Positions 1 to 64,000 of a stretch of DNA of 64,000 nucleotides are shown piece after piece. The DNA is taken from assembly GCF_002797935.1 (NCBI RefSeq), contig NZ_PGER01000001.1, positions 1,364,001-1,428,000 of the forward strand, written 5' to 3'. The position numbers were made by a program, and so were the translations under genes. Under the pieces are notes generated by a model, which saw only the letters and a list, made by a program, of their open reading frames with translations, was not told the DNA's origin and did no database searches. The DNA is from Flavobacterium sp. 1. GTDB taxonomy: Bacteria; Bacteroidota; Bacteroidia; Flavobacteriales; Flavobacteriaceae. The number at the start of each line of letters is the position of its first letter. Positions within the stretch are counted from its first letter, which is position 1.

Positions 1-544
1 ATCCGTTTTTGGTTCCGTCGTGATTCATCGAGGTAAAAAGGATTTCTCCAGCTCCTCTTTCTTCTACTTCTTGTGCCCAATCGAATAATCGAATCTCAGT
101 AGGTACTTTTCCTCCAACCAAATGCACGATCCATTCTCCGTCAATTTGCTTAGCATCAATGGCGACAACAACACATTGACTTCCGAATTTTTGAGCCAAA
201 TCATTAATCAACTGCGGATTTTTTACTGCCGATGAATTGATAGAAACCTTATCAGCGCCATTTTGAAGTAAAACTTCTACATCTTCAACTGCCGAAATTC
301 CGCCACCTACAGTAAATGGAATATTGATGGTTGCAGCCACTTTTCGAACCAAATCAACCAAAGTTCTTCTTCGCTCTTCGGTTGCTGAAATATCAAGGAA
401 AACCAATTCATCAGCACCTTCATCCGAATAGATTTTGGCTAATTCCACAGGATCGCCGGCATCACGCAAATCTACGAAATTAACGCCTTTTACGGTTCTT
501 CCGTTTTTAATGTCCAGACAGGGTATTATTCTTTTTGTTAACAT
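1..544 (-). CDS. hisF: Imidazole glycerol phosphate synthase, cyclase subunit HisF (C-terminus off window)
   Basis: Cyclase subunit of the HisH-HisF complex. It uses ammonia from HisH to turn PRFAR into IGP and AICAR in the cytoplasm. The ATG at 544-542 opens with [18 protein letters not shown], the conserved HisF N-terminus with the catalytic Asp of CLDIK. Further on VGGGI (phosphate loop), the second catalytic-Asp segment VVVAIDAK and [11 protein letters not shown] are readable. About 181 of roughly 250 residues are present; the last quarter of the TIM barrel lies beyond position 1. It is the last his gene visible, 62 nt downstream of hisA, and a perfect palindrome sits in that gap. Confidence 0.97.
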
Positions 545-570
545 TTTTTTGTTTTTATAAACCGTATTTA

Positions 571-602
571 TTGTAGAGAGGCACTGCAGTGCCTCTCTAC
601 AA
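571..602. repeat. REP-like perfect palindrome between hisA and hisF
   Basis: A perfect 32-bp palindrome with half-site TTGTAGAGAGGCACTG. The 28-bp core 573-600 is the element found at the RAYT locus (42638, 42809, 43235), except that positions 8 and 21 are G and C instead of C and G. This paired change keeps the stem intact. It lies inside the his transcript and would fold as a hairpin between the hisA stop and the hisF start. This is seen directly; any effect on mRNA stability is inference. Confidence 0.9.
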
Positions 603-606
603 CGTT

Positions 607-1332
607 TTAATACGAAATGATATAATTTTCTAACTGTTTCAATGAAATTCGACCTTCATAAATAGCCTTCCCGATAATTGTTCCTTCACAACCCAGTTCA
701 GCAAGTTTAGGCAATTCATCAAAGGTTGAAATCCCACCAGAGGCGATTAATTTGATTCCTTTGGCTTCTGATAAAATTTTGGCATACAAATCAAAACTTG
801 GTCCTTCCAGCATTCCGTCTTTGGCAATATCAGTGCAAATTACGTATTTGATTCCTTTGTTTTGATAGTCTTGAATAAACGGAACCAAATCTTCATCAGA
901 ATCTTCCAACCATCCTGAAACAGCTACTTTTTCATTGTTAGCATCAGCACCAAGAATAATTTTATCCGAACCGTATTCAGCAATCCATTTCTCGAAAATC
1001 GTTCTGTTTTTTACGGCAATACTTCCGCCAGTAATTTGGTTTGCACCGCTTTCGAAAGCAATTTTCAAATCAGAGTCAGCTTTTAAACCGCCACCAAAAT
1101 CAATTTTCAATTTAGTTTGCGAGGCAATTTGTTCCAATATTTTATAATTGACAATCTTGCTAGATTTTGCTCCATCCAAATCCACTAAATGCAAGTATTC
1201 GATTCCGTGGGCTTCGAATGATTTTGCTACTTCAATCGGATTTTCATTGTATATAATTTTGGTATTGTAATCGCCTTTGGATAAGCGGACACATTTTCCT
1301 TCTATGATGTCTATTGCAGGTATTATTCTCAT
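607..1332 (-). CDS. hisA: Phosphoribosylformimino-5-aminoimidazole carboxamide ribotide isomerase HisA
   Basis: Fourth step of histidine synthesis, the Amadori isomerisation of ProFAR to PRFAR, by a cytoplasmic (beta/alpha)8 barrel. At 241 residues it has the family length. The catalytic pair is visible as Asp8 in IIPAIDII and Asp130 in ILGADANN; phosphate-binding loops FGGGL (about 79-83) and ASGGIST are present. The start MRIIPAIDI is canonical. It lies between hisH (55 nt upstream) and hisF in the his operon. Confidence 0.97.
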
Positions 1333-1387
1333 TTATTTAAGTCTTAAAGTTTGAAAGTCTAAAGTTGTAATGCCTTGGAAGTTCAAG

Positions 1388-1969
1388 TTATATTTTTAAA
1401 AAATTTTCTAAAATTTTCTCTCCCACATCACCGCTTTTTTCTGGATGAAATTGAGTACCGTAGAAATTCTCATTTTCCAACGCCGATGAATACTCTAACT
1501 CATAATTTGTTGTAGCAATGGTTTCTTTGCAGATAGGTGCATAATAACTGTGAACCAAATACATATACTCATTCTCGGAAATTCCTTTAAATAAATCTGA
1601 TTTTAGGTTGTAGACGTTATTCCATCCCATTTGTGGTACTTTTACTTTTGAAGTAAATTTTACAACATCCACATCAAAAATACCCAATCCCTTTGTATTT
1701 CCTTCCTCAGATGAATTACACATCAACTGCATACCCAAACAAATTCCGAATACGGGTTGCTTCAGTGTTGGAATCAAAGTGTCCAAACCGCTTTCTTTAA
1801 GCATTTTCATTGCATAACTAGCCTCTCCTACTCCTGGGAAAACAACTTTGTCAGCAGACTTTATTTCTTCCGGATCATTGCTCAAAACAGCTTTGAATCC
1901 CAATCTTTCGATGGCAAACATAATGCTTTGAATGTTTCCTGCTCCGTAATTTATGATTACTATTTTCAT
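1388..1969 (-). CDS. hisH: Imidazole glycerol phosphate synthase, glutaminase subunit HisH
   Basis: Class I glutamine amidotransferase that releases ammonia from glutamine and channels it to HisF. The 193 residues are full length. The catalytic triad is readable: nucleophile Cys77 in FGICLGMQ, and His175 and Glu177 in TQFHPEKSG. The oxyanion region PGVGEA (about 45-50) is also present. It starts 4 nt after the SnoaL-like gene and is followed by hisA, so it is part of the same transcript. Confidence 0.97.
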   Translation of the reverse strand: MKIVIINYGAGNIQSIMFAIERLGFKAVLSNDPEEIKSADKVVFPGVGEASYAMKMLKESGLDTLIPTLKQPVFGICLGMQLMCNSSEEGNTKGLGIFDVDVVKFTSKVKVPQMGWNNVYNLKSDLFKGISENEYMYLVHSYYAPICKETIATTNYELEYSSALENENFYGTQFHPEKSGDVGEKILENFLKI

Positions 1970-1973
1970 TTTC

Positions 1974-2321
1974 TTAATTAGTATAATGCGCTATCATTTT
2001 ATTCACCAATCCTTTATCATCGAAAAACATAACTTCGATAGCCATTTTATCCATAATCGATTTATAATATAAAGCCACCGAATTAACACTGGATGTAACT
2101 TCTATAAGCTCAAAATGTAATTCTGGAAACTTAGTTAAAGCTTTATTCCAATACTCTTTAACCGATTCCTTTCCAACAAGTGAACCACTTTCAATTCCAC
2201 CTGCCAATTTTATCATTGGTGTAGTAATTTCGATATCTTCGGAATAATGTTCCATTATGTTTTCCAAATCATGAGAATTCCATGATTCTATCCATTCTTT
2301 AGCAAATTTTTGAGCATCCAT
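1974..2321 (-). CDS. SnoaL / NTF2-like protein inside the his operon
   Basis: A 115-residue protein of the nuclear-transport-factor-2 fold. The N-terminal helix FAKEWIESWNSHDLENIMEHY followed by SEDIEI is typical of SnoaL-like domains, and the later V-G-K-E-S-V-K-E-Y-W segment fits the second helix. These small cone-shaped folds bind hydrophobic ligands or act as cyclases, isomerases or simple dimerisation modules; the sequence does not tell which. It sits between hisB (11 nt) and hisH (4 nt) on the same strand, so it is almost certainly cotranscribed, yet it is no known histidine enzyme. The role is unknown. Confidence 0.85.
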   Translation of the reverse strand: MDAQKFAKEWIESWNSHDLENIMEHYSEDIEITTPMIKLAGGIESGSLVGKESVKEYWNKALTKFPELHFELIEVTSSVNSVALYYKSIMDKMAIEVMFFDDKGLVNKMIAHYTN

Positions 2322-2332
2322 AATTAGTAATC

Positions 2333-3469
2333 TTAAAGCATTCCTTTTGTCGATGGCAAAATCATTTTTTCTGTATCGCGTTTTACTGCTACTTTTATTG
2401 CTTTCGCAAAAGCTTTAAAGATGGCTTCGATTTTGTGGTGTTCATTATCGCCTTCGGCTTTGATGTTGATATTTGCTTTTGCTCCATCCGAGAATGATTT
2501 GAAAAAGTGGAAAAACATCTCAGTAGGCATTTTGCCCACCATTTCACGCTTGAATTCGGTTTCCCAAATCAACCAGTTTCTTCCGCCAAAATCAATAGCT
2601 ACTTGCGCTAAACAATCGTCCATCGGCAAACAAAAACCATAGCGCTCAATACCTAATTTATTTCCTAATGCTTTTGCATAAACTTCTCCAAGAGCAATAG
2701 CGGTATCTTCAATTGTGTGATGTTCATCTACTTCCAAATCACCTTTTACTTTAATTTCCAAGTCCATTTGTCCATGACGAGAAATTTGATCCAGCATGTG
2801 GTCAAAAAACGCTATTCCAGTATCAATTTTACTTTGTCCCGTTCCGTCTAGATTCAAATTGATGTAAATATCTGTTTCGTGAGTTTTTCTCGTAATTGAA
2901 GCCGTGCGTGCTTCTAATTTCAAGAACTCGTATATCTTTTTCCAATCGGTAGATTGTAACGCAATTGTAGCGTCTAGTTCTTCTCTTTTGGCACTGATTT
3001 CTTCACTTCCTGCACCATCAGTAATATTCATAAAAATGGCTTTAGCACCAAGGTTTTTAGCCAATTCTACATCGGTAAGTCTATCACCAAGAACAAAAGA
3101 GTTTGCCAAATCATAATTTGGATTGTCAATATACTTGGTCAGCATTCCCGTGCGGGGCTTGCGTGTTGGCGCATTGTCCTCAGGAAAAGAACGATCTACA
3201 AAAATATCGTCAAATAACACTCCTTCGTTTTCAAAAGCTCTTAAGATAAAGTTTTGTGTTGGCCAAAAAGTATCTTCGGGAAAGCTATCCGTTCCCAAAC
3301 CATCTTGATTGGTTACCATCGCTAATTCGTAATCCAATTCGTTGGCGATTTTAGCCAAATATTGAAATGCTTTTGGGTAAAATTCTAATTTATCTAAACT
3401 GTCTAATTGGTATCCCTCTGGTTCTAAAACAATCGTTCCGTCACGATCTATAAAAAGTATTTTCTTCAT
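2333..3469 (-). CDS. hisB: Bifunctional histidinol-phosphatase / imidazoleglycerol-phosphate dehydratase HisB
   Basis: A two-domain enzyme for steps six and eight of the pathway, 378 residues. The N-terminal HAD phosphatase (about 1-165) has the nucleophile motif FIDRDGTIV with Asp8 and Asp10 and a late [15 protein letters not shown] loop. The C-terminal IGP dehydratase (about 190-378) has the manganese-binding repeats [23 protein letters not shown] and DNEHHKIEA. The fusion is the arrangement known from Enterobacteria and many Bacteroidota. It follows hisC by 4 nt. Confidence 0.97.
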
Positions 3470-3473
3470 TTTC

Positions 3474-4523
3474 TTAAGCTATTAATGCCTCAATTAATTT
3501 TTTATTTTCTTCTTCTGTTCCAATAGTCAAACGCAAAGTATTTTTGCAAAGTGCTTGAGTTGTTCTGTTACGAATCACAATTCCTTTAGCGATTAATTCA
3601 TCATAACGTTTATTAGCATCATCTACTTTTATTAAAATAAAATTTGCTTCTGTTGGATAAATTTTTTCCACAAAAGATACTTTATTTAAAACTGAAAGTA
3701 GTTCGGTTCTTTGTGCTATAATTGAGGTAATTTCGTTAGCAATTTTCACGGTATCACTCAAACGTTCTAAAGCACGGAGCTGAGTTAATTCGTTTACATT
3801 ATAAGGCGGTTTGATTTTGTTCAATACCGTAATTATTTCGGCAGATGCATAGCAAATACCTAAACGAATTCCTGCTAAACCATAGGCTTTGGATAATGTT
3901 TGCGTGATAATTAAATTTGGATATTGATCCAATTTTTGTAACCAGCCCTCTTTATCCGAAAAATCAATATAGGCTTCATCAATAACTACAAAGCCATTGA
4001 ATTTTTCTAATAATGTTTGTACGCTTTCCTCTGAAAAAGAATTCCCGGTAGGGTTATTTGGTGAACACAAAAAGATGATTTTAGTATTGGCATCAACAGC
4101 TTCAAAAATTTTGTCTATTTGTGGCTGAAAATCATTTGAAAGCAATACTTCTCTGTTTTCAACGGCATTGATATTTGCCAAAACATTATACATTCCATAA
4201 GTTGGAGGTAATGAGATAATGTTATCAATCTTTGGCTCGCAAAAAGCTCTGAATAATAAATCTAAAACTTCATCACTTCCGTTTCCTAACAGAATTTGTT
4301 TTGGGTTTACATTTTTCATTTTCCCTAAAACCACTTTTACATTCCCTTGTTGCGGGTCTGGATAGCGGTTTACACCGTTTTGATATGGATTTTCATTGGC
4401 ATCCAAAAAAATCATATCGGCTGTATCAAAATCTTCAAACTCGTCACGAGCCGAAGAATAAGGTTTTAATTTTTTGACGTTTTCACGTACTAGAGTATTT
4501 ATATCGAATTTCATTTTTTTCAT
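3474..4523 (-). CDS. hisC: Histidinol-phosphate aminotransferase HisC
   Basis: PLP-dependent class II aminotransferase for the seventh step, converting imidazole-acetol phosphate to histidinol phosphate with glutamate. It has 349 residues, full length. The PLP lysine is Lys212 in [12 protein letters not shown]; the N-terminal [10 protein letters not shown] motif, SPNNPTGN loop and IDEAYIDF (Asp binding the pyridine nitrogen) are present. MKKMKFD offers two adjacent ATGs, and the upstream one is used here. It lies between hisD (98-nt gap holding an inverted repeat) and hisB. Confidence 0.96.
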
Positions 4524-4533
4524 TTTTAGAGAA

Positions 4534-4610
4534 AAGAAACAAGATGCAAGAGGAAAGAATTCCTATCAAATCTTTATTTTTTACTTCTAGCCTCTTTTCT
4601 CTTGTTTCTT
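4534..4610. repeat. Inverted repeat in the hisD-hisC gap
   Basis: Arms AAGAAACAAGA (4534-4544) and TCTTGTTTCTT (4600-4610) form an 11-bp perfect stem with a pyrimidine-rich, partly self-complementary interior (GAGGAAAG against CTCTTTTC). It lies entirely within the 98-nt intercistronic gap, so in the his mRNA it would fold as a long hairpin. There is no clean U tract, so a terminator is not favoured; an inserted repeat is more likely. Confidence 0.6.
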
Positions 4611-4621
4611 AGCTCTTTTCT

Positions 4622-5905
4622 CTATTCTAAACTATTCAATCTCAAAGTAACAGCATTTTTGTGGGCTTGCAATCCCTCGGCTTCAGCCATAAGCTCAATT
4701 GCTGGACCAATATTTTGAATACCTTTTGGGCTTATTTTTTGGAAAGTCATTGATTTAGAAAAACTATCCAAATTCACACCGCTGTAATTCTTAGCATATC
4801 CGTTTGTTGGCAATGTATGATTGGTTCCAGAAGCATAATCTCCAGCACTTTCGGGAGTATAATTGCCAATGAAAACCGAACCTGCATTTCCTATATTTCG
4901 AACATAAAAATCTTCGTCTTTGGTGCAAATAATAAAATGTTCCGGACCATATTCATCGATTAATTCTAGGGCAATGGCATCATTTTCTACAAAAATTAAT
5001 TTTGAATTAGCAATAGCTTTCTCAGCAATGGCTTTTCGAGGTAAAACGTCCATTTGCGATTGGATTTCTTTCTCAACCTCATCAATTAATTCTTTTGAAG
5101 TCGAAACCAAAATCACCTGACTGTCAGTACCATGTTCTGCTTGAGATAATAAATCGGAGGCTACAAATGAAGGAACGGCTGTGTCATCAGCGACAATCAG
5201 CAATTCCGATGGACCAGCAGGCATATCGATGGCAACTCCAAATTGAGTAGCCAATTGTTTAGCAACGGTTACAAACTGATTTCCTGGACCGAATATCTTG
5301 TACACTTTTGGGATTAATTCTGTGCCAAATGTCATTCCGGCAATCGCTTGAATACCTCCTGCTTTCAATATCTTTGTTACACCACATAAATAAGCGGCAT
5401 ATAAAATTGCTGGATTTATATTTCCTTGTTTGTCTGGTGGCGAACACAATACAATTTCGTTACAGCCAGCCAGTTTTGCAGGTACGGCCAGCATTAACAC
5501 CGTTGAAAATAAAGGAGCTGTTCCTCCTGGAATGTATAGACCTATTTTTTGGATTGGTCTTTTTTCCTGCCAGCAGTTAACGCCTTCGGTTGTTTCTACA
5601 GTGATTGGAGCTGTTTTTTGTGCAGCGTGGAATTTCTCAATATTTGATTTTGCCAGCTGAATGGCGTCTTTTAATTCTTTTGGAATTGTTGCGATGGCAG
5701 TCGCTATCTCAGTTTGGGAAACTTCTAATTCAGGAACTGAAACGCCATCAAAAAGAGAAGTATATTTTGCAACAGCAAAATCACCTTTAGACTGTACTTC
5801 TTTAAAAATTCCTTTTACAGTTGCTTCAATATCGTCAACTGTTTTGGTTGGTCTTTCTAAAATATCTGACCAAGTTTCTGGTTTTGGGTTGTATATTTTA
5901 TTCAT
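4622..5905 (-). CDS. hisD: Histidinol dehydrogenase HisD
   Basis: Zinc- and NAD-dependent enzyme for the last two steps, histidinol to histidine. It has 427 residues, normal length. Signature stretches are YIPGGTAPLFSTVLM (NAD site region), MPAGPSELLIVAD, LLSQAEHGTDSQVILVS (Gln and His zinc ligands), YGPEHFIICTKD (catalytic Glu-His pair) and SAGDYASGTNHTLPTNGYAK. The start MNKIYNPKPETW is typical for Flavobacteria. It follows hisG with a 120-nt gap that contains a large G/C-rich inverted repeat. Confidence 0.97.
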   Translation of the reverse strand: MNKIYNPKPETWSDILERPTKTVDDIEATVKGIFKEVQSKGDFAVAKYTSLFDGVSVPELEVSQTEIATAIATIPKELKDAIQLAKSNIEKFHAAQKTAPITVETTEGVNCWQEKRPIQKIGLYIPGGTAPLFSTVLMLAVPAKLAGCNEIVLCSPPDKQGNINPAILYAAYLCGVTKILKAGGIQAIAGMTFGTELIPKVYKIFGPGNQFVTVAKQLATQFGVAIDMPAGPSELLIVADDTAVPSFVASDLLSQAEHGTDSQVILVSTSKELIDEVEKEIQSQMDVLPRKAIAEKAIANSKLIFVENDAIALELIDEYGPEHFIICTKDEDFYVRNIGNAGSVFIGNYTPESAGDYASGTNHTLPTNGYAKNYSGVNLDSFSKSMTFQKISPKGIQNIGPAIELMAEAEGLQAHKNAVTLRLNSLE

Positions 5906-5908
5906 TTT

Positions 5909-6026
5909 AGCCCCCTAGCCCCCAAAGGGGGAATTGTTACAGGAGAGGTTGCCTGTATTTTATAAATTTTTCTATTCTTTATTTTTTAGACATCGAGAGA
6001 ATCCCCCCTTCGGGGGTTAGGGGGCT
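5909..6026. repeat. Long GC-rich inverted repeat between hisG and hisD
   Basis: Left arm 5909-5935 (begins AGCCCCCTAGCCCCC) and right arm 6000-6026 (ends GGGTTAGGGGGCT) are nearly perfect 27-nt reverse complements around a 64-nt AT-rich interior. Each arm is itself a small hairpin (CCCCC-AAA-GGGGG). The right arm reaches the first base of the hisG stop codon. Its base composition contrasts sharply with the AT-rich surroundings, suggesting a dispersed inserted element rather than his-specific DNA. Confidence 0.8.
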
Positions 6027-6883
6027 TATAATACCATTTTTTCGATAGGACAAACTAATATTCCTTCGGCACCGGCATCTTTCAGTTTATCAATTACTTC
6101 CCAAAAAGTGTCTTTGTCAATTACGGAGTGCACGCTGCTCCATCCTTCTTGTGCCAATGGCAAAACGGTTAAGCTGCGCAATACAGGAAGAATCTTGCCA
6201 ACAGCTTCGATTTTATCATTGGGAATGTTCATCAAAATATATTTCGATTTTCTGGCTCTTAGTACCGATTCGATTCTGAATTTTAAGGTATCAATTATTT
6301 TTTGGGATTCAGGGCTTACTTTTGGAGAAACCGCCAATACCGCTTCACTTTTAAAAATAACTTCAACTTCCTTCAAATTATTTTTGAATAAAGTACTTCC
6401 GCTGGATACGATATCTACAATTGCATCTGCCAAACCTATATTTGGCGCAATTTCTACCGAACCGGATATTTGGTGAATATCGACCGTTACTCCTTTAGAA
6501 CTAAAAAAATCAATAACTGTATTGGGATAAGAAGTTGCAATTCGCATTCCTTCCAAATCCTGAACAGATTTGTAATCAAAAGTTTTTGGCACCGCTACTG
6601 ACACTTTACATTTTGAAAACCCTAATTTTTGAATTACTTCAATTTTTTTTCCTTTTTCAACCAATAAATTATCTCCGACAATAGCAATGTCAACTACTCC
6701 GTCAATTAGGTACTGAGGAATATCCGAATTTCGTAAATACAAAACCTCTAAAGGGAAATTTGAAGCTTCTGCTTTTAATTGATCTATTCCATTATCGATT
6801 GAGATGCCAGCATCTTTTAGAATTTGGATGCTTTCTTCGTTTAAACGGCCAGATTTTTGAATTGCAATTTTAAGTGTACTCAT
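6026..6883 (-). CDS. hisG: ATP phosphoribosyltransferase HisG, long form
   Basis: First and committed step, condensing ATP and PRPP. At 285 residues it is the long, HisZ-independent form. The catalytic domain (about 1-210) begins LKIAIQKSGRLNEES and contains DIAIVGDNLLVE and the PRPP loop GLADAIVDIVSSGSTLFKNN. The C-terminal ACT-like regulatory domain (about 215-285), expected to bind histidine for feedback inhibition, ends EGILVCPIEKMVL. It is the first enzyme gene after the leader and attenuator, so read-through of that terminator controls the whole operon. Confidence 0.97.
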   Translation of the reverse strand: MSTLKIAIQKSGRLNEESIQILKDAGISIDNGIDQLKAEASNFPLEVLYLRNSDIPQYLIDGVVDIAIVGDNLLVEKGKKIEVIQKLGFSKCKVSVAVPKTFDYKSVQDLEGMRIATSYPNTVIDFFSSKGVTVDIHQISGSVEIAPNIGLADAIVDIVSSGSTLFKNNLKEVEVIFKSEAVLAVSPKVSPESQKIIDTLKFRIESVLRARKSKYILMNIPNDKIEAVGKILPVLRSLTVLPLAQEGWSSVHSVIDKDTFWEVIDKLKDAGAEGILVCPIEKMVL

Positions 6884-6916
6884 TTTTAGTTTTTTAGTTT
6901 ATTGTTTTGAATTAAT

Positions 6917-6966
6917 GTTTGAGTACAAAGAATAGGTAATAAAAAACCCGCTTGATGTACTCAAAC
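6917..6966 (-). promoter_or_regulatory. Alternative 10-bp helix overlapping the his terminator
   Basis: GTTTGAGTAC (6966-6957 on the minus strand) is a perfect reverse complement of GTACTCAAAC (6926-6917), 30 nt further downstream. The upstream arm is the same stretch that forms the 5' side of the terminator stem, so the two helices exclude each other. Because the downstream arm is transcribed after the terminator, it can only form in read-through RNA. A role in stabilising or arranging the hisG 5' UTR is inference. Confidence 0.55.
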
Positions 6967-6972
6967 GGGTTT
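6941..6972 (-). terminator. Intrinsic terminator of the histidine attenuator
   Basis: On the minus strand AAACCCGTTTGA (6972-6961) pairs with TCAAGCGGGTTT (6955-6944): a 12-bp stem with one G-U pair, a 5-nt loop GTACA, then a run of six T. It lies 27 nt after the hisL stop and 58 nt before hisG. The 5' arm can instead pair with hisL codons at 7016-7009 (CTCAAGCG with CGTTTGAG, 8 bp with one G-U), the antiterminator expected when ribosomes stall at the His codons. Confidence 0.9.
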
Positions 6973-6999
6973 AGATTATTGTGATTTACACGCATAACA

Positions 7000-7059
7000 T
7001 TAACACATCGCTTGAGAGCAATTATGAGAATGATGATGATGTAATTGAATTGATAACAT
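7000..7059 (-). CDS. hisL: Histidine operon leader peptide HisL
   Basis: A short reading frame ATG 7059-7057 to TAA 7002-7000 encodes MLSIQLHHHHSHNCSQAMC, 19 residues with five histidines, four consecutive CAT codons plus one more. This is the hallmark of a ribosome-mediated attenuator leader. A ribosome stalled on the first four His codons (7041-7030) would leave the antiterminator segment 7016-7009 exposed; one that reaches the stop codon would cover it and let the terminator form. Attenuators of this logic are known for amino-acid operons in Proteobacteria and have been predicted in Bacteroidota. It lies about 37 nt downstream of a consensus -7 box. Confidence 0.93.
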   Translation of the reverse strand: MLSIQLHHHHSHNCSQAMC

Positions 7060-7095
7060 AACTTTATAAAATTAGATAACTCTTTGTTTCTTTTG

Positions 7096-7127
7096 CAAAG
7101 ATAGAGCATAAATTAATAATAATCCAA
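7096..7127 (-). promoter_or_regulatory. Promoter of the his operon
   Basis: Minus-strand -7 box TATCTTTG (7103-7096) fits the Bacteroidota TAnnTTTG consensus exactly, with a TTG at 7127-7125 giving a 21-nt spacer, within the usual range for the -33 element. Predicted transcription starts a few bases before 7090, leaving about 30 nt before hisL. Confidence 0.7.
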
Positions 7128-7193
7128 TTTTTATTTTAACGTTTGAATAAGTATTTGTTAAATTAAAAATTTGAACTATTCATTGAATAAAAA

Positions 7194-7246
7194 TTAAAAC
7201 ACCCAATTGATATTGCTTTTTACACAGTACCAAAGAGGTGTTTTAA
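7194..7246 (-). terminator. Possible terminator after pckA
   Basis: Arms TTAAAACACC (7194-7203) and GGTGTTTTAA (7237-7246) are a perfect 10-bp inverted repeat 34 nt past the pckA stop codon, followed on the minus strand by the T-rich ATTTTTATT. The 33-nt loop is long for an intrinsic terminator, so the call is moderate. Confidence 0.45.
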
Positions 7247-7279
7247 ACCAACTTTAAAATAATTACTACTAAACTGCGA

Positions 7280-8899
7280 CTAACTTAAAACTGGTTCTAA
7301 AGAAGGTCCGGCTGCGACTAAGCGTTTTCCTTCTTCAGTATCAGTGTATTGTTCAAAATTTTTGATATAACGTGCAGATAAGTCTTTTGCTTTGCTTTCC
7401 CATTCTTCAACATCTTTATAAGTGTTTCTTGGGTCTAAAATTCCTTCGCTAACATTTGTTAATGCTGTTGGGATAGTTAGGTTTAAGAAAGGAACAGTTA
7501 TTGTTTCTGCGGTATCGATCTCACTGTTGATAATTGCATCAATGATTGCTCTTGTGTTTTTAAGAGAAATTCTTTTCCCTGTTCCATTCCAACCTGTATT
7601 TACTAAGTATGCTTTTGCACCATGCTCTTTCATTTTTCCAATTAATGTTTTAGAATACATTGTTGGGTGTAATGTTAAGAAAGCTTCACCAAATGCTGGA
7701 GAGAATGATGGAAGAGGTTCAGTAATTCCTCTTTCAGTCCCAGCTAATTTAGAAGTATATCCGCATAAAAAGTGATATTGTGCTTGATCTTCATCTAAGA
7801 TAGATACTGGAGGCAATACTCCAAATGCATCAGCAGAAAGATAAATGATTTTTTTAGCATGTCCAGCTTTAGATGGCAATACGATTTTGTTTATATGATA
7901 AATCGGATATGATACTCTTGAGTTTTCAGTGATTGAATGATCAGCGTAATCAATTTCTCCATATTCATCAACGATAACATTTTCTAATAATGCATCTCTT
8001 TTGATGGCTCTCCAAATGTCTGGTTCATTTTCTTCAGATAAATCAATTACTTTTGCATAACAGCCTCCTTCATAGTTGAATACTCCATTGTTGTCCCATC
8101 CGTGTTCGTCATCTCCAATTAAGTATCTTTTTGGATCTGCAGAAAGTGTAGTTTTTCCAGTTCCTGAAAGTCCGAAGAATACAGCAACATCTCCTTTTTC
8201 TCCAACGTTAGCAGAACAGTGCATAGAAGCCATTCCTTTTAGCGGCAAATAATAGTTCATCATAGAGAACATACCTTTTTTCATTTCGCCTCCGTACCAA
8301 GTTCCTCCAATAATCTGAATTTTTTCGGTAAGGTTAAACACTACAAAGTTTTCAGAGTTTAATCCTTGCTCTCTCCAATTTGGATTTACAGTTTTTGAAC
8401 CGTTCATTACAATGAAATCTGGCTGTCCAAAGTTTTCCAACTCGTAATTTGAAGGTCTGATGAACATATTAGTCACAAAGTGTGCCTGCCAAGCTACTTC
8501 CATAACAAAACGTACTTTCAATCTTGTGTCAGCATTTGTTCCGCAAAAGGCATCAACTACATATAATTTTGGAGATGTAGAAAGCTGTTTTAGAACTAAT
8601 CCTTTCAATTCATCGTAAATTCCTTGAGTTGTTGGAAAATTTACTTTATCATCCCAATAGATAGTATCTTTTGAAACTGAGTCTTTAACAATATATCTGT
8701 CTTTTGGAGAACGACCTGTAAAAACTCCTGTTTTTACGGCAACAGCACCAGTATCTGTTAAAGCACCTTTTTCGTATCCTTTTCTTTTATTAGAAACTTC
8801 AGCTTTGAACAATTCCTCATAAGAAGGGTTGTATACTACTTCATGGTATCCTGTGATTCCTAAATTGTGTAGTTCCTGAATAATTTTAATGTTTTTCAT
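7280..8899 (-). CDS. pckA: Phosphoenolpyruvate carboxykinase (ATP)
   Basis: Gluconeogenic enzyme converting oxaloacetate and ATP to PEP, CO2 and ADP in the cytosol. It has 539 residues, normal length. The kinase P-loop [15 protein letters not shown] (about residue 245) and the following [23 protein letters not shown] metal site are intact, as are [13 protein letters not shown] (substrate loop) and the adenine-site region [13 protein letters not shown]. It is a single gene with its own promoter, divergent from the transporter gene. Confidence 0.98.
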
Positions 8900-8942
8900 A
8901 ATGTAAGTATTTTATTATAATTTGATGTGTTATTTTCTATAC

Positions 8943-8950
8943 CAAAATTA
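8943..8950 (-). promoter_or_regulatory. -7 box of pckA
   Basis: TAATTTTG on the minus strand (TAnnTTTG consensus), 43 nt upstream of the pckA ATG. No convincing -33 TTG at the standard spacing was found. The rest of the 293-nt pckA/transporter gap is AT-rich and holds nothing else recognised; an open frame at 8927-9109 has no credible coding features. Confidence 0.5.
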
Positions 8951-9192
8951 CTTCAGTTACTAACTAAAAAACCTGATTTTTATCATGTTTTGAAGAAAAA
9001 TATGCGCAAACGTTTTCGGTTTTTTGGGTTGTTTTACAAAGAGATACGATTATCTTTATATAAATTTTTTGACGATAAATACGTTTTGGTTTTTTTGGAA
9101 AGAAAATAAATTTAAACCTGATTTTTGTCATATAAAATTACCAAAAAAAACAATTCATTTACGTTATATTTTCATTAAAAAAAGCAACAGTT

Positions 9193-10893
9193 ATGTTTGA
9201 ATGGTTTAACGTTTTGTTTACTCCGACGGATACGCCGGAAATGACACAGTCATTGATAGTATTGTTTATGGCTATTAGCATTGGTTTTTTTGCAGGTAAA
9301 ATAAAAATTGGCAATGTTTCTCTGGGAGTTTCCGCTGTAATGTTTGTGGGGCTTTTTTTAGGACATTTGGGATTTACTATGGAAGCTGAATTGATCCAAT
9401 TCGTGAGAGAGTTTGGTTTAATTCTGTTTGTTTATGGTATTGGTATTCAGGTTGGTCCAACTTTCTTTTCTTCTTTTAAAAAGGAAGGTCTCATTTTTAA
9501 TGCTTTAGGGGTAGGAACCGTCTTTTTGGGTGGTATTATTACTTGGCTGCTTTATTTAGTTGCTAATGTAAAAGTCGAAAATGCCGTTGGGCTAATGTCT
9601 GGATCGGTTACAAATACTCCGGGGTTAGGTGCGGCAAAGTCAACTCTTATTGAAATTCAAAAGCATTTAAATCTTCCCGCTGATCATTTTTCAGATCCTG
9701 CTGTTGCTTATGCTATTACATATCCGATTGGCGTTTTTGGAATAATTATGATTATAATTTTGGCTAAAAACGTATTGAAAATTGATTTATCAAATGAAGT
9801 TGTACTTCTTAATAATAAGAATAAAGATTCGGAAAATAAAATTGTCCGTCAAAAATGCAGAGTTACTCATCCCGAAGTCATAGGAAAAACTATCCGTCAG
9901 GTATTTAGAGAGTTTGCTATCGATGGTGTTATTATTTCCAGACAAAAACAAAGCGGGACAAAAGTGGTATTTTCTCCTTCATTAGATTCTGTCCTAAAAG
10001 ACAAAGATGTCTTGATGGTTGTAGCTAAACAAAAAAACATTAATAAATTTATTGATATTGTAGGGAAAGTATCGACTGATTTATTCATTGAGTCGGAAAA
10101 TGATGTTACGGCTAGAGTGCTTAGCGTTACTAAAAAAACGGCTACGCATAAAACACTGGCGCAATTGGATTTATATAACCAATTTGGATTGAAAGTTACC
10201 CGTGTAGTCCGTTCGGGGTTAGAAATTTTGGCACAGCCCACATTAGAACTTTATTATGGTGACACTTTGATGATTGTCGGCAATAAAGAAGCTATTGAAG
10301 AAGCTGAAAAAATCATTGGGAATTCTAAGAAAATACTTTTAGAACCCGATTTTCTTTCTCTTTTCGGGGGATTGATTTTTGGAGTTGTTATTGGTTCTAT
10401 TCCAATTATGATACCTTCATTGCCAGTTCCTTTAAAATTAGGACTAGCTGCAGGTCCGCTTTTGGCAGCCTTATTTATTAGCCGTTATGGAGGTGTTGGA
10501 GTAATTCATTCCTATATTAATAATGGAGCGATTCATTTCATGAAGGATTTTGGTATTTGTTTATTTTTTGCAGCTGTTGGGATTAAAGCTGGACATGGTT
10601 TCTATGAAAATTTTGTAGCAAATGATGGCTGGATGTGGATTTATTATGGTTGCTATATTACGTTTATACCTCTGACAATCTTAGTTTTAGTGAGCAGATT
10701 TGTATTTAAGCTTAATTTTTATCAAATGGTGGGAATCATGAGCGGTTCCTATACAGATCCTGCAGCTTTAGCTTTCAGTACAAAATATTTAGATTCGGAT
10801 ATTCCTAATCAATCTTATGCTACGGTTTATCCTTTAGTAACTATAAGTAGAATTTTAGTCGCACAATTACTGATATTGCTCTTGGCAAGCTGA
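9193..10893 (+). CDS. AspT/YidE-YbjL-type transporter with two TrkA-C domains
   Basis: Inner-membrane transporter of the aspartate:alanine exchanger (AAE) superfamily, 566 residues. It has two homologous membrane halves, each with a matching re-entrant motif: GLMSGSVTNTPGLGAAKS in the first (about 135) and GIMSGSYTDPAALAFSTK in the second (about 515). Between them lie two soluble TrkA-C/RCK-C domains (about 215-375), including VIGKTIRQVF, VLMVVAKQ and LELYYGDTLMIVG. The substrate cannot be read; AspT exchanges aspartate and alanine, while YidE/YbjL members are uncharacterised. It is a monocistronic gene closed by a strong hairpin. Confidence 0.92.
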   Translation: MFEWFNVLFTPTDTPEMTQSLIVLFMAISIGFFAGKIKIGNVSLGVSAVMFVGLFLGHLGFTMEAELIQFVREFGLILFVYGIGIQVGPTFFSSFKKEGLIFNALGVGTVFLGGIITWLLYLVANVKVENAVGLMSGSVTNTPGLGAAKSTLIEIQKHLNLPADHFSDPAVAYAITYPIGVFGIIMIIILAKNVLKIDLSNEVVLLNNKNKDSENKIVRQKCRVTHPEVIGKTIRQVFREFAIDGVIISRQKQSGTKVVFSPSLDSVLKDKDVLMVVAKQKNINKFIDIVGKVSTDLFIESENDVTARVLSVTKKTATHKTLAQLDLYNQFGLKVTRVVRSGLEILAQPTLELYYGDTLMIVGNKEAIEEAEKIIGNSKKILLEPDFLSLFGGLIFGVVIGSIPIMIPSLPVPLKLGLAAGPLLAALFISRYGGVGVIHSYINNGAIHFMKDFGICLFFAAVGIKAGHGFYENFVANDGWMWIYYGCYITFIPLTILVLVSRFVFKLNFYQMVGIMSGSYTDPAALAFSTKYLDSDIPNQSYATVYPLVTISRILVAQLLILLLAS

Positions 10894-10916
10894 TGTGTTA
10901 TAGGTTTGCTTTAATT

Positions 10917-10955
10917 GAAAAGAGGTTGTCTATTGAATTTAGACAGCCTCTTTTC
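10917..10955. terminator. Bidirectional terminator between the transporter and E1 dehydrogenase genes
   Basis: GAAAAGAGGTTGTCTA pairs with TAGACAGCCTCTTTTC, a 16-bp stem with one G-U pair and a 7-nt loop, A-rich on one side and T-rich on the other. It sits between two convergent genes and can serve both strands. Confidence 0.85.
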
Positions 10956-10999
10956 TTATGAAAACGGGATCTCGCCCGAATGTTTTTTATTGTTTTTAG

Positions 11000-12976
11000 T
11001 TAATATTCTAAAAGAGCTTTTAATTCTTTTTCGAATCGGCCTTTCGGCAAATATTGATCTTCGAGAGCTTTTGTAAACGGAATCGGAGAATCCAGACTGG
11101 CTACACGTTTTACAGGAGCATCCAAATATTCGAAACAATTTTCCATAATCAATGCCGAAATATCGCTTGCAATACCGCCAAACATAGAATCTTCCTGATA
11201 AATAATCACTTTTCCCGTCTTTTTAACGGAGGCAAATATAGTTTCAGTATCCAATGGTTGTAAGGTTCTTAAATCCAGTATATCGGCTTTTATATCAGTG
11301 TTTTTATCTAATGTTTCCAAAGCCCAATGTATTGCTGCGCCAAAAGATATAATGGTAACATCATTGCCTTCTCTGAGCAAAGCGGCTTTACCTAATGGAA
11401 TGGTATAATATTGGGTTGGGACGTCCTGCGACAAACTTCGGTACAATTGTTTGTGTTCAAAGAAAAGCACGGGATTTGGATCATTGATGGAAGCATTCAG
11501 CAAACCTTTCGCATCGAATGGAAATGCAGGATAAACAACTTTTAAACCTGGAGTTTTGGTGAACCATGCTTCATTGGTTTGGGAATGAAAAGGTCCGGCT
11601 TGAGTGCCGCCACCGCAAGGCATTCTAACTACTACATCGGCTTTTTCTAACCAGCGGTAATGTGATTTGGCTAATAAATTCACTATTGGATTAAATCCTG
11701 TAGAAACAAAATCGGCAAACTGCATTTCTACAATAGCTTTGTATCCGTTAATAGACAATCCCATCGCGGTAGAAACGACAGCACTTTCGCAAATGGGTGT
11801 ATTCCGAACGCGTTCTTTGCCAAATTGAGCGACAAAGCCATCCGTTATCTTGAAAGCGCCTCCATATTCGGCAATATCCTGCCCCATTATAACTGACTTT
11901 TCATGCCGTTCCATCGATTGGCGCAGACTGCTTGAAATAGCATCTATAAAGCGGATATTCTCAACTTCTGCATTCGGATGAAACTCTTCATGAACATAGG
12001 GTTTGTAAACATCATTTAGTTCTTCTTCATAAGTAGGCTCTACTTCTGGTTCAGCATTTGCTAAAGCCCAGCTTTCATCAATGTCTTTTTTTATTTCTTG
12101 CTGGACTTCCGTATCATATTCTGCAGTTAAAATGCCGTTTTGGTATAAATAGCTTCTATAATTGTCTACGGGGTCTTTGGAGGCCCATAAATTCATTAAT
12201 TCCTGCGGAACATATTTAGTACCGCTCGCCTCTTCATGACCTCGCATTCGGAATGTTTTGAATTCTAATAAAATTGGACGGGGGTTTTCAATCATTGATG
12301 CTTTTAATTCGGTTAGCAGATTAAAAATTTCTAAAATATTATTCCCGTCAACAATATGACTTTCGATGCCGTAACCAATTCCTTTGTCAGCCAGATTTTC
12401 GCAGCGGTACTGCTCGTTTGTTGGTGTGGATAATCCGTATCCGTTATTTTCAATGATAAACAGAACAGGCAGATCCCAAACCGACGCAATGTTCAAAGCT
12501 TCGTGAAAATCACCTTCACTTGTTGCTCCTTCACCGGTAAAAACCGCGGTTACTTTTCCGTTTTTCTGTAATTTATTGGCCAATGCTATTCCATCGGCAA
12601 CACCGAGCTGAGGTCCCAGATGTGAAATCATTCCAATAATTTTATACTCTTGTGTCCCAAAGTGAAAACTTCGGTCTCTTCCTTTGGTGAAACCATTGGC
12701 TTTGCCCTGCCATTGTGAAAAAAGACGCTGCAATGGTATGTCTCTTCCGGTAAACACACCTAGGTTGCGATGCATTGGCAGGATATATTCATCAGTATCC
12801 AAAATGGCGGTTACTCCTACAGCGATAGCTTCCTGTCCAATTCCAGAAAACCATTTGGACACTTTTCCCTGTCGGATTAGAATTAGCATTTTTTCTTCGA
12901 CCAATCGGGGTTTCAGAATTTTTTTATAGAGATTTAATAAGGTATCGTTCGAGAGATTTTTTCGGTCAAAGTTCAT
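11000..12976 (-). CDS. 2-oxoacid dehydrogenase E1, fused alpha and beta subunits
   Basis: Thiamine-diphosphate dehydrogenase component, most likely for branched-chain 2-oxoacids; 658 residues. The N-terminal half is E1-alpha (about 1-310) with the ThDP/Mg motif beginning [15 protein letters not shown] and ending IIENNGYG. The C-terminal half is E1-beta (about 335-658), with [28 protein letters not shown] core and [16 protein letters not shown]. In most bacteria these are two genes; single-chain fusion is common in Flavobacteria. No E2 or E3 gene is adjacent, so the partners are encoded elsewhere. Exact substrate (branched-chain versus pyruvate) is inferred from family resemblance only. Confidence 0.93.
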
Positions 12977-13002
12977 TTTTTTGGGGTATTTATAGTGTAT
13001 TT

Positions 13003-13010
13003 CAAATATA
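13003..13010 (-). promoter_or_regulatory. -7 box of the E1 dehydrogenase gene
   Basis: Minus-strand TATATTTG, exact TAnnTTTG match, 26 nt before the ATG. It faces away from the matching box of the 2OG oxygenase gene at 13095, making a divergent promoter pair. Confidence 0.65.
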
Positions 13011-13094
13011 GATAAATATAACAGTATGACGGCTAAATGTTGTATTTATTATAAATTTGAATAAATTTTAAAAAGAGTTAATTATTTTATTCTA

Positions 13095-13102
13095 TATATT
13101 TG
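13095..13102 (+). promoter_or_regulatory. -7 box of the 2OG-Fe(II) oxygenase gene
   Basis: TATATTTG, exact TAnnTTTG match, 46 nt before the ATG at 13149. The gap to the divergent gene is AT-rich. Confidence 0.65.
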
Positions 13103-13148
13103 TGGTTACGAAGTTTTAGGCTTCTAAAGTATTAAATACAGACATAAT

Positions 13149-14099
13149 ATGCAAAACATTCCTAGTGTTGACTTGCGTGATTTCCTTTCGGGCGACCCGA
13201 AACGTAAACAAAAATTTGTAAATGAAATCGGAAGTGCATTCGAAGATATAGGCTTCGTAGCACTCAAAGGGCATTTTTTAAATGATCAATTAGTTGATGA
13301 ATTGTATGGCGAAATCAGGAATTTTTTTTCGTTGCCATTAGAAACAAAACACAGCTATGAAATTCCTGGAATTGGCGGACAGAGAGGTTATGTTTCTTTT
13401 GGAAAAGAGCATGCCAAAGGACGAAAAGAAGGTGATTTAAAAGAGTTTTGGCATTTTGGACAATATGTAGACAAAGATTCCAAATATGCTTCTGAATACC
13501 CTGAAAATGTTGCCGTAAAAGAATTGCCCCGTTTTAATGCTGTAGGTAAAGAAACCTACCAAATGCTTGAAAAAACTGGAGTTTATGTATTAAGAGCTTT
13601 GGCATTGCACCTTGGATTGGATGAATTCTATTTTGACGAATATGCCAAAGACGGAAATTCAATTCTAAGACCTATTCACTACCCTCCTATTACATCCGAA
13701 CCTGAAAATGCTATCCGTGCAGCAGCACATGGCGACATCAACCTTATTACTCTATTGATGGGTGCTCAAGGCAAAGGATTACAGGTGCAAAACCATAATG
13801 GTGATTGGATTGATGCTGTTGCAGAGCCAGATGAATTGGTAATAAATGTTGGCGATATGTTATCGCGTCATACCAATAACAAACTAAAATCCACGATTCA
13901 TCAAGTGGTAAATCCACCGAGAGAATTATGGGGAACGTCACGTTATTCTATTCCGTTTTTTATGCATCCGGTAAGTGATATGAAATTGGATTGTTTAGAG
14001 AACTGCATTGATGCCGAAAATCCTAAGAAATTCGAGGATATTACTGCTGGAGACTATTTATATGAGCGCCTAGTTGATTTAGGTTTAATAAAAAAATAA
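13149..14099 (+). CDS. 2-oxoglutarate/Fe(II)-dependent oxygenase, isopenicillin N synthase-like
   Basis: Member of the non-haem iron dioxygenase family with DIOX_N (about 4-120) and 2OG-FeII_Oxy (about 165-275) domains, 316 residues. The iron facial triad is visible: His and Asp in AAAHGDINLITLL and the distal His in STIHQVVNPP; the Arg-x-Ser that binds 2-oxoglutarate is in SRYSIPFF. The start MQNIPSVDLRDF matches the family N-terminus. The substrate is unknown: this subfamily ranges from antibiotic and plant-hormone enzymes to uncharacterised bacterial members. It is a single gene with its own promoter and terminator. Confidence 0.93.
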   Translation: MQNIPSVDLRDFLSGDPKRKQKFVNEIGSAFEDIGFVALKGHFLNDQLVDELYGEIRNFFSLPLETKHSYEIPGIGGQRGYVSFGKEHAKGRKEGDLKEFWHFGQYVDKDSKYASEYPENVAVKELPRFNAVGKETYQMLEKTGVYVLRALALHLGLDEFYFDEYAKDGNSILRPIHYPPITSEPENAIRAAAHGDINLITLLMGAQGKGLQVQNHNGDWIDAVAEPDELVINVGDMLSRHTNNKLKSTIHQVVNPPRELWGTSRYSIPFFMHPVSDMKLDCLENCIDAENPKKFEDITAGDYLYERLVDLGLIKK

Positions 14100-14111
14100 G
14101 TTCCAAATTTT

Positions 14112-14153
14112 AAAATCCAAATTCCAAAGCTTTGCGTTTGGGATTTGGATTTT
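14112..14153 (+). terminator. Terminator after the oxygenase gene
   Basis: AAAATCCAAATTCCAA (14112-14127) pairs with TTGGGATTTGGATTTT (14138-14153), 16 bp with one wobble, followed by TGTTTTTTAT. It starts 12 nt past the stop codon. Confidence 0.8.
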
Positions 14154-14177
14154 GTTTTTTATATAATTTGAAAAAAA

Positions 14178-14507
14178 ATGGATTTACAAGACCAATTAAA
14201 GAATCTTTTCCCAGATCACGAAATGTCTCCCGAAGAGACAGTTGAAAACGAACCGCATGAACTGTATGTTCAAAAAGAACCTATGATCTGCAAATTCGAA
14301 AAAAGAAAAGGAAAAGCCACCACTATAATCGAAGGTTACGAAGGAACTGATGAGGATTTTAAAATCTTAGCCAAAGAAATCAAAACCAAATTAAGCGTTG
14401 GCGGTACTTTCAAAGATGATTCGATTATTATTCAAGGTGATTATCGCGATAAAATAATGGCTATTTTGAAAGAAAAAGGATTTAAGGTAAAACGCGTTGG
14501 AGGATAG
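14178..14507 (+). CDS. yciH: eIF1/SUI1-family translation factor YciH-like
   Basis: A 109-residue protein with a C-terminal SUI1 domain (about 35-109): CKFEKRKGKATTIIEGYEGTD, then LAKEIKTKLSVGGTFKDD and IIIQGDYRDKIMAILKEKGFKVKRVGG. This is the fold of eukaryotic initiation factor 1. Bacterial YciH acts at the ribosome and affects start-site fidelity, but its role in Bacteroidota is not established. The N-terminal 30 residues are acidic and variable. It lies between the oxygenase and a nucleoside phosphorylase. Confidence 0.93.
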   Translation: MDLQDQLKNLFPDHEMSPEETVENEPHELYVQKEPMICKFEKRKGKATTIIEGYEGTDEDFKILAKEIKTKLSVGGTFKDDSIIIQGDYRDKIMAILKEKGFKVKRVGG

Positions 14508-14615
14508 GAAAAGTTTGTAGTTTAAAAAGGTTTAAAAGTTTAAATCAGTTTTAAGCCTAAACTTTCTAAAACGTTTAATCCCTCAAATTTTTAAATTCTT
14601 AAAAACTTTTTTAAA

Positions 14616-15488
14616 ATGGCTATACAACAATCTGAATTAATACTCAATCTTGACGGGAGCGTGTATCATCTAAACTTGAAACCCGAACACATTGCTCACG
14701 ATATTATTTTTGTGGGGGATCAAGATCGGGTGTCAAAAATTACCAAACATTTTGATTCCATCGAGTTTACTACTCAAAAAAGAGAGTTCAAAACTCAAAC
14801 GGGAACTTTTAAAGGCAAACGCTTAACCGTGATGTCCACTGGAATTGGTCCAGATAATATTGATATTGTCATCAATGAATTGGACGCGCTTGTCAATATC
14901 GATTTGGAAACCAGAAAACCAAAAGAAAAGCTAACTTCATTAAACATCATCCGAATTGGAACTTCGGGTTCTTTGCATGCTGATATTCCTGTAGACAGTT
15001 TTGTGATGTCGCAATTTGGCTTAGGGCTCGACAATATGCTCCGCTCCTATTTGGTTGATGCTGTTTCGAATGTTGAAATGGAAAACGCATTTATTGAACA
15101 CACCAATTGGGATTTGAAAAAAGGGACGCCTGTTGTTGTTCCGTGTTCTCCTATTTTAGAAAAAAGAATAGAAAGTGACAAAATGCACAAAGGAATTACC
15201 GCAACTGCAGGTGGTTTTTACGGGCCGCAAGGACGTGTTTTGCGTTTGAACATTCAAGATCCAGCATTAAATTCAAAAATGGATAATTTTGTTTTTGAAG
15301 GAAACCGAATTACCAACCTCGAAATGGAAACTTCAGCGATTTATGGACTTTCGGCTCTTTTAGGACATCAAGCTTTGTCGCTGAATGCTATTATTGCCAA
15401 TCGTGCTAACGGAACTTTCAGCAGTGATCCTTACAAAGCGGTGGATGAGTTGATTGAATATACGTTGGAGAAATTAGCAGAGAAATAA
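14616..15488 (+). CDS. Nucleoside phosphorylase (uridine phosphorylase-like)
   Basis: NP-I family phosphorylase that splits nucleosides with phosphate in salvage, 290 residues. Recognisable parts are HDIIFVGDQDRVSKI near the N-terminus (phosphate loop), STGIGPDNIDIVINEL, RIGTSGSLHADIPV (phosphate-binding Arg and Thr/Ser) and NLEMETSAIYGLSALLGH (Glu-Met-Glu ribose motif). Substrate specificity (uridine, purine or other) is not decided by these motifs. A 108-nt AT-rich gap with weak inverted repeats precedes it. Confidence 0.9.
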   Translation: MAIQQSELILNLDGSVYHLNLKPEHIAHDIIFVGDQDRVSKITKHFDSIEFTTQKREFKTQTGTFKGKRLTVMSTGIGPDNIDIVINELDALVNIDLETRKPKEKLTSLNIIRIGTSGSLHADIPVDSFVMSQFGLGLDNMLRSYLVDAVSNVEMENAFIEHTNWDLKKGTPVVVPCSPILEKRIESDKMHKGITATAGGFYGPQGRVLRLNIQDPALNSKMDNFVFEGNRITNLEMETSAIYGLSALLGHQALSLNAIIANRANGTFSSDPYKAVDELIEYTLEKLAEK

Positions 15489-15532
15489 ACATTAATTAGC
15501 TCTTTAGCAGATATAGCTTGGAAACGAAACCT

Positions 15533-15907
15533 ATGAAGCAACTCATACCAAAAGATAAATTTGATATTGAAACAGCTGAGAAGTTGAATGAATATTCGAT
15601 TAATGAAATACGGCTAATAGTTCCTGTTTTATTAGAATGGATGCAAGATGGAAACTGGCCGGTTTTCTATCCTATTAGATTATATTTTGAAAAACACGTT
15701 AAAGATATTCAGAATGAAATTTTAGATATTTTTAAAACTAATGATAATCTTTGGAAATATTGGATACTATTAAATCTTGGACAAGGGATTGATGACAATC
15801 GTTTAATATCCGAAATCAAAAGAATTGGATTAAATCCTACCAATTTAGAAAAAGTTGAAGAATTAGATGAAATTGCAAAAGAATTGATAGAGAAAAAAGG
15901 CTGGTAA
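15533..15907 (+). CDS. DUF5071 domain protein
   Basis: A small soluble protein of 124 residues. The opening MKQLIPKDKFDIETAEKLNEY and the core VLLEWMQDGNWPVFYPIR are typical of DUF5071, often annotated near immunity-like or HEAT-type helical proteins; the function is unknown. The open frame extends 5 codons upstream to a TTG (15518), but the ATG at 15533 fits the family start better. The stop is followed by a 300-nt gap with a structured repeat. Confidence 0.8.
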   Translation: MKQLIPKDKFDIETAEKLNEYSINEIRLIVPVLLEWMQDGNWPVFYPIRLYFEKHVKDIQNEILDIFKTNDNLWKYWILLNLGQGIDDNRLISEIKRIGLNPTNLEKVEELDEIAKELIEKKGW

Positions 15908-15994
15908 ACTGCTATAATTGATTTTAGGAAATCGACTTAATTTTGATTATTGATTTTTTTTTAAAATAATGATGAAAAACAAAACCTCTTCCCT

Positions 15995-16064
15995 TAGCCC
16001 CGATTGCAGTGAAAATCCTTATAAGCTGGGGTTCGGCTTATAAGATTGTAACGGAAAGCGGGAC
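15995..16064 (+). repeat. Structured intergenic element, copy 1 (Flavo-1-like)
   Basis: About 70 nt running from TAGCCCCGATTGCAG to AACGGAAAGCGGGAC. A perfect inner stem CTTATAAGC/GCTTATAAG (16018-16026, 16036-16044) encloses TGGGGTTCG, and an outer CCCG/CGGG pair closes it. Copies at 23446 and 55417 keep the flanking words but change the stem bases in compensating fashion. It resembles the flavobacterial Flavo-1 RNA family; the assignment needs a covariance-model search. The rest of the 15908-16211 gap has nothing else apart from a -7 box. Confidence 0.75.
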
Positions 16065-16184
16065 GATATTCACAAAAAAACCTAATCTTTCTGCTCCAAA
16101 AAATAATCGGAATTAGATTAATGTTTTGCAACAAAATTAGATTCTAAGATGTTTTTAAATAGTAAAATTCTTTTTTTTTAAAGC

Positions 16185-16192
16185 TATATTTG
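16185..16192 (+). promoter_or_regulatory. -7 box of the SDR gene
   Basis: TATATTTG, exact TAnnTTTG match, 19 nt before the ATG at 16212. Its position just upstream of an in-frame TTG at 16197 supports starting translation at the ATG. Confidence 0.65.
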
Positions 16193-16211
16193 CATTTTGA
16201 AAAACACAACA

Positions 16212-17336
16212 ATGAAAATAATTCTTACCGGCGCAACTGGAGTTTTGGGATCGCATATTATGTATGACATTCTGGAACTTTTTATCAAGCAAAACAATGG
16301 CGGAAAACTTTTTGTAATTGCCAGAAACAAAGGAAAAGTTGGTGCATTAGACCGTATCAACGAGCTTTTGACCAGTGATTATACGCCACAGATTTTGAGA
16401 AAAAGCGGTTTAGAAAAACTACATCAATATATCGAAATCATAGATTCAGATTTAGCGAATCTTCAGGACACTTTTTCCGAAAAAATAAAAGGAGCTTACT
16501 TTATCCATTCTGCGGGTTACGTTAATTTATCTACTGATGTGAACCTAAAAGAAAGAATTTTTGACGAAAATGCCAAGATAACTAAATCGCTTTTCAAGAT
16601 TTTTCATCCTTTTATCAAGAAATTCATTTACATAGGAACTGCATTTTCGTCAGGAATCAGAAGAGGATTGATTGATAATGATTTCCATAATTTGGATTTT
16701 GCTCCAGAACATCGCAATGCGTATGAGGATGCCAAATTCCATTCTGAGAATTTCATTGCTCAGGAATGTAAAGCTTTGGGCTTGCCTTTTCAAATCTTGA
16801 GACCAAGCGTAATTGGTGGCAAAATGCTGGGAACCGAAAGCCCTTATTTTATTCCAAAATATATGGTTTTTTATCTTTTGGCTAAGTTTTTTCACTTTAC
16901 CTCACAGCGAAAAGGAGAACAGGAAAACGTTCGCTTTATCATTAACGAGGAAACAGGTTTGAATATTATTCCGGTAGATTATGTGGCTAGAGTAATTGTA
17001 AACACTTTCGAGCGTGATGATATCGAACAATTGAACATTGTAAACAATAAAAGCTTCAATATTGTAAAAGGCCTGCAGCTGATTATGAAAGAAGTGGGTT
17101 ATACCAATTTTACTTTAATCAAAAATCCGCTGGATTTCAAATATAAAAACACCATCGAAAAGTTATATTATGAGAGCATCGGTAAGCATTTAAAACCTTA
17201 TTTTATTACCAATCCAAACGAATACGACACCACTTTGCTGAATTCGATTCTTGAAATTCCAAAATTGGACAGTGAAGCGTTTACCAATATGATTCGCTAT
17301 GCTATTTTGAATGATTTTAAGGATATCAATGTGTAA
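16212..17336 (+). CDS. Extended SDR / male-sterility-type NAD(P)-binding protein
   Basis: NAD(P)-dependent Rossmann protein of the NAD_binding_4 (thioester reductase, fatty acyl-CoA reductase-like) group, 374 residues. The dinucleotide motif is ILTGATGVLGSHI at the N-terminus; the active-site Tyr-x3-Lys is in NAYEDAKFHSENF (about 175), and SAGYVNLS and RPSVIGG support the family. There is no carrier-protein domain, so it is a stand-alone reductase-like enzyme; the substrate is unknown. The ATG at 16212 is preferred over TTG 16197. A transglutaminase-like membrane gene follows after a repeat-bearing gap. Confidence 0.85.
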   Translation: MKIILTGATGVLGSHIMYDILELFIKQNNGGKLFVIARNKGKVGALDRINELLTSDYTPQILRKSGLEKLHQYIEIIDSDLANLQDTFSEKIKGAYFIHSAGYVNLSTDVNLKERIFDENAKITKSLFKIFHPFIKKFIYIGTAFSSGIRRGLIDNDFHNLDFAPEHRNAYEDAKFHSENFIAQECKALGLPFQILRPSVIGGKMLGTESPYFIPKYMVFYLLAKFFHFTSQRKGEQENVRFIINEETGLNIIPVDYVARVIVNTFERDDIEQLNIVNNKSFNIVKGLQLIMKEVGYTNFTLIKNPLDFKYKNTIEKLYYESIGKHLKPYFITNPNEYDTTLLNSILEIPKLDSEAFTNMIRYAILNDFKDINV

Positions 17337-17340
17337 ATAA

Positions 17341-17424
17341 GTTGCTGAGATACTAAGTTTCTGAGTTGCTAAGACTAAAAAAACTTAGAAACTTAGCTGT
17401 TAAGAGTCTTAGAAACTCTTAAAA
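17341..17424. repeat. Intergenic repeat, CTTAGAAACTTAG family, copy 1
   Basis: The gap after the SDR gene is built from short words in both orientations: ACTAAGTTTCTGAGTTGCTAAG on one side, then ACTTAGAAACTTAGC and GTCTTAGAAACTC. It can fold on itself. The same words recur at 40233-40332, another intergenic gap, so this is a dispersed repeat family. Confidence 0.65.
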
Positions 17425-17472
17425 AAAAAGTACTTTTACAAAAAGCAATTCAAGCCCCAGCTTTAGGGTATT

Positions 17473-18405
17473 ATGATACAACTTAACAAAGAGAATTTTT
17501 ATCTGGTGAGGTCCAAGTTTCAGTTGAAAAAACCTTGGGATAGATTTGTTATCTTTTTTTTAAGTATCTTAATTACTATTCCTTCATTTATAGTATTTCA
17601 CCAAAACTTGATTGACCCAGGGTGGTATTTTAATCTGGATAGAATTCTGCTTTTTATCTTCGTTTTTGCTGTAGTTTTTTGCTTTTTGTACGCATTGAGG
17701 ACTATAATGATAATTTGCCTGTCACTCTATATTTTGGTACTCATTTATGGAAGCTTATTTGGCAGTTTTACCTTTAATTCTGTTTTTGAGGATTACAATT
17801 CGATGCTGTATTCAATGAACAACAATCCATTTCCGCAGGATATTATTGTTGCCAAATTACTGCCATTCCCAAATAAGGATGAGATTTTAAGAGCAATAGA
17901 ATTCAAGAATTCGAAGGTTCGCAACTTTGCCATAATGACTACGACCAAGAATTTTAAAGGTGTTAGAGGTTATCCCGATTATCGAAATTTAATTCAGTGT
18001 TTTGCTGTTTTCAAGGAAATCAATAGTCGTTGGCATTATGTAAACGACCCAAAAAACGGAGATTATATCGCCTCAGCCCATGAATCTTTACTCTATTTTT
18101 CGGGAGATTGCGATGACCATTCCATTTTGATGGCGGCCAGCATAAAATCCATTGGAGGTACTCCCAGACTGATTCATACCAAAGGCCATATCTATCCCGA
18201 AATTTTAATAGGAAATAAAAGTGATCTTGAAAAAGTGAACTATCTCATCAAAAATGTATTATTTGCAGAAGAAAGCCATAAAAAACAGCTCAACTATCAC
18301 ATTGATGAACACGGTCAAGTCTGGTTAAATCTAGATTATACAGCCAAATATCCGGGAGGCCCTTTTATGTCTGAAGAAATATTGGGAGCCTTGACTTTGG
18401 AATAG
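17473..18405 (+). CDS. Membrane-anchored transglutaminase-like protein
   Basis: A 310-residue protein with three hydrophobic segments near the N-terminus (about 25-43, 53-75, 77-98), followed by a soluble domain. The domain contains SGDCDDHSILMAASIKSIGG and TKGHIYPEI, the Cys and His of a transglutaminase-like (protease-fold) active site. A predicted inner-membrane protein with an outward- or inward-facing papain-like domain follows; the orientation is not decided by sequence. Members may cross-link or cut peptides, and no substrate is known. It follows the SDR gene by 136 nt and is convergent with ung. Confidence 0.82.
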   Translation: MIQLNKENFYLVRSKFQLKKPWDRFVIFFLSILITIPSFIVFHQNLIDPGWYFNLDRILLFIFVFAVVFCFLYALRTIMIICLSLYILVLIYGSLFGSFTFNSVFEDYNSMLYSMNNNPFPQDIIVAKLLPFPNKDEILRAIEFKNSKVRNFAIMTTTKNFKGVRGYPDYRNLIQCFAVFKEINSRWHYVNDPKNGDYIASAHESLLYFSGDCDDHSILMAASIKSIGGTPRLIHTKGHIYPEILIGNKSDLEKVNYLIKNVLFAEESHKKQLNYHIDEHGQVWLNLDYTAKYPGGPFMSEEILGALTLE

Positions 18406-18411
18406 ATAAAT

Positions 18412-19089
18412 TTACAACCAATTGATCTTATCTAAATTATTTTTGATCAAATACAAATTCGCCTGGCTAAAATGTTTATTACCAAACCATTTTCCTTGGT
18501 TCGCACTCATAGGCGAAGGATGCCCCGATTCTAAAACCAAATGTTTTTCTCTTTCAATTTTTGCACCTTTTTTTTGCGCAAAACTTCCCCATAACATAAA
18601 AACCACATTTTCTTTTTCATCCGAAATTTTTTGAATAACAGCGTCGGTAAAAGTTCCCCATTTTAAATGTTTATGACTATTTGGTGTGTCAATTTTAACA
18701 GAAAGTGAAGCATTCAAAAGCAACACCCCTTGCTTTGCCCAACGCTCTAAATTTCCTGTTGTGGGCATAAAAATCGAATCTAAATCATCATTCAATTCTC
18801 TAAAAATATTACGTAGCGAAGGAGGAATTTTCACTGAATCATTTACCGAAAAAGACAAACCATTAGCTTCTCCAGCGCCATGATAAGGATCTTGACCAAT
18901 AATTACCACTTTTGTATTCTCAAAAGAGCAATTATTGAAAGCCGAAAAAATCAATTCTTTTGGAGGAAAACAAATATGATTTTTATATTCTTCGTCAACA
19001 GCTTTCATCAATTCATCAAAATATGGTTTCTGAATTTCATCAGATAAAACTGATTGCCAGGAAGGAATTAAGTTGAGGTTCATATTCAA
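18412..19089 (-). CDS. ung: Uracil-DNA glycosylase
   Basis: Family 1 UDG removing uracil from DNA to start base-excision repair; 225 residues, normal length. The water-activating loop VVIIGQDPYHGAGEANGLSFSV (catalytic Asp about 68) and the minor-groove loop SGHPSPMSAN (catalytic His about 190) are intact. It is transcribed divergently from mutS2, which also belongs to DNA maintenance. Confidence 0.98.
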   Translation of the reverse strand: MNMNLNLIPSWQSVLSDEIQKPYFDELMKAVDEEYKNHICFPPKELIFSAFNNCSFENTKVVIIGQDPYHGAGEANGLSFSVNDSVKIPPSLRNIFRELNDDLDSIFMPTTGNLERWAKQGVLLLNASLSVKIDTPNSHKHLKWGTFTDAVIQKISDEKENVVFMLWGSFAQKKGAKIEREKHLVLESGHPSPMSANQGKWFGNKHFSQANLYLIKNNLDKINWL

Positions 19090-19100
19090 AAGTTATTTCA

Positions 19101-19108
19101 CAAAGATA
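19101..19108 (-). promoter_or_regulatory. -7 box of ung
   Basis: Minus-strand TATCTTTG, exact TAnnTTTG match, 11 nt upstream of the ung ATG, so the 5' UTR is very short. Confidence 0.6.
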
Positions 19109-19200
19109 AACGAAGATTTTAAAGAGATTCGCAAAATGATTAAAACAAAATAACTATTAATGAAATCAAATTTACTTGATTTTACTCTCATAATCTCTGC

Positions 19201-19241
19201 AAAATAAGGTTATGTTTCTTTCTTAAATAACCTTATTTTTG
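19201..19241 (+). promoter_or_regulatory. mutS2 promoter overlapped by a 13-bp inverted repeat
   Basis: The -7 box TATTTTTG is at 19234-19241, 22 nt before the mutS2 ATG. A perfect 13-bp inverted repeat, AAAATAAGGTTAT (19201-19213) and ATAACCTTATTTT (19227-19239), has its right arm inside this box. Since the upstream gene is divergent, it is not that gene's terminator. An operator or RNA hairpin are both possible. Confidence 0.55.
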
Positions 19242-19263
19242 TAGCGTAAAATCAATTTAATAA

Positions 19264-21429
19264 ATGATCTCCATTACCGAAAAAACATTACAAGACCTGC
19301 AATTTCCTACAGTTCTCGAAACGATTTCCGAAATTTGCAATACCGACATAGGAAAACAAAAAGCTTTAGAAATAACTCCTTTTAGAGACAAAGAGACTTT
19401 GATGAGCGCATTATTGCAAACGTCTGAGTATGTTTCGTCTTTTCAAAATAATAATGCAATTCCCAATCACGGTTTTGATGCCATAACATACGAAATAAAA
19501 TTTCTGGCTATCGAAGACAGTTTTTTGGAAGTCGGCAGTTTTAGAAAAATTGCGACGATTTCAGAAACGACAAATGTACTGTTAGCGTTTTTAAATAAAT
19601 TCAATGATTATTATCCAAACCTTTGTGCCAAAAGCTCCGGTATTCAGCTTACCAAAGAAATTATTACGCTTGTAGATGCTGTAGCCGATAAATATGGAGA
19701 AATAAAGGATAATGCTTCTCCCCGATTGCAGGAAATACGCCGTGAAATGAATTTGGTTCGCGGTAAAGTAAATCAAAGTTTTGCTTCAGCTTTAACACAA
19801 TATAATAGTTTGGGCTATTTGGATGATATCAAAGAGAGTTTTGTTCAAAACCGTCGTGTTTTGGCCGTATTGGCTATGTACCGCCGTAAAGTGAAAGGTT
19901 CGATTCTCGGAAGTTCCAAGACAGGAAGTATTGCTTATATAGAACCCGAAAATACTCTCAAATATTCTCGTGAACTCAGTAATTTGGAATATGAGGAAAA
20001 AGAAGAAATCACTAAAATTCTAAAACAATTATCTAATGCTGTTCGACCGTTTTTGCCATTGCTGATTCAGTATCAGGATTTCTTGAGCGATATTGATGTG
20101 ATTGCGAGTAAAGCAAAATATGCCAATAAAATAAACGGAATCTTGCCAACGATTACTGAGGAGCGCCGTCTTTATTTCAGAGATGCCTATCACCCGATTT
20201 TGTATTTGAATAACAAACAAAAAAAGGAAATTACGCATCCGCAAACTATAGAATTAAGTCAGGAAAATAGGATAATTGTTATTTCTGGACCTAATGCCGG
20301 AGGTAAAACCATTTCGATGAAAACTGTTGGTTTACTGCAATTGATGTTACAATCGGGTATGCTGATTCCTGTACACGAACGCAGTGAAACGTTTCTGTTT
20401 GATAGAATATTGACAGATATTGGAGACAATCAATCTATTGAAAATCATCTAAGTACTTATAGTTACCGCTTAAAGAACATGAATTACTTTTTGAAGAAGT
20501 GCAATAAAAAAACGATGTTCTTAATTGATGAATTTGGTACAGGTTCCGATCCTGAATTGGGTGGCGCTTTGGCAGAAATATTCTTGGAAGAGTTTTATCA
20601 TAGAGAAGCTTTTGGGTTGATTACAACTCATTATTCAAACCTTAAGATTTTAGCGAACGAACTACCTTATGCAACCAACGCAAACATGATGTTTGATGAA
20701 AAATCATTAGAACCAATGTATAAACTGGCTTTGGGGCAAGCGGGAAGTTCTTTCACATTTGAAGTTGCCTTAAAAAATGGAATTCCATTTAGTTTAATCA
20801 ATCGTGCTAAAAAGAAAATTGAGGTAGGAAAAGTACGTTTTGATAAAACCATTGCCACACTTCAAAAAGAGCGTTCTAAGCTTGAGAAAACTTCATTAAA
20901 TCTAAAAGAAGAAGAAACTCGAGCACGTGAGGAAGGCAAGAAAATGGAAAACATCAATGTCAAAATCAAACAAAAACTCGAAAGCTATCAAGAATTATAC
21001 GACAGCAACCAGAAGACAATTTACATTGGCCAAAAAATTGAAGACATTGCCGAGAAATATTTCAATAATAAAAACAAAAAAGACCTGATTGGCGAATTTT
21101 TGAAAATCATCGAAATAGAAAATTCGAAACGCAAAAAAGCAACTCCGAAAGAGGCTAAAGCAATAGTAGAAAAGAAAAAAGAAATTATCAAAGAAGTTGA
21201 AATTAAAGTCGAGGAAATCCGAATTGAAAAGAAAGAAAAGAAACTAAAACCTGTTGTTGAAAAACCAAAAGTTACCTTGAAAGTTGGTGACCGAGTGAGA
21301 ATGCTGGACGGAAAATCTGTTGGAAGCATTGATAAGATTGAGAAAAACAAAGCTGTGGTCAATTATGGACTATTTACTTCGAAGGTAAGTTTGGATGAAT
21401 TAGAATTTGTAGAAGCTGGAAAAAAATGA
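19264..21429 (+). CDS. mutS2: MutS2-like ATPase lacking the Smr domain
   Basis: MutS-family DNA clamp ATPase, 721 residues, cytoplasmic. The MutS core and lever helices occupy about 1-310. The ABC ATPase follows with Walker A GPNAGGKTISMK (about 345), Walker B LIDEFGTGSDPELGG and the switch ITTHYSNLK. A long charged coiled coil (about 515-650) leads to a short KOW-like end, KVGDRVRMLDGKSVGSIDKI. Classical MutS2 (about 785 residues) ends in a Smr nuclease domain, which is absent here. Roles of MutS2 include suppressing recombination and ribosome rescue; which applies here is unknown. Confidence 0.9.
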   Translation: MISITEKTLQDLQFPTVLETISEICNTDIGKQKALEITPFRDKETLMSALLQTSEYVSSFQNNNAIPNHGFDAITYEIKFLAIEDSFLEVGSFRKIATISETTNVLLAFLNKFNDYYPNLCAKSSGIQLTKEIITLVDAVADKYGEIKDNASPRLQEIRREMNLVRGKVNQSFASALTQYNSLGYLDDIKESFVQNRRVLAVLAMYRRKVKGSILGSSKTGSIAYIEPENTLKYSRELSNLEYEEKEEITKILKQLSNAVRPFLPLLIQYQDFLSDIDVIASKAKYANKINGILPTITEERRLYFRDAYHPILYLNNKQKKEITHPQTIELSQENRIIVISGPNAGGKTISMKTVGLLQLMLQSGMLIPVHERSETFLFDRILTDIGDNQSIENHLSTYSYRLKNMNYFLKKCNKKTMFLIDEFGTGSDPELGGALAEIFLEEFYHREAFGLITTHYSNLKILANELPYATNANMMFDEKSLEPMYKLALGQAGSSFTFEVALKNGIPFSLINRAKKKIEVGKVRFDKTIATLQKERSKLEKTSLNLKEEETRAREEGKKMENINVKIKQKLESYQELYDSNQKTIYIGQKIEDIAEKYFNNKNKKDLIGEFLKIIEIENSKRKKATPKEAKAIVEKKKEIIKEVEIKVEEIRIEKKEKKLKPVVEKPKVTLKVGDRVRMLDGKSVGSIDKIEKNKAVVNYGLFTSKVSLDELEFVEAGKK

Positions 21430-21511
21430 TTTTGAATAAATAACAATGATTTAAAAATTAACTGTAAGATATTTAGTAATTTAGCATTGAAGTTATTTAA
21501 ATATCGTTCAA

Positions 21512-22720
21512 ATGAGAAATTTAAAAATAATTACTTTTCTGCTTATAGCAATCAGCACTACGCAGATTAAAGCTCAAACTGAAGATTTAGAAGCAACAGC
21601 TATTCAGGCAAAGCATTTATATACTCAATTATGTGCAAAGGAGAAAAATCCGCTGTATGTTGTAAACGGAATTGTTTTCAATAATTCGGTGAGTTCACTT
21701 GCTGACATCAAACCAGAAGATATTGAAAAGATTGATGTTCTGAAAGATGTTGCTGCAAAAGAAAAATATGGAGACAAAGGAACAGATGGTGTAATAGTTA
21801 TTACGCTTAGAAAGTCTGCAAAAAACAGATATAAGAAACTTTTAAAAGACATTGCTAAAGATAGTGCTGAAGATATAAATCATTATGACTTAATAATTTC
21901 AGGGGTTATTTCAGACATTGAAAATAAACACATTTCAAATGTAATAATTTCAAATCTTACCAAAAGAGAAGCTTACTACTCTGATTCATTGGGTAGTTAC
22001 AAAATAAATGTTGGTAAAAATGATTTTATAAATTTCTCAAAAAAAGGATTTAGATCTTTAACAGTTAAAGCAACGCATCAGACTATTCCAAATATAGTTT
22101 TAAAAAAACGGACTCTTAACGAAATTATCATTGAAAAACCAGTTATTTACCTATATCCAACTAAAAAAACAGATATAACTTTTTCTCTTGATTTTAATGG
22201 TAAATTATTAACTACGTTCCCTAAATATGAATCAAATTGGGAGGTTACTGCTTATCCTGATGGCCGTATTTTTGAAAAAAAAACAAAACGATTTTATAAT
22301 TCTCTATTTTGGGATGGAAATCAAAAATTCTCAGACAATCATTATCAATATAAATCAGGTTTCGTAGTTTCCAAAAATGATTTGACTGTTTTTTTGATTG
22401 AAAAACTTGAAATTATGGGTTTAAATAATTTGGAAATCAATGAATTTGTTCAATATTGGCTTCCTGTTCTGGAGAAAAATGAAACAAATTTCATTCATTT
22501 TTATGTGAATTCGGATTATGATGTTATTTCAAAAAATATTGTTTTTCCAAAACCAGATACTTCAATTCGAATTTTTATGGATTTTTACGGTCTGGATGAA
22601 AAAATTAAAATTCAGGAACAAAAATTAGTAAAACAGGAACGAAAAGGATTTACTCTTGTAGAATGGGGAGGCTCAGATGTTACTGCGCCAGTAAATGAAT
22701 TAAAAAGTTTAAAACTGTAA
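21512..22720 (+). CDS. Exported protein with TonB-plug-like, carboxypeptidase-regulatory-like and KPVIYLYP domains
   Basis: A 402-residue protein with a signal peptide (1-22, cleaved near IKAQTED). Residues about 45-95 resemble the plug of SusC/TonB-dependent receptors (VVNGIVFNN...IEKIDVLKD...GTDGVIVITLR). Residues 120-205 look like a CarboxypepD_reg beta-sandwich. The rest begins KPVIYLYPTKKTDI (residue 209) and includes LFWDG, VQYWLPVLEKN and GFTLVEWGG, an uncharacterised domain seen in diverse bacteria. There is no beta-barrel, so it is not a receptor itself. Its location is predicted to be periplasmic or surface; the function is unknown. Confidence 0.75.
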   Translation: MRNLKIITFLLIAISTTQIKAQTEDLEATAIQAKHLYTQLCAKEKNPLYVVNGIVFNNSVSSLADIKPEDIEKIDVLKDVAAKEKYGDKGTDGVIVITLRKSAKNRYKKLLKDIAKDSAEDINHYDLIISGVISDIENKHISNVIISNLTKREAYYSDSLGSYKINVGKNDFINFSKKGFRSLTVKATHQTIPNIVLKKRTLNEIIIEKPVIYLYPTKKTDITFSLDFNGKLLTTFPKYESNWEVTAYPDGRIFEKKTKRFYNSLFWDGNQKFSDNHYQYKSGFVVSKNDLTVFLIEKLEIMGLNNLEINEFVQYWLPVLEKNETNFIHFYVNSDYDVISKNIVFPKPDTSIRIFMDFYGLDEKIKIQEQKLVKQERKGFTLVEWGGSDVTAPVNELKSLKL

Positions 22721-22747
22721 TTTAAAGATTCTCGAGAAACCAAAAAA

Positions 22748-23164
22748 ATGCAAAACCTCCCATACAATAAAAAAATAATTCTCTTTGACGGAGTTTGCAA
22801 TCTCTGTAATTCGGCGGTGCAGTTTGTGATTCAGCATGACGGGAAAGATGTGTTCCGATTCGTGGCCTTACAATCTGAACTGGGACAGCAAATCCTTAAG
22901 CATATTGGTGTAAATCCAGCAAATATTGACAGTATTGTTTTGTATGAACCAGGAGTCGCTTATTATTACAAATCTTCTGCAGTTATTCAAATCGCACGAA
23001 GTCTTGGCAGTTTTTGGTATTTTGGAACTGTTTTTAGGATTATTCCAACAGGTATCCGCAACTTACTTTATGATTATATTGCTAAAAACAGATATAAATG
23101 GTATGGCAAAAAAGAAAGCTGTATGATACCTACTCCCGAGTTGAAAATAAAATTTTTGGAATAA
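22748..23164 (+). CDS. DCC-family thiol-disulfide oxidoreductase (DUF393)
   Basis: A 138-residue member of the DUF393/DCC family with the signature IILFDGVCNLCNSAVQF (Asp-x2-Cys-x2-Cys, cysteines about 18 and 21). The motif resembles a thioredoxin-like redox pair. RIIPTGIRNLLYDYIAKNRYKWYG is the conserved C-terminal half. Cytoplasmic; the partner is unknown. It follows the KPVIYLYP gene by 27 nt and may be cotranscribed with it. Confidence 0.9.
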   Translation: MQNLPYNKKIILFDGVCNLCNSAVQFVIQHDGKDVFRFVALQSELGQQILKHIGVNPANIDSIVLYEPGVAYYYKSSAVIQIARSLGSFWYFGTVFRIIPTGIRNLLYDYIAKNRYKWYGKKESCMIPTPELKIKFLE

Positions 23165-23368
23165 TTCGATTTCATGATAAATGTCATTTCTTTAGCAGGA
23201 TTGCTGTTGTAAATTTGACTAATCTTAAAAGTTAATTTTTATTAGGAGTTGTTTATAAAAACCGCCCTTTCATAGTTGTTTTCGAGTTGGTAATTATTGG
23301 TTTAAACGAGAACTGGTTTTGTATGAATTCTGATAAAAAGAGATGATTAGTTTTTTTTGTCTAAAAAG

Positions 23369-23402
23369 AAAAAGGATGTCTTTCTGTGAGCATCCTTTTT
23401 TT
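23369..23402 (+). terminator. Terminator-like hairpin downstream of the DCC gene
   Basis: AAAAAGGATG (23369-23378) pairs with CATCCTTTTT (23391-23400) over a 12-nt loop, ending in a T run. It lies 200 nt past the DCC stop; the sequence between shows no gene. Confidence 0.65.
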
Positions 23403-23445
23403 GTTTTATATTTAAACCAAAATTTTGTAATGAAACCAAATGCCT

Positions 23446-23562
23446 AGCCCTGATAGCAGTGAAAATCCTTTTTGTTTTTTCTTTAAAAACAAAAAGATTA
23501 CTTCACATAAATTATATTTTTAGTGGAGTTCAGTGAACTTCGTTTGCAACGGATAGCAGGAA
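23446..23562 (+). repeat. Structured intergenic element, copy 2, with extra loop segment
   Basis: It starts TAGCCCTGATAGCAGTGAAAATCC and ends TTGCAACGGATAGCAGGA, matching copies 1 and 3. The outer pair is CCTG/CAGG here versus CCCG/CGGG in copy 1, a compensating change. The inner stem is CTTTTTGTTTTT/AAAAACAAAAAG (23468-23479, 23485-23496). About 45 nt not present in the other copies (23497-23544) lie between inner stem and closing strand, including the small palindrome AGTTCAGTGAACT. It occupies the convergent gap before ettA. Confidence 0.72.
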
Positions 23563-23581
23563 AAAGCTCCTGAATAATCGC

Positions 23582-23619
23582 AAAAAAAAGCCTCAAATTA
23601 CAATAGAATTTGAGGCTTT
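23582..23619 (-). terminator. Terminator of ettA
   Basis: On the minus strand AAAGCCTCAAATT pairs with AATTTGAGGCTTT across a short loop and is followed by eight T, 21 nt past the ettA stop codon. A standard intrinsic terminator. Confidence 0.88.
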
Positions 23620-23639
23620 CCTGTTAAAAAAATTAATTA

Positions 23640-25331
23640 TTATCTAATCAATTTTCTGTATTTCAAACGTTTTGGAGTTAAATCACCGCCTAAACGTTTC
23701 TTCTTGTTTTCTTCGTATTCAGTAAAACCTCCTTCGAAATAATATACTTCAGAATCCCCTTCGAAAGCTAGAATGTGTGTACAAATTCTGTCAAGGAACC
23801 ATCTGTCGTGCGAAATCACAACGGCACAACCAGCGAAATTCTCTAAACCTTCCTCTAATGCTCGAAGCGTGTTCACGTCCAAATCATTGGTTGGCTCATC
23901 CAGCAATAATACATTTCCTTCTTCTTTCAACGTCATTGCCAAGTGCAAACGGTTACGCTCTCCACCAGAAAGCATTGAGACTTTCTTGTTTTGCTCACCG
24001 CCACCAAAATTAAAACGTGATAAGTAAGCTCTTGAATTTACTTGTTTTCCGCCCATCATGATTAGCTCCTGACCATCGGCAAAGTTTTCCCAGATTGATT
24101 TATTAGGGTCGATATTGGAATGTGCTTGATCTACATAAGCGATTTTTACGGTTTCACCAACTGAAAATTCACCACTGTCAGTTTTTTGTTCACCCATTAT
24201 CATTTTGAAAATAGTTGATTTACCAGCACCGTTAGGTCCAATAATTCCAACAATTCCAGCCTGTGGCAAAGTAAAATTCAAATTGTCATACAATAATTTG
24301 TCTCCAAAAGCTTTGGCTACATTTTTGGCTTCAATAACATTTGTTCCTAATCTTGGACCATTTGGAATATAGATTTCCAAGTTTTCGTCCAATTGTTTTT
24401 GATCTTCGTTTAATAATTTGTCGTAATTCTGCAAACGTGCTTTTTGTTTGGTTTGACGGCCTTTCGCACCTTGACGAACCCAGTCCAGCTCGCGTTCTAA
24501 GTTTTTACGACGTTTAGAAGCTACTTTTTCTTCCAATGCCATTCTGCTTGATTTTTGCTCTAACCAAGAAGAGTAATTTCCTTTCCATGGAATACCTTCT
24601 CCTCTATCCAATTCCAAAATCCAGCCTGCAACATTATCCAAGAAATACCTGTCGTGCGTTACAGCGATAACTGTTCCTGCGTATTGCGCTAAGTGCTGCT
24701 CTAACCAAAGTACCGATTCGGCATCTAAATGGTTGGTAGGCTCATCCAAAAGCAATATATCTGGCTGTTGCAATAACAAACGACATAAAGCTACACGACG
24801 GCGCTCCCCTCCTGAAAGGTTTTTGATTGGCGTATCTGCATCCGGCGTACGCAAAGCATCCATAGCGATTTCTAGTTTGGTATCGATTTCCCATGCACCA
24901 AGAGCATCAATTTTATCCTGCAAAGCAGCCTGACGATCCATTAGCTTATCCATTTTATCTGCATCTTCGTAGTTTTCCGGAAGACCAAATAAATCGTTGA
25001 TTTTATTGTATTCTTCAAGAACTGCCATCGTTTCGGCAGCACCTTCACGAACAATTTCGATAACGGTTTTAGAATCATCAAGAATTGGTTCTTGTTCTAA
25101 ATAACCAACTGTGTAGCCTGGCTGAAAAACAACATCGCCTTGATAGTTTTTGTCAACTCCTGCAATAATCTTCAAAAGTGATGATTTTCCTGAACCATTT
25201 AGACCTAAAATACCAATTTTAGCTCCGTAAAAGAAACTTAAATAAATGTTCTTAAGCACTGGTTTATCTGCTCCTTGATAGGTTTTACTCAATTTTTGCA
25301 TTGAGAAAATTACCTTTTTATCGTCTGACAT
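23640..25331 (-). CDS. ettA: Energy-dependent translational throttle protein EttA (ABC-F)
   Basis: ABC-F ATPase that binds the ribosomal E site and gates the first elongation steps according to ATP level. It has 563 residues with two ABC domains: Walker A LGLNGSGKSSLLK and signature LSGGERRRVALCRLL in the first, and IGPNGAGKSTIFK and LSGGERNRLHLAM in the second. Between them are the arm and P-site tether region (RRKNLERELDWVRQGAKGRQTKQKARL). No membrane segments. The assignment to EttA rather than Uup or YbiT rests on length and overall wording. Confidence 0.95.
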   Translation of the reverse strand: MSDDKKVIFSMQKLSKTYQGADKPVLKNIYLSFFYGAKIGILGLNGSGKSSLLKIIAGVDKNYQGDVVFQPGYTVGYLEQEPILDDSKTVIEIVREGAAETMAVLEEYNKINDLFGLPENYEDADKMDKLMDRQAALQDKIDALGAWEIDTKLEIAMDALRTPDADTPIKNLSGGERRRVALCRLLLQQPDILLLDEPTNHLDAESVLWLEQHLAQYAGTVIAVTHDRYFLDNVAGWILELDRGEGIPWKGNYSSWLEQKSSRMALEEKVASKRRKNLERELDWVRQGAKGRQTKQKARLQNYDKLLNEDQKQLDENLEIYIPNGPRLGTNVIEAKNVAKAFGDKLLYDNLNFTLPQAGIVGIIGPNGAGKSTIFKMIMGEQKTDSGEFSVGETVKIAYVDQAHSNIDPNKSIWENFADGQELIMMGGKQVNSRAYLSRFNFGGGEQNKKVSMLSGGERNRLHLAMTLKEEGNVLLLDEPTNDLDVNTLRALEEGLENFAGCAVVISHDRWFLDRICTHILAFEGDSEVYYFEGGFTEYEENKKKRLGGDLTPKRLKYRKLIR

Positions 25332-25381
25332 GTTTAAATGTTTTAATTTATATGTGATTAATTATTGGTTTTGAATGCAAA

Positions 25382-25558
25382 TTACAATCTGCCCTTTAGA
25401 GAACTAAATACCCAAGCGATGGCAAAAAATCCAATTCCAACTGCGGCAAATCCCCAGCCCGCTACGTCGTCGTATCGAAAAGCACCTAATCCTATCAATA
25501 ATAATCCCATTAGAACCATTATTAAAGTTGCCCACCCTAAAATAGTATTTTTATTCAT
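25382..25558 (-). CDS. Small two-helix membrane protein (CAL67264-type)
   Basis: A 58-residue protein MNKNTILGWATLIMVLMGLL... with two hydrophobic helices (about 7-26 and 33-52) joined by a short loop (GAFRYDDVAG) and a basic end SLKGRL. It resembles a conserved flavobacterial family of tiny membrane proteins, function unknown. The start MNKNT at 25558 fits the family; the frame is open further upstream (two more ATGs), but the extra residues are hydrophilic and unconserved in appearance. It stands upstream of ettA on the same strand. Confidence 0.75.
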   Translation of the reverse strand: MNKNTILGWATLIMVLMGLLLIGLGAFRYDDVAGWGFAAVGIGFFAIAWVFSSLKGRL

Positions 25559-25632
25559 TCCCATAATTGCAGTATTTGTTTTTGAGAGGTGCAAATATCG
25601 GTATTTTTTAGGATACTTTTTAATTAAAATAG

Positions 25633-25858
25633 TTATTCCTGATACAAAATAACGCCACTTCTGGCAGGAATTGTTATAGATTGATTTTTAATGGTTTCAA
25701 TTCCTTTTTGGTTTATAATTTCTCCATTGCAAACCATTTTCCATGTTCCGTCAAGGGGCTTGCTTTATTTCTTTTTGATCTCCGTTAAAATAGACCTGTA
25801 TGTTTTTATTTTTGTATTTTGTGTCATGGCAAAATTTGCTGTGTGGAGAAAACCAATT
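25633..25858 (-). pseudogene. Remnant of a GH13 (pullulanase-like) C-terminus
   Basis: Translating the minus strand gives NWFSPHSKFCH... then NIQVYFNGDQKEI, a one-base frame change near 25757, then KPLDGTWKMVCNGEI and IPARSGVILYQE before a stop at 25635-25633. Segments of the type VYFNG...L-D-G-x-W and IPARSGVIL are typical of the C-terminal beta domain of alpha-amylase-family enzymes. No catalytic domain is left: holA begins upstream at once. The reading frame is broken and only about 75 residues survive, so this is a decayed end fragment. The family name is tentative. Confidence 0.6.
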
Positions 25859-25900
25859 ATGAAATGTTTTTTTTAGTATAGCCAAACATCTTGTAATTCT

Positions 25901-26905
25901 TTAATTGAATATCTTATAAAGCATTTCTCTTAACAAGTCGGCTTGTGACAAACTATTTGCTCCCACACCTTTACTTTTCACATCGGTATCTCGTAATGAA
26001 GCAACAATCTGGCTGACTTTTTTCATTGGATAATTTTTGATTGCCACGTCATAATCCTTTAGGAAAAATGGATTTACGCCTAAAACAGAAGCCACATTTT
26101 TAGGATTTTTATCTTTCAATCCGTGGTATTTCAATAATTGGATAAAAAAACCAAAAACCAAACCAGTTGTCATTACTATTGGATTGTCTTTGGGGTTTTG
26201 GGCAAAATTCTCGGCAATTTTGTAAGCTTTCAATTGGTTGCGCTCACCAATCGCTTTTCGCAATTCGAAGACGTTGTAATCTTTACTGAACCCGATATTT
26301 TCTTCAATATCTTTAGCAGAAATCATACTTCTTGCAGGCAATATGATTTGCAGTTTTTCGAGTTCATTATTGATTTTACTCAAATCTGTTCCTAAAAACT
26401 CGACCAGCATAGCCGAAGCTTTAGGTTCAATAGTATATTTTTTCCCGGCTAACACACGCTTAATCCAATCACCTACCTGATTTTCATACAGTTTTTTGCT
26501 TTCATAAACGATACCGTTTTTGGCAAGGAGTTTGGTAACTTTCTTTCTTTTATCTAGAGTTTTGTATTTATAACAAAAAACCAAAACGGTTGAAGGCATC
26601 GGGTTCTCGGCATAACTTTCAATTTTGTCAATTGTTCTGGATAATTCCTGAGCTTCTTTGATAATAACCACTTGACGGTCGGCCATCATAGGGTAGCGTT
26701 TGGCGGTCGAAACAACATCTTCTATGCTGACATCTCTTCCGTATAAAACCGTCTGATTAAAACCTTTCTCCTCTTCGGATAAAACATTTGTTTCTATATA
26801 TTCGGATAATTTGTCAATATAATATGGTTCTTCTCCCATCAAAAAATAAATGGGTTTGATGTTTCCAGCCTTTATATCATTAACAATCTTTATAACTTCG
26901 TCCAT
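25901..26905 (-). CDS. holA: DNA polymerase III subunit delta HolA
   Basis: Clamp-loader subunit that opens the beta clamp; 334 residues, normal length. Family features: MDEVIKIVNDIKAGNIKPIYFLMGEEPYYIDKLSEYI (domain I), TVLVFCYKYKTLDKRKKVTK, and the C-terminal collar with SQADLLREMLYKIF. It lacks a functional Walker A, as expected for delta. Monocistronic; divergent from the HsdR-N gene across a repeat-filled gap. Confidence 0.95.
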   Translation of the reverse strand: MDEVIKIVNDIKAGNIKPIYFLMGEEPYYIDKLSEYIETNVLSEEEKGFNQTVLYGRDVSIEDVVSTAKRYPMMADRQVVIIKEAQELSRTIDKIESYAENPMPSTVLVFCYKYKTLDKRKKVTKLLAKNGIVYESKKLYENQVGDWIKRVLAGKKYTIEPKASAMLVEFLGTDLSKINNELEKLQIILPARSMISAKDIEENIGFSKDYNVFELRKAIGERNQLKAYKIAENFAQNPKDNPIVMTTGLVFGFFIQLLKYHGLKDKNPKNVASVLGVNPFFLKDYDVAIKNYPMKKVSQIVASLRDTDVKSKGVGANSLSQADLLREMLYKIFN

Positions 26906-26924
26906 TTTTTATTTAAAGTTTCTG

Positions 26925-26976
26925 GTTTAAAGTTTCAGGTTTCAGGTTTTCATTTCAATAACTTGAAACTTTAAAC
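26925..26976. repeat. Inverted repeat in the holA/HsdR-N gap
   Basis: GTTTAAAGTTTCAGGTT (26925-26941) and AACTTGAAACTTTAAAC (26960-26976) form a 17-bp stem with one G-U pair. The surrounding 70 nt are made of GTTT-AAAG-TTTC words in both orientations, like other low-complexity intergenic repeats in this window. Confidence 0.65.
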
Positions 26977-26997
26977 TTGAAACCTAAAACTATTTTA

Positions 26998-27005
26998 TAT
27001 TTTTG
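26998..27005 (+). promoter_or_regulatory. -7 box just upstream of the HsdR-N gene
   Basis: TATTTTTG, TAnnTTTG consensus, ends only 4 nt before the ATG at 27010. If transcription starts at the usual distance from this box, the mRNA has almost no leader. Confidence 0.6.
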
Positions 27006-27009
27006 CCTC

Positions 27010-27483
27010 ATGCAAAAACTCAACTTTCCTAATTATAGTTTTCGTTTCAAAAATAGCGAAAATAAAGTGTCTATTTTCGACGAAATTAGGAAAAAATTCA
27101 TCATTCTCACGCCCGAAGAATGGGTTCGTCAACACGTGGTTCGGTTTTTATTGGAGGAAAAAAAATATCCAAAATCATTAATCAACGTCGAAAAAGTTTT
27201 AATGGTCAACGGATTGCGTAAACGCTATGATGTTGTAGTTTTTAATCCCAATGGCACTATTTTCATATTAATTGAATGCAAAGCGTCCGAAGTTAAGATA
27301 GCTCAAGCTACTTTTGATCAAATAGCGCGATACAATATGACTCTCGAAGCTGAATTTTTGATGGTCACCAATGGACTAAATCATTATTTTTGTCTAATGG
27401 ATTTCGAAAACGAGAAATATGAGTTTTTGAAAGAACTTCCCAATTATGTTGAGACAAAAAAGAATATAGAGAATAGAATATAG
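27010..27483 (+). CDS. HsdR N-terminal-like restriction-endonuclease-fold protein
   Basis: A 157-residue protein of the HSDR_N_2 family, a stand-alone module resembling the N-terminus of type I restriction subunit HsdR. The PD-(D/E)xK core is visible: RKRYDVVVFNPNG (Asp) and IFILIECKASEVK (Glu-x-Lys). TPEEWVRQHVVRFL precedes it. No helicase, methylase or specificity gene is nearby, so it is not an R-M system; members are widespread housekeeping-like genes in Bacteroidota with unknown role. The ATG at 27010 is preferred over an upstream TTG that lies before the promoter box. Confidence 0.87.
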   Translation: MQKLNFPNYSFRFKNSENKVSIFDEIRKKFIILTPEEWVRQHVVRFLLEEKKYPKSLINVEKVLMVNGLRKRYDVVVFNPNGTIFILIECKASEVKIAQATFDQIARYNMTLEAEFLMVTNGLNHYFCLMDFENEKYEFLKELPNYVETKKNIENRI

Positions 27484-27535
27484 AAAAAGATTTTTGAGTA
27501 TTAATTTCGAATTCATAAAACATAAATAAACTTCC

Positions 27536-28531
27536 TTGGAAAAAATAGCTGTAGTCATATTGAATTGGAATGGAGTAAAACTTTTAGAACAGTTTTTACC
27601 TTCTGTAATTCAATATTCTCCCGAAGCAACCGTCTATGTTGCCGATAATGCCTCAACAGATGAATCAATAGCATTCGTTAGAAAAAATTTCTCCTCTGTA
27701 AAAATTGTACAAAACAAAATCAATCAAGGGTTTGCGGGAGGTTATAACGATGCTTTGCAATATATAGATGCAGAAATCTATGCTCTTGTAAATTCGGATA
27801 TTGAAGTGACCCAAAATTGGTTGAAGCCCATATTAGAAACTTTTGAGGCCGAATTCAAAACAGTAATTATACAGCCTAAAATACTAGACTTCAAACGAAA
27901 AGACTACTTCGAGTATGCTGGCGCAGGTGGTGGATTTATTGATAAATTCGGGTATCCTTTTTGCCGTGGGCGCATTTTTGATACTTTGGAAAAAGACAAT
28001 AACCAGTACAATGATAATGCGGAAATATTTTGGGCCTCTGGCGCTTGTTTTTTTATTAGGTCTGTTGTTTATAAAGAACTGAATGGTTTTGATGAAGATT
28101 TTTTTGCTCATCAGGAAGAAATTGATTTATGCTGGAGAGCTATCAACAAAGGGTATGCTATTAAATACAACTCAGAATCAATAGTTTATCATGTTGGAGG
28201 AGCTACTTTGCAACAAGCTAACCCTCAAAAAACGTATCTTAATTTTCGCAATTCCTTATTGATGTTAACAAAAAATTTGCCACAAAAAAAACTCTTTCAG
28301 GTGCTTTTCATTCGAATGATCTTGGATGGCGTTGCAGGTGTTAAATTTATATTTACAAGTCAATTTGCTCATTGTTGGGCAATTATACGCGCACATTTTT
28401 CTTTTTATAAGCTGTTTTTTAAAAATTATAAAAAGAGAGAAAAAAATCAGACCGAAATATACTTTAAAACCAAAAGCATCGTTTATGGATATTATGTTAA
28501 GGGTGGCACAGTTTTTGCTGACTTTATTTAA
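27536..28531 (+). CDS. Family 2 glycosyltransferase
   Basis: GT-A fold glycosyltransferase, 331 residues, probably building surface glycans. KIAVVILNWNG opens the nucleotide-binding strand; VADNASTDES, NQGFAGGYNDAL and LVNSDIEV (DxD-like) follow, with FDEDFFAHQEEIDLCWRA as the acceptor/catalytic base region. The C-terminus (about 250-310) is basic and amphipathic, suggesting membrane contact. It appears to start at TTG 27536, since the family N-terminus begins exactly there and no ATG is in frame nearby. Donor and acceptor are unknown. Confidence 0.9.
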   Translation: MEKIAVVILNWNGVKLLEQFLPSVIQYSPEATVYVADNASTDESIAFVRKNFSSVKIVQNKINQGFAGGYNDALQYIDAEIYALVNSDIEVTQNWLKPILETFEAEFKTVIIQPKILDFKRKDYFEYAGAGGGFIDKFGYPFCRGRIFDTLEKDNNQYNDNAEIFWASGACFFIRSVVYKELNGFDEDFFAHQEEIDLCWRAINKGYAIKYNSESIVYHVGGATLQQANPQKTYLNFRNSLLMLTKNLPQKKLFQVLFIRMILDGVAGVKFIFTSQFAHCWAIIRAHFSFYKLFFKNYKKREKNQTEIYFKTKSIVYGYYVKGGTVFADFI

Positions 28532-28565
28532 CAATAATTTACATTTAAAATTAACATTTAAAAAC

Positions 28566-28573
28566 TAACTTTG
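28566..28573 (+). promoter_or_regulatory. -7 box of the OmpA lipoprotein gene
   Basis: TAACTTTG, TAnnTTTG match, 29 nt before the ATG at 28603. Confidence 0.6.
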
Positions 28574-28602
28574 TAAAACACGTTTAATTAAACTTGAGAT
28601 CT

Positions 28603-29463
28603 ATGAAAAAAATAATGATTACACTATCTGCTTTAGCACTCCTTACTTCTTGTGTGTCTAAAAAAGAATATGCAGCTTTGGAAGCTAAAAACAAGGAAAC
28701 ACAAGATTTGTTAAATACCTGTACTGTAAAATTAAATTCTTGCCTAGAAGAAAAAGCGGGTCTTAAAGCAACAGTGGATGGTTTAAAAGAAACAAATCAG
28801 CATTTGATTTCTACTTCAAAAGACATGACAATTTTGTCAACTAAAGGTGCTGAAAATATTGAAAAAGCTTTAGAGTCTATCAAAGAAAAAGATTTAAAAA
28901 TAAGCAGAATGCAAGATGCTTTAACTAAAAAGGACAGCGTTACTCTTGCAGTTGTTACCAGTTTGAAATCTGTAGTAGGATTGGATGATAAGGATATCGA
29001 AATTAATGTTGATAAAGGGGTAGTTTTTATCTCTATTTCTGATAAAATGTTATTCAAAAGCGGCAGTTATGAAGTTAGCGACAAGGCAAAAGGAGTTTTG
29101 GCTAAAGTTGCTAAAGTCGTAAATGACAAACCTGATTTTGAATGTATGGTTGAAGGTCACACCGATACTGATGTTTTAAAAGGAAATTCATGTTTAATTG
29201 ATAACTGGGATTTGAGCGTAAAACGTTCTACGGCTATTATCCGTATTTTATCTAATGATTTAGCAGTTAATCCAGCACAATTGATTGCTGCAGGTAGAAG
29301 TTCTTACGTTCCTTTGGTTCCAAATGATTCTCCAGAAAATAAATCTAAAAACAGAAGAACTCGTATCTATGTAATGCCAAAAATTGATCAGTTTTATGAT
29401 ATGGTTGAAAAAGAAATGAAAAAACAACCAGGAGCAGCAACGACTGCACCAGTTCAAAAATAA
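28603..29463 (+). CDS. OmpA-family outer-membrane lipoprotein
   Basis: A 286-residue lipoprotein. The signal peptide ends in the lipobox LLTSC (Cys about 17). A helical, coiled-coil region follows (about 25-110, KNKETQDLLNT... to ISRMQDALTKKD). The C-terminal OmpA domain (about 140-260) has MLFKSGSYEVSDKAKGVL, VEGHTDTDVL and NRRTRIYVMPK, which bind peptidoglycan. It likely tethers the outer membrane to the wall. An upstream TTG at 28594 is in frame, but ATG 28603 gives the proper signal peptide. It has its own promoter and a strong terminator. Confidence 0.93.
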   Translation: MKKIMITLSALALLTSCVSKKEYAALEAKNKETQDLLNTCTVKLNSCLEEKAGLKATVDGLKETNQHLISTSKDMTILSTKGAENIEKALESIKEKDLKISRMQDALTKKDSVTLAVVTSLKSVVGLDDKDIEINVDKGVVFISISDKMLFKSGSYEVSDKAKGVLAKVAKVVNDKPDFECMVEGHTDTDVLKGNSCLIDNWDLSVKRSTAIIRILSNDLAVNPAQLIAAGRSSYVPLVPNDSPENKSKNRRTRIYVMPKIDQFYDMVEKEMKKQPGAATTAPVQK

Positions 29464-29481
29464 GGCATAATTATAATTCAT

Positions 29482-29519
29482 AAAAAACGCTTCGAGATTT
29501 TCGAAGCGTTTTTTTTTAT
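29482..29519 (+). terminator. Terminator of the OmpA lipoprotein gene
   Basis: AAAAAACGCTTCGA and TCGAAGCGTTTTTT pair over a 5-nt loop and are followed by a long T run, 19 nt past the stop codon. It is nearly symmetrical, so it can also stop transcription from the opposite strand. Confidence 0.9.
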
Positions 29520-29578
29520 GGAATAAACTTTTTTAAAATTATAATGCAACAATATCTTTTACCTAATTCTGAGTTTTT

Positions 29579-30307
29579 TTATTTATACCACTCTAGAAAA
29601 TATTTTAATTTTAACCGGCTAATTTTAAAATCTAAATTTTCAATTGAAAATTCGGTTTCAATTGTTCCTTTTTTTACACCCAAGATATACTTTTTATTAA
29701 TAATCAATTTTCTGCTTATTCTAAAAAACTGTTTTGGATCTAATTCTTTTTGCAATTTCTCTAAAGAAGAATCAATTGGAAATTGTCTATTTTGATTACT
29801 CATCATAAAGGTGGCATTGTTTTCGCTAAAAAAACATATAAGCTCCTCAGTTTGAATTTTTCTGATAGTTGTTCCAATACTTACCAAAAACGAATTCCTA
29901 TAATCAGGTCGAGTATGTAATTTTATATTTTTTAAATGATTATTGTTATGAAAAACAGATTGAAACATGCTTAATTTTGAAATTAACTTTTCCAGTTTTT
30001 TTTCATCAATGGGTTTTAACAAATAGTCTAAGCTATTATATTCAAAAGCCTTTAATGCAAATTCATCAAAAGCCGTTGTGAAAATTATTTTGGATGTTAT
30101 TTCAACTTCTTCAAAAATTTTAAAACATAAATTATCTCTCAATTTAATGTCCATAAAAATTAAATCAGGATGATTGTTTAATTTAAGCCATTCCACAGCA
30201 TTTTTAACAGAATGTAAAATAGTAAAAACAGTAAAGCCATTCTTATTCAATAATTGCTCTAAACGCCTTGAAGCAGGAATTTCGTCTTCTATAATTAAAG
30301 TAGTCAT
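29579..30307 (-). CDS. LytTR-family response regulator
   Basis: Two-domain regulator, 242 residues. The receiver (1-120) has IIEDEIPASRRLEQLL, phospho-acceptor Asp53 in LIFMDIKL, TTAFDEFALKAFE and DYLLKPI with the conserved Lys. The C-terminal LytTR DNA-binding domain (about 140-242) contains SIGTTIRKIQTEELICFFSENN and FFRISRKLIINKKYI. It overlaps its kinase gene by one base (ATG/TGA type), indicating translational coupling. The target genes are unknown. Confidence 0.95.
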   Translation of the reverse strand: MTTLIIEDEIPASRRLEQLLNKNGFTVFTILHSVKNAVEWLKLNNHPDLIFMDIKLRDNLCFKIFEEVEITSKIIFTTAFDEFALKAFEYNSLDYLLKPIDEKKLEKLISKLSMFQSVFHNNNHLKNIKLHTRPDYRNSFLVSIGTTIRKIQTEELICFFSENNATFMMSNQNRQFPIDSSLEKLQKELDPKQFFRISRKLIINKKYILGVKKGTIETEFSIENLDFKISRLKLKYFLEWYK

Positions 30308-31713
30308 TATGATTCGAGTTCTAAAATTGGAATTGTAACTTTAAAATGCGCTTTGGTTTCAGTAATTTGAATATAATTATTTGTCAATAACAAATACCTT
30401 TTTTTAATATTATTCAGTCCAAAATTAGAAGAACTTTCGACCTCTTTTTTATTGACTGTGTTTTGAATAACTAAAGAATTCAGTTCGATAAAAATTTCAA
30501 TAGCAAGCGGGTTTTCATCCTCTAAATTATTGTGTTTAAAAATATTATCGATCAATTCTTGTAAACAACTCGACAAGATATATTGATTTTCTAAAATTGC
30601 TGTGGGCAAAGTAAAAGCAAAACCGTTTTCGAATTTAGCTTTATAAATAGCCAAATATTCGGCTATAAAATCCAATTCTCCTTGTAAAGAAACAAAATCT
30701 TCCGTTTGATTTTTTAGATAATGACGATATACATTGGATAAATGAATACCAAAATCGACTGCTTTTTTTGGGTCTAATTCGATAAATGAAACTAAAACAT
30801 TTAAGTTATTAAATAAAAAATGAGGGTTAATTTGGTTTTTCAATTGTAAATATTCAGCTTCTTTTTTAGAAAAATCCGAGGTTAATTTCTTAATTTTTAA
30901 AGTTCTTTTTGATCTTCCAATTGGAATTAATACAATCATTAAACAAGGGAAGAAAGTAATATATTCAAGTACATATTCAGTAATAAAAACTCTAAAATAG
31001 TCTTTAGGATAACCTAAAAGCTTAATTGCCCAAAATGTTACTATTGTTGTAATTAGCATTGGAAAAAGAATGCTTTTTCTAAAAAATAAAATTTTATTAA
31101 GTCCAAACGAGATGAAAAAGGCTAGGCTCACGGCTAAAATTGCATATAAAACACAATCAATAATAAATTGCTTTGCAGTAACTTCTAATTTTTTATGAAA
31201 TTGCAATGTCGCAAGAGCAAATATCACTAATAGAAACACACAAACACCTATAATTGAAAAGAAGAATAATTTTAAATAATAAATTGGTTTTTCATTCAAT
31301 CTAATAATTGGAATTGAGTCAAATTTATTATGGATGTTTAAAGCAATTGCTATAAACAAAAAATTATTCATAGCAGTAGCAGTAACAAACGATATTTCAT
31401 ATTCTATTTTCCCAGTTACAAAGTATAACAATAAAAAACTAAAGGAATAAGAGATTACAAAAACCAATCCATAGCTTAAAAAAAATGTTTTTTCAATTCC
31501 TGCTTTCTTTATGTCAAATTTTTTATATGCTACTATTTTTTCATAAACATGAACATAGGCCAGCGCTGGAAAAATAAATTGCATAATAGCTAAAAATCCA
31601 AATACATCCAAAGTAAACCGATTAAAAAAAGGTTTCCCAGTCAATAAAACGAAAACTCCAACGACTAGAAATGAGGAAATAGATAGAAAAATAAATTTTT
31701 GAAATGCTTTCAT
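30307..31713 (-). CDS. LytS-type sensor histidine kinase
   Basis: A 468-residue membrane kinase. The N-terminal two-thirds has about seven to eight hydrophobic segments (for example 9-27, 33-52, 80-98, 108-125, 148-170, 182-203, 217-235, 248-265) without a recognisable periplasmic sensor. The His_kinase domain (PF06580-type) carries the phospho-His in QINPHFLFNNLNVL, and the ATPase part ends in the degenerate Asn/Gly boxes LQELIDNIFKHN and SSNFGLNNIKKRYLLL. It pairs with the overlapping LytTR regulator. The signal sensed is unknown. Confidence 0.93.
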   Translation of the reverse strand: MKAFQKFIFLSISSFLVVGVFVLLTGKPFFNRFTLDVFGFLAIMQFIFPALAYVHVYEKIVAYKKFDIKKAGIEKTFFLSYGLVFVISYSFSFLLLYFVTGKIEYEISFVTATAMNNFLFIAIALNIHNKFDSIPIIRLNEKPIYYLKLFFFSIIGVCVFLLVIFALATLQFHKKLEVTAKQFIIDCVLYAILAVSLAFFISFGLNKILFFRKSILFPMLITTIVTFWAIKLLGYPKDYFRVFITEYVLEYITFFPCLMIVLIPIGRSKRTLKIKKLTSDFSKKEAEYLQLKNQINPHFLFNNLNVLVSFIELDPKKAVDFGIHLSNVYRHYLKNQTEDFVSLQGELDFIAEYLAIYKAKFENGFAFTLPTAILENQYILSSCLQELIDNIFKHNNLEDENPLAIEIFIELNSLVIQNTVNKKEVESSSNFGLNNIKKRYLLLTNNYIQITETKAHFKVTIPILELES

Positions 31714-31812
31714 AAGATGTTTTTATAAATTCATTTCAAAGATGCAATGGTTTTTAAATGTATGAAAAAGTAAAATAGTGAATGGTTTAAATTAAATGGT
31801 GAACGGTAAATA

Positions 31813-32433
31813 TTATAAAATATCCAAATCTCCTTTACCTTCTCTCACTACAATTGGTTCATCTCCCGATAAATCGATAATAGTTGATCCAATATTATCG
31901 CCATAACCTCCATCAATAACCATATCAACCAAATTTTGCCATTTTTCGAAAATGAGTTCAGGGTCAGTGGTGTATTCTATTACTTCGTCTTCATCATGAA
32001 TTGAGGTTGAAACAATAGGATTTCCTAATTGGCGTACAATTTCTAGGGCAATTGAATTGTCCGGAATACGAATACCAACAGTTGTTTTCTTTTTAAATTC
32101 TTTTGGCAGATTATTATTTCCCGGAAGAATAAAAGTATAAGGACCTGGTAAGGCTCTTTTAAGTATTTTGAAGGTCGTAGTATCGATTTGCTTTACATAA
32201 TCGGATAAGTTGCTTAAATCGTGGCAGATAAACGAAAAATTAGCTTTTTCCAGCTTTACACCTTTTATTTTGGCAATTTTTTCAAGAGCTCGGGAATTGG
32301 TAATATCACAGCCCAATCCATAAACAGTATCGGTTGGATAAATCACCAAACCTCCGTCTTTTAAAACTTTGACGACTTTAGCAATTGCGGCTTCGTTGGG
32401 TTTGTCTTCGTATATTTTTATGAATTGTGCCAT
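31813..32433 (-). CDS. Sua5/YrdC/YciO-family L-threonylcarbamoyladenylate synthase
   Basis: A 206-residue YrdC-fold enzyme that makes threonylcarbamoyl-AMP from threonine, bicarbonate and ATP for the t6A37 modification of ANN-decoding tRNAs. VIYPTDTVYGLGCDI, KRALPGPYTFIL and VGIRIPD are the conserved nucleotide and substrate loops. It lacks the extra C-terminal Sua5 domain, so it is the short form; YciO-type paralogues look similar and cannot be excluded. It lies just downstream of the helicase gene on the same strand. Confidence 0.9.
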   Translation of the reverse strand: MAQFIKIYEDKPNEAAIAKVVKVLKDGGLVIYPTDTVYGLGCDITNSRALEKIAKIKGVKLEKANFSFICHDLSNLSDYVKQIDTTTFKILKRALPGPYTFILPGNNNLPKEFKKKTTVGIRIPDNSIALEIVRQLGNPIVSTSIHDEDEVIEYTTDPELIFEKWQNLVDMVIDGGYGDNIGSTIIDLSGDEPIVVREGKGDLDIL

Positions 32434-32498
32434 TTTTTTTTAAGTTTTAAAAAGTTTAAAGTTATATCGAGAGAAAACTTTAAACCTGAAACATTTTC

Positions 32499-34835
32499 TT
32501 ACCCTATAATATCCAATTTTGCAAAACGTAATAATAATTTTTTTAAACCGCCAACTTCAAACTTGATTTCTGCTTTTTTATCTGGGCCAACACCTTCAAG
32601 ATTGATGACTTGCCCTTTTCCAAAGCGTTCGTGCATAACTACATTTCCAGCGACTAATGTATTATCAAATAAATTAGCATTTCCAGCAGAAGGATTACTT
32701 CCTGAGACTGGCTTCAGCTTCCTCACATTGACATCGGATTTCGGTTGGTTATCTGTAACATGTTTTGGAGGCGTACTTCCTATCGGTTTTGCCAGTCGTA
32801 ATTTGGATTTATCTACATCACCAAAAATATCGCCATCAATCATTGGCTTGAAACGGTAATTGCTTTCGGCTGGCGTAAGGTATTCCAAATATTGTCCGTC
32901 GATTTCTTCAATAAAACGGGAAGGTTCACTATCTGTCAGTTTTCCCCAGCGGTAACGTGATTGCGCATACGTCAAATACGCTTGATGCTCTGCACGTGTC
33001 AAAGCTACGTAAAATAAACGGCGTTCTTCTTCCAGTTCGCTTCGCGTACTCATACTCATTGCGCTAGGAAACAAATCTTCTTCCATTCCTACCACAAATA
33101 CGTGTGGAAATTCAAGACCTTTGGCTAAATGTATCGTCATCAAAGCCACACGATCTTCATCACTGGTGTCTTTGTCTAGATCGGTTGCTAGAGCAACATC
33201 TTCCATAAATTCAGATAAAGCGCCACGAGCGCCATCTACTTCTTTTTGGCCTTCGATGAAATCTTTGACTCCATTCAATAATTGCTCTATATTTTCTATT
33301 CGTGCCATTCCCTCGGGAGTCGCATCTTTTTTTAATTCTTGAATCAGCCCCGTTTTTTTTGCTACATGTTCTACAACATAAAAAGCATCCTGATTCTCAT
33401 TAATCACTTGGAAACTCTGAATCATAGTAACAAAATCCAATAGTTTTTGTTTGGTTCCCGAATTCAGCTTCAAGTCAATTCGCTCAATATTTTGCATTAC
33501 TTCAAAAATCGAGCGTTTGTAATGATTGGCAGCAATAGTAAGCTTCTCGATAGTTGTATTTCCAATTCCTCGCGCCGGATAATTGATAACACGGACCAAA
33601 GCTTCCTCATCTTTAGGGTTTATAACCAACCGTAAATAACACAGCGCATCTTTCACCTCTTTTCTTTGGTAAAAAGACAAACCACCATAAATACGGTATG
33701 GAATATCTCTTTTTCGCAACGCATCTTCCATGGCTTTGGATTGTGCATTAGTACGGTACAAAATGGCAAAGGCACCATTGTGCAGCTGATTATTCATTTT
33801 TTGTTCCCAAATGGTAGCGGCTACAAAACGTCCTTCTTCATTATCGGTAATACTGCGGTTTACTTTTATTTTAGGTCCAAATTCATTGGCTGTCCAAACG
33901 ACCTTGTCCAGTTTCACCTTGTTTTTATCAATAATGGTATTAGCTGCTTCTACAATATTTTTTGTCGAGCGGTAATTTTGTTCCAGTCTAAAGGTTTTTA
34001 CACCTTCATAATCTTTCTGAAAATTCAAAATGTTATTGATATTTGCACCGCGAAAAGCATAAATACTCTGTGCATCATCCCCTACCACACAAATATTCTG
34101 AAATTTATCCGACAAGGCTCTAACGATCAAATACTGCGAATGGTTGGTATCCTGGTACTCATCCACCAAAAGATAGCGAAAACGGTTTTGGTATTTCGCC
34201 AAAACCTCAGGGAAACGAGTCAACAACTCATTAGTTTTCAATAATAAATCATCAAAATCCATCGCACCCGACTTGAAACAGCGGTCTACATAATTCTGAT
34301 AAATCTCGCCCATTCTCGGCTTTTTGCTCATTGCATCGGCCTCCTGCAAATCGGGATCGTTAAAATAGGCTTTTACGGTAATCAAGCTGTTCTTAAAATT
34401 CGAAATTCTGCTCAAAACCTGCTTCGGTTTGTATATATCTCGATCCAATTGCATTTCTTTGATAATTCCCGAAATAGCACGCAAAGAATCCTGTGAATCA
34501 TAAATCGTAAAGTTTGAAGGATAGCCCAAATGCTCCGCTTCCGAACGCAAAATTCGCGCAAATACAGAGTGAAAAGTTCCCATCCACAAATTCTTGGCTT
34601 CGCTGGCGCCAACAATATCCGAGATACGTTTCTTCATCTCACGTGCCGCTTTATTGGTAAAAGTAAGCGACAAAATATTGAATGGATCAACACCTTGGTG
34701 CATCAAATAAGCAATCCTGATAGTAAGCACACGAGTTTTTCCGGAGCCTGCACCCGCAATAATAATCATGGGGCCATCCTTTTGTAATACAGGTTCGCGT
34801 TGTGCCTCGTTAAGCTGTTCGATATATTTTTGCAT
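32499..34835 (-). CDS. uvrD: UvrD/PcrA-type superfamily 1 DNA helicase
   Basis: 3'-5' DNA helicase in repair and replication-conflict removal, 778 residues. Motif I IIAGAGSGKTRVLTIRIA, motif Ia SLTFTNKAAREMK, motif II YLLVDEYQDTN, motif III VVGDDAQSIYAFRGA, motif IV RLEQNYRSTKNI, motif V VALMTIHLAKGLEFPHVFVVG and motif VI RRLFYVALTRAE are all visible. The C-terminus (VVMHERFGKGQVINLEGVG...) is the PcrA-type domain that touches RNA polymerase. ATG 34835 (MQKYIEQLNEAQ) is chosen because an upstream TTG falls inside the -7 box. Confidence 0.96.
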   Translation of the reverse strand: MQKYIEQLNEAQREPVLQKDGPMIIIAGAGSGKTRVLTIRIAYLMHQGVDPFNILSLTFTNKAAREMKKRISDIVGASEAKNLWMGTFHSVFARILRSEAEHLGYPSNFTIYDSQDSLRAISGIIKEMQLDRDIYKPKQVLSRISNFKNSLITVKAYFNDPDLQEADAMSKKPRMGEIYQNYVDRCFKSGAMDFDDLLLKTNELLTRFPEVLAKYQNRFRYLLVDEYQDTNHSQYLIVRALSDKFQNICVVGDDAQSIYAFRGANINNILNFQKDYEGVKTFRLEQNYRSTKNIVEAANTIIDKNKVKLDKVVWTANEFGPKIKVNRSITDNEEGRFVAATIWEQKMNNQLHNGAFAILYRTNAQSKAMEDALRKRDIPYRIYGGLSFYQRKEVKDALCYLRLVINPKDEEALVRVINYPARGIGNTTIEKLTIAANHYKRSIFEVMQNIERIDLKLNSGTKQKLLDFVTMIQSFQVINENQDAFYVVEHVAKKTGLIQELKKDATPEGMARIENIEQLLNGVKDFIEGQKEVDGARGALSEFMEDVALATDLDKDTSDEDRVALMTIHLAKGLEFPHVFVVGMEEDLFPSAMSMSTRSELEEERRLFYVALTRAEHQAYLTYAQSRYRWGKLTDSEPSRFIEEIDGQYLEYLTPAESNYRFKPMIDGDIFGDVDKSKLRLAKPIGSTPPKHVTDNQPKSDVNVRKLKPVSGSNPSAGNANLFDNTLVAGNVVMHERFGKGQVINLEGVGPDKKAEIKFEVGGLKKLLLRFAKLDIIG

Positions 34836-34856
34836 AGAAAAATGTACTGTTTGTCG

Positions 34857-34864
34857 CAAAATTA
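34857..34864 (-). promoter_or_regulatory. -7 box of the UvrD-type helicase gene
   Basis: Minus-strand TAATTTTG, TAnnTTTG match, 21 nt before the ATG at 34835. Confidence 0.6.
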
Positions 34865-34940
34865 AGAATTTAAGAATGAATAAACGAGTCTTAATACAAT
34901 TCTGCTAACTAAAATCAGCAATCAGCAGTTTAAAATGATT

Positions 34941-35040
34941 TGGGCGTGACCACAATAGTAAAAGGGGCTGGATTAGCAGTATCTTCATTCGTCCCTTTTA
35001 CTATTGCGGTCGGGTCATCCGTGCTACTTTGGTAGCTTAC
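34941..35040. repeat. Hairpin repeat ending in the DUF1801 remnant
   Basis: The arm GACCACAATAGTAAAAGGG (34948-34966) pairs with CCCTTTTACTATTGCGGTC (34993-35011): 15 bp, one mismatch, then 3 bp. The right side continues CGGGTCATCCGTGCTACTTTGGTAGC, wording that resembles a widely dispersed flavobacterial repeat. Its right edge runs into the end of the DUF1801 frame (stop at 35024), so insertion of this element may be what truncated the gene. Confidence 0.65.
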
Positions 35041-35341
35041 TTCTGAGTTGTAAATCTATTTTAGGATTAAGTGTAAATATGTAAACTTTTTTCAGGACGA
35101 GACAGTACCCCTCACGCAAGCCCAATGAGCGGAGCATTTTCTTCGTACCCGCGCTCTCGTATTTGTAATTATAAATACCAAAACCAACAATCCCGGTTCC
35201 CCACATTTTGGGTTCAAATCCGGACAGTTCATTCAACAGATCGATTATCGACGCATAGTCTTCGCTTCTTTTTGAATCTTCTACGGCAGACAAGAAATCG
35301 GCAACACTATTATCGGTTTCTTTACTTTTATTTTTTGCCAT
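35024..35341 (-). pseudogene. Truncated, frameshifted DUF1801-family gene
   Basis: The first 65 residues (MAKNKSKETDNSVADFLSAV... to FEPKMWGTGIVGFGIYNYKYES) fit the DUF1801 family well, whose members are about 130-140 residues. After YKYES the family continues with G-x-E-x-x-A-P-L-x-G-F-S-P-R-K. Here that text is found only by shifting frame: GYEENAPLIGL is encoded in another frame at about 35155-35120, then a stop, and a basic unrelated tail fills the main frame. The repeat at 34941-35040 abuts the end. This is a degraded copy, not a working gene. Confidence 0.72.
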
Positions 35342-35482
35342 ACCGTTTTTTAAGTACTAATAGCTGTATTTTATTAGGACAATTGACTGTTAAAATAAGA
35401 AATTAATTGGTATTGATCAGGCAATTTATTCGTATATTAGCAAAGGCTATTTCCATAATTATTAACTAAAATATGTATTACT

Positions 35483-35950
35483 ATGAAAAATCTTGGTCTG
35501 TTTTGTTTACTGTTGGCTTGTATTGGACTCGAAAGCTGTAAAAAAGAGCAAAGTTCAGATAAAGCCAAAGCTGAAAAACTGATTAGCACAGCATGTTATA
35601 AAGCACTATATGAAAGTGATACAATTGATTTGAAAATCAATATTTTAAAGAGTGGAAAAACAACTGGAGATATGGTGATGAAAATTGCCGATATGCCTGT
35701 AAAAAAAGGAAAAATAATAGGAAAATTTCACGGAGACACTTTATTTGTTGACTACACTTTTATTCAGGGAACGTATGAAAAGAAAGTGTTTAAAAACCCA
35801 ATGGCTATGCTAAAGAAAGGGAACGAACTCATCCTAGGCAGCGGAAAAATAGAAACCTATTTGGGACGTTCTTATTTTGCTAAAGACACACCCATAGATT
35901 TTGAAAAAGTGAAATATAAATTTACAACTGTTGACTGCGAAGGAAAATAA
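35483..35950 (+). CDS. Small lipoprotein
   Basis: A 155-residue protein with a lipoprotein signal peptide, LLLACIGLESCKKE (lipidated Cys about 19), so it is predicted to be anchored to a membrane. The rest is a beta-rich domain (KSGKTTGDMVMKIADMPVKKGKIIGKFHGDTLFVDYTF). Similar short flavobacterial lipoproteins are common and uncharacterised. A 22-bp inverted repeat follows the stop codon. Confidence 0.78.
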   Translation: MKNLGLFCLLLACIGLESCKKEQSSDKAKAEKLISTACYKALYESDTIDLKINILKSGKTTGDMVMKIADMPVKKGKIIGKFHGDTLFVDYTFIQGTYEKKVFKNPMAMLKKGNELILGSGKIETYLGRSYFAKDTPIDFEKVKYKFTTVDCEGK

Positions 35951-35974
35951 CGAATTAATAAAGGTTATAATTTA

Positions 35975-36037
35975 AACACGAATTTCACTAATTGTTTGCG
36001 GAATTATTACATGGCAACAATTAGTGAAATTCGTGTT
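35975..36037. repeat. 22-bp perfect inverted repeat in a convergent gap
   Basis: AACACGAATTTCACTAATTGTT (arms 35975-35996 and 36016-36037) are exact reverse complements separated by 19 nt. It lies between the convergent lipoprotein and DUF1579-like genes and can serve both as a terminator, although no long T tract follows. The arm text (cacgaatttcactaatt) resembles other dispersed repeats rather than a standard terminator. Confidence 0.75.
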
Positions 36038-36044
36038 TGCTTTT

Positions 36045-36599
36045 TTAGATTTTTTCAAAAGGGCTAAAATACATATACCAATTCCATTCCCAGTTTTTAC
36101 CCTCATCGTCAGAAAATGCCTGACTCCAAATGGGATTCTCGTTATCTCTAGCGTCCCAACGAAATACAACAACTATATCCTTTCCTTTAAAAGTGTCTTT
36201 TGTGAAAAAATGCGCAATGTTATTTTCAAATGAACCCACAACACCCGGTTGTAATATTACTTCGTTTGAGTCAGCCCAATAAATAGTCCAAAGGTTTGTT
36301 TTTGGATTAAAAAGTCTTAAAGTCATTCCCTCAAATGGCTCGCTATCAAATGTGGCAAGATAATTGTCAATATTTCCAATACCATTCAGTATGTAATACA
36401 TTTCCTGGGTAGATTCAAACTCAATCCATTCCTTACAATTGTCCAATCTGGATTTTAGTTTACGGTTTTTTAGTTTCCATTTTCCTTGAAAAAAATCAAA
36501 ATCATTTTTGGATGAAGTTGGAGAAGCTACAATTACTAAATTCCCACTTTCATCAAAATTTACTTTTGGGACTTCGATTGAGTCGTTGTTTGGTGTCAT
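36045..36599 (-). CDS. DUF1579-like hypothetical protein
   Basis: A 184-residue soluble protein without signal peptide. The region FDFFQGKWKLKNRKLKSRL followed by EWIEFESTQEMYYILNGIGNIDNYLA and the C-terminal VVFRWDARDNENPIWSQAFSDDEGKNWEWNW fits the DUF1579-type lipocalin-like proteins, in which a small beta-barrel binds an unknown ligand. No neighbours suggest a pathway. The gap to the AIPR gene (36600-36751) has no gene. Confidence 0.72.
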   Translation of the reverse strand: MTPNNDSIEVPKVNFDESGNLVIVASPTSSKNDFDFFQGKWKLKNRKLKSRLDNCKEWIEFESTQEMYYILNGIGNIDNYLATFDSEPFEGMTLRLFNPKTNLWTIYWADSNEVILQPGVVGSFENNIAHFFTKDTFKGKDIVVVFRWDARDNENPIWSQAFSDDEGKNWEWNWYMYFSPFEKI

Positions 36600-36751
36600 T
36601 TAGTTTTTGTTTTTCGAATTTCTGTATAAATCTAGTATGTTTAATAAACAATTATGATGCTAATCTTTTTGTTGGGAACGAATCAATCACGTTTAATATA
36701 TTTGCTCCAATTCGATACTTGTGCGAGTTCCCTCTCTTGCAAGCAACGCAT

Positions 36752-38485
36752 TTAAGCAAGCGATGATAAGCTTTCATATTTTATTGTTAGTTGTTCAAAT
36801 AAATAATCTGTAAAATCTTTTGATTTTGCAATATTGATTAAATTGCTATTTTGATTTATATATAAATATTGATCAATGTGTAAACAGAGAAGTTCTATCG
36901 ATTGATTGAATAAATCAATATTTACATTATCTAAATTAATATTTGAAATTTCTTCAAAATTTATGTTTCTTTTATTATATAATTCTTTGACAATTAGACA
37001 ACTTAAATGTAATTTGAAATTAGAAGTTTTAGTTCTGATTACAGGATTTTCATATTTCAACCAAAAATTATGAGCTTTTTGATTTATTAAGCAACAGTTT
37101 AAGTAACCTCTAAAATTTTTATTAGAATCAAAAATTTTATTATATGTATTTTCTGTTTTCAATAAAGATGTCGGTCTTGATCTTGCAGTATGTGGATCAT
37201 CAAAAACGATTGCCCCAATAGCTTGTGCAGTAAGTTGAATACTAAATATTTTTGTAGACGGTTTTCCTAAATTTTTATAATAATTTTTTCTTCTATCATA
37301 ATAATATCCTTCATTTAAAAAGAACAATTCCAAGTTTCTTTGAATTGGTTCTGTTGCTCTTAAAAGAGTTGGAGAAACAGGATTTTGGCTATTTGTTGAA
37401 GCAATAATATTATCTGTAGTTTCCTTATTGCTATTAATTATAACTTTGACTAAAACAGAGCGATTATCATTTTGATCTTCATTATGATTATTAAAAATCG
37501 AATATGATGTTTGAAGTCCATTAACAATTTGAATATTCTCAATTGATAATTTTTTACCAACTTCTTTCGGTTCTTCTGCAATAATTGTAATACCGTTGTT
37601 TAACCACCAAAAATCTTCCTCAGTTTTATTTTCAATAGTGTTTTTTATTTTTCTGTTAACATCAACTAAGCCTTGAAAATGCCTAATATTACTCTCAAAG
37701 AGATCATCTCTAATATCACCATTTTCAGCTTTTAAAAACTGCTTGTAGTTTGCAAGTTTAACTGTACCTATATATCCAATACCGTAATTATCAAATTCAG
37801 TTGTAAGTGGTCTGTCTTTGAATTCTATAGATAATCTGTTGGATTTTTGTTTTTGATATAATTCTAAAAGTTCTTTGCTACTATATTTAAAAAATCTAAT
37901 ATCAGAAGTAGATAAACATCCACTTGATAAATCTAAAAGTTGATCAACTTTTTGATTAAAAATATCATTTACAATTATTTCAGAAGCATTAGTTGTGTAA
38001 ATATAATCTAAACATATTGAACCTCCACTTATTGCAGTTTTTTTCCAAACTTCTATAAGTAAAAGTGTTTGTTCAACTAAATCTGAATTAAATCTACTTA
38101 ATAATGCTGTTTCAGTCTTTTCAAGATCTAATAGAATTGGAATAGTTGTTATTAATTTATCAATAGGCCCTTCTTTAAAAGAATTTTCTTTTTTACACTG
38201 AGTGATTATAAAACGTGAATTAGTTTTATTTGAGAAATTGAAGTTTTCAAGATCGTCAATGTTTTCTACAAATTCTTCATCAATAAAGACCATCATAGAA
38301 TCTATTCCACCATCATTTCCCCTATCTACAATTGAACTTATAATATTTTCATACGTTATGTTTCTGTCTTTATGAATTTGTGTTAGAGAGAAAATTTCAA
38401 AAATCTCACTATCTGTAAATTCAAGTTCATTTGTTTCTTTAAATGTTTTTATACAACCTTCTAAAATAATTTTGTTATTGCTCAT
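36752..38485 (-). CDS. AIPR-family (abortive infection phage resistance) protein
   Basis: A 577-residue protein. The central region holds the AIPR landmark IENIQIVNGLQTSYSIFNNH (about 322), with WWLNNGITIIAEEP before it and ASTNSQNPVSPTLLRATEPIQRNLE after it, in the order typical of the family. The N-terminus looks like a PD-(D/E)xK nuclease half: DRGNDGGIDSMMVFIDEE (Asp) and RFIITQCKKENSFKEG (Gln-x-Lys), about 53-105. AIPR proteins have been linked to abortive infection and other phage-defence loci. No restriction or toxin partner is adjacent. The frame is very AT-rich compared with its neighbours, in keeping with horizontal acquisition. Confidence 0.82.
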   Translation of the reverse strand: MSNNKIILEGCIKTFKETNELEFTDSEIFEIFSLTQIHKDRNITYENIISSIVDRGNDGGIDSMMVFIDEEFVENIDDLENFNFSNKTNSRFIITQCKKENSFKEGPIDKLITTIPILLDLEKTETALLSRFNSDLVEQTLLLIEVWKKTAISGGSICLDYIYTTNASEIIVNDIFNQKVDQLLDLSSGCLSTSDIRFFKYSSKELLELYQKQKSNRLSIEFKDRPLTTEFDNYGIGYIGTVKLANYKQFLKAENGDIRDDLFESNIRHFQGLVDVNRKIKNTIENKTEEDFWWLNNGITIIAEEPKEVGKKLSIENIQIVNGLQTSYSIFNNHNEDQNDNRSVLVKVIINSNKETTDNIIASTNSQNPVSPTLLRATEPIQRNLELFFLNEGYYYDRRKNYYKNLGKPSTKIFSIQLTAQAIGAIVFDDPHTARSRPTSLLKTENTYNKIFDSNKNFRGYLNCCLINQKAHNFWLKYENPVIRTKTSNFKLHLSCLIVKELYNKRNINFEEISNINLDNVNIDLFNQSIELLCLHIDQYLYINQNSNLINIAKSKDFTDYLFEQLTIKYESLSSLA

Positions 38486-38654
38486 AGTTTTTATTTAGTA
38501 GATAATTTGATTTTTAATTGTAGAGATCTAAATGCTCTAAAGTTATATAAATGGTTGATCTTTTTATTTAAATATTGCTAAAAATATGAAAAAATACTTA
38601 TATAAAAGTTCGATTTTATCATTACTAATTTTAAAACATCAAAATTTCTTCCAT

Positions 38655-38780
38655 TTCTCTAAACTCGTTATGTCCGCGTAAAGGATAGAAGCAATCCGCC
38701 ATAGCGGAGCGGATAGCCTGACCGCCACTAGGGAAAAGGGCGTATGAGCGGCACTATTGGTTAGCCCTTTTTTCTAGTGG
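38655..38780. repeat. Degenerate hairpin repeats downstream of the TauE gene
   Basis: The 349-nt gap 38486-38834 contains two foldable stretches. The first has AAGGATAGAAGCAATCCG and AGCGGATAGCCTGACC (38672-38723), wording like the structured element at 23446. The second is CCACTAGGGAAAAGGGC (38725-38741) against GCCCTTTTTTCTAGTGG (38764-38780), 17 bp with two G-U pairs, which could end transcription of the TauE gene. The AIPR-proximal 170 nt are AT-rich without a gene. Confidence 0.55.
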
Positions 38781-38834
38781 GGGTTACGCCTAAATAATCT
38801 TTAGAAAAGTGTGGAAGTAAATGATTTGGCTGTA

Positions 38835-39602
38835 TTATTTGAAAAATACATCGTAGGCAAAACGCATCAATGTACCGATAACGACTACCAAAAAGAAGAT
38901 TCGGATGAATTTGTTTCCTCGATTGATGGCAAGTTTGGCGCCTATCCATCCTCCTATTGCGTTGCTGGCGGCCATGGGTAAGGCGATAGCCCAAATGATT
39001 TTACCTTTGAGCATGAATAGACAAATGGAACCAAAATTGGTAGCAAGATTAACCATTTTGGCATTGGCAGAGGCATGCAAAAAGTCAAATCCCATTAAGG
39101 CGATGAAAGCAACAACCAAGAAGCTTCCCGTGCCTGGACCTATGAATCCGTCGTAAAAACCTACTACAAAACTGATAATTAAAGCATTAAGAATTTGGGT
39201 TCTTGGTGATATGATTTTTTCTTGATGCTGTCCGAAATTTTTCTTGGCATAAGTGTAAATGGCTAATAATGATAGTACTACAAGTAATAAAGGTTTCATG
39301 AAATCATTACTCACATAGGTTAATAATGTTGATCCCAAAAATGCGGAAGGAAAGGCCAATAGCATCATGATACTCAATATCTTCCAATTAATATTAACTT
39401 TTTTCATGTATTGATAGGCCGCAAAAGATGTACCGCTAAAGGCAGGTATTTTTAAGGAACCAATCACCGTGGATACTGGGAGATTTGGCAGTAATATGAG
39501 TCCTGCAGGTGTTTGTATGAGTCCGCCGCCACCAACTATGGCATCGATAAATCCTGCAACAAAGGCGGCTAAACAAAGTAATACTATGATATAGGTTTCC
39601 AT
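38835..39602 (-). CDS. TauE/SafE-family sulfite/organosulfonate exporter-like protein
   Basis: A 255-residue integral membrane protein with about eight helices and the repeated hallmark of the family: AGFIDAIVGGGGLIQTPAG in the first half and VGFYDGFIGPGTGSFLVVAF in the second, plus NLATNFGSICLF. Such proteins move sulfite, sulfoacetate or other small anions; the substrate here is not known. The ATG at 39602 (METYIIVLL) is preferred to an upstream GTG because the -7 box lies between them. Confidence 0.93.
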   Translation of the reverse strand: METYIIVLLCLAAFVAGFIDAIVGGGGLIQTPAGLILLPNLPVSTVIGSLKIPAFSGTSFAAYQYMKKVNINWKILSIMMLLAFPSAFLGSTLLTYVSNDFMKPLLLVVLSLLAIYTYAKKNFGQHQEKIISPRTQILNALIISFVVGFYDGFIGPGTGSFLVVAFIALMGFDFLHASANAKMVNLATNFGSICLFMLKGKIIWAIALPMAASNAIGGWIGAKLAINRGNKFIRIFFLVVVIGTLMRFAYDVFFK

Positions 39603-39606
39603 AAAG

Positions 39607-39614
39607 CAAAAATA
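39607..39614 (-). promoter_or_regulatory. -7 box of the TauE-like gene, mirrored by the divergent gene
   Basis: Minus-strand TATTTTTG followed by CTTT and then the ATG, so the leader would be a few bases at most. The extended text TATTTTTGCTTT is repeated exactly in the opposite orientation at 39671-39682 in front of the divergent gene. Confidence 0.6.
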
Positions 39615-39670
39615 CCATTCCACTTTTTATTATTGCTAAAAATTTGCCATTGATTTAGTTTCAAAAACAT

Positions 39671-39678
39671 TATTTTTG
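39671..39678 (+). promoter_or_regulatory. -7 box of the DUF7935-like gene
   Basis: TATTTTTG, TAnnTTTG match, 22 nt before the ATG at 39701; same 12-base text as the TauE promoter. Confidence 0.6.
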
Positions 39679-39700
39679 CTTTTTTTAAAACGAAAACAAA

Positions 39701-40222
39701 ATGGATTTATCAAAAATGATTGAATTACTGAGCTATACCCTACCTGCCATTATCACTGGGATGGTTGCTTATTACTTTTTTAATTTACACACTAAAAACG
39801 AGGAAGGAAGACGTCGTTATTTATTGAGCAAAGAGGCTCAAAAAAATGCTCTTCCCCTGCGTTTACAGGCATACGAGCGTATGACGTTATTTTTGGAACG
39901 CATTGGTCTTGCTAATTTATTGACTAGAATTTCTCCTATTTCGACAAATAAAAATGATTATGCAAATTTTGTTATTGCACAAATCGACCAAGAATTTGAG
40001 CATAATTTGGCACAACAAATTTATATGACCGATGAATGCTGGACAATCATAACGACTGCGAAAAATGCAACTATCCAAATGATTCGTAAAGGGGCTATGA
40101 GTGAAGCTGTTGGTAATGCAGATCAATTAAGAGAAGCGCTGCTAAATGATTTGCTTGATAGACAAACTCCTAGTAATGCCGCTTTGGGTTATATTAAAAA
40201 AGAAGTAAGCCAGATGTGGTAA
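39701..40222 (+). CDS. Membrane-anchored hypothetical protein (DUF7935-like)
   Basis: A 173-residue protein with one N-terminal transmembrane helix (about 8-27, LLSYTLPAIITGMVAYYFF) and a long helical soluble part (EGRRRYLLSKEAQKNALPLRLQAYERMTLFLERIG...). LRLQAYERM...FLERI and a C-terminal ALGYIKKEVSQMW are conserved in appearance across Flavobacteria as far as I recall. The function is unknown. It shares a divergent promoter region with the TauE-like exporter gene. Confidence 0.72.
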   Translation: MDLSKMIELLSYTLPAIITGMVAYYFFNLHTKNEEGRRRYLLSKEAQKNALPLRLQAYERMTLFLERIGLANLLTRISPISTNKNDYANFVIAQIDQEFEHNLAQQIYMTDECWTIITTAKNATIQMIRKGAMSEAVGNADQLREALLNDLLDRQTPSNAALGYIKKEVSQMW

Positions 40223-40232
40223 TTTTTTTTGG

Positions 40233-40332
40233 TTGAGTTTCTAAGATTTTGAGAGGCTAAGTTTCTGCGTTTTCTATGGTTCTTTGGTAAAAATCTGAGA
40301 GTCTTAGAAACTTAGAATCTTAGCCTCTTACT
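40233..40332. repeat. Intergenic repeat, CTTAGAAACTTAG family, copy 2
   Basis: GAGTTTCTAAGATTTTGAG and GAGGCTAAGTTTCTG on the left are mirrored by GAGTCTTAGAAACTTAGAATC and CTTAGCCTCTTACTC on the right, making a foldable 100-nt block. GAGTCTTAGAAACT is shared with the copy at 17341-17424. It overlaps the last bases of the M1 peptidase gene. Confidence 0.65.
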
Positions 40333-42391
40333 CTTTGAGTAATCTATCCAACTGGAATTGTTCTTTTTCGTTCAAAGAAGGCAGGAAATTTTGAAAAGTA
40401 CTTCTGATTTCAGGGTTTTTTAATAATAACCGAATATTTTCTCTTCCAAATTTAGAAAATTGCCACATATGGTGCGTGGTTGCATTAACCAAATTTTTTA
40501 AAATGGCTTCGTTGATGATGTTGAAATTCAATAAGTATTCTAAGGCGTTTTGTCTTGTTGTGGCTTCAAATTTAGGAGAGGAATAGTCTATTAATTCTTG
40601 AATGTAGGTTTCTTTATTACCAGCATAGTCTGGAGTGGAAACGGCCAATGACAGCCATAAAATCCGTAAATTGAAATCGTTGAATCCTATCCAGTCTTTT
40701 GTTTTTGTTAAATAATCATTTCTTTTATTTGGAAAATTATTCCATAAATTATACAGTGCCAGCTCTTGCGTTTGATAGGATTTGTCATCAAGCAAGGTTT
40801 CATATTCGTTCCTGAATTCTTCGGGTATTTTTTGAAGTGTGCTTGCTACTGCTTGGCGAACCTGAATATTTTTTGTTTTCATCGCCAAGTAGAGTAATTG
40901 CTTTTTATCTTCAAATTTCTCTTTAAAAAGTTGGCCAACTATAGTTTCTTTCACGCTGTGGTACACATCAGACTGTAATGTTTTTTCGAAAAAATCATAC
41001 TTTTCGGTTAACGGTTTATTTCTAAGTTTAGCTATTTCTAGCTGCACTTTCATAGCGTTATTTTTAGCCAGCAACTCATTTGCAATGTTACTGCTAAAGT
41101 CAGGTGATTCAAGCCATGTTTTACTGAAATTTACCAAATCATAATTGGATATTTTTTTGATTTCATCAAAGAAATTTTGAGTAGTGACGTTTTGATAAGA
41201 ATATTTCAAGAGGTAATTCTTAACGGCTTTTTTAAAGGCTTCCTCTCCTATTCCTTCTCGTAAAACATGTAATGCCCAAGCTCCTTTTTGGTAAAATGAC
41301 AACGAACTTGCTTTTGCATTAAGCACTGGAATAGTATCAGTTTTTGAAGCTTGCCTGAGCTGTAATGACGATTCGTATAATTTGGAATAAAAATAATCAT
41401 CACCATAAATTGACCTTTCTGCCAACAAAGCATAATAGGTTGCAAATCCTTCTTGGAGCCAATGATCTTTTCCGCTTTGAGCTGTGACTAAATCGCCAAA
41501 CCATTGGTGTGCCAGTTCATGAGCATTGACATTGGTATAACTTCTATCTTCAAAACCAATGCTATCAACAACATAACGGTTGGCAAATAATGTTGAACTC
41601 GTATTTTCCATACCAGCATATAAAAATTCAGAAACTGGAATTTGACGATAGATTTTCCAAGGATACTTCACTCCTATTTCTTTTTCCAAATAATCAAATA
41701 TTTCTTTGGAATAACTGTAGGTTGGTTTTCGTTTGCTGATATCTTTTGGATCTAAATACAATTCTAATGGAATTCTTGATTTTGCTTTTAGGGTACTTTT
41801 TTCAAATTTACCAATAGCTATCATCAATAAATAAGAACTCATTGGTTTTTCCATTTGATATTTCCAATGCGTACTGCTCTTAGTTTCTTCTTTGCTTTTT
41901 AATACTCCGTTTGATATGACTTTATAGTTAGAATCAAAAGCAATTTCTATATTGAAAATTACTTTTTCATTAACATCGTCAAAACTCGGAAACCAATGAC
42001 TGGTGTATTTTCCCTGGCCTTGTGTCCAAATCTGTAAATTATTTGTGGCTTCTGAGCCTACAAAATACAGAGTTTGTTTGGGTTTTGCTTCGTATGAAAA
42101 TTGAATCGAATTTTTTCCTTTTTGGAACGGATAAATCAAGAGCAATTCCTTTCCATTGGTGGTAAATGGAATCTTTTTGCCTTTCAATTCCACACCGCTA
42201 AATGTCATATTTTGCGCATCAATCTTGACAGTGTCTATGGGTTTTAATACTTCAAAAGTATATGTAACATCGCCACTAACATTTTTATTACTTGGATCAA
42301 TGGTAATATGACTATTAACAGTTTTAAAATCAACTGATTGGGTTTGTTGTGCGAATGTAAATGCGGATAGAAATAGGAAAAGGTATTTCAT
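40328..42391 (-). CDS. M1-family metallo-aminopeptidase (exported)
   Basis: Zinc aminopeptidase, 687 residues, with a signal peptide (MKYLFLFLSAFTFA, cleaved near AQQ). The exopeptidase motif AGMENTSSTLF (GxMEN, about 252) and zinc site VNAHELAHQWFGDLVT plus the downstream Glu in LQEGFATYYA (HExxH-x18-E) are complete. The N-terminal beta domain (20-200) and C-terminal helical repeats (450-687) fit the family. It degrades peptides in the periplasm or at the surface. Its ATG lies one base after the stop codon of the RAYT gene. Confidence 0.95.
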   Translation of the reverse strand: MKYLFLFLSAFTFAQQTQSVDFKTVNSHITIDPSNKNVSGDVTYTFEVLKPIDTVKIDAQNMTFSGVELKGKKIPFTTNGKELLLIYPFQKGKNSIQFSYEAKPKQTLYFVGSEATNNLQIWTQGQGKYTSHWFPSFDDVNEKVIFNIEIAFDSNYKVISNGVLKSKEETKSSTHWKYQMEKPMSSYLLMIAIGKFEKSTLKAKSRIPLELYLDPKDISKRKPTYSYSKEIFDYLEKEIGVKYPWKIYRQIPVSEFLYAGMENTSSTLFANRYVVDSIGFEDRSYTNVNAHELAHQWFGDLVTAQSGKDHWLQEGFATYYALLAERSIYGDDYFYSKLYESSLQLRQASKTDTIPVLNAKASSLSFYQKGAWALHVLREGIGEEAFKKAVKNYLLKYSYQNVTTQNFFDEIKKISNYDLVNFSKTWLESPDFSSNIANELLAKNNAMKVQLEIAKLRNKPLTEKYDFFEKTLQSDVYHSVKETIVGQLFKEKFEDKKQLLYLAMKTKNIQVRQAVASTLQKIPEEFRNEYETLLDDKSYQTQELALYNLWNNFPNKRNDYLTKTKDWIGFNDFNLRILWLSLAVSTPDYAGNKETYIQELIDYSSPKFEATTRQNALEYLLNFNIINEAILKNLVNATTHHMWQFSKFGRENIRLLLKNPEIRSTFQNFLPSLNEKEQFQLDRLLKE

Positions 42392-42392
42392 T

Positions 42393-43151
42393 CTAGTATG
42401 AATTTATGGAATCAGTATCCCAATTTTTTGGATTGTTTTTGATGTAATAATATATTTTGTCGAAAGAATTGTAATTCTGAACAATATGGTCGTGATAATT
42501 GGATTGCCAAATAGAATCAGATTCATTGTTTTCTAATAACGGATTTATTTGTTTGGTGGTTATCGATTTGAATACGGCAACAAATGATGAAATGGAATTT
42601 GGTTTTCTGGATAATATGTTTGGTTTTATTGCATCCTGTAGAGACGCACTGCAGTGCGTCTCTACGTTATCGTCGTTGATTGATGATATTTCGTTCGATT
42701 TAATATGCGAAAGATATGCATCATGTGATATAAACAAATTCTTTAATTCAATATCGGTATCATCTGGAAGAATCGTTTTGGTCGAATAATTCGATTTTGG
42801 AAATTGGTGTAGAGATGCACTGCAGTGCGTCTCTACACTGTGCTTCTCTACGTTGTTTGTTGATGAATTATCGTTTGACAGTTCCAATATTTCAATCAGT
42901 AAATGAATATGATTGGGCATAATGACCCAATTGTGAAAAAACCATCTATCCCGTATTTGAATTGATTTTAATAGTTCGGTTTCAATAATTTTGCCTTTAT
43001 CGTTTAAATGCATCTTTTTGTTTTCAATATCGCCAAAAATGCATTTTCTGTTTTGTGTGGCTAACGTAATAAAATAAATGGCTTTGCTGGAATAATCCCA
43101 ATTTTTTAATCTGTTAGATTCCGTTCGGTATTTATTTTTGAATAAAGCCAT
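42393..43151 (-). CDS. REP-associated tyrosine transposase (RAYT, Y1/IS200-like) with in-frame REP palindromes
   Basis: HUH single-strand nuclease of the Y1 transposase family, 252 residues. NRLKNWDYSSKAIYFITLATQNR opens the domain; the metal-binding HUH motif is MPNHIHLLIEI (His81 and His83); the catalytic Tyr is Tyr219 in WQSNYHDHIV, followed by the typical YYYIKNNPKNW. RAYTs are usually about 170-190 residues; the surplus lies at 90-190, which contains two copies of the palindrome-encoded peptide VETHCSASL (106-114 and 163-171). Catalytic residues are intact. RAYTs are thought to mobilise REP palindromes and are usually single-copy domesticated genes. Confidence 0.92.
   Translation of the reverse strand: MALFKNKYRTESNRLKNWDYSSKAIYFITLATQNRKCIFGDIENKKMHLNDKGKIIETELLKSIQIRDRWFFHNWVIMPNHIHLLIEILELSNDNSSTNNVEKHSVETHCSASLHQFPKSNYSTKTILPDDTDIELKNLFISHDAYLSHIKSNEISSINDDNVETHCSASLQDAIKPNILSRKPNSISSFVAVFKSITTKQINPLLENNESDSIWQSNYHDHIVQNYNSFDKIYYYIKNNPKNWDTDSINSY
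42638..42665. repeat. REP palindrome inside the RAYT gene, copy A
   Basis: A perfect 28-bp palindrome with half-site GTAGAGACGCACTG, in frame at RAYT residues 163-171 (VETHCSASL). The plus-strand left flank TTGCATCCT keeps the GCATCC end of the 15-nt half unit seen complete at 43220-43234. Confidence 0.95.
42809..42851 (-). repeat. Compound REP (half unit plus palindrome) inside the RAYT gene, copy B
   Basis: Read on the minus strand: a 15-nt half unit GTAGAGAAGCACAGT (42851-42837) is followed directly by the 28-bp palindrome (42836-42809), with one T-G mismatch in the stem. It encodes VEKHS then VETHCSASL, RAYT residues 101-114. The total of 43 nt equals the compound copy at 43220-43262. 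Confidence 0.92.
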
Positions 43152-43219
43152 AGATAATTGTTATATATTCAAAGTTACAAAGGATTTACCAACAAATCGT
43201 ACTAAATTTGTTTGACAAT

Positions 43220-43264
43220 GTAGAGACGCATCCCGTAGAGACGCACTGCAGTGCGTCTCTACGG
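43220..43264 (+). repeat. Compound REP just upstream of the RAYT gene, copy C
   Basis: The half unit GTAGAGACGCATCCC (43220-43234) is followed by the perfect palindrome 43235-43262, extending to 32 bp with flanking CC/GG. It lies 70 nt upstream of the RAYT ATG and 27 nt before the divergent Dph6-like gene, the usual position of a REP beside its transposase. Confidence 0.93.
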
Positions 43265-43290
43265 TTAACAAAATAAATAAAAAAAAACCA

Positions 43291-44034
43291 TTGAAAAAGA
43301 AAGCCCTATTTAATTGGAGCAGCGGAAAAGATTCTGCTTTAGCATTATACAAAACACTGCAAAATGACGAATTTGAAATTTGCTGTTTGTTAACCAGTGT
43401 AAACCAACAGTTTAAACGTATTTCAATGCATGGAGTTCGGGTAGAATTATTGGAACAACAAGCCAAGAGCATTGGTTTGCCACTCGAAATCATGCAGATT
43501 CCCGAAATGCCAACGATGGAAGTGTATGAAGCAGTTATGCAGACAACGCTTTCTGAATTAAAAGAGCAGGGCGTTACACATTCTATTTTTGGAGATATTT
43601 TTCTGGAAGATTTGCGAAAATACAGGGAAGATAAATTGGCAGAAATAGGTTTTGAAGGGGTTTTTCCGCTTTGGAAAGTGCCTACTCCCGATTTGATTCA
43701 GGAGTTTATTGCACTAGGATTCAAGACTATTGTGGTTTGTGTTAATGAACGTTTTTTGGACAAAAGTTTTGTCGGTCGTGTGATTGATCAGGCCTTCATC
43801 AATGATTTACCCGAAAATGTAGATGTCTGTGGCGAAAACGGGGAATTCCACACTTTTACTTTTGACGGGCCTATTTTCAGCAAACCTATTTCATTCGAAA
43901 TTGGTGAAATTGTTTATCGAAAATATGAAAAACCAAAAGAGCAAAATTCATCAGATACCGCTTGTGACACATCAGCATCGGATGCTTTTGACTACGGATT
44001 TTGGTATTGTGATTTAGTTTCAACATCGTTTTAA
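43291..44034 (+). CDS. Dph6-like ATP-pyrophosphatase (diphthine-ammonia ligase family)
   Basis: A 247-residue PP-loop enzyme. The pyrophosphate loop is ALFNWSSGKDSALALYKTLQ (SxGKDS-type) at the N-terminus; HGVRVELLEQQAKSIGLPLE, GDIFLEDLRKYREDKL and DVCGENGEFHTFTFDGPIF are the hallmark stretches of the Dph6/MJ0570 family. In eukaryotes Dph6 amidates diphthine on EF2; bacteria lack diphthamide, so the bacterial substrate is unknown. Translation seems to start at TTG 43291, since the family start is there and no ATG is in frame just upstream. Confidence 0.87.
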   Translation: MKKKALFNWSSGKDSALALYKTLQNDEFEICCLLTSVNQQFKRISMHGVRVELLEQQAKSIGLPLEIMQIPEMPTMEVYEAVMQTTLSELKEQGVTHSIFGDIFLEDLRKYREDKLAEIGFEGVFPLWKVPTPDLIQEFIALGFKTIVVCVNERFLDKSFVGRVIDQAFINDLPENVDVCGENGEFHTFTFDGPIFSKPISFEIGEIVYRKYEKPKEQNSSDTACDTSASDAFDYGFWYCDLVSTSF

Positions 44035-44118
44035 AGCATCTCAACTTATGGTGAAACAATATTTGGGATGATTTAAATAATATGACTGTCCGCAAAGAGT
44101 ACCATGTATTTTTTTTTT

Positions 44119-44195
44119 GCCACAGATTAAAAAGATTCTCACAGATTTCATTACACTTTTTTAAAAAATCTGTGTAAATCTTTTTAATCTGTGGC
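44119..44195. repeat. Long CACAGATT-type inverted repeat
   Basis: Arms 44119-44147 (GCCACAGATTAAAAAGATT, then CTC, then ACAGATT) and 44167-44195 are reverse complements over 19 and 7 bp, interrupted by a 3-nt mismatch, with a 19-nt AT-rich loop. It sits in the 327-nt gap between the Dph6-like gene and a convergent lipoprotein gene; the remaining gap sequence is AT-rich without a gene. The wording is akin to the element at 48496-48623. Confidence 0.8.
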
Positions 44196-44361
44196 TAATT
44201 CTATCTGTTTGGTATTAGTTACGGATAGTCTATTAAATAAAAAGAGAACAATAAAACAATAACGTTCTAGAGTTCTAGAGTTCTCTTTTCGGATTGTTTC
44301 ATAATTGAAAATTAACCAAATATTCAAATTATAAACAAAATACTGAGATAGTCATTATGGA

Positions 44362-44799
44362 TTAGTATATCTCAATTTTTTGATAGTCTAATCCTGGACC
44401 ATCACAGTTTTGCCATGTACTGGACAAAGTATTTTTAGCAGAAAAATAAAGCTCTTCTTTTTGATTACCATAACAGCTTCCAATAATCTCACTATTCTTT
44501 GGATATGTCAATTCTAAAACCATTCCGTCTTGATTATTTTTAGCAATGTATGTACCAGAAGCAGTTGTCTGAATAGTATTTCGAGTTCTGAACTTTGTAA
44601 ATGTTCCTTTATCACCGAATACATAGAATTCTTGCCATTCCATTGCAGTTCCAGTGGTTTGTGAATTGAATATGCTTCCAGACATTTTGACTAATGTCCA
44701 TTTTCCATGATAATCGGCTGTTGTTGTATTTTCTTTATTGTCTTTAGTACAAGAAGAAAAAACAGAAAGAAAAATAACAATTATAGCAAGATTTTTCAT
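44362..44799 (-). CDS. Lipocalin-like lipoprotein
   Basis: A 145-residue protein with a lipoprotein signal peptide (IVIFLSVFSSCTKDN, Cys about 17) and a small beta-barrel-like domain with DYHGKWTLVKM at its start, as in lipocalin-like families. TASGTYIAKNNQDGMVLELTYP and a late Cys pair (GSCYGNQ, QNCDGPG) are notable. Predicted to be outer-membrane anchored; the ligand is unknown. Confidence 0.75.
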   Translation of the reverse strand: MKNLAIIVIFLSVFSSCTKDNKENTTTADYHGKWTLVKMSGSIFNSQTTGTAMEWQEFYVFGDKGTFTKFRTRNTIQTTASGTYIAKNNQDGMVLELTYPKNSEIIGSCYGNQKEELYFSAKNTLSSTWQNCDGPGLDYQKIEIY

Positions 44800-44883
44800 C
44801 TTTAAGTTTTATAGTTACTTAGATAAGATGGTATAAATTGCGGAAGGTTGCGTCAGGTTGTAATTGTTTTTTGAAAAAGAAAT

Positions 44884-45429
44884 TTATCTTTCTCCATACA
44901 TTTTTAGCAACTGTGTTACTGTATTCCAATTTCGAATGGTTGCTGTTACATTTAGCTTTTTCTCGATGTATTTCTGGTCAAATCGTGTTTTACCAGCCCC
45001 AACGGCATATTTAATATAGATTCTGCTTTCGTCGATATGAGCCTCATCGGGTTTTACCTGACTCATTTTTAAATCATTGATACTGTCACTTTTCAAGGTT
45101 GTAGAAACAAAAGCCACATACAGTTTTTTGATATCAAAATCCTTCTCTTTCAAAAAAGCATTGTTTTTGAAACAATTTTCCAAATCGGTTTTGCCAATGA
45201 CAACAATAGGAACTTCATGTCCAAAAGCCTTGAATATTTCCTGTTTTATTTTGAAACCAACTGCTGGCGCATTTTCCTCATCGGTATCTACAAAGACATT
45301 TCCAGATTGTATATAAGTCACGACATTTTGAAAACCAATATTTTCTAAAGCGGTTTTCAAGGCTTCCATTTTTATCATATTGTGGCCAGAAACATTGATG
45401 CCACGAAGAAGTGCGAGATGAGTTGTCAT
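44884..45429 (-). CDS. DUF1697 domain protein
   Basis: A 181-residue soluble protein. THLALLRGINVSGHNMIKMEALKTALENIGFQNVVTYIQSGNVFV is the canonical DUF1697 N-terminus; the C-terminal KLNVTATIRNWNTVTQLLKMYGER is also conserved. The family is widespread and has no established function. The gene is monocistronic by appearance. Confidence 0.92.
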   Translation of the reverse strand: MTTHLALLRGINVSGHNMIKMEALKTALENIGFQNVVTYIQSGNVFVDTDEENAPAVGFKIKQEIFKAFGHEVPIVVIGKTDLENCFKNNAFLKEKDFDIKKLYVAFVSTTLKSDSINDLKMSQVKPDEAHIDESRIYIKYAVGAGKTRFDQKYIEKKLNVTATIRNWNTVTQLLKMYGER

Positions 45430-45468
45430 TTGTTTTTTAATTTAAAATGAGAAAAAAATGTATAATAA

Positions 45469-46101
45469 TTATTCACCTAAAAGTTCTCGAAAATTTATCT
45501 TTATTCTCCTCTGGATAGGATGAATCAATTTGGGAATTTGCTTGTAAGCAATTTTAGCTTTATCCAATTGCTCTTGTTCTGGTATTTCACCCTTATCAAT
45601 TAGTGAAAAGCTTTCATCATAAGACTTAAATGTTTTTGCTGAAGCAATAAAAAAGCTAGTCATAAGTTTTTCTATATCATCAGAAAAATATATAGCATTA
45701 GATTTAAAATAATGACTTAGTTTGTTATGTGATTCACGGAATGCATTGCGTAATTCTTTTTCGAAGACAATTGAATTTATTCCTTGAGGTATCTCTTTAG
45801 AAGGGTTAATGTATTTTTTTAACAACCCTAAATTTAAATTTATATGTTCATAAGTTTGAGCTAATACTTCAAGTCTTTTTTCGTGTAACTTTGTAAACTT
45901 AAAATTTTCTTTTGTCTTTAATGAATTAAGTTCAGTTTGAAAATTAGCAATTTCAATAGAATGTTCTTTTTTCACTTCTTCAAGTTTTTTGTCAAAGGAA
46001 TTTTTAACACTACCTTTTACTTTTTCATTGAGCCAAAGCGTAATTAATGTAGGTATTAAACTACAAACAAGAGCTATGATAATATTGACAAGAATATCCA
46101 T
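45469..46101 (-). CDS. Membrane-anchored coiled-coil protein, function unknown
   Basis: A 210-residue protein that I do not recognise. One hydrophobic segment at about 2-22 (ILVNIIIALVCSLIPTLITLWL) should anchor it to the inner membrane. It is followed by a charged coiled coil (about 28-75, KGSVKNSFDKKLEEVKKEHS... LNSLKTKENFKF) and a mostly helical remainder. Lys/Glu rich and AT-rich. No domain or neighbour suggests a function; membrane helix plus coiled coil resembles single-gene sensors or structural proteins but this is no evidence. Confidence 0.65.
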   Translation of the reverse strand: MDILVNIIIALVCSLIPTLITLWLNEKVKGSVKNSFDKKLEEVKKEHSIEIANFQTELNSLKTKENFKFTKLHEKRLEVLAQTYEHINLNLGLLKKYINPSKEIPQGINSIVFEKELRNAFRESHNKLSHYFKSNAIYFSDDIEKLMTSFFIASAKTFKSYDESFSLIDKGEIPEQEQLDKAKIAYKQIPKLIHPIQRRIKINFRELLGE

Positions 46102-46328
46102 GAGTTGTCATTTTTTATAAAATTTTGTTTTGCTAAGATAAAGTGAATTATAAGAATTTCCTAAATAAACCCATTTTCAAATTTCCAAACAAAAAACTAT
46201 CTTCGCTTTCTTAAAAAGAGAGAAAAGAAAATAGAACAAAGAGCATAGACTCCAAAAATCTAAATTCTGCAACCTAAATTCTGCACACGAGCCCATGGGG
46301 CGAACTGGCGAAGCAATCTAAAATCGAA

Positions 46329-48437
46329 ATGTCCAATAATCTCCTAGAAACTCCCATTGAATATCTTAAAGGCGTTGGTCCCGCTCGGGGCGCGTTGCTA
46401 CGTAAGGAATTGGGGATTTTTAAATACGGGGATTTGGTTAATTTTTTTCCGAATCGATACATTGACCGCACTCGTTATTATAAAATTAATGAATTGCAAA
46501 ACAATATTGCCGAAGTACAGATTATCGGTAAAATCATCAATATCAAAACGGTAGAATTTGGTCGTAACCAAAAGCGATTAGTAGCAACATTTGTTGACGA
46601 TACGGGACAAATGGATCTCAACTGGTTTCAAGGACACAAATGGATTAAAGAAAGTTTAAAGATCAATGAAGTTTGTGTTATTTTTGGAAAATGTGCACAA
46701 TACGGCAGCCAATACAGTATGGCACATCCCGAAATTGAGTTATTGAGTGAACACGAAAAAAGCCTGCGTTCGGCGATGCAGCCTGTTTATCCTTCGACAG
46801 AAACCTTAGCCAATCGTGGCATAACGAATCGCGTGGTGAACAAAATGATGCAACAGCTTTTTCTGGAAACGCAGGCATTGTTCAGTGAAACTTTGCCTTC
46901 TTATTTGACCACCGAGCTCAAGCTAATTCCTAAAAACGCTACTTTATTCAATATTCATTTTCCTAAAAGTGCCGAGATTTTGGCGAAAGCCCAATTCCGA
47001 TTAAAATTTGAGGAATTGTTCTTTATTCAGTTGCAATTGATAACGAAGAATTTGATTCAGAAACATAAAATTAAAGGACATCCTTTTTCTAAAGTGGGAG
47101 AGTTTTTTAATGAATTTTATCAAAATCATCTTCCTTTTGAATTAACAAATGCTCAGAAAAGAGTGATCAAGGAAATTCGAACCGATATGGGAAGCAATGC
47201 TCAAATGAACCGATTGCTTCAAGGTGATGTGGGTTCTGGAAAAACCATAGTCGCTTTTATGAGCATGCTGTTGGCAATGGATAATGGTTTTCAGGCCTGT
47301 TTAATGGCTCCGACAGAGATTTTGGCTAATCAGCATTTTATAGGATTGTCGGAATTGGCAAAATTTTTAAACATAAATATAAAAATACTCACAGGTTCTA
47401 CTAAAATTGCTACCCGTAGAATCATACACGAAGAATTGGAAAACGGAACTTTGCAGATACTCATTGGTACACATGCCTTATTAGAAGACAAAGTAAAATT
47501 CCAAAATTTAGGATTGGCAGTTATTGATGAACAGCATCGTTTTGGAGTCGAGCAACGTTCTAAATTGTGGAAAAAAAATACGATTCCTCCTCATATTTTA
47601 GTGATGACGGCCACTCCTATTCCCAGAACTTTGGCGATGAGTTTGTATGGAGACCTTGATATTTCCGTAATTGACGAATTGCCTCCTGGGAGAAAGCCCA
47701 TCCAAACTGTACATCGTTTTGACAGCAATCGTCTAAAAGTATGGAAATTCATTCGGGACGAAATTGCGCTGGGACGCCAAATCTATATTGTTTATCCGCT
47801 GATTCAAGAATCGGAAAAAATGGATTACAAGGATTTAATGGATGGTTACGAAAGTATTTCTCGGGATTTTCCACTGCCGCAATATTCGGTTTCAATACTT
47901 CACGGAAAAATGAAACCCACCGAAAAAGATTCTGAAATGAAACGTTTCTCCGAAGGCAAAACCAATATTATGGTCGCTACAACCGTTATTGAAGTCGGCG
48001 TGAATGTGCCCAATGCCAGTGTTATGATTATTGAAAGTGCCGAACGTTTTGGATTGTCACAATTGCATCAGTTGCGGGGTCGCGTAGGCCGTGGCGCCGA
48101 CCAAAGCTATTGCATTTTAATGACCTCCTTTAAATTATCAAGCGACAGCAAAACCCGTATGGAAACGATGGTAAGCACCAATGATGGTTTCGAAATTGCC
48201 GAAGTCGATTTGAAACTTCGTGGTCCTGGCGATTTGATGGGAACACAGCAAAGTGGTGTTTTGAATCTTCAGATTGCCGATATTGTACGCGATAGGGATA
48301 TCTTGCTTTTGGCACGAAACTATGCCATAAAAATTCTCAAAGATGACGCTCCTATGCAGAAACCTGAAAATGCTATACTGAAAGCAGTCTTTATCGAATT
48401 GACCAAAAAGAAAAATATTTGGAATTATATCAGCTGA
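46329..48437 (+). CDS. recG: ATP-dependent DNA helicase RecG
   Basis: Branch-migrating helicase that remodels stalled forks and Holliday junctions; 702 residues, normal length. The N-terminal wedge/OB domain (about 55-160) is present (NNIAEVQIIGKIINIK, FGRNQKRLVATFVDDTGQM). Walker A is LLQGDVGSGKTIVAFMSMLLA (about 297), motif II VIDEQHRFG (DEQH box), motif III MTATPIPRTLAM, and the TRG/motif VI region reads QLHQLRGRVGRG. No shifts. The gap before it carries a short direct repeat CTAAATTCTGCA (46260-46271, 46274-46285). Confidence 0.97.
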   Translation: MSNNLLETPIEYLKGVGPARGALLRKELGIFKYGDLVNFFPNRYIDRTRYYKINELQNNIAEVQIIGKIINIKTVEFGRNQKRLVATFVDDTGQMDLNWFQGHKWIKESLKINEVCVIFGKCAQYGSQYSMAHPEIELLSEHEKSLRSAMQPVYPSTETLANRGITNRVVNKMMQQLFLETQALFSETLPSYLTTELKLIPKNATLFNIHFPKSAEILAKAQFRLKFEELFFIQLQLITKNLIQKHKIKGHPFSKVGEFFNEFYQNHLPFELTNAQKRVIKEIRTDMGSNAQMNRLLQGDVGSGKTIVAFMSMLLAMDNGFQACLMAPTEILANQHFIGLSELAKFLNINIKILTGSTKIATRRIIHEELENGTLQILIGTHALLEDKVKFQNLGLAVIDEQHRFGVEQRSKLWKKNTIPPHILVMTATPIPRTLAMSLYGDLDISVIDELPPGRKPIQTVHRFDSNRLKVWKFIRDEIALGRQIYIVYPLIQESEKMDYKDLMDGYESISRDFPLPQYSVSILHGKMKPTEKDSEMKRFSEGKTNIMVATTVIEVGVNVPNASVMIIESAERFGLSQLHQLRGRVGRGADQSYCILMTSFKLSSDSKTRMETMVSTNDGFEIAEVDLKLRGPGDLMGTQQSGVLNLQIADIVRDRDILLLARNYAIKILKDDAPMQKPENAILKAVFIELTKKKNIWNYIS

Positions 48438-48495
48438 TTTTGAAATAATAATTGACCTTTATTTTTCTCTGGACAAACGCATGAGTTAAAAAACA

Positions 48496-48623
48496 ACCGC
48501 AGATTCGCAGATTAATTAGTTGTAAAGTTAAATTTCCTAATTTCACTGAATTTAATTTGCATTAATTCTACGAAAAGTGATTAATTTATGTTATAAAATA
48601 AAAAAAATCTGCGAATCTGCGGT
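48496..48623. repeat. Element with 18-bp terminal inverted repeats (CGCAGATT type)
   Basis: Arms ACCGCAGATTCGCAGATT (48496-48513) and its exact reverse complement (48606-48623) flank 92 nt of AT-rich DNA, giving a 128-bp unit. It occupies most of the 383-nt gap between recG and the efflux operon; the rest (48624-48752) shows no gene. Confidence 0.8.
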
Positions 48624-48752
48624 AAAAATAAAATTGCTTTTAAACCTTTTTATAAAGTTCAAGTCAAACTATTTAGTCATTATCAATTTTCAATTCTTGT
48701 ATATACAAGTGTTAAATAAAGAGTAATGCCTTTTGTATTCGTACTAAAAGCT

Positions 48753-48760
48753 TAATTTTG
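48753..48760 (+). promoter_or_regulatory. -7 box of the RND efflux operon
   Basis: TAATTTTG, TAnnTTTG match, 60 nt upstream of the ATG at 48821. An in-frame TTG at 48758 falls inside this box, so it cannot be a start codon for the same mRNA. Confidence 0.55.
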
Positions 48761-48820
48761 TTTCTCACTAAAAAAAATGCACTAAAAATACATTCCAAAG
48801 ACCTATTTATCCACAGTTTT

Positions 48821-49882
48821 ATGAAAATAAAAAACCTTATTTACGCTTTACTAATTATCCTGTTTGGTAGTTTTATAGCTTATCGAATTATCTCAAATAA
48901 AAATAAAAATGCCGAATCTAAAGATAAAGGCGGTAAAGATTCTCCAACAATTGTAATTGGACAAGTAGTAAAAACAGCCACTTTTGATAATAATTTATCT
49001 TTATCGGGTTCTATTGAAGCCAATGAGCAAGTTGAAATTCATAGTGAAGTTTCAGGAATTGTAGAAGGCATTTATTTTAATGAGGGTTCTATGGTAAAAA
49101 AAGGACAGATCTTATTCAAAGTAAATGATATTGAACTGAAAGCACAATTGCAGCAAACTGCAACCAAAGAAGGTTTAGCTGCAGAAAATGCCAGAAGAGC
49201 CAAATTATTGCTGGAAAAAGAAGCAATCAGCCAAGAAGAATATGATATTTCAAGAGCCGATTATAAATCAGCTCAGGCACAAACGCAATTAATAAGAGCC
49301 CAAATTTCAAAAACGGCTGTCAAAGCTCCTTTTTCAGGAAAAATTGGATTGCGTTCTATTTCTCCGGGAACTTATATTACACCTACAATCTTAGTAGCAA
49401 AATTGGTAAATACAGGAAAATTAAAAATTACATTTTCTATACCAGAAAAATATGCTTCTCAAGTAACGTCTGGCTCGACTATAGATTTTAGCGTTTCGGG
49501 ATCTACTAAATCCTACACTGCAAAAATATATGCAATTGAACCAGAAGTCGAAGTAGCGACTCGTACCTTACAAGTTCGTGCGATTGCAGATAATATAGAT
49601 GGTAATCTTTTTCCGGGAACTTTTGCCGATATAAAATTGCCTTTAGCCATTATTAAAGACGCTATTGTTGTTCCTTCGGAAGCAATTGTTCCTGTTCAAA
49701 ATGGCAAAAAAGTTTTTATTTCTGATATGGGCAAAGCCAAAGAAGTAATGGTAGAAGCCACTACTAGAACAGATGCTTCTATTTTGATTCTTTCAGGTTT
49801 GAAGGCTGGAGATACTTTGATAACAAGTGGAGTTATGTCTTTAAAAAATGATGCCCCAGTAAAAGTTAAAGTAAAGTTATAA
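48821..49882 (+). CDS. RND efflux periplasmic adaptor (HlyD/MFP family)
   Basis: Membrane fusion protein linking the RND pump and the outer-membrane channel, 353 residues. One N-terminal hydrophobic helix (about 5-23, LIYALLIILFGSFIAYRII) anchors or secretes it. The lipoyl/barrel-sandwich halves are SIEANEQVEIHSEVSGIVEGIYFNEGSMVKKGQILFKVN and SKTAVKAPFSGKIGLRSISPGTYI; the helical hairpin is between (about 105-165), and the C-terminal beta-barrel ends SLKNDAPVKVKVKL. It is first in an operon with the pump and TolC genes. Confidence 0.94.
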   Translation: MKIKNLIYALLIILFGSFIAYRIISNKNKNAESKDKGGKDSPTIVIGQVVKTATFDNNLSLSGSIEANEQVEIHSEVSGIVEGIYFNEGSMVKKGQILFKVNDIELKAQLQQTATKEGLAAENARRAKLLLEKEAISQEEYDISRADYKSAQAQTQLIRAQISKTAVKAPFSGKIGLRSISPGTYITPTILVAKLVNTGKLKITFSIPEKYASQVTSGSTIDFSVSGSTKSYTAKIYAIEPEVEVATRTLQVRAIADNIDGNLFPGTFADIKLPLAIIKDAIVVPSEAIVPVQNGKKVFISDMGKAKEVMVEATTRTDASILILSGLKAGDTLITSGVMSLKNDAPVKVKVKL

Positions 49883-49888
49883 GTTAAG

Positions 49889-49972
49889 AATTATAAATTA
49901 TAAGTTTTAAATCCATACTCATTCTGAACTTATAATCAGTAACTCATAATTCATAACTCATAATTTATAATT
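49889..49972. repeat. Inverted repeat between adaptor and pump genes
   Basis: AATTATAAATTATAAGTT (49889-49906) and AACTCATAATTTATAATT (49955-49972) are reverse complements with one mismatch, filling the 99-nt gap. Low complexity (AACTTATAA/TTATAAGTT words); like the other intercistronic repeats it would fold within the operon mRNA. Confidence 0.65.
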
Positions 49973-49981
49973 AAAATACAA

Positions 49982-52900
49982 ATGAGTTTATCAACAACAA
50001 GCATAAGAAGACCTGTTTTAACAATAGTACTAAATCTTCTAATCATATTATTCGGTTTTATCGGGTACAGTTTTTTGGGCGTTAGAGAATTTCCCTCAAT
50101 TGATCCAGCACAGGTTTCTATTAGAACGAATTATACAGGAGCCAATTCTGATATTATAGAATCACAAATCACGGAGCCTCTTGAAAAAGCAGTAAATGCT
50201 ATCGATGGAATTCGAAATATTACCTCTTCCAGCAATCAGGGAAGCAGTAATATTACAATCGAATTTAATCTGGATAAAGATCTTGAAAGCGCAGCAAATG
50301 ATGTTCGTGACAAAGTTTCACAAGCTATCCGCAGTTTACCTCAAGACATCGATGCACCGCCGGTAGTCTCTAAGGCTGATGCCGATAGTGAATCTATTAT
50401 TTCGATGACTGTTCAAAGTGATACTAGAAGCTCATTAGAACTAAGCGATTATGCAGAAAATGTCATTTCACAGCGTTTAGAAACCATTCCTGGTGTGAGT
50501 GGCGTTCAAATTTGGGGACAAAAGAGATACGCAATGCGTTTATGGATTGATCCTTCAAAACTGTCCGCTTATGGCTGTACAGTTGCCGAAGTCCGCGCGG
50601 CTTTAAATGCACAAAATGTTGAATTGCCTTCTGGAAAATTGACAGGTAATAACACTGAACTTACCGTAAAAACGATTGGAAATTTATCAAAACCCGAAGA
50701 ATTCAACAATATTATTATTCGTACTGATGGTGATAAAATTGTTCGTTTTAGCGATGTGGGTAATGCAAGTTTGGGACCTGAGAATATAGAAACGCAGCTG
50801 TCACAATCTGGATTGCCAATGATTGGTTTGGCTATTGTTCCAATGCCTGGTGCTAATTATTTGGATATTTCAAAAGAATTTTACAAAAAATATGCCGCTT
50901 TAAAAAAGGATTTACCAAAGGATATCAAACTTAATATTGCTTTAGACAATACTATTTTTGTAAAAAAATCAGTACTTGAAGTGGCTGAAACTTTAGGGAT
51001 TTCTATTCTTTTAGTAATCATTATTATTTATTTATTTTTTAGAGACTGGGCAATTGCGTTCAGACCTTTAATTGATATTCCTGTTTCCTTAATTGCTACT
51101 TTTTTCATCATGTGGCTTTTTGGATTTTCGATTAATGTATTAACGCTTTTAGCAATTGTTCTGGCAACCGGTTTGGTTGTTGATGATGGTATTGTTGTTA
51201 CCGAAAACATCTTCAAAAAAGTTGAAGAAGGAATGTCGCCAATTGAAGCTGCAATCAAAGGATCAAACGAAATTTTTTATGCTGTGATCTCGATTTCGGT
51301 TACTTTGGCCGCAGTATTTTTACCAGTAATATTTTTAGAAGGTTTTGTAGGTCGCCTCTTTCGGGAGTTTGGTGTGGTAATTGGAGCCGCAGTATTAATT
51401 TCGGCTTTCGTGTCCTTGACTTTAACACCGATGCTGAATGCCTATTTAATGAAAGGCGGCGAACAGAAAAAATCAAAATTTTATATTAAAACTGAACCAT
51501 TTTTTGAAAAGCTAAATAGTGGCTACGCTGATTCTTTAAAACGTTTCATGGACAAAAAATGGATTAGTTTTCCAATTCTAATCATATGTTTTGCCTTGAT
51601 TTATTTATTCTTTACCATTCTTCCAAAAGAAACAGCTCCTTATGACGACCGGAGTGCTGTAACAATGCGTATGACAACCCCTGAAGGTTCATCCTATGAA
51701 TATACGGATCGTTTTATGCAGGAAATTTCAAAATTAGTTGATGATTCTATTCCGGAGAAAAAAGTGAGTTTGGTTATTACAGCACCGGGTTTTGGTTCTT
51801 CGGCAACTAATACTGGTTTTATTAGGCTTTCATTAAAAGGACCTGACGAAAGAAAAAAATCTCAAAAAGACATTGCTGATCAACTCTCCAAATGGATAAA
51901 AAAATATCCTGATGCTAAAACAGCAGTGCTCCAACAAGCTACAATTGCGGTAAACAGACGTGGCGGCTTGCCTATTCAGTATATTATTCAAGCCCCAAAT
52001 TTTGAAAAGCTTCGTGAAAAAATTCCGTTGTTTATGGATGAAGTTGGCAAAAGCGATGTGTTTTCAACCACGGATGTGAATTTAAAATTTAATAAACCGG
52101 AAATAAACGTAAGCATTGATCGTGCAAAAGCCGAAAGTCTTGGAATTTCTATTATGGATATTGCTCAAACCCTTCAGCTTTCGTTGAGTGGCCAGCGTTT
52201 TGGTTATTTTATTAAAAACGGAAAACAATACCAAGTTATAGGGCAATTTGATCAAAAAGACCGTTCAAAACCATTGGATTTAACTTCAATGTTTGTAAAA
52301 AATAATAAAGGTGAATTAATTCAAATGGACAATGTTGTCAATGTAGAAGAACAGAGTAATCCGCCACAATTATTTCATAATAATCGATATATGTCGGCAA
52401 CGGTTTCAGCAGGTTTGGCACCAGGCAAAAGCATCAGCGATGGTATTGATGTGATGAACGAAATTAAAGCCAAAGTGCTTGATGATTCATTTACCACCGA
52501 TTTAGGAGGAGAATCACGAGATTTTGTAGAAAGCAGCTCGAATACTTCTTTCGCTTTTGGACTCGCTTTATTATTAATTTTCTTGATTCTTGCGGGACAA
52601 TTTGAAAGCTTTATAGATCCATTTATTATCATTTTGACTGTACCAATGGCGGTTGCAGGGGCTTTATTCTCCCTTTGGCTATTCAATCAGACTTGGAATA
52701 TTTTTAGCCAAATTGGAACCGTAATGCTTATTGGTTTGGTAACCAAAAATGGAATTTTGATAGTCGAATTTGCTAATCAATTGCGAGAACAGGGAAAACC
52801 AAAATTAGAAGCTATTTTAGAAGCTTCGGAAGCGAGATTGCGTCCAATTTTAATGACTAGTTTAGCTATTGCTCTAGGGGCGTTGCCAATCGCAATGTCG

Positions 52901-53080
52901 CTGGGCGCCGCTTCTACAAGCAGAATTGGAATGGGAGTTGTAATCGTAGGAGGAACAATTTTCTCATTGGCATTGACCCTTTTTGTAATTCCAGCTATTT
53001 ATTTAATGTGGTCTAAGGCTAGAAAACATTATCCTGAATTTGATCATATTGAAGAATATGAAAGAGACAGCAAATCGTAG
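49982..53080 (+). CDS. RND efflux pump permease (HAE1/AcrB-like)
   Basis: Proton-driven inner-membrane multidrug pump, 1032 residues, family length. The start SLSTTSIRRPVLTIVLNLLIILFG is typical. Twelve helices in two halves separate two large periplasmic loops. The proton-relay Asp pair is Asp401-Asp402 in ATGLVVDDGIVVTENIF (helix 4). GQFESFIDPFIIILTVPMAVAGAL and LVTKNGILIVEFANQL are the matching second-half motifs with the essential Lys. The substrate range is not readable. The third gene downstream is a TolC homologue, giving a complete tripartite system. Confidence 0.96.
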   Translation: MSLSTTSIRRPVLTIVLNLLIILFGFIGYSFLGVREFPSIDPAQVSIRTNYTGANSDIIESQITEPLEKAVNAIDGIRNITSSSNQGSSNITIEFNLDKDLESAANDVRDKVSQAIRSLPQDIDAPPVVSKADADSESIISMTVQSDTRSSLELSDYAENVISQRLETIPGVSGVQIWGQKRYAMRLWIDPSKLSAYGCTVAEVRAALNAQNVELPSGKLTGNNTELTVKTIGNLSKPEEFNNIIIRTDGDKIVRFSDVGNASLGPENIETQLSQSGLPMIGLAIVPMPGANYLDISKEFYKKYAALKKDLPKDIKLNIALDNTIFVKKSVLEVAETLGISILLVIIIIYLFFRDWAIAFRPLIDIPVSLIATFFIMWLFGFSINVLTLLAIVLATGLVVDDGIVVTENIFKKVEEGMSPIEAAIKGSNEIFYAVISISVTLAAVFLPVIFLEGFVGRLFREFGVVIGAAVLISAFVSLTLTPMLNAYLMKGGEQKKSKFYIKTEPFFEKLNSGYADSLKRFMDKKWISFPILIICFALIYLFFTILPKETAPYDDRSAVTMRMTTPEGSSYEYTDRFMQEISKLVDDSIPEKKVSLVITAPGFGSSATNTGFIRLSLKGPDERKKSQKDIADQLSKWIKKYPDAKTAVLQQATIAVNRRGGLPIQYIIQAPNFEKLREKIPLFMDEVGKSDVFSTTDVNLKFNKPEINVSIDRAKAESLGISIMDIAQTLQLSLSGQRFGYFIKNGKQYQVIGQFDQKDRSKPLDLTSMFVKNNKGELIQMDNVVNVEEQSNPPQLFHNNRYMSATVSAGLAPGKSISDGIDVMNEIKAKVLDDSFTTDLGGESRDFVESSSNTSFAFGLALLLIFLILAGQFESFIDPFIIILTVPMAVAGALFSLWLFNQTWNIFSQIGTVMLIGLVTKNGILIVEFANQLREQGKPKLEAILEASEARLRPILMTSLAIALGALPIAMSLGAASTSRIGMGVVIVGGTIFSLALTLFVIPAIYLMWSKARKHYPEFDHIEEYERDSKS

Positions 53081-53154
53081 ATTCTTATTTTTGAAACAAA
53101 TAGTTAAAGTTGTGAATGTTTTTAAAAATTAATTTACAGCCAATAATTTATCAC

Positions 53155-54465
53155 ATGAAAACTAAAAACATATTAAAAAGTCTAGTTTTATTTTTGTTAT
53201 GCATCGCAAAAACGAGTGCACAAGAAGTGCTAACTCTTGAGGACGCGATAAAAATAGCTTTAGAAAACAATTTTGAAATTAAAATTGCCAAAAACAATTT
53301 AAAAATAAATGAAACCAACGTAGCCATTGGAAACGCTGGAATGCTGCCTAGTGCAACAGCTTCTGTTGTGGATGATAACAGTATTAAAAATTCTTCTCAA
53401 ACCCGCCAAGACGGCACTACGACCTCGTTGGATAATGCCAAAAATAATAGTTTAAATTATGGTGTCTCTTTGAATTGGACGATTTTTGACGGAATGAGAA
53501 TGTTCGCCAAATATGATCAATTAAAGGAATTGCAAAATATGGGCGATGCGCAACTAAAATGGACTATCATTAATAAAGTCAGCAGCGTAAATTCGGTTTA
53601 TTATGATTTGATACAAGAACAGCAAAAATTATCTGATTTGGATTCCACCATTGTTATTTCCCAAAAAAGGCTTGAGTTTACCAAAAACCGCTATACGATT
53701 GGAAAAAATTCTAAGCTCGATGTTTTAAATGCGCAAGTAGATTTAAATACCGATCTTGGAAATTTGGTTAAAGAAAAACAAGCTTATTCTAATGCAAAAA
53801 CGCTTTTGAACCAAATTTTGGCTCGGGATCTGAAAACAGATTTTGTAGTTTCGGATAAAATTAATGTAGACCGAAAATTGCAGCTGGACGCTTTAATGGC
53901 ATTAGCAGAAAAACAAAATCCTGAATTGGAAATGCAGATAATCAATAAAAAAGTAGCCGAATTAGAATTGAAACAAATCAAAGGAGACCGCTACCCTACT
54001 ATTAAGCTTAATACGGGTTACAATTTCAGTGATTCGCATTCGAGTCTTGGTTTTACTTCTGAATCTTCTGCACATGGTTTAAATTATGGTTTTTCTGCCT
54101 CTTTGAATTTGTTTGATGGAGATGCACAAAACAGAAATGAAAAAATTGCCAAAATGCAGATTGACAACTCAAAATTAGCAATAGATCAGCAGTTGATTCA
54201 ATTGAGAAGTAATTTGATAGTCGCTTATCAGGTGTATTTGACTAATTTAGATTTGATTGATCTGGAAGTAAACAATACGGCTATTTCAAAGCAAAATCTT
54301 GAGATTACTGGCGAAAAATTCAAAATTGGAACTATTACTTCTGTAGAATTTAGAGCTGCACAATTAAATTATATCAATTCTAGAATCCGCTTAAGCGACG
54401 CACAATTTCAAGCCAAATTATCCGAAATAACATTGAGAGAATTAGCTGGTAATCTTAATTTTTAA
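53155..54465 (+). CDS. TolC-family outer-membrane efflux protein
   Basis: Outer-membrane channel of the pump, 436 residues with a signal peptide (MKTKNILKSLVLFLLC...SAQEV). The paired helical repeats are visible: LTLEDAIKIALENNFEIKIAKNNLKI and SLNLFDGDAQNRNEKIAKMQIDNSKLAI, with RYTIGKNSKLDVLNAQVDLN and KFKIGTITSVEFRAAQLNYI as the matching repeat ends. The ATG at 53155 gives a proper signal peptide; an upstream ATG (53116) would add 13 residues. It follows the pump gene by 74 nt. Confidence 0.94.
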   Translation: MKTKNILKSLVLFLLCIAKTSAQEVLTLEDAIKIALENNFEIKIAKNNLKINETNVAIGNAGMLPSATASVVDDNSIKNSSQTRQDGTTTSLDNAKNNSLNYGVSLNWTIFDGMRMFAKYDQLKELQNMGDAQLKWTIINKVSSVNSVYYDLIQEQQKLSDLDSTIVISQKRLEFTKNRYTIGKNSKLDVLNAQVDLNTDLGNLVKEKQAYSNAKTLLNQILARDLKTDFVVSDKINVDRKLQLDALMALAEKQNPELEMQIINKKVAELELKQIKGDRYPTIKLNTGYNFSDSHSSLGFTSESSAHGLNYGFSASLNLFDGDAQNRNEKIAKMQIDNSKLAIDQQLIQLRSNLIVAYQVYLTNLDLIDLEVNNTAISKQNLEITGEKFKIGTITSVEFRAAQLNYINSRIRLSDAQFQAKLSEITLRELAGNLNF

Positions 54466-54490
54466 TTATTTTTGGAACTAAAAAAACAGA

Positions 54491-55354
54491 ATGATATCAT
54501 ATAATCCCAAAATTTGGTTCGCGTACATTTTTCGTTTTCATAAATCAGATTCTTTTAAAGAGCTATTCCCTATCCTGTTTATAATTGCTGCTTATTCTGG
54601 AATTATTGCTTATTTGGAAATGGAATATTTCAAATTAGACGAAAACAGTCATGTCAGAAATCTTTCTGTTATTCATACCACATTAGGTTTTGTAATCTCT
54701 TTATTATTGGCATATCGAATCAATTCTGCTTATGATCGTTGGTGGGAAGGACGCAAATTATGGGGCGCTTTAGTAAATAATAGCCGTAATCTTGCCATCA
54801 AACTTTCGGTTATATTGAAAGATGAAAAGGATTTGGCTTATTTCCGAAAATTAATTCCTAGTTACGCTTCAATGTTAAACAAGCATTTGAAAGACGAAGA
54901 AACGAGCATGCAATTGTTTGAGGATGTCGATTTAGCCTTAGATCACCACAAACACAGACCCAATCAAATTGCTAAAATGCTGTTCCAAAAAATTAATGAT
55001 TTGTATATTTCTCATAAAATAACCGGAGATCAATTAATTATTTTAAATAATGAAATACAATCATTTACTGATATTTGCGGTGCTTGCGAGCGTATCAAAA
55101 ACACGCCAATCCCCTATTCATACAGTACTTTTATTAAAAAATTCATTTTTATCTTTGTCTTGACCTTGCCGTATGCATATTCTTTCACTTTGGGATATTA
55201 TGTAATTCCTGTGGTGTCTTTTATTTTTTATGTATTGGCAAGTATCGAAATAATTTCTGAAGAAATTGAAGAACCATTTGGTTACGATGACAACGACTTA
55301 CCAATAACAAAAATCACTCAAAACATAAAAAGGCATATAGAGGAAATTTTATAA
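54491..55354 (+). CDS. Bestrophin-family chloride channel-like protein
   Basis: A 287-residue membrane protein of the bestrophin (UPF0187) family, ion channels in the inner membrane. The core SVIHTTLGFVISLLLAYRINSAYDRWWEGRKLWGALVNNSRNL is highly typical; CERIKNTPIPYSYSTFIKKFIFIFVLTLPYAYSF forms the later helices, and the C-terminus ends EIEEPFGYDDNDLPI. Ion selectivity is unknown. It lies 25 nt after tolC and is probably cotranscribed with the efflux operon. Confidence 0.93.
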   Translation: MISYNPKIWFAYIFRFHKSDSFKELFPILFIIAAYSGIIAYLEMEYFKLDENSHVRNLSVIHTTLGFVISLLLAYRINSAYDRWWEGRKLWGALVNNSRNLAIKLSVILKDEKDLAYFRKLIPSYASMLNKHLKDEETSMQLFEDVDLALDHHKHRPNQIAKMLFQKINDLYISHKITGDQLIILNNEIQSFTDICGACERIKNTPIPYSYSTFIKKFIFIFVLTLPYAYSFTLGYYVIPVVSFIFYVLASIEIISEEIEEPFGYDDNDLPITKITQNIKRHIEEIL

Positions 55355-55416
55355 TAGAAAACCTAAGTCCAATTAATTTTTAGGAGCAGAAACATTAGGC
55401 GTTATTAGCTGGCATT

Positions 55417-55487
55417 AGTCCCGCTATTCGTTGCAATCTTGTGAGCCGAACCCCGACTCACAAGGATTTTCACTGCTACCGGGGCTT
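55417..55487 (-). repeat. Structured intergenic element, copy 3
   Basis: On the minus strand it runs from AAGCCCCGGTAGCAG to AACGAATAGCGGGAC. The inner stem is CTTGTGAG/CTCACAAG (55445-55438 against 55464-55457 in plus numbering), where copy 1 has CTTATAAG/CTTATAAG, and the loop keeps GGGGTTCG. It sits in the 370-nt bestrophin/pheT gap. Confidence 0.75.
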
Positions 55488-55589
55488 AAGGGAATTATAT
55501 TGCTACTTTGCTATCATTCACATTATAATCAAGCTCAGATTTTAAAATAAAATTTCTTAGCATAGTTTTAAATTTTGCAACAAACTAAC

Positions 55590-55620
55590 TTTGACCCTCA
55601 AGAAACATTGATTATATTTG
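55590..55620 (+). promoter_or_regulatory. Promoter of pheT
   Basis: TTTG (55590-55593), 19-nt spacer, TATATTTG (55613-55620): a complete Bacteroidota-type promoter. The 5' UTR is about 100 nt and carries an 8-bp inverted repeat, ATCGCCAT (55647-55654) and ATGGCGAT (55682-55689). Confidence 0.72.
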
Positions 55621-55724
55621 CATTCTTGAAAAAAACGTAAAATGAAATCGCCATGATTCAAAAATGTAAATTGTAATTTAGATGGCGATACCATGTTCCA
55701 ATAAAAAACAAATAAAAGCTTAGC

Positions 55725-58145
55725 ATGAAAATATCTTATAACTGGTTAAAACAGTTCATTAAAATAGATTGGAAATCAGAGGAAACATCAGCACTACTTA
55801 CCGATTTAGGACTTGAAGTGGAAATCGTTGAAAAATACCAATCCATAAAAGGAGGATTAGAAGGTATTGTTGTGGGACATGTATTAACTTGTGTACAGCA
55901 TCCTGATGCCGATCGTTTAAAAATTACTACTGTCGATCTTGGAGACGGTACTCCAATACAAATTGTTTGCGGTGCCAGTAATGTTGACGCAGGACAAAAA
56001 GTGCCAGTAGCAACCATTGGAACTGTTTTATATGATAAAGAAGGAAATTCATTTACCATAAAAAAAGGAAAGATTCGCGGACAGGAAAGCCACGGAATGA
56101 TTTGCGCCGAAGATGAATTAGGTTTAGGTGAAGGTCATGACGGAATTATGGTTTTAGACGAATCAATTCCAGCGGGAACATTAGGCGCTACTGTTTTTAA
56201 AATAGAAAATGACGAAGTTTTTGAGATTGGCTTAACGCCAAATCGTGCCGATGCAATGAGTCATTTAGGTACTGCACGTGATTTAAGAGCTGGTTTGATT
56301 CAAACTGGAATTAATGTTGAATTGATTACTCCATCAGTTAGTAATTTTAGAGTTGATAAAAGAACTTTAAAAATAGATGTTGACGTAAAAGATATTCAGC
56401 TTGCTCCGAGATATTGCGGTGTTACTATTTCAGGTCTTACCGTAAAGGAATCACCAGAATGGCTAAAAAACAGATTAAAAGCCATTGGAATCAATCCAAA
56501 AAATAATATTGTAGACGTTACCAATTATGTATTGCATGATTTAGGTCAGCCACTACACGCTTTTGACGCAACTAAAATTAATGGAAAGATTCTTGTGCAG
56601 ACACTTCCTGCTGGAACTAAGTTTACCACTTTAGATGATATCGAAAGAACTTTGCACGAAGAAGATTTAATGATTTGTGACGAAAAAGGGCCCTTATGTA
56701 TTGCGGGAGTTTTTGGAGGAAAAAAATCAGGAGTAACAGAGACTACCACTTCAATTTTCTTAGAAAGCGCTTATTTTAATCCGGTAAGCATTCGTAAATC
56801 TGCCAAAAGACATCAATTGAATACCGATGCTTCTTTTAGATTTGAAAGAGGAATTGACCCAACAATTACTGAATATGCTCTAAAAAGAGCTGCTTTATTG
56901 ATACAAGAAGTAGCAGGTGGTGAAATCACATCCGATATTGTAGATATTTATCAAAAGAAAATTGAAGATTTTGCTGTGTTTTTGAATTTTAATAATGTTT
57001 CCAGAATTATTGGTCAGGAATTGCCAAAAGATACTATCAAGCAAATTTTAGCTTCTTTGGAAATTAAAGTTAATAGTGTTTCTGATGCTGGTTTGGGATT
57101 AACAATTCCTGCTTATCGTGTCGATGTACAAAGAGAAATTGATGTTATCGAGGAAATTTTGAGAGTATATGGATATAATAATATTCTATTCTCCAAAAAA
57201 CTGAATGCGACAGTGTCTAATTCGCCAAGAAACGAAGATTATAAAGTACAAAATACCATTGCAAGCCAATTGAATTCTCAAGGATTTAATGAAATGATGG
57301 CCAATTCATTGACTACTGTTTCCTATGTACAGCTTTCGGAAACCTTAAAAGAAGATTATAATGTAACGATGTTAAATCCGCTGAGCAGTGATTTAGCGAC
57401 AATGCGCCAGTCATTATTATTCTCTGGATTGGAAGCAATATCATATAATATTAATCGCAAGAATGCGGATTTAAAATTATTTGAATTCGGGAAATCGTAT
57501 CATAAATTTCTTTCCGGATACGAGGAAATTAAGCATTTAACATTATTCCAAACAGGAAATAGAAACCAAGAAAGCTGGACAAATGCTCAAAAACCTTCTG
57601 ATTTCTTTTTGTTTAAAGGATATGTTGAGGCTATACTTTCGAGATTGGGAATTTCTAATGCTAAAAGTGTAGCAGTTTCTTCAGATGTATTCTCTGAAGG
57701 GATTGCATTTGGATTAGGAAGTGATACTTTAGTTGAATTTGGTGTTGTTAAGAAATCAATTCTTAAGCATTTCGGAATTAAACAGGAAGTTTTATATGCT
57801 GATTTTAATTGGGCGACAGTTTTAAAACTAATGTCAAGCAAAATTAAATATACTGAAATACCTAAATATCCTGAAGTTCGTAGAGATTTGGCTTTATTAG
57901 TTGATCAAGATGTAACTTATGACACTATTTATACGATTGCGAGAGAAACTGAAAAATCTTTACTAAAAAATGTAAATTTATTTGATGTGTATGAAGGTCA
58001 AAATTTATCAGAAGGCAAAAAATCGTATGCATTGAGTTTTATAATTCAAGATACTACCAAAACACTCGAAGATGCTCAGATAGATAAAATCATGAATAAG
58101 CTTCAAAAGAATTTTGAAACCGAACTTGGAGCAAGTTTGAGATAA
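55725..58145 (+). CDS. pheT: Phenylalanine-tRNA ligase beta subunit
   Basis: Beta chain of the (alpha-beta)2 Phe-tRNA synthetase, 806 residues, full length. The N-terminal tRNA-binding OB fold reads GIVVGHVLTCVQHPDADRLKITTVDLGDG (about 45-75). The B3/B4 editing module (about 215-400) includes GQPLHAFDATKI and RFERGIDP; B5 (about 415-480) follows; the C-terminal FDX-ACB anticodon-binding domain (about 710-806) contains EIPKYPEVRRDLALLVDQDVTY and KSYALSFIIQDTTKTL. pheS is not adjacent. Confidence 0.97.
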   Translation: MKISYNWLKQFIKIDWKSEETSALLTDLGLEVEIVEKYQSIKGGLEGIVVGHVLTCVQHPDADRLKITTVDLGDGTPIQIVCGASNVDAGQKVPVATIGTVLYDKEGNSFTIKKGKIRGQESHGMICAEDELGLGEGHDGIMVLDESIPAGTLGATVFKIENDEVFEIGLTPNRADAMSHLGTARDLRAGLIQTGINVELITPSVSNFRVDKRTLKIDVDVKDIQLAPRYCGVTISGLTVKESPEWLKNRLKAIGINPKNNIVDVTNYVLHDLGQPLHAFDATKINGKILVQTLPAGTKFTTLDDIERTLHEEDLMICDEKGPLCIAGVFGGKKSGVTETTTSIFLESAYFNPVSIRKSAKRHQLNTDASFRFERGIDPTITEYALKRAALLIQEVAGGEITSDIVDIYQKKIEDFAVFLNFNNVSRIIGQELPKDTIKQILASLEIKVNSVSDAGLGLTIPAYRVDVQREIDVIEEILRVYGYNNILFSKKLNATVSNSPRNEDYKVQNTIASQLNSQGFNEMMANSLTTVSYVQLSETLKEDYNVTMLNPLSSDLATMRQSLLFSGLEAISYNINRKNADLKLFEFGKSYHKFLSGYEEIKHLTLFQTGNRNQESWTNAQKPSDFFLFKGYVEAILSRLGISNAKSVAVSSDVFSEGIAFGLGSDTLVEFGVVKKSILKHFGIKQEVLYADFNWATVLKLMSSKIKYTEIPKYPEVRRDLALLVDQDVTYDTIYTIARETEKSLLKNVNLFDVYEGQNLSEGKKSYALSFIIQDTTKTLEDAQIDKIMNKLQKNFETELGASLR

Positions 58146-58188
58146 ATTAGCTGAAACATATAAGTTTTTTAAAATATATTAAAAAGTC

Positions 58189-58227
58189 AAACTCCCAATT
58201 CTTAAATTTAAGAATTGGGAGTTTTTT
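58189..58227 (+). terminator. Terminator of pheT
   Basis: AAACTCCCAATTCTTAAA and its exact reverse complement form an 18-bp stem followed by seven T, 43 nt past the pheT stop. Confidence 0.9.
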
Positions 58228-58331
58228 TATTCTCTTATTTTATTGTGTGTATTAATTAATAAAAAAAGTATTAAATTTATATGAATTAAAAGAAATTTAA
58301 ATTATTTTCTCATCCTTATAAACATTAAATT

Positions 58332-58856
58332 ATGGAAATAAATAGGAGAATAAAAAGTAAAAAATTAAATACAAGAGTTGATTTAACCGCTATGGTCAGC
58401 GTTTCTTTTTTGCTGATTATATTTTTTATGCTTGTTGGCGAATTATCAAAACCAAAAATAATGGCTTTAAGCATGCCTGATAATGGAGATATATCATGTG
58501 GGCCAATTATTTGCTTTAGAGAAAATCGTATCTATACGATTTTGCTAGATGATAATAATAAAATTATAACCTATTTCGGTTTATTGGATTTTCCTCTTCA
58601 AAAGCCAAAGGAATTTAAATATGGTAAAGAAGGAATACGCAAAGAATTATTTTACATTAATAAAAAAGTACATCAATATTATGCCAATATAGGAAAACCT
58701 AAGGTTGGTGTAACAGTAATTATTAAGCCTAGTAAGCAATCTAATTATGGTAATTTGGTTGATATTCTTGATGAAATGGAAATAGCAAATATTGATTCTT
58801 ATTCAATTGTTGATTATCGTACTCCAAAAGAAACAACGTTACTTGCTGAGAAATAA
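58332..58856 (+). CDS. ExbD-like protein lacking the transmembrane Asp
   Basis: A 174-residue single-helix protein of the ExbD/TolR family. The N-terminus is basic, then comes the helix TAMVSVSFLLIIFFMLVGELS (about 19-39) and a periplasmic domain ending PSKQSNYGNLVDILDEMEIANIDSYSIVD, the ExbD C-terminal fold. In proton-conducting ExbD the helix reads P-M/L-V/I-D-V; here position 23 is Ser and the Pro is Ala, so the proton-carrying Asp is missing. No exbB or tonB neighbour exists. Possibly a non-conducting paralogue. It ends before a shared terminator. Confidence 0.82.
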   Translation: MEINRRIKSKKLNTRVDLTAMVSVSFLLIIFFMLVGELSKPKIMALSMPDNGDISCGPIICFRENRIYTILLDDNNKIITYFGLLDFPLQKPKEFKYGKEGIRKELFYINKKVHQYYANIGKPKVGVTVIIKPSKQSNYGNLVDILDEMEIANIDSYSIVDYRTPKETTLLAEK

Positions 58857-58905
58857 TGATTAATTTTTTATGCATTTCTATTTCAGGACTAGACAATTGC
58901 TTGAT

Positions 58906-58941
58906 AAAAAAATCCTAATTCATACGAATTAGGATTTTTTT
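58906..58941. terminator. Bidirectional terminator between the ExbD-like and OmpA-PD40 genes
   Basis: AAAAATCCTAATTC and GAATTAGGATTTTT pair over a 4-nt loop, with A and T runs on either side, in a convergent gap. Confidence 0.88.
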
Positions 58942-58958
58942 GTTTTTAATCAATGTTT

Positions 58959-61154
58959 TTATAAATTTTTAATCACAAACTCACTTCTTCTGTTTAATTC
59001 GTGCTGTTCTTCGTCACACGAATTATCAGGAATGCATTTTACAATTGGAACTGATTCTCCATATCCTTTGGCTTGTATTCTATTTTTAGAAATTCCTTGT
59101 TCCAAAATATAGTCTCTTGTTGCATCGGCTCTATTTTGAGAAAGAGTAGTATTGAATTTTACAGTACCGCGATTATCAGTGTGTGAACCGATTTCTACAA
59201 CCATTTCTGGATATTTTTTCATTAATTCAACAACACGATTTAGAATTTTTTTAGATTCTTTTCGGATGTACCACATGTTGTAATCAAAATAAATTGGATC
59301 CGTTTTAATGATTAATCGGTCCTTATCTTTAACAACATCTTTTTCGGCAACGACTATAGCTGCGGTTCTTTCTTTTTTCTTTGCTTCAGCTAATTCTTTT
59401 TGTTTTTTATCTGCTTCTAGTTTGTCTTTTTTCAATTGTTGGATTGCAGCTAAATCTGCCAATCTTTTTGCTTCAAGAGTGTTAGCATCAGCTATTTTTT
59501 GTTTTTCTAAAACAATTGCATCAGCTTCTCTTTTTTGCTCCAGTGCGACTAATTCAGCAACTTTTAATTGTTGTGCAGCTAATTCTTCTTCCTTTTTAAT
59601 TGTTTCTTGAGATCTAATTTCCATTGAGCCATCATTGGTTTTGTTTCTCTCTTTGGAAATAGTTAGTGATTTTGAATTTTCAGTATAATTTTCTTTGGTT
59701 ACAAATAAAGAATACTTGGATTCACATGCGATAGAAAAATTAAATTTTCCATCGGTAGCAGTTATAGCTTTATCAATGTCTTGATTGTCACTATTTCTTA
59801 ATATGATTTTAGCATTTTCTAAGACAAGATGCGAATCTACATCAGTTATTATACCAGCAATATATTGTTTGCAGTCTTCAATAAGCAATTCTTTGGTTTC
59901 TTTAAAAGAATAAATATCATCTTTCCCTTTTCCTCCTGGTCTATCCGAAGAAAAATAGCCTTCTTTGGAATCTGAGTCAATATAATAAGCAAAATCGTCA
60001 TAACCAGAATTTACAGGAAGTCCAACATTCGACGCTTTAGAATAGGAATTATTGTGAATATCGGATACAAAAATATCCAAAGCTCCATATCCTTCTAGCC
60101 CATTCGAAGAAAAATACAATTGATTGTCTTTCGAAACAAATGGAAACTGCTCTCTTTTGGCTGTATTTATATTTTCTCCTAAATTAGTTGGAACGCCATA
60201 AGTTAAACCGTCGACAGAAACACTAAAAATGTCAAAAGATCCCATTGTTCCTGGCATATCAGAAGCAAAATATAATGTTTTTTCGTCTGGACTTAAAGCA
60301 GGATGTTCTACTGAATATCCAGGACTATTGAATGGCAATGACACAACATTTGTCCATTTATCATTGATTAATTCTGCTCTGAAAATCTGAATGTTTGATA
60401 TTTTGTTTGCATCCTTTCCTCTTTTACCATTATTATAATTGTTTCGAGTAAAATACATCGTTTTGCCGTCTTTTGTAAAAACAGCATTAGATTCATGCAT
60501 AGGCGATTTCAATTCTTTTGAAAAATAGTTCACAATAGAATCCTTTGAATTTATATTTTTCAATGGAATGTTAACTAAATTCAAATAGCCTTCATTGTTC
60601 CATTTATAGGTTTTATCAAATAGATTGGGTTTCTTTTTTACAGCTGCAAATACTAAATTATCACCAAAAATTACTCCCCCAAATTCGGAATTTGGTGTAT
60701 TCAAAGCTAAATTTACAATTTCAAATCTTTCTCCAATTGCAGTAACATTGCTTAAAATTTTGATATCCTTGTCTAATTTTTCGATGGCAGCATTATTATT
60801 TGTAGCTTGATAATAATTTCTCAAAACAGTATTAGCTTCAGTATATTTTCCTCTGGATTTTAATGTTTGTGCATATCTAAAATGAAAATCTTCATTAAGC
60901 TCTGTACTTTCACTTCGGTATAAAATAGAATATTGCGCTTGAGCTTTGTCGTATTGATTGGTATAGTAATAACAATCTCCCAAATTTTGAATTACAGCTT
61001 TACTTTGGTCTTTGATGCTGATTTTTTCATACAAGGGAATAGCTTCACTATAATACGTTTTGTCAAACAAACGATTTGCTCTTTGCAAATCCTGTTGTTG
61101 GGCTTGTACAAATTGGATAGTAAATACAATTAGAATTATATATATTCTTTTCAT
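58959..61154 (-). CDS. OmpA-family protein with TPR, PD40 and regulatory domains
   Basis: Exported protein of 731 residues (signal peptide about 1-18, MKRIYIILIVFTIQFVQA). In order: TPR-like helices (25-125), PD40/WD40-like beta-propeller repeats (about 205-415, for example HPALSPDEKTLYFASDMPG and FPFVSKDNQLYFSSNG), a CarboxypepD_reg sandwich (about 430-510), an Ala/Lys/Glu-rich coiled coil (about 525-605) and an OmpA peptidoglycan-binding domain (610-731: IGSHTDNRG and NRRSEF). Proteins of this build next to PorP/SprF genes are typical of type IX secretion accessory units; the exact role is inferred. Confidence 0.93.
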   Translation of the reverse strand: MKRIYIILIVFTIQFVQAQQQDLQRANRLFDKTYYSEAIPLYEKISIKDQSKAVIQNLGDCYYYTNQYDKAQAQYSILYRSESTELNEDFHFRYAQTLKSRGKYTEANTVLRNYYQATNNNAAIEKLDKDIKILSNVTAIGERFEIVNLALNTPNSEFGGVIFGDNLVFAAVKKKPNLFDKTYKWNNEGYLNLVNIPLKNINSKDSIVNYFSKELKSPMHESNAVFTKDGKTMYFTRNNYNNGKRGKDANKISNIQIFRAELINDKWTNVVSLPFNSPGYSVEHPALSPDEKTLYFASDMPGTMGSFDIFSVSVDGLTYGVPTNLGENINTAKREQFPFVSKDNQLYFSSNGLEGYGALDIFVSDIHNNSYSKASNVGLPVNSGYDDFAYYIDSDSKEGYFSSDRPGGKGKDDIYSFKETKELLIEDCKQYIAGIITDVDSHLVLENAKIILRNSDNQDIDKAITATDGKFNFSIACESKYSLFVTKENYTENSKSLTISKERNKTNDGSMEIRSQETIKKEEELAAQQLKVAELVALEQKREADAIVLEKQKIADANTLEAKRLADLAAIQQLKKDKLEADKKQKELAEAKKKERTAAIVVAEKDVVKDKDRLIIKTDPIYFDYNMWYIRKESKKILNRVVELMKKYPEMVVEIGSHTDNRGTVKFNTTLSQNRADATRDYILEQGISKNRIQAKGYGESVPIVKCIPDNSCDEEQHELNRRSEFVIKNL

Positions 61155-61164
61155 CTTTTTGCTT

Positions 61165-62103
61165 TTAGAAAAACCTAGGCGATTTATTATATCCTTTACC
61201 TAATAAATTCAAATTATACAATAGTACTATTTCATGTGAGCCCGAATTAAACTGACTAAGATTTGAAATAGTATAATCATAAGAATAACCAATTCTAAAA
61301 TTAGGAGTTACATTTATATTCATTAATACACTTACTGCATCGCCAATTCGATAAGCTGCTCCAAGTTCGAACTTTTCATTATACAATACATTCGCAGTTA
61401 AATCTATAGAGACAGGCGCTCCTTCTAAAAATATTGCCATTGCTGCTGGTTTTAATTTAAATGTGTCATTGATATCAAAAACATAGCCCCCTGTTAAATA
61501 GCCATGAACTCTATGAGTTCCAAAAGAATTAATTTGATTGTTAGACGATCCAACATGTTCAGCAGTAAGAATATTTGGAACAGATAGTCCTACATAATAA
61601 TTATCTGTAAAGTAATAAACTCCTGCTCCAATATTAGGCATGGTTTGATTTGTGTTTTCTGCAAATGCTAAATCTGTAGAAACATCCCCGCTATTTAATT
61701 GAAAACCATTAAAATTTGTACTTATTGACGAGAATCCTGCTTTAACTCCAAAGGAAAGTTTTTGTGTTTCATTCAACTGAAGAATATAGGCAAGATCAGC
61801 AAATAAATTGATTTCTTTTTTGGCACCATCTCCGATATCATCTGAAATTAAAGATAAACCTGTTTCAATTTTATCATTGATAGGTGTATGTGCAAATAAG
61901 GTCATCGTTTTTGGAGTTCCTTTAATTCCAGCCCATTGATAACGATACAAACTCCCTAAATTTAGGATTGCTGGTGTGTCTGTTGCATAAGCAGGATTTA
62001 TTACACTCATATTGTACATGTACTGTGTGAAATGAGGGTCTTGCTGAGCGCTTGCCTTTAGTATGGAAAGGAAAAAAAACACAAAAAGTATTAATTTCTT
62101 CAT
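61165..62103 (-). CDS. PorP/SprF-family type IX secretion membrane protein
   Basis: A 312-residue outer-membrane beta-barrel protein with signal peptide (1-19, cut near ASAQQDP). QDPHFTQYMYNMSVINPAYA at the mature N-terminus is the family signature, followed by LGSLYRYQWAGIKGTPKTMTLFAHTPI. PorP/SprF proteins are needed for surface attachment of particular T9SS cargo, usually the one encoded next door. It lies 28 nt downstream of the large cargo gene and 10 nt upstream of the OmpA-PD40 gene, so all three look cotranscribed. Confidence 0.95.
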   Translation of the reverse strand: MKKLILFVFFFLSILKASAQQDPHFTQYMYNMSVINPAYATDTPAILNLGSLYRYQWAGIKGTPKTMTLFAHTPINDKIETGLSLISDDIGDGAKKEINLFADLAYILQLNETQKLSFGVKAGFSSISTNFNGFQLNSGDVSTDLAFAENTNQTMPNIGAGVYYFTDNYYVGLSVPNILTAEHVGSSNNQINSFGTHRVHGYLTGGYVFDINDTFKLKPAAMAIFLEGAPVSIDLTANVLYNEKFELGAAYRIGDAVSVLMNINVTPNFRIGYSYDYTISNLSQFNSGSHEIVLLYNLNLLGKGYNKSPRFF

Positions 62104-62131
62104 TAGAATAAATTTAATAGTAAAAAAAGAA

Positions 62132-64000
62132 TTATCGGTTTAAATAAAGTTGACCTTGTCTTGGAGAAAAGTTGTCTTTATTGTAATTGATAATATAAAA
62201 ATACACTCCAGTAGCAGCATCACCATTTATAAAGCTTGTATTTGAATTTTTTCCATCCCAATCGGGTTTATTGATATTTCCTTTGAACATGATATTTCCA
62301 TATCTATTAAATATTTCTAAGCTGAAATTTGGAAACAGATATTCGATATCCAATATTTTAAATGTATCGTTAACGCCATCTCCATTTGGTGAAAAACCAT
62401 CAGGAATCGTTAAGCCGTCTGGTGGTACGTTACAGGAGATTAATGTAACAGTAGTCTGCAATGGTTCTGAAACGCATTTAGTAATTGGATTATAATCGAT
62501 TCCATAGTAAGTAGTTCCTTCAGTAAGCAATTCAGTATTAGCATGGGCAGTTCCATTTACAGGTGCATTATACCAAGTTAAATCTCCGGTATAAATGGTA
62601 TTGCTGGATAAATTTTTAATGGTTGGTTTATCTGCTCCGCAAAAATTTTCTCCATCAGTTTTTAGCGTTGGTACTGGCACACTGTTTATTGTGATACTTA
62701 CTATTGTCGCATTTGATTCACATCCTGTGGTGAGATTTACCTCTCTCAAATAGTAATTTCCAGTTACCAAAAGCGTGTTAGACAGCAATGGTGTTGTACT
62801 GCCGGCAGAATCATACCATCTATATTGTGTTCCGTTTGGTTTCAAATTGGCTGCTGTTGGTGCATTTTCTTTACAAAATCCTTGATTACTAGCAACTGGA
62901 TTATTTGGAATTGGTAAAATAGCAAAATTTTGGGGACTAGGAACTATTACAGCCGAACAAGAAGTAACCAGATTGACTATCCCGTTTATGATTAATGAAT
63001 TAGCTCCCGTAGTAGTAAGACCTGATCCGGGTATTGTAAAACTGGTGATACCTCCAATTACAGTTAATGGATCGGTTTGTGAATTAATGGTATTAGCTCC
63101 TGATACTACATAACTTAATGTGATACTAGACAAAGTTCCTAATCCAGAAACAGTAACATTAAGTGGCTGATTGGGACAGCCATCTTTAACAATCACAACC
63201 ATATTAGAGGTATTTGGCGGACCGTTTACTGTGAAATTAGTTTTTTGATCCATGAATATTGGGCAGCCATTTACAGTATTAGTAATGTTTGTCAAGTTAA
63301 AAGTGGTTGATCCAACTTTGGGTATATCAGTTGCCGGAATTACAAAACTGACTTTTCCGTTTACAACAGTTAATGGAAGAGTTTTTAAGTTAACTATATT
63401 AGCTCCCAATAACTGATAATTAATATTGATTGTAGTTAAAGACCCTAAACCTGATAACTCTACGTTTGTCTCCTGTCCTTGACAAATATCTTTAATAGTT
63501 GTCACCATGTTAGTAATATCAGGTAAAGGTTTTGTTATAAAGGATTGACTTATATTTGCGGTGTTTGTACAACCAGTAGCAGGATTGGTAATATTTGTTA
63601 TTAAGACTGTCGTTGATCCTGCATTTGTAGTCAAGGTTGCTGGAATAACAAATGTAAAAATGCCACCACCAATTAGGGTAAGTACAGCTGATTTTCCAGT
63701 ACTATTATTAGCTCCATTTAAATTGTAAAGAATATTATAATTACCATTAATAAGGTTTGAACTGCCTCCTAATAAAACTCTTACAGTATAGGATTGACAA
63801 GTTTGTCCAATGGATAATCTGGCACTGTCAATTAGAGGAGTAGTGTTAATAGTTATCGGAATCATTTTTAAGGCTGATTCACAAAGAGTTGTTGGATTTA
63901 CTTCTTTAACATAATAATTTCCGGTATGTAAAAGAGCTGTGCTTGCCAATGGAACAGTGCTTGTTGCAGAATCAAACCATTGATATTGATTTCCTTGTGG
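62132..64000 (-). CDS. Large T9SS type B cargo protein (N-terminus off window)
   Basis: At least 622 residues; the frame is open through position 64000, so the start lies outside. The C-terminal 90 residues are the gliding-motility-associated type B sorting domain (IPDGFSPNGDGVNDTFKI, LEIFNRYGNIMFKG, ATGVYFYIINYN). Upstream are three tandem repeats of about 100 residues, each with a C-x-G/N-x...SGLG/LGG...PLTV(I/V)GG...F(T/V)IP...T-x-x-I-x-N pattern (about 63835-62960), and WYDSAGSTTPL / WFDSATSTVPL modules. Such proteins are secreted adhesins. The PorP/SprF next door is its likely partner. Confidence 0.93.
   Translation of the reverse strand, partial: PQGNQYQWFDSATSTVPLASTALLHTGNYYVKEVNPTTLCESALKMIPITINTTPLIDSARLSIGQTCQSYTVRVLLGGSSNLINGNYNILYNLNGANNSTGKSAVLTLIGGGIFTFVIPATLTTNAGSTTVLITNITNPATGCTNTANISQSFITKPLPDITNMVTTIKDICQGQETNVELSGLGSLTTININYQLLGANIVNLKTLPLTVVNGKVSFVIPATDIPKVGSTTFNLTNITNTVNGCPIFMDQKTNFTVNGPPNTSNMVVIVKDGCPNQPLNVTVSGLGTLSSITLSYVVSGANTINSQTDPLTVIGGITSFTIPGSGLTTTGANSLIINGIVNLVTSCSAVIVPSPQNFAILPIPNNPVASNQGFCKENAPTAANLKPNGTQYRWYDSAGSTTPLLSNTLLVTGNYYLREVNLTTGCESNATIVSITINSVPVPTLKTDGENFCGADKPTIKNLSSNTIYTGDLTWYNAPVNGTAHANTELLTEGTTYYGIDYNPITKCVSEPLQTTVTLISCNVPPDGLTIPDGFSPNGDGVNDTFKILDIEYLFPNFSLEIFNRYGNIMFKGNINKPDWDGKNSNTSFINGDAATGVYFYIINYNKDNFSPRQGQLYLNR

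Follow-up and report, generated by a model that had tools for sequence, protein, structure and literature searches.

Sequence comparison of RAYT genes across Flavobacterium showed that three elements are matched in type: the REP palindrome inside the gene, the adjoining REP (where present) and the helix by which REP hairpins are predicted to be read. The same comparison showed that, at one chromosomal locus (the B/D locus), this set has changed type repeatedly and the remainder of the gene has not; the specificity of the enzyme and its sites look co-adapted. The gene under study lies in a stretch of 64,000 nucleotides, here called the window, and had been described in an earlier note as a RAYT transposase carrying two in-frame copies of its own REP palindrome. 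On balance, we think it probable that this is a fixed, vertically inherited RAYT of subclass 2.4 whose old cognate in-gene REPs act as working cis sites and whose palindrome foot serves as a joint for cassette exchange.

Identification of the window gene

The window gene was matched to PF01797 above the cut-off in a profile search, as a Y1 HUH protein, and the HUH motif and single tyrosine of the Y1 HUH transposase fold are both present (Table 1). Tyr 236 is presumably the catalytic residue. With WQ at residue 215 alongside NHIH and YIKNNP, the description of the gene as a RAYT was borne out. The NCBIfam model REP_Tyr_transpos scored 63.2 bits (E 2.4e-17), the naming cut-off being 80, and its match was split into two stretches, as expected if the insert divides it. 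The earlier statement that the catalytic residues remain agrees with an intact core under purifying selection (core dN/dS of 0.076 against F. aquicola, with dS 1.15). The expanded stretch between HUH and Tyr was likewise recovered as an insert loop with a model pLDDT of about 30-40, and the values under 50 for residues 92-182 are consistent with a disordered insert. The span of 42393..43264 originally assigned held for the gene part, while its end includes the upstream REP, the gene itself ending at 43151. The neighbors are a Peptidase_M1 gene (40328-42391, minus strand) and a Diphthami_syn_2 gene (43291-44034, plus strand).

Table 1. Features of the window gene and REP sequences in the window
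Feature	Position	Strand	Remark
RAYT / TnpA_REP coding sequence	42393..43151	-	252 aa
HUH motif NHIH, residues 80-83	42903..42914	-	
Tyr 236 in YIKNNP	42444..42446	-	motif-aligned with E. coli Tyr 115
Variable insert, codons of residues 92-182	42606..42878	-	pLDDT under 50
Helix alphaC, model residues 187-205, predicted REP-reading helix	42537..42593	-	role by analogy (PMC8266576)
In-gene REP copy 1, VETHCSASL residues 106-114	42809..42836	.	one mismatched pair
In-gene REP copy 2, VETHCSASL residues 163-171	42638..42665	.	perfect palindrome
Upstream REP, 83 nt before start codon	43235..43262	.	perfect palindrome
REP half-site adjoining copy 1	42838..42851	-	2 mismatches
Half-site-like stretch beside upstream REP	43220..43233	+	first 11 bases REP-like, then different
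Further window REP copy (GTAGAGAGGCACTGCAGTGCCTCTCTAC)	573..600	.	apparently just before a start codon, not in gene

By its motifs and REPs, the window gene is a TnpA_REP of subclass 2.4. Its NHIH, WQ and YIKNNP match the motif table of Quentin et al. 2018 (PMC6006769), in which the hallmarks are NH[IFV]H, WQ, YIxNNP and double-foot REPs and the subclass is marked as Bertels group 4; its double-foot REPs and in-frame in-gene REPs agree with the same class. That paper described REPs inserted in frame in subclass 2.4 tnpA_REP genes, generally between HuH and Y, called them unique to this subclass, placed the variable region at the periphery of a model and suggested little impact on activity. The likeness further comprises the expanded HuH-Y spacing, the GTAG..CTAC feet, the position of the in-frame REPs between HuH and Y and the peripheral variable loop. 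Since the window gene has the subclass 2.4 motifs, the observation of in-gene REPs was right and of a kind already in print (PMC6006769). The notion of a singular or recent event was not sustained, both because of this publication and because both copies are in place in F. aquicola and the site of the gene is common to 43 loci. The portions of that account considered here do not report co-switching of helix and REP at one locus or lineages with the palindrome only in the gene. In the literature searched, we did not find family matching, gene-only palindromes or B/D co-switching in print.

REP palindromes in the window and genome

Exact copies of the palindrome GTAGAGACGCACTGCAGTGCGTCTCTAC lie at 42638-42665, within the gene, and at 43235-43262, ahead of it, and the two in-frame copies reported to read VETHCSASL were confirmed. 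The distance from the upstream REP to the start codon is 83 nt rather than the 70 nt first given. Chance palindromes were rejected, as 9 half-site matches with up to 2 mismatches were observed in the window and 0.10 were expected from shuffles. A known Rfam element was also rejected as their identity, since a scan of 41900-43700 gave no element at the gathering threshold. The 28-bp palindrome was found genome-wide at 13 places with no more than 3 mismatches, against none for the reversed control, so that it belongs to a genome-wide family, as the earlier note had supposed in calling it the REP of this RAYT, and is not absent elsewhere in the genome. GTAG-footed REPs beside the gene and elsewhere in the genome are what is expected of a RAYT.

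Of the 13 copies, 2 are in the RAYT gene and 11 elsewhere. Inspection of overlapping ORFs by eye placed 1 of these 11 in frame inside a yggS homologue and 2 over no ORF of 60 codons; the remainder lay over short ORFs or the stretch ahead of a likely start. Two of the three frames of the palindrome are open, the third being stopped by the TAG in the foot, and 46 double-foot matches obtained with a relaxed pattern in 103 RAYT ORFs comprised 44 in the VET frame and 2 in the remaining open one. Each of the three REPs in and upstream of the gene, as single-stranded DNA, folds alone as a hairpin.

The REP in the yggS (PLP homeostasis protein) homologue (L019:1401-2087, C1 near 695455) is diverged, reads RRDGLQSVST, and falls at an 8-residue gap when the protein is aligned to a solved relative.

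Matching of palindrome families and helix across the genus

RAYTs resembling the window gene at an E value of 1e-15 or better were present in 89 of 398 sampled genomes of the genus. Together with further search matches, 115 RAYT loci were scanned, and an ORF containing the HUH motif was obtained from 103; the 12 loci without a row are L022-L029, L115, L130 and L142, which gave no ORF with the motif, and L050, which duplicates L031. L036, a fragment matching residues 229-251, was excluded. The tree comprised 89 rows, as 14 of the 103 had no W motif or had masked letters, and it has few columns and many unresolved forks.

An in-gene palindrome could be assigned to a family, the families having been defined after seeing the sequences, in 71 of the 103 ORFs, and different RAYT lineages carry different families. 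Where both the in-gene and the nearby palindrome were assigned, they were of the same family in 16 of 17 loci, and the sole disagreeing locus (L108) is a near variant. In three of these 17 loci (L051, L129 and L145), the nearby palindrome overlaps the ORF edge, and that of L051 may belong inside a shifted gene as its second copy. The family was uniform in all 18 RAYTs with at least two in-gene copies, and in the four genomes with at least two typed RAYTs (G196, G063, G311 and G140) each RAYT had its own family. Strict double-foot palindromes numbered 302 in the 398 genomes, 25 of them within 67,050 bp of RAYT ORFs; many therefore lie elsewhere, and the point is one of density. Palindrome likeness across loci tracked the identity of the helix and not that of the N-terminal part, the partial correlation between helix and palindrome being strong with 19 representatives (r 0.47, p 5e-5) and weak with one per type (r 0.25-0.30, p 0.04-0.02).

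Some loops were more elaborate. In Flavobacterium degerlachei (L031:3001-3708), in-gene tandem half-sites encode consecutive repeats of VETHN, and ahead of WQ there is a second REP that uses the other open frame and reads RRDALQCVST. The ORFs of L127, L117, L068, L079 and L062 have 311-368 residues, their loops seemingly grown by tandem duplication of units, several of which contain REP-derived peptides.

Co-switching at the B/D locus

The B/D locus comprises 12 open-frame genes, 6 of type B and 6 of type D, with common upstream and, where comparable, downstream neighbors. The upstream REP, the in-gene REP and the adjacent helix predicted to read REPs were concordant in all 12; in the case of L127 and L106, the upstream REP that is clearly of type D is found a little earlier within the same gap. 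Nucleotide identity of same-type versus different-type pairs was 0.833 and 0.830 for the N-terminal part and 0.812 and 0.814 for the C part, as against 0.828 and 0.641 for the helix segment and 0.87 and 0.62 for the upstream REP window. Windowed identity clearly separated the types in two regions: the upstream REP and the stretch from the in-gene REP to WQ. From the foot of the in-gene REP to just before WQ, the values were 0.77-0.85 versus 0.44-0.57, fading to 0.67, and a slight difference (0.89 versus 0.82) was seen in the first far-upstream window, for which there were fewer pairs. A single contiguous exchanged tract was rejected, as the N-terminal stretch between the two REPs is without type signal.

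On the locus tree, from which the REPs and the helix were excluded, there were five type changes, at least three of them forced by well-supported forks, and B as one clade was rejected (p 1.9e-23). A thirteenth member (L100, genome G252) combines an upstream REP of type B with in-gene REPs and a helix of type D; this only mismatched member, a single case, is a broken gene. Dispersed copies mostly agreed with the type of the locus, numbering 1-7 of type D and none of type B in the six D genomes. The six B genomes had 3-8 B copies, with 1, 1, 0, 0, 0 and 4 D copies, of which the first-listed belongs to another RAYT; among the B genomes with D-type copies are G114 (4) and G187 (1).

The upstream REP at this locus lies just after the preceding gene and is followed in most members by a T run; it may double as the terminator of that gene.

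Silent sites and paired changes

Four-fold sites were invariant among orthologues at 20 of 24 positions inside palindromes versus 50 of 190 elsewhere (Fisher p 8e-8, assuming independent columns, although related genes are not quite independent); no four-fold palindrome column qualified in the H and G groups, which stand outside the pooled count. In the six B genes, the 29-bp palindrome changes only at its unpaired center, where the change alters the amino acid, and, in one gene, at its last base. Paired changes altering amino acids were observed on one side in L141 and on both sides in L104 and L147, and unpaired changes, mostly in the foot, in L122, L139, L140 and L147 of the C locus and also in L104. 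Both kinds of change amount to few cases.

Shared chromosomal sites and gene-only palindromes

Loci were grouped by flank comparison, with linkage through either flank. One chromosomal site was common to 43 loci, including that of the window, all nine C-type genes were at one other site, and 13 B- or D-type genes were at a third. From these shared sites, the RAYT genes are read as residents, not movers. Median core dN/dS was 0.11 at the C locus (36 pairs) and 0.18 at the B/D locus (45 pairs; 10 of 12 genes).

With up to 3 mismatches, the C-type palindrome was present in exactly one copy per genome, inside the RAYT and at coordinates agreeing with the in-gene sites, in 9 of 9 genomes, and the H-type palindrome was present once, in the gene, in 5 of 6 (none in G184), unlike the B type with its 3-8 copies per genome. 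A dispersed pool therefore cannot renew the in-gene site in the C and H lineages, unless its copies have diverged beyond 3 mismatches, and the earlier proposal of a hot spot for REP insertion fits these lineages poorly. Under the strict pattern, six other genomes had the palindrome only in the RAYT; looser searches gave further copies in G323 (4 in all) and G040 (4), and still one in G145. Genomes G108 and G311 had no copy with up to 3 mismatches, yet they hold decayed forms of the VETHCSASL peptide. The peptide without the REP family, which the earlier note had counted against itself, does occur in this decayed form, and this fits old inheritance with decay.

The locus of the window gene

At the window's own locus, all 14 pairs of a palindrome were kept in only 7 of 39 genes (members of the 43 other than L030, L051, L054 and L088). 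Twelve genes without a perfect palindrome were still constrained (median dN/dS 0.13, 66 pairs, run without L045), so that the in-gene site is not essential there. Dispersed copy number was rejected as a driver of in-gene intactness, as in-gene pairing was not correlated with how many dispersed REPs there are (rho 0.07, p 0.66, 39 genes). An upstream REP was also rejected as a general feature of this locus, as an A-type core was found within 300 nt upstream in only 4 of the 43 genes. In-gene copy number, tandem half-sites and position vary, as they would for tolerated inserts, and no helix exchange was seen at this locus. The in-gene site in this lineage is present but looks dispensable. Passive retention is quite possible for the window gene itself, since a fully paired palindrome is kept in few of these genes while the gene is constrained and an upstream REP is rare.

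Discussion

The simplest account of these data is that helix, in-gene REP and neighboring REP would be matched, and would be exchanged or re-matched when specificity changes. The window gene would be a fixed, vertically inherited TnpA_REP whose in-frame palindromes are old copies of its own cognate REP, carried by a disordered loop that immediately precedes the predicted reader helix for REP hairpins. That alphaC is this helix is predicted by analogy with E. coli TnpA_REP, in which helix alpha3 contacts a base in the REP stem (PMC8266576). The in-gene REP would be a working cis site, forming a hairpin on single-stranded DNA or in mRNA, which the enzyme may bind or nick, thereby limiting its own expression or activity. 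With such a cis role, it would be understandable that the nearby REP changes along with the set and that the in-gene copy is the only one retained in some lineages. On its left, the exchanged part is bounded by a REP foot common to the two types, and the REP is therefore a plausible joint; the shared GTAGAGAC foot could serve for exchanging REP and helix as one cassette, giving a change of specificity in one step. The in-gene site may serve self-regulation or act as a recombination joint, or it may do nothing.

The principal competing explanation, which we regard as rather unlikely although it deserves serious attention, is that REPs moved by the enzyme land near it and the disordered loop tolerates those in frame, which are functionless and decaying. 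The pLDDT of the loop, the variable copy number, the tandem half-sites and decayed remnants, the constrained genes without a perfect palindrome and the in-frame REP in the yggS homologue of the same genome all agree with such tolerance, as does the little impact on activity suggested by Quentin et al. 2018 (PMC6006769). It does not account for the palindrome being confined to the gene in the 9 C and 5 of the 6 H genomes, for silent-site conservation within palindromes, or for the co-switching of upstream REP, in-gene REP and helix.

Three further explanations were weighed. An effect of mRNA structure, by which the palindromes limit translation or stabilize the transcript with the enzyme uninvolved, was considered because the predicted RNA fold of the window coding strand was stronger than shuffles (z -5.5, 20 shuffles) and, over the whole strand, copy 1 is paired with copy 2 at 27 of its 28 bases. 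This was deemed improbable, as it leaves unexplained why the stem sequence follows the reading helix, and 53 of the 71 typed genes have only one in-gene copy. Template switching between palindrome arms can repair imperfect palindromes, and persistence without selection through such repair would be in line with the paired changes observed; it would account for the pairing and not for the unchanged silent-site stem sequence or the match to the helix, and was judged highly improbable. Hardly credible is the proposal that conservation concerns the encoded peptide and not the DNA. VETH/ETHC remnants do persist in decayed genes, but the peptide differs between families, mainly VET being common and dictated by the GTAGAGAC foot, silent sites are kept, and the six B genes change (short of the last base) only at the unpaired center, where the amino acid is altered.

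The preferred reading, that of a resident enzyme with working in-gene sites, may be extended tentatively to a class of self-matching specificity systems, a generalization that is possible and for which we claim less than even likelihood. In such systems an in-gene target and the reading-helix segment would be exchanged as a cassette via the foot, and the adjoining REP would follow because sites within the enzyme's gene and leader would have to be acted on by it or to restrain it. Restriction enzymes with exchangeable target-recognition domains likewise recombine a specificity part within a constant frame. The likeness lies in this exchange of the specificity part by recombination; the window RAYT is not a member of that group and differs in having its cognate site inside the gene beside the specificity part. 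Short palindromes in frame within genes are also known as the Rickettsia palindromic elements and other intragenic REPs (PMC3733652), but the elements in that account are carried by other genes, whereas the host gene in the present case codes for the presumed reader of the palindrome. E. coli TnpA_REP (RAYT group 2, PDB 4er8) is shorter, with 165 residues versus 252 in the window RAYT, and its REPs are bulged, unlike those of the window gene.

The contacts described in PMC8266576 concern group 2; for the choice of REPs by subclass 2.4 RAYTs, orthologues with the same body but a different helix and REPs constitute natural swap experiments. A functional in-gene site would contribute to an explanation of how a non-mobile transposase remains matched to its targets in the long term, and a single-strand nuclease whose specificity part can be moved would become available.

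Two further loci are recorded here. In L032, on a Planctomycetota MAG contig, the same RAYT palindrome family occurs upstream and in the gene, and the helix resembles the G-type Flavobacterium helix, representing a possible transfer or a binning error. In L134, the N-terminal part is like that of D1 genes (0.84) while the helix and palindrome are of type E, probably from another exchange, and the GEIVETQFIASEIG stretch before HUH also looks REP-like.
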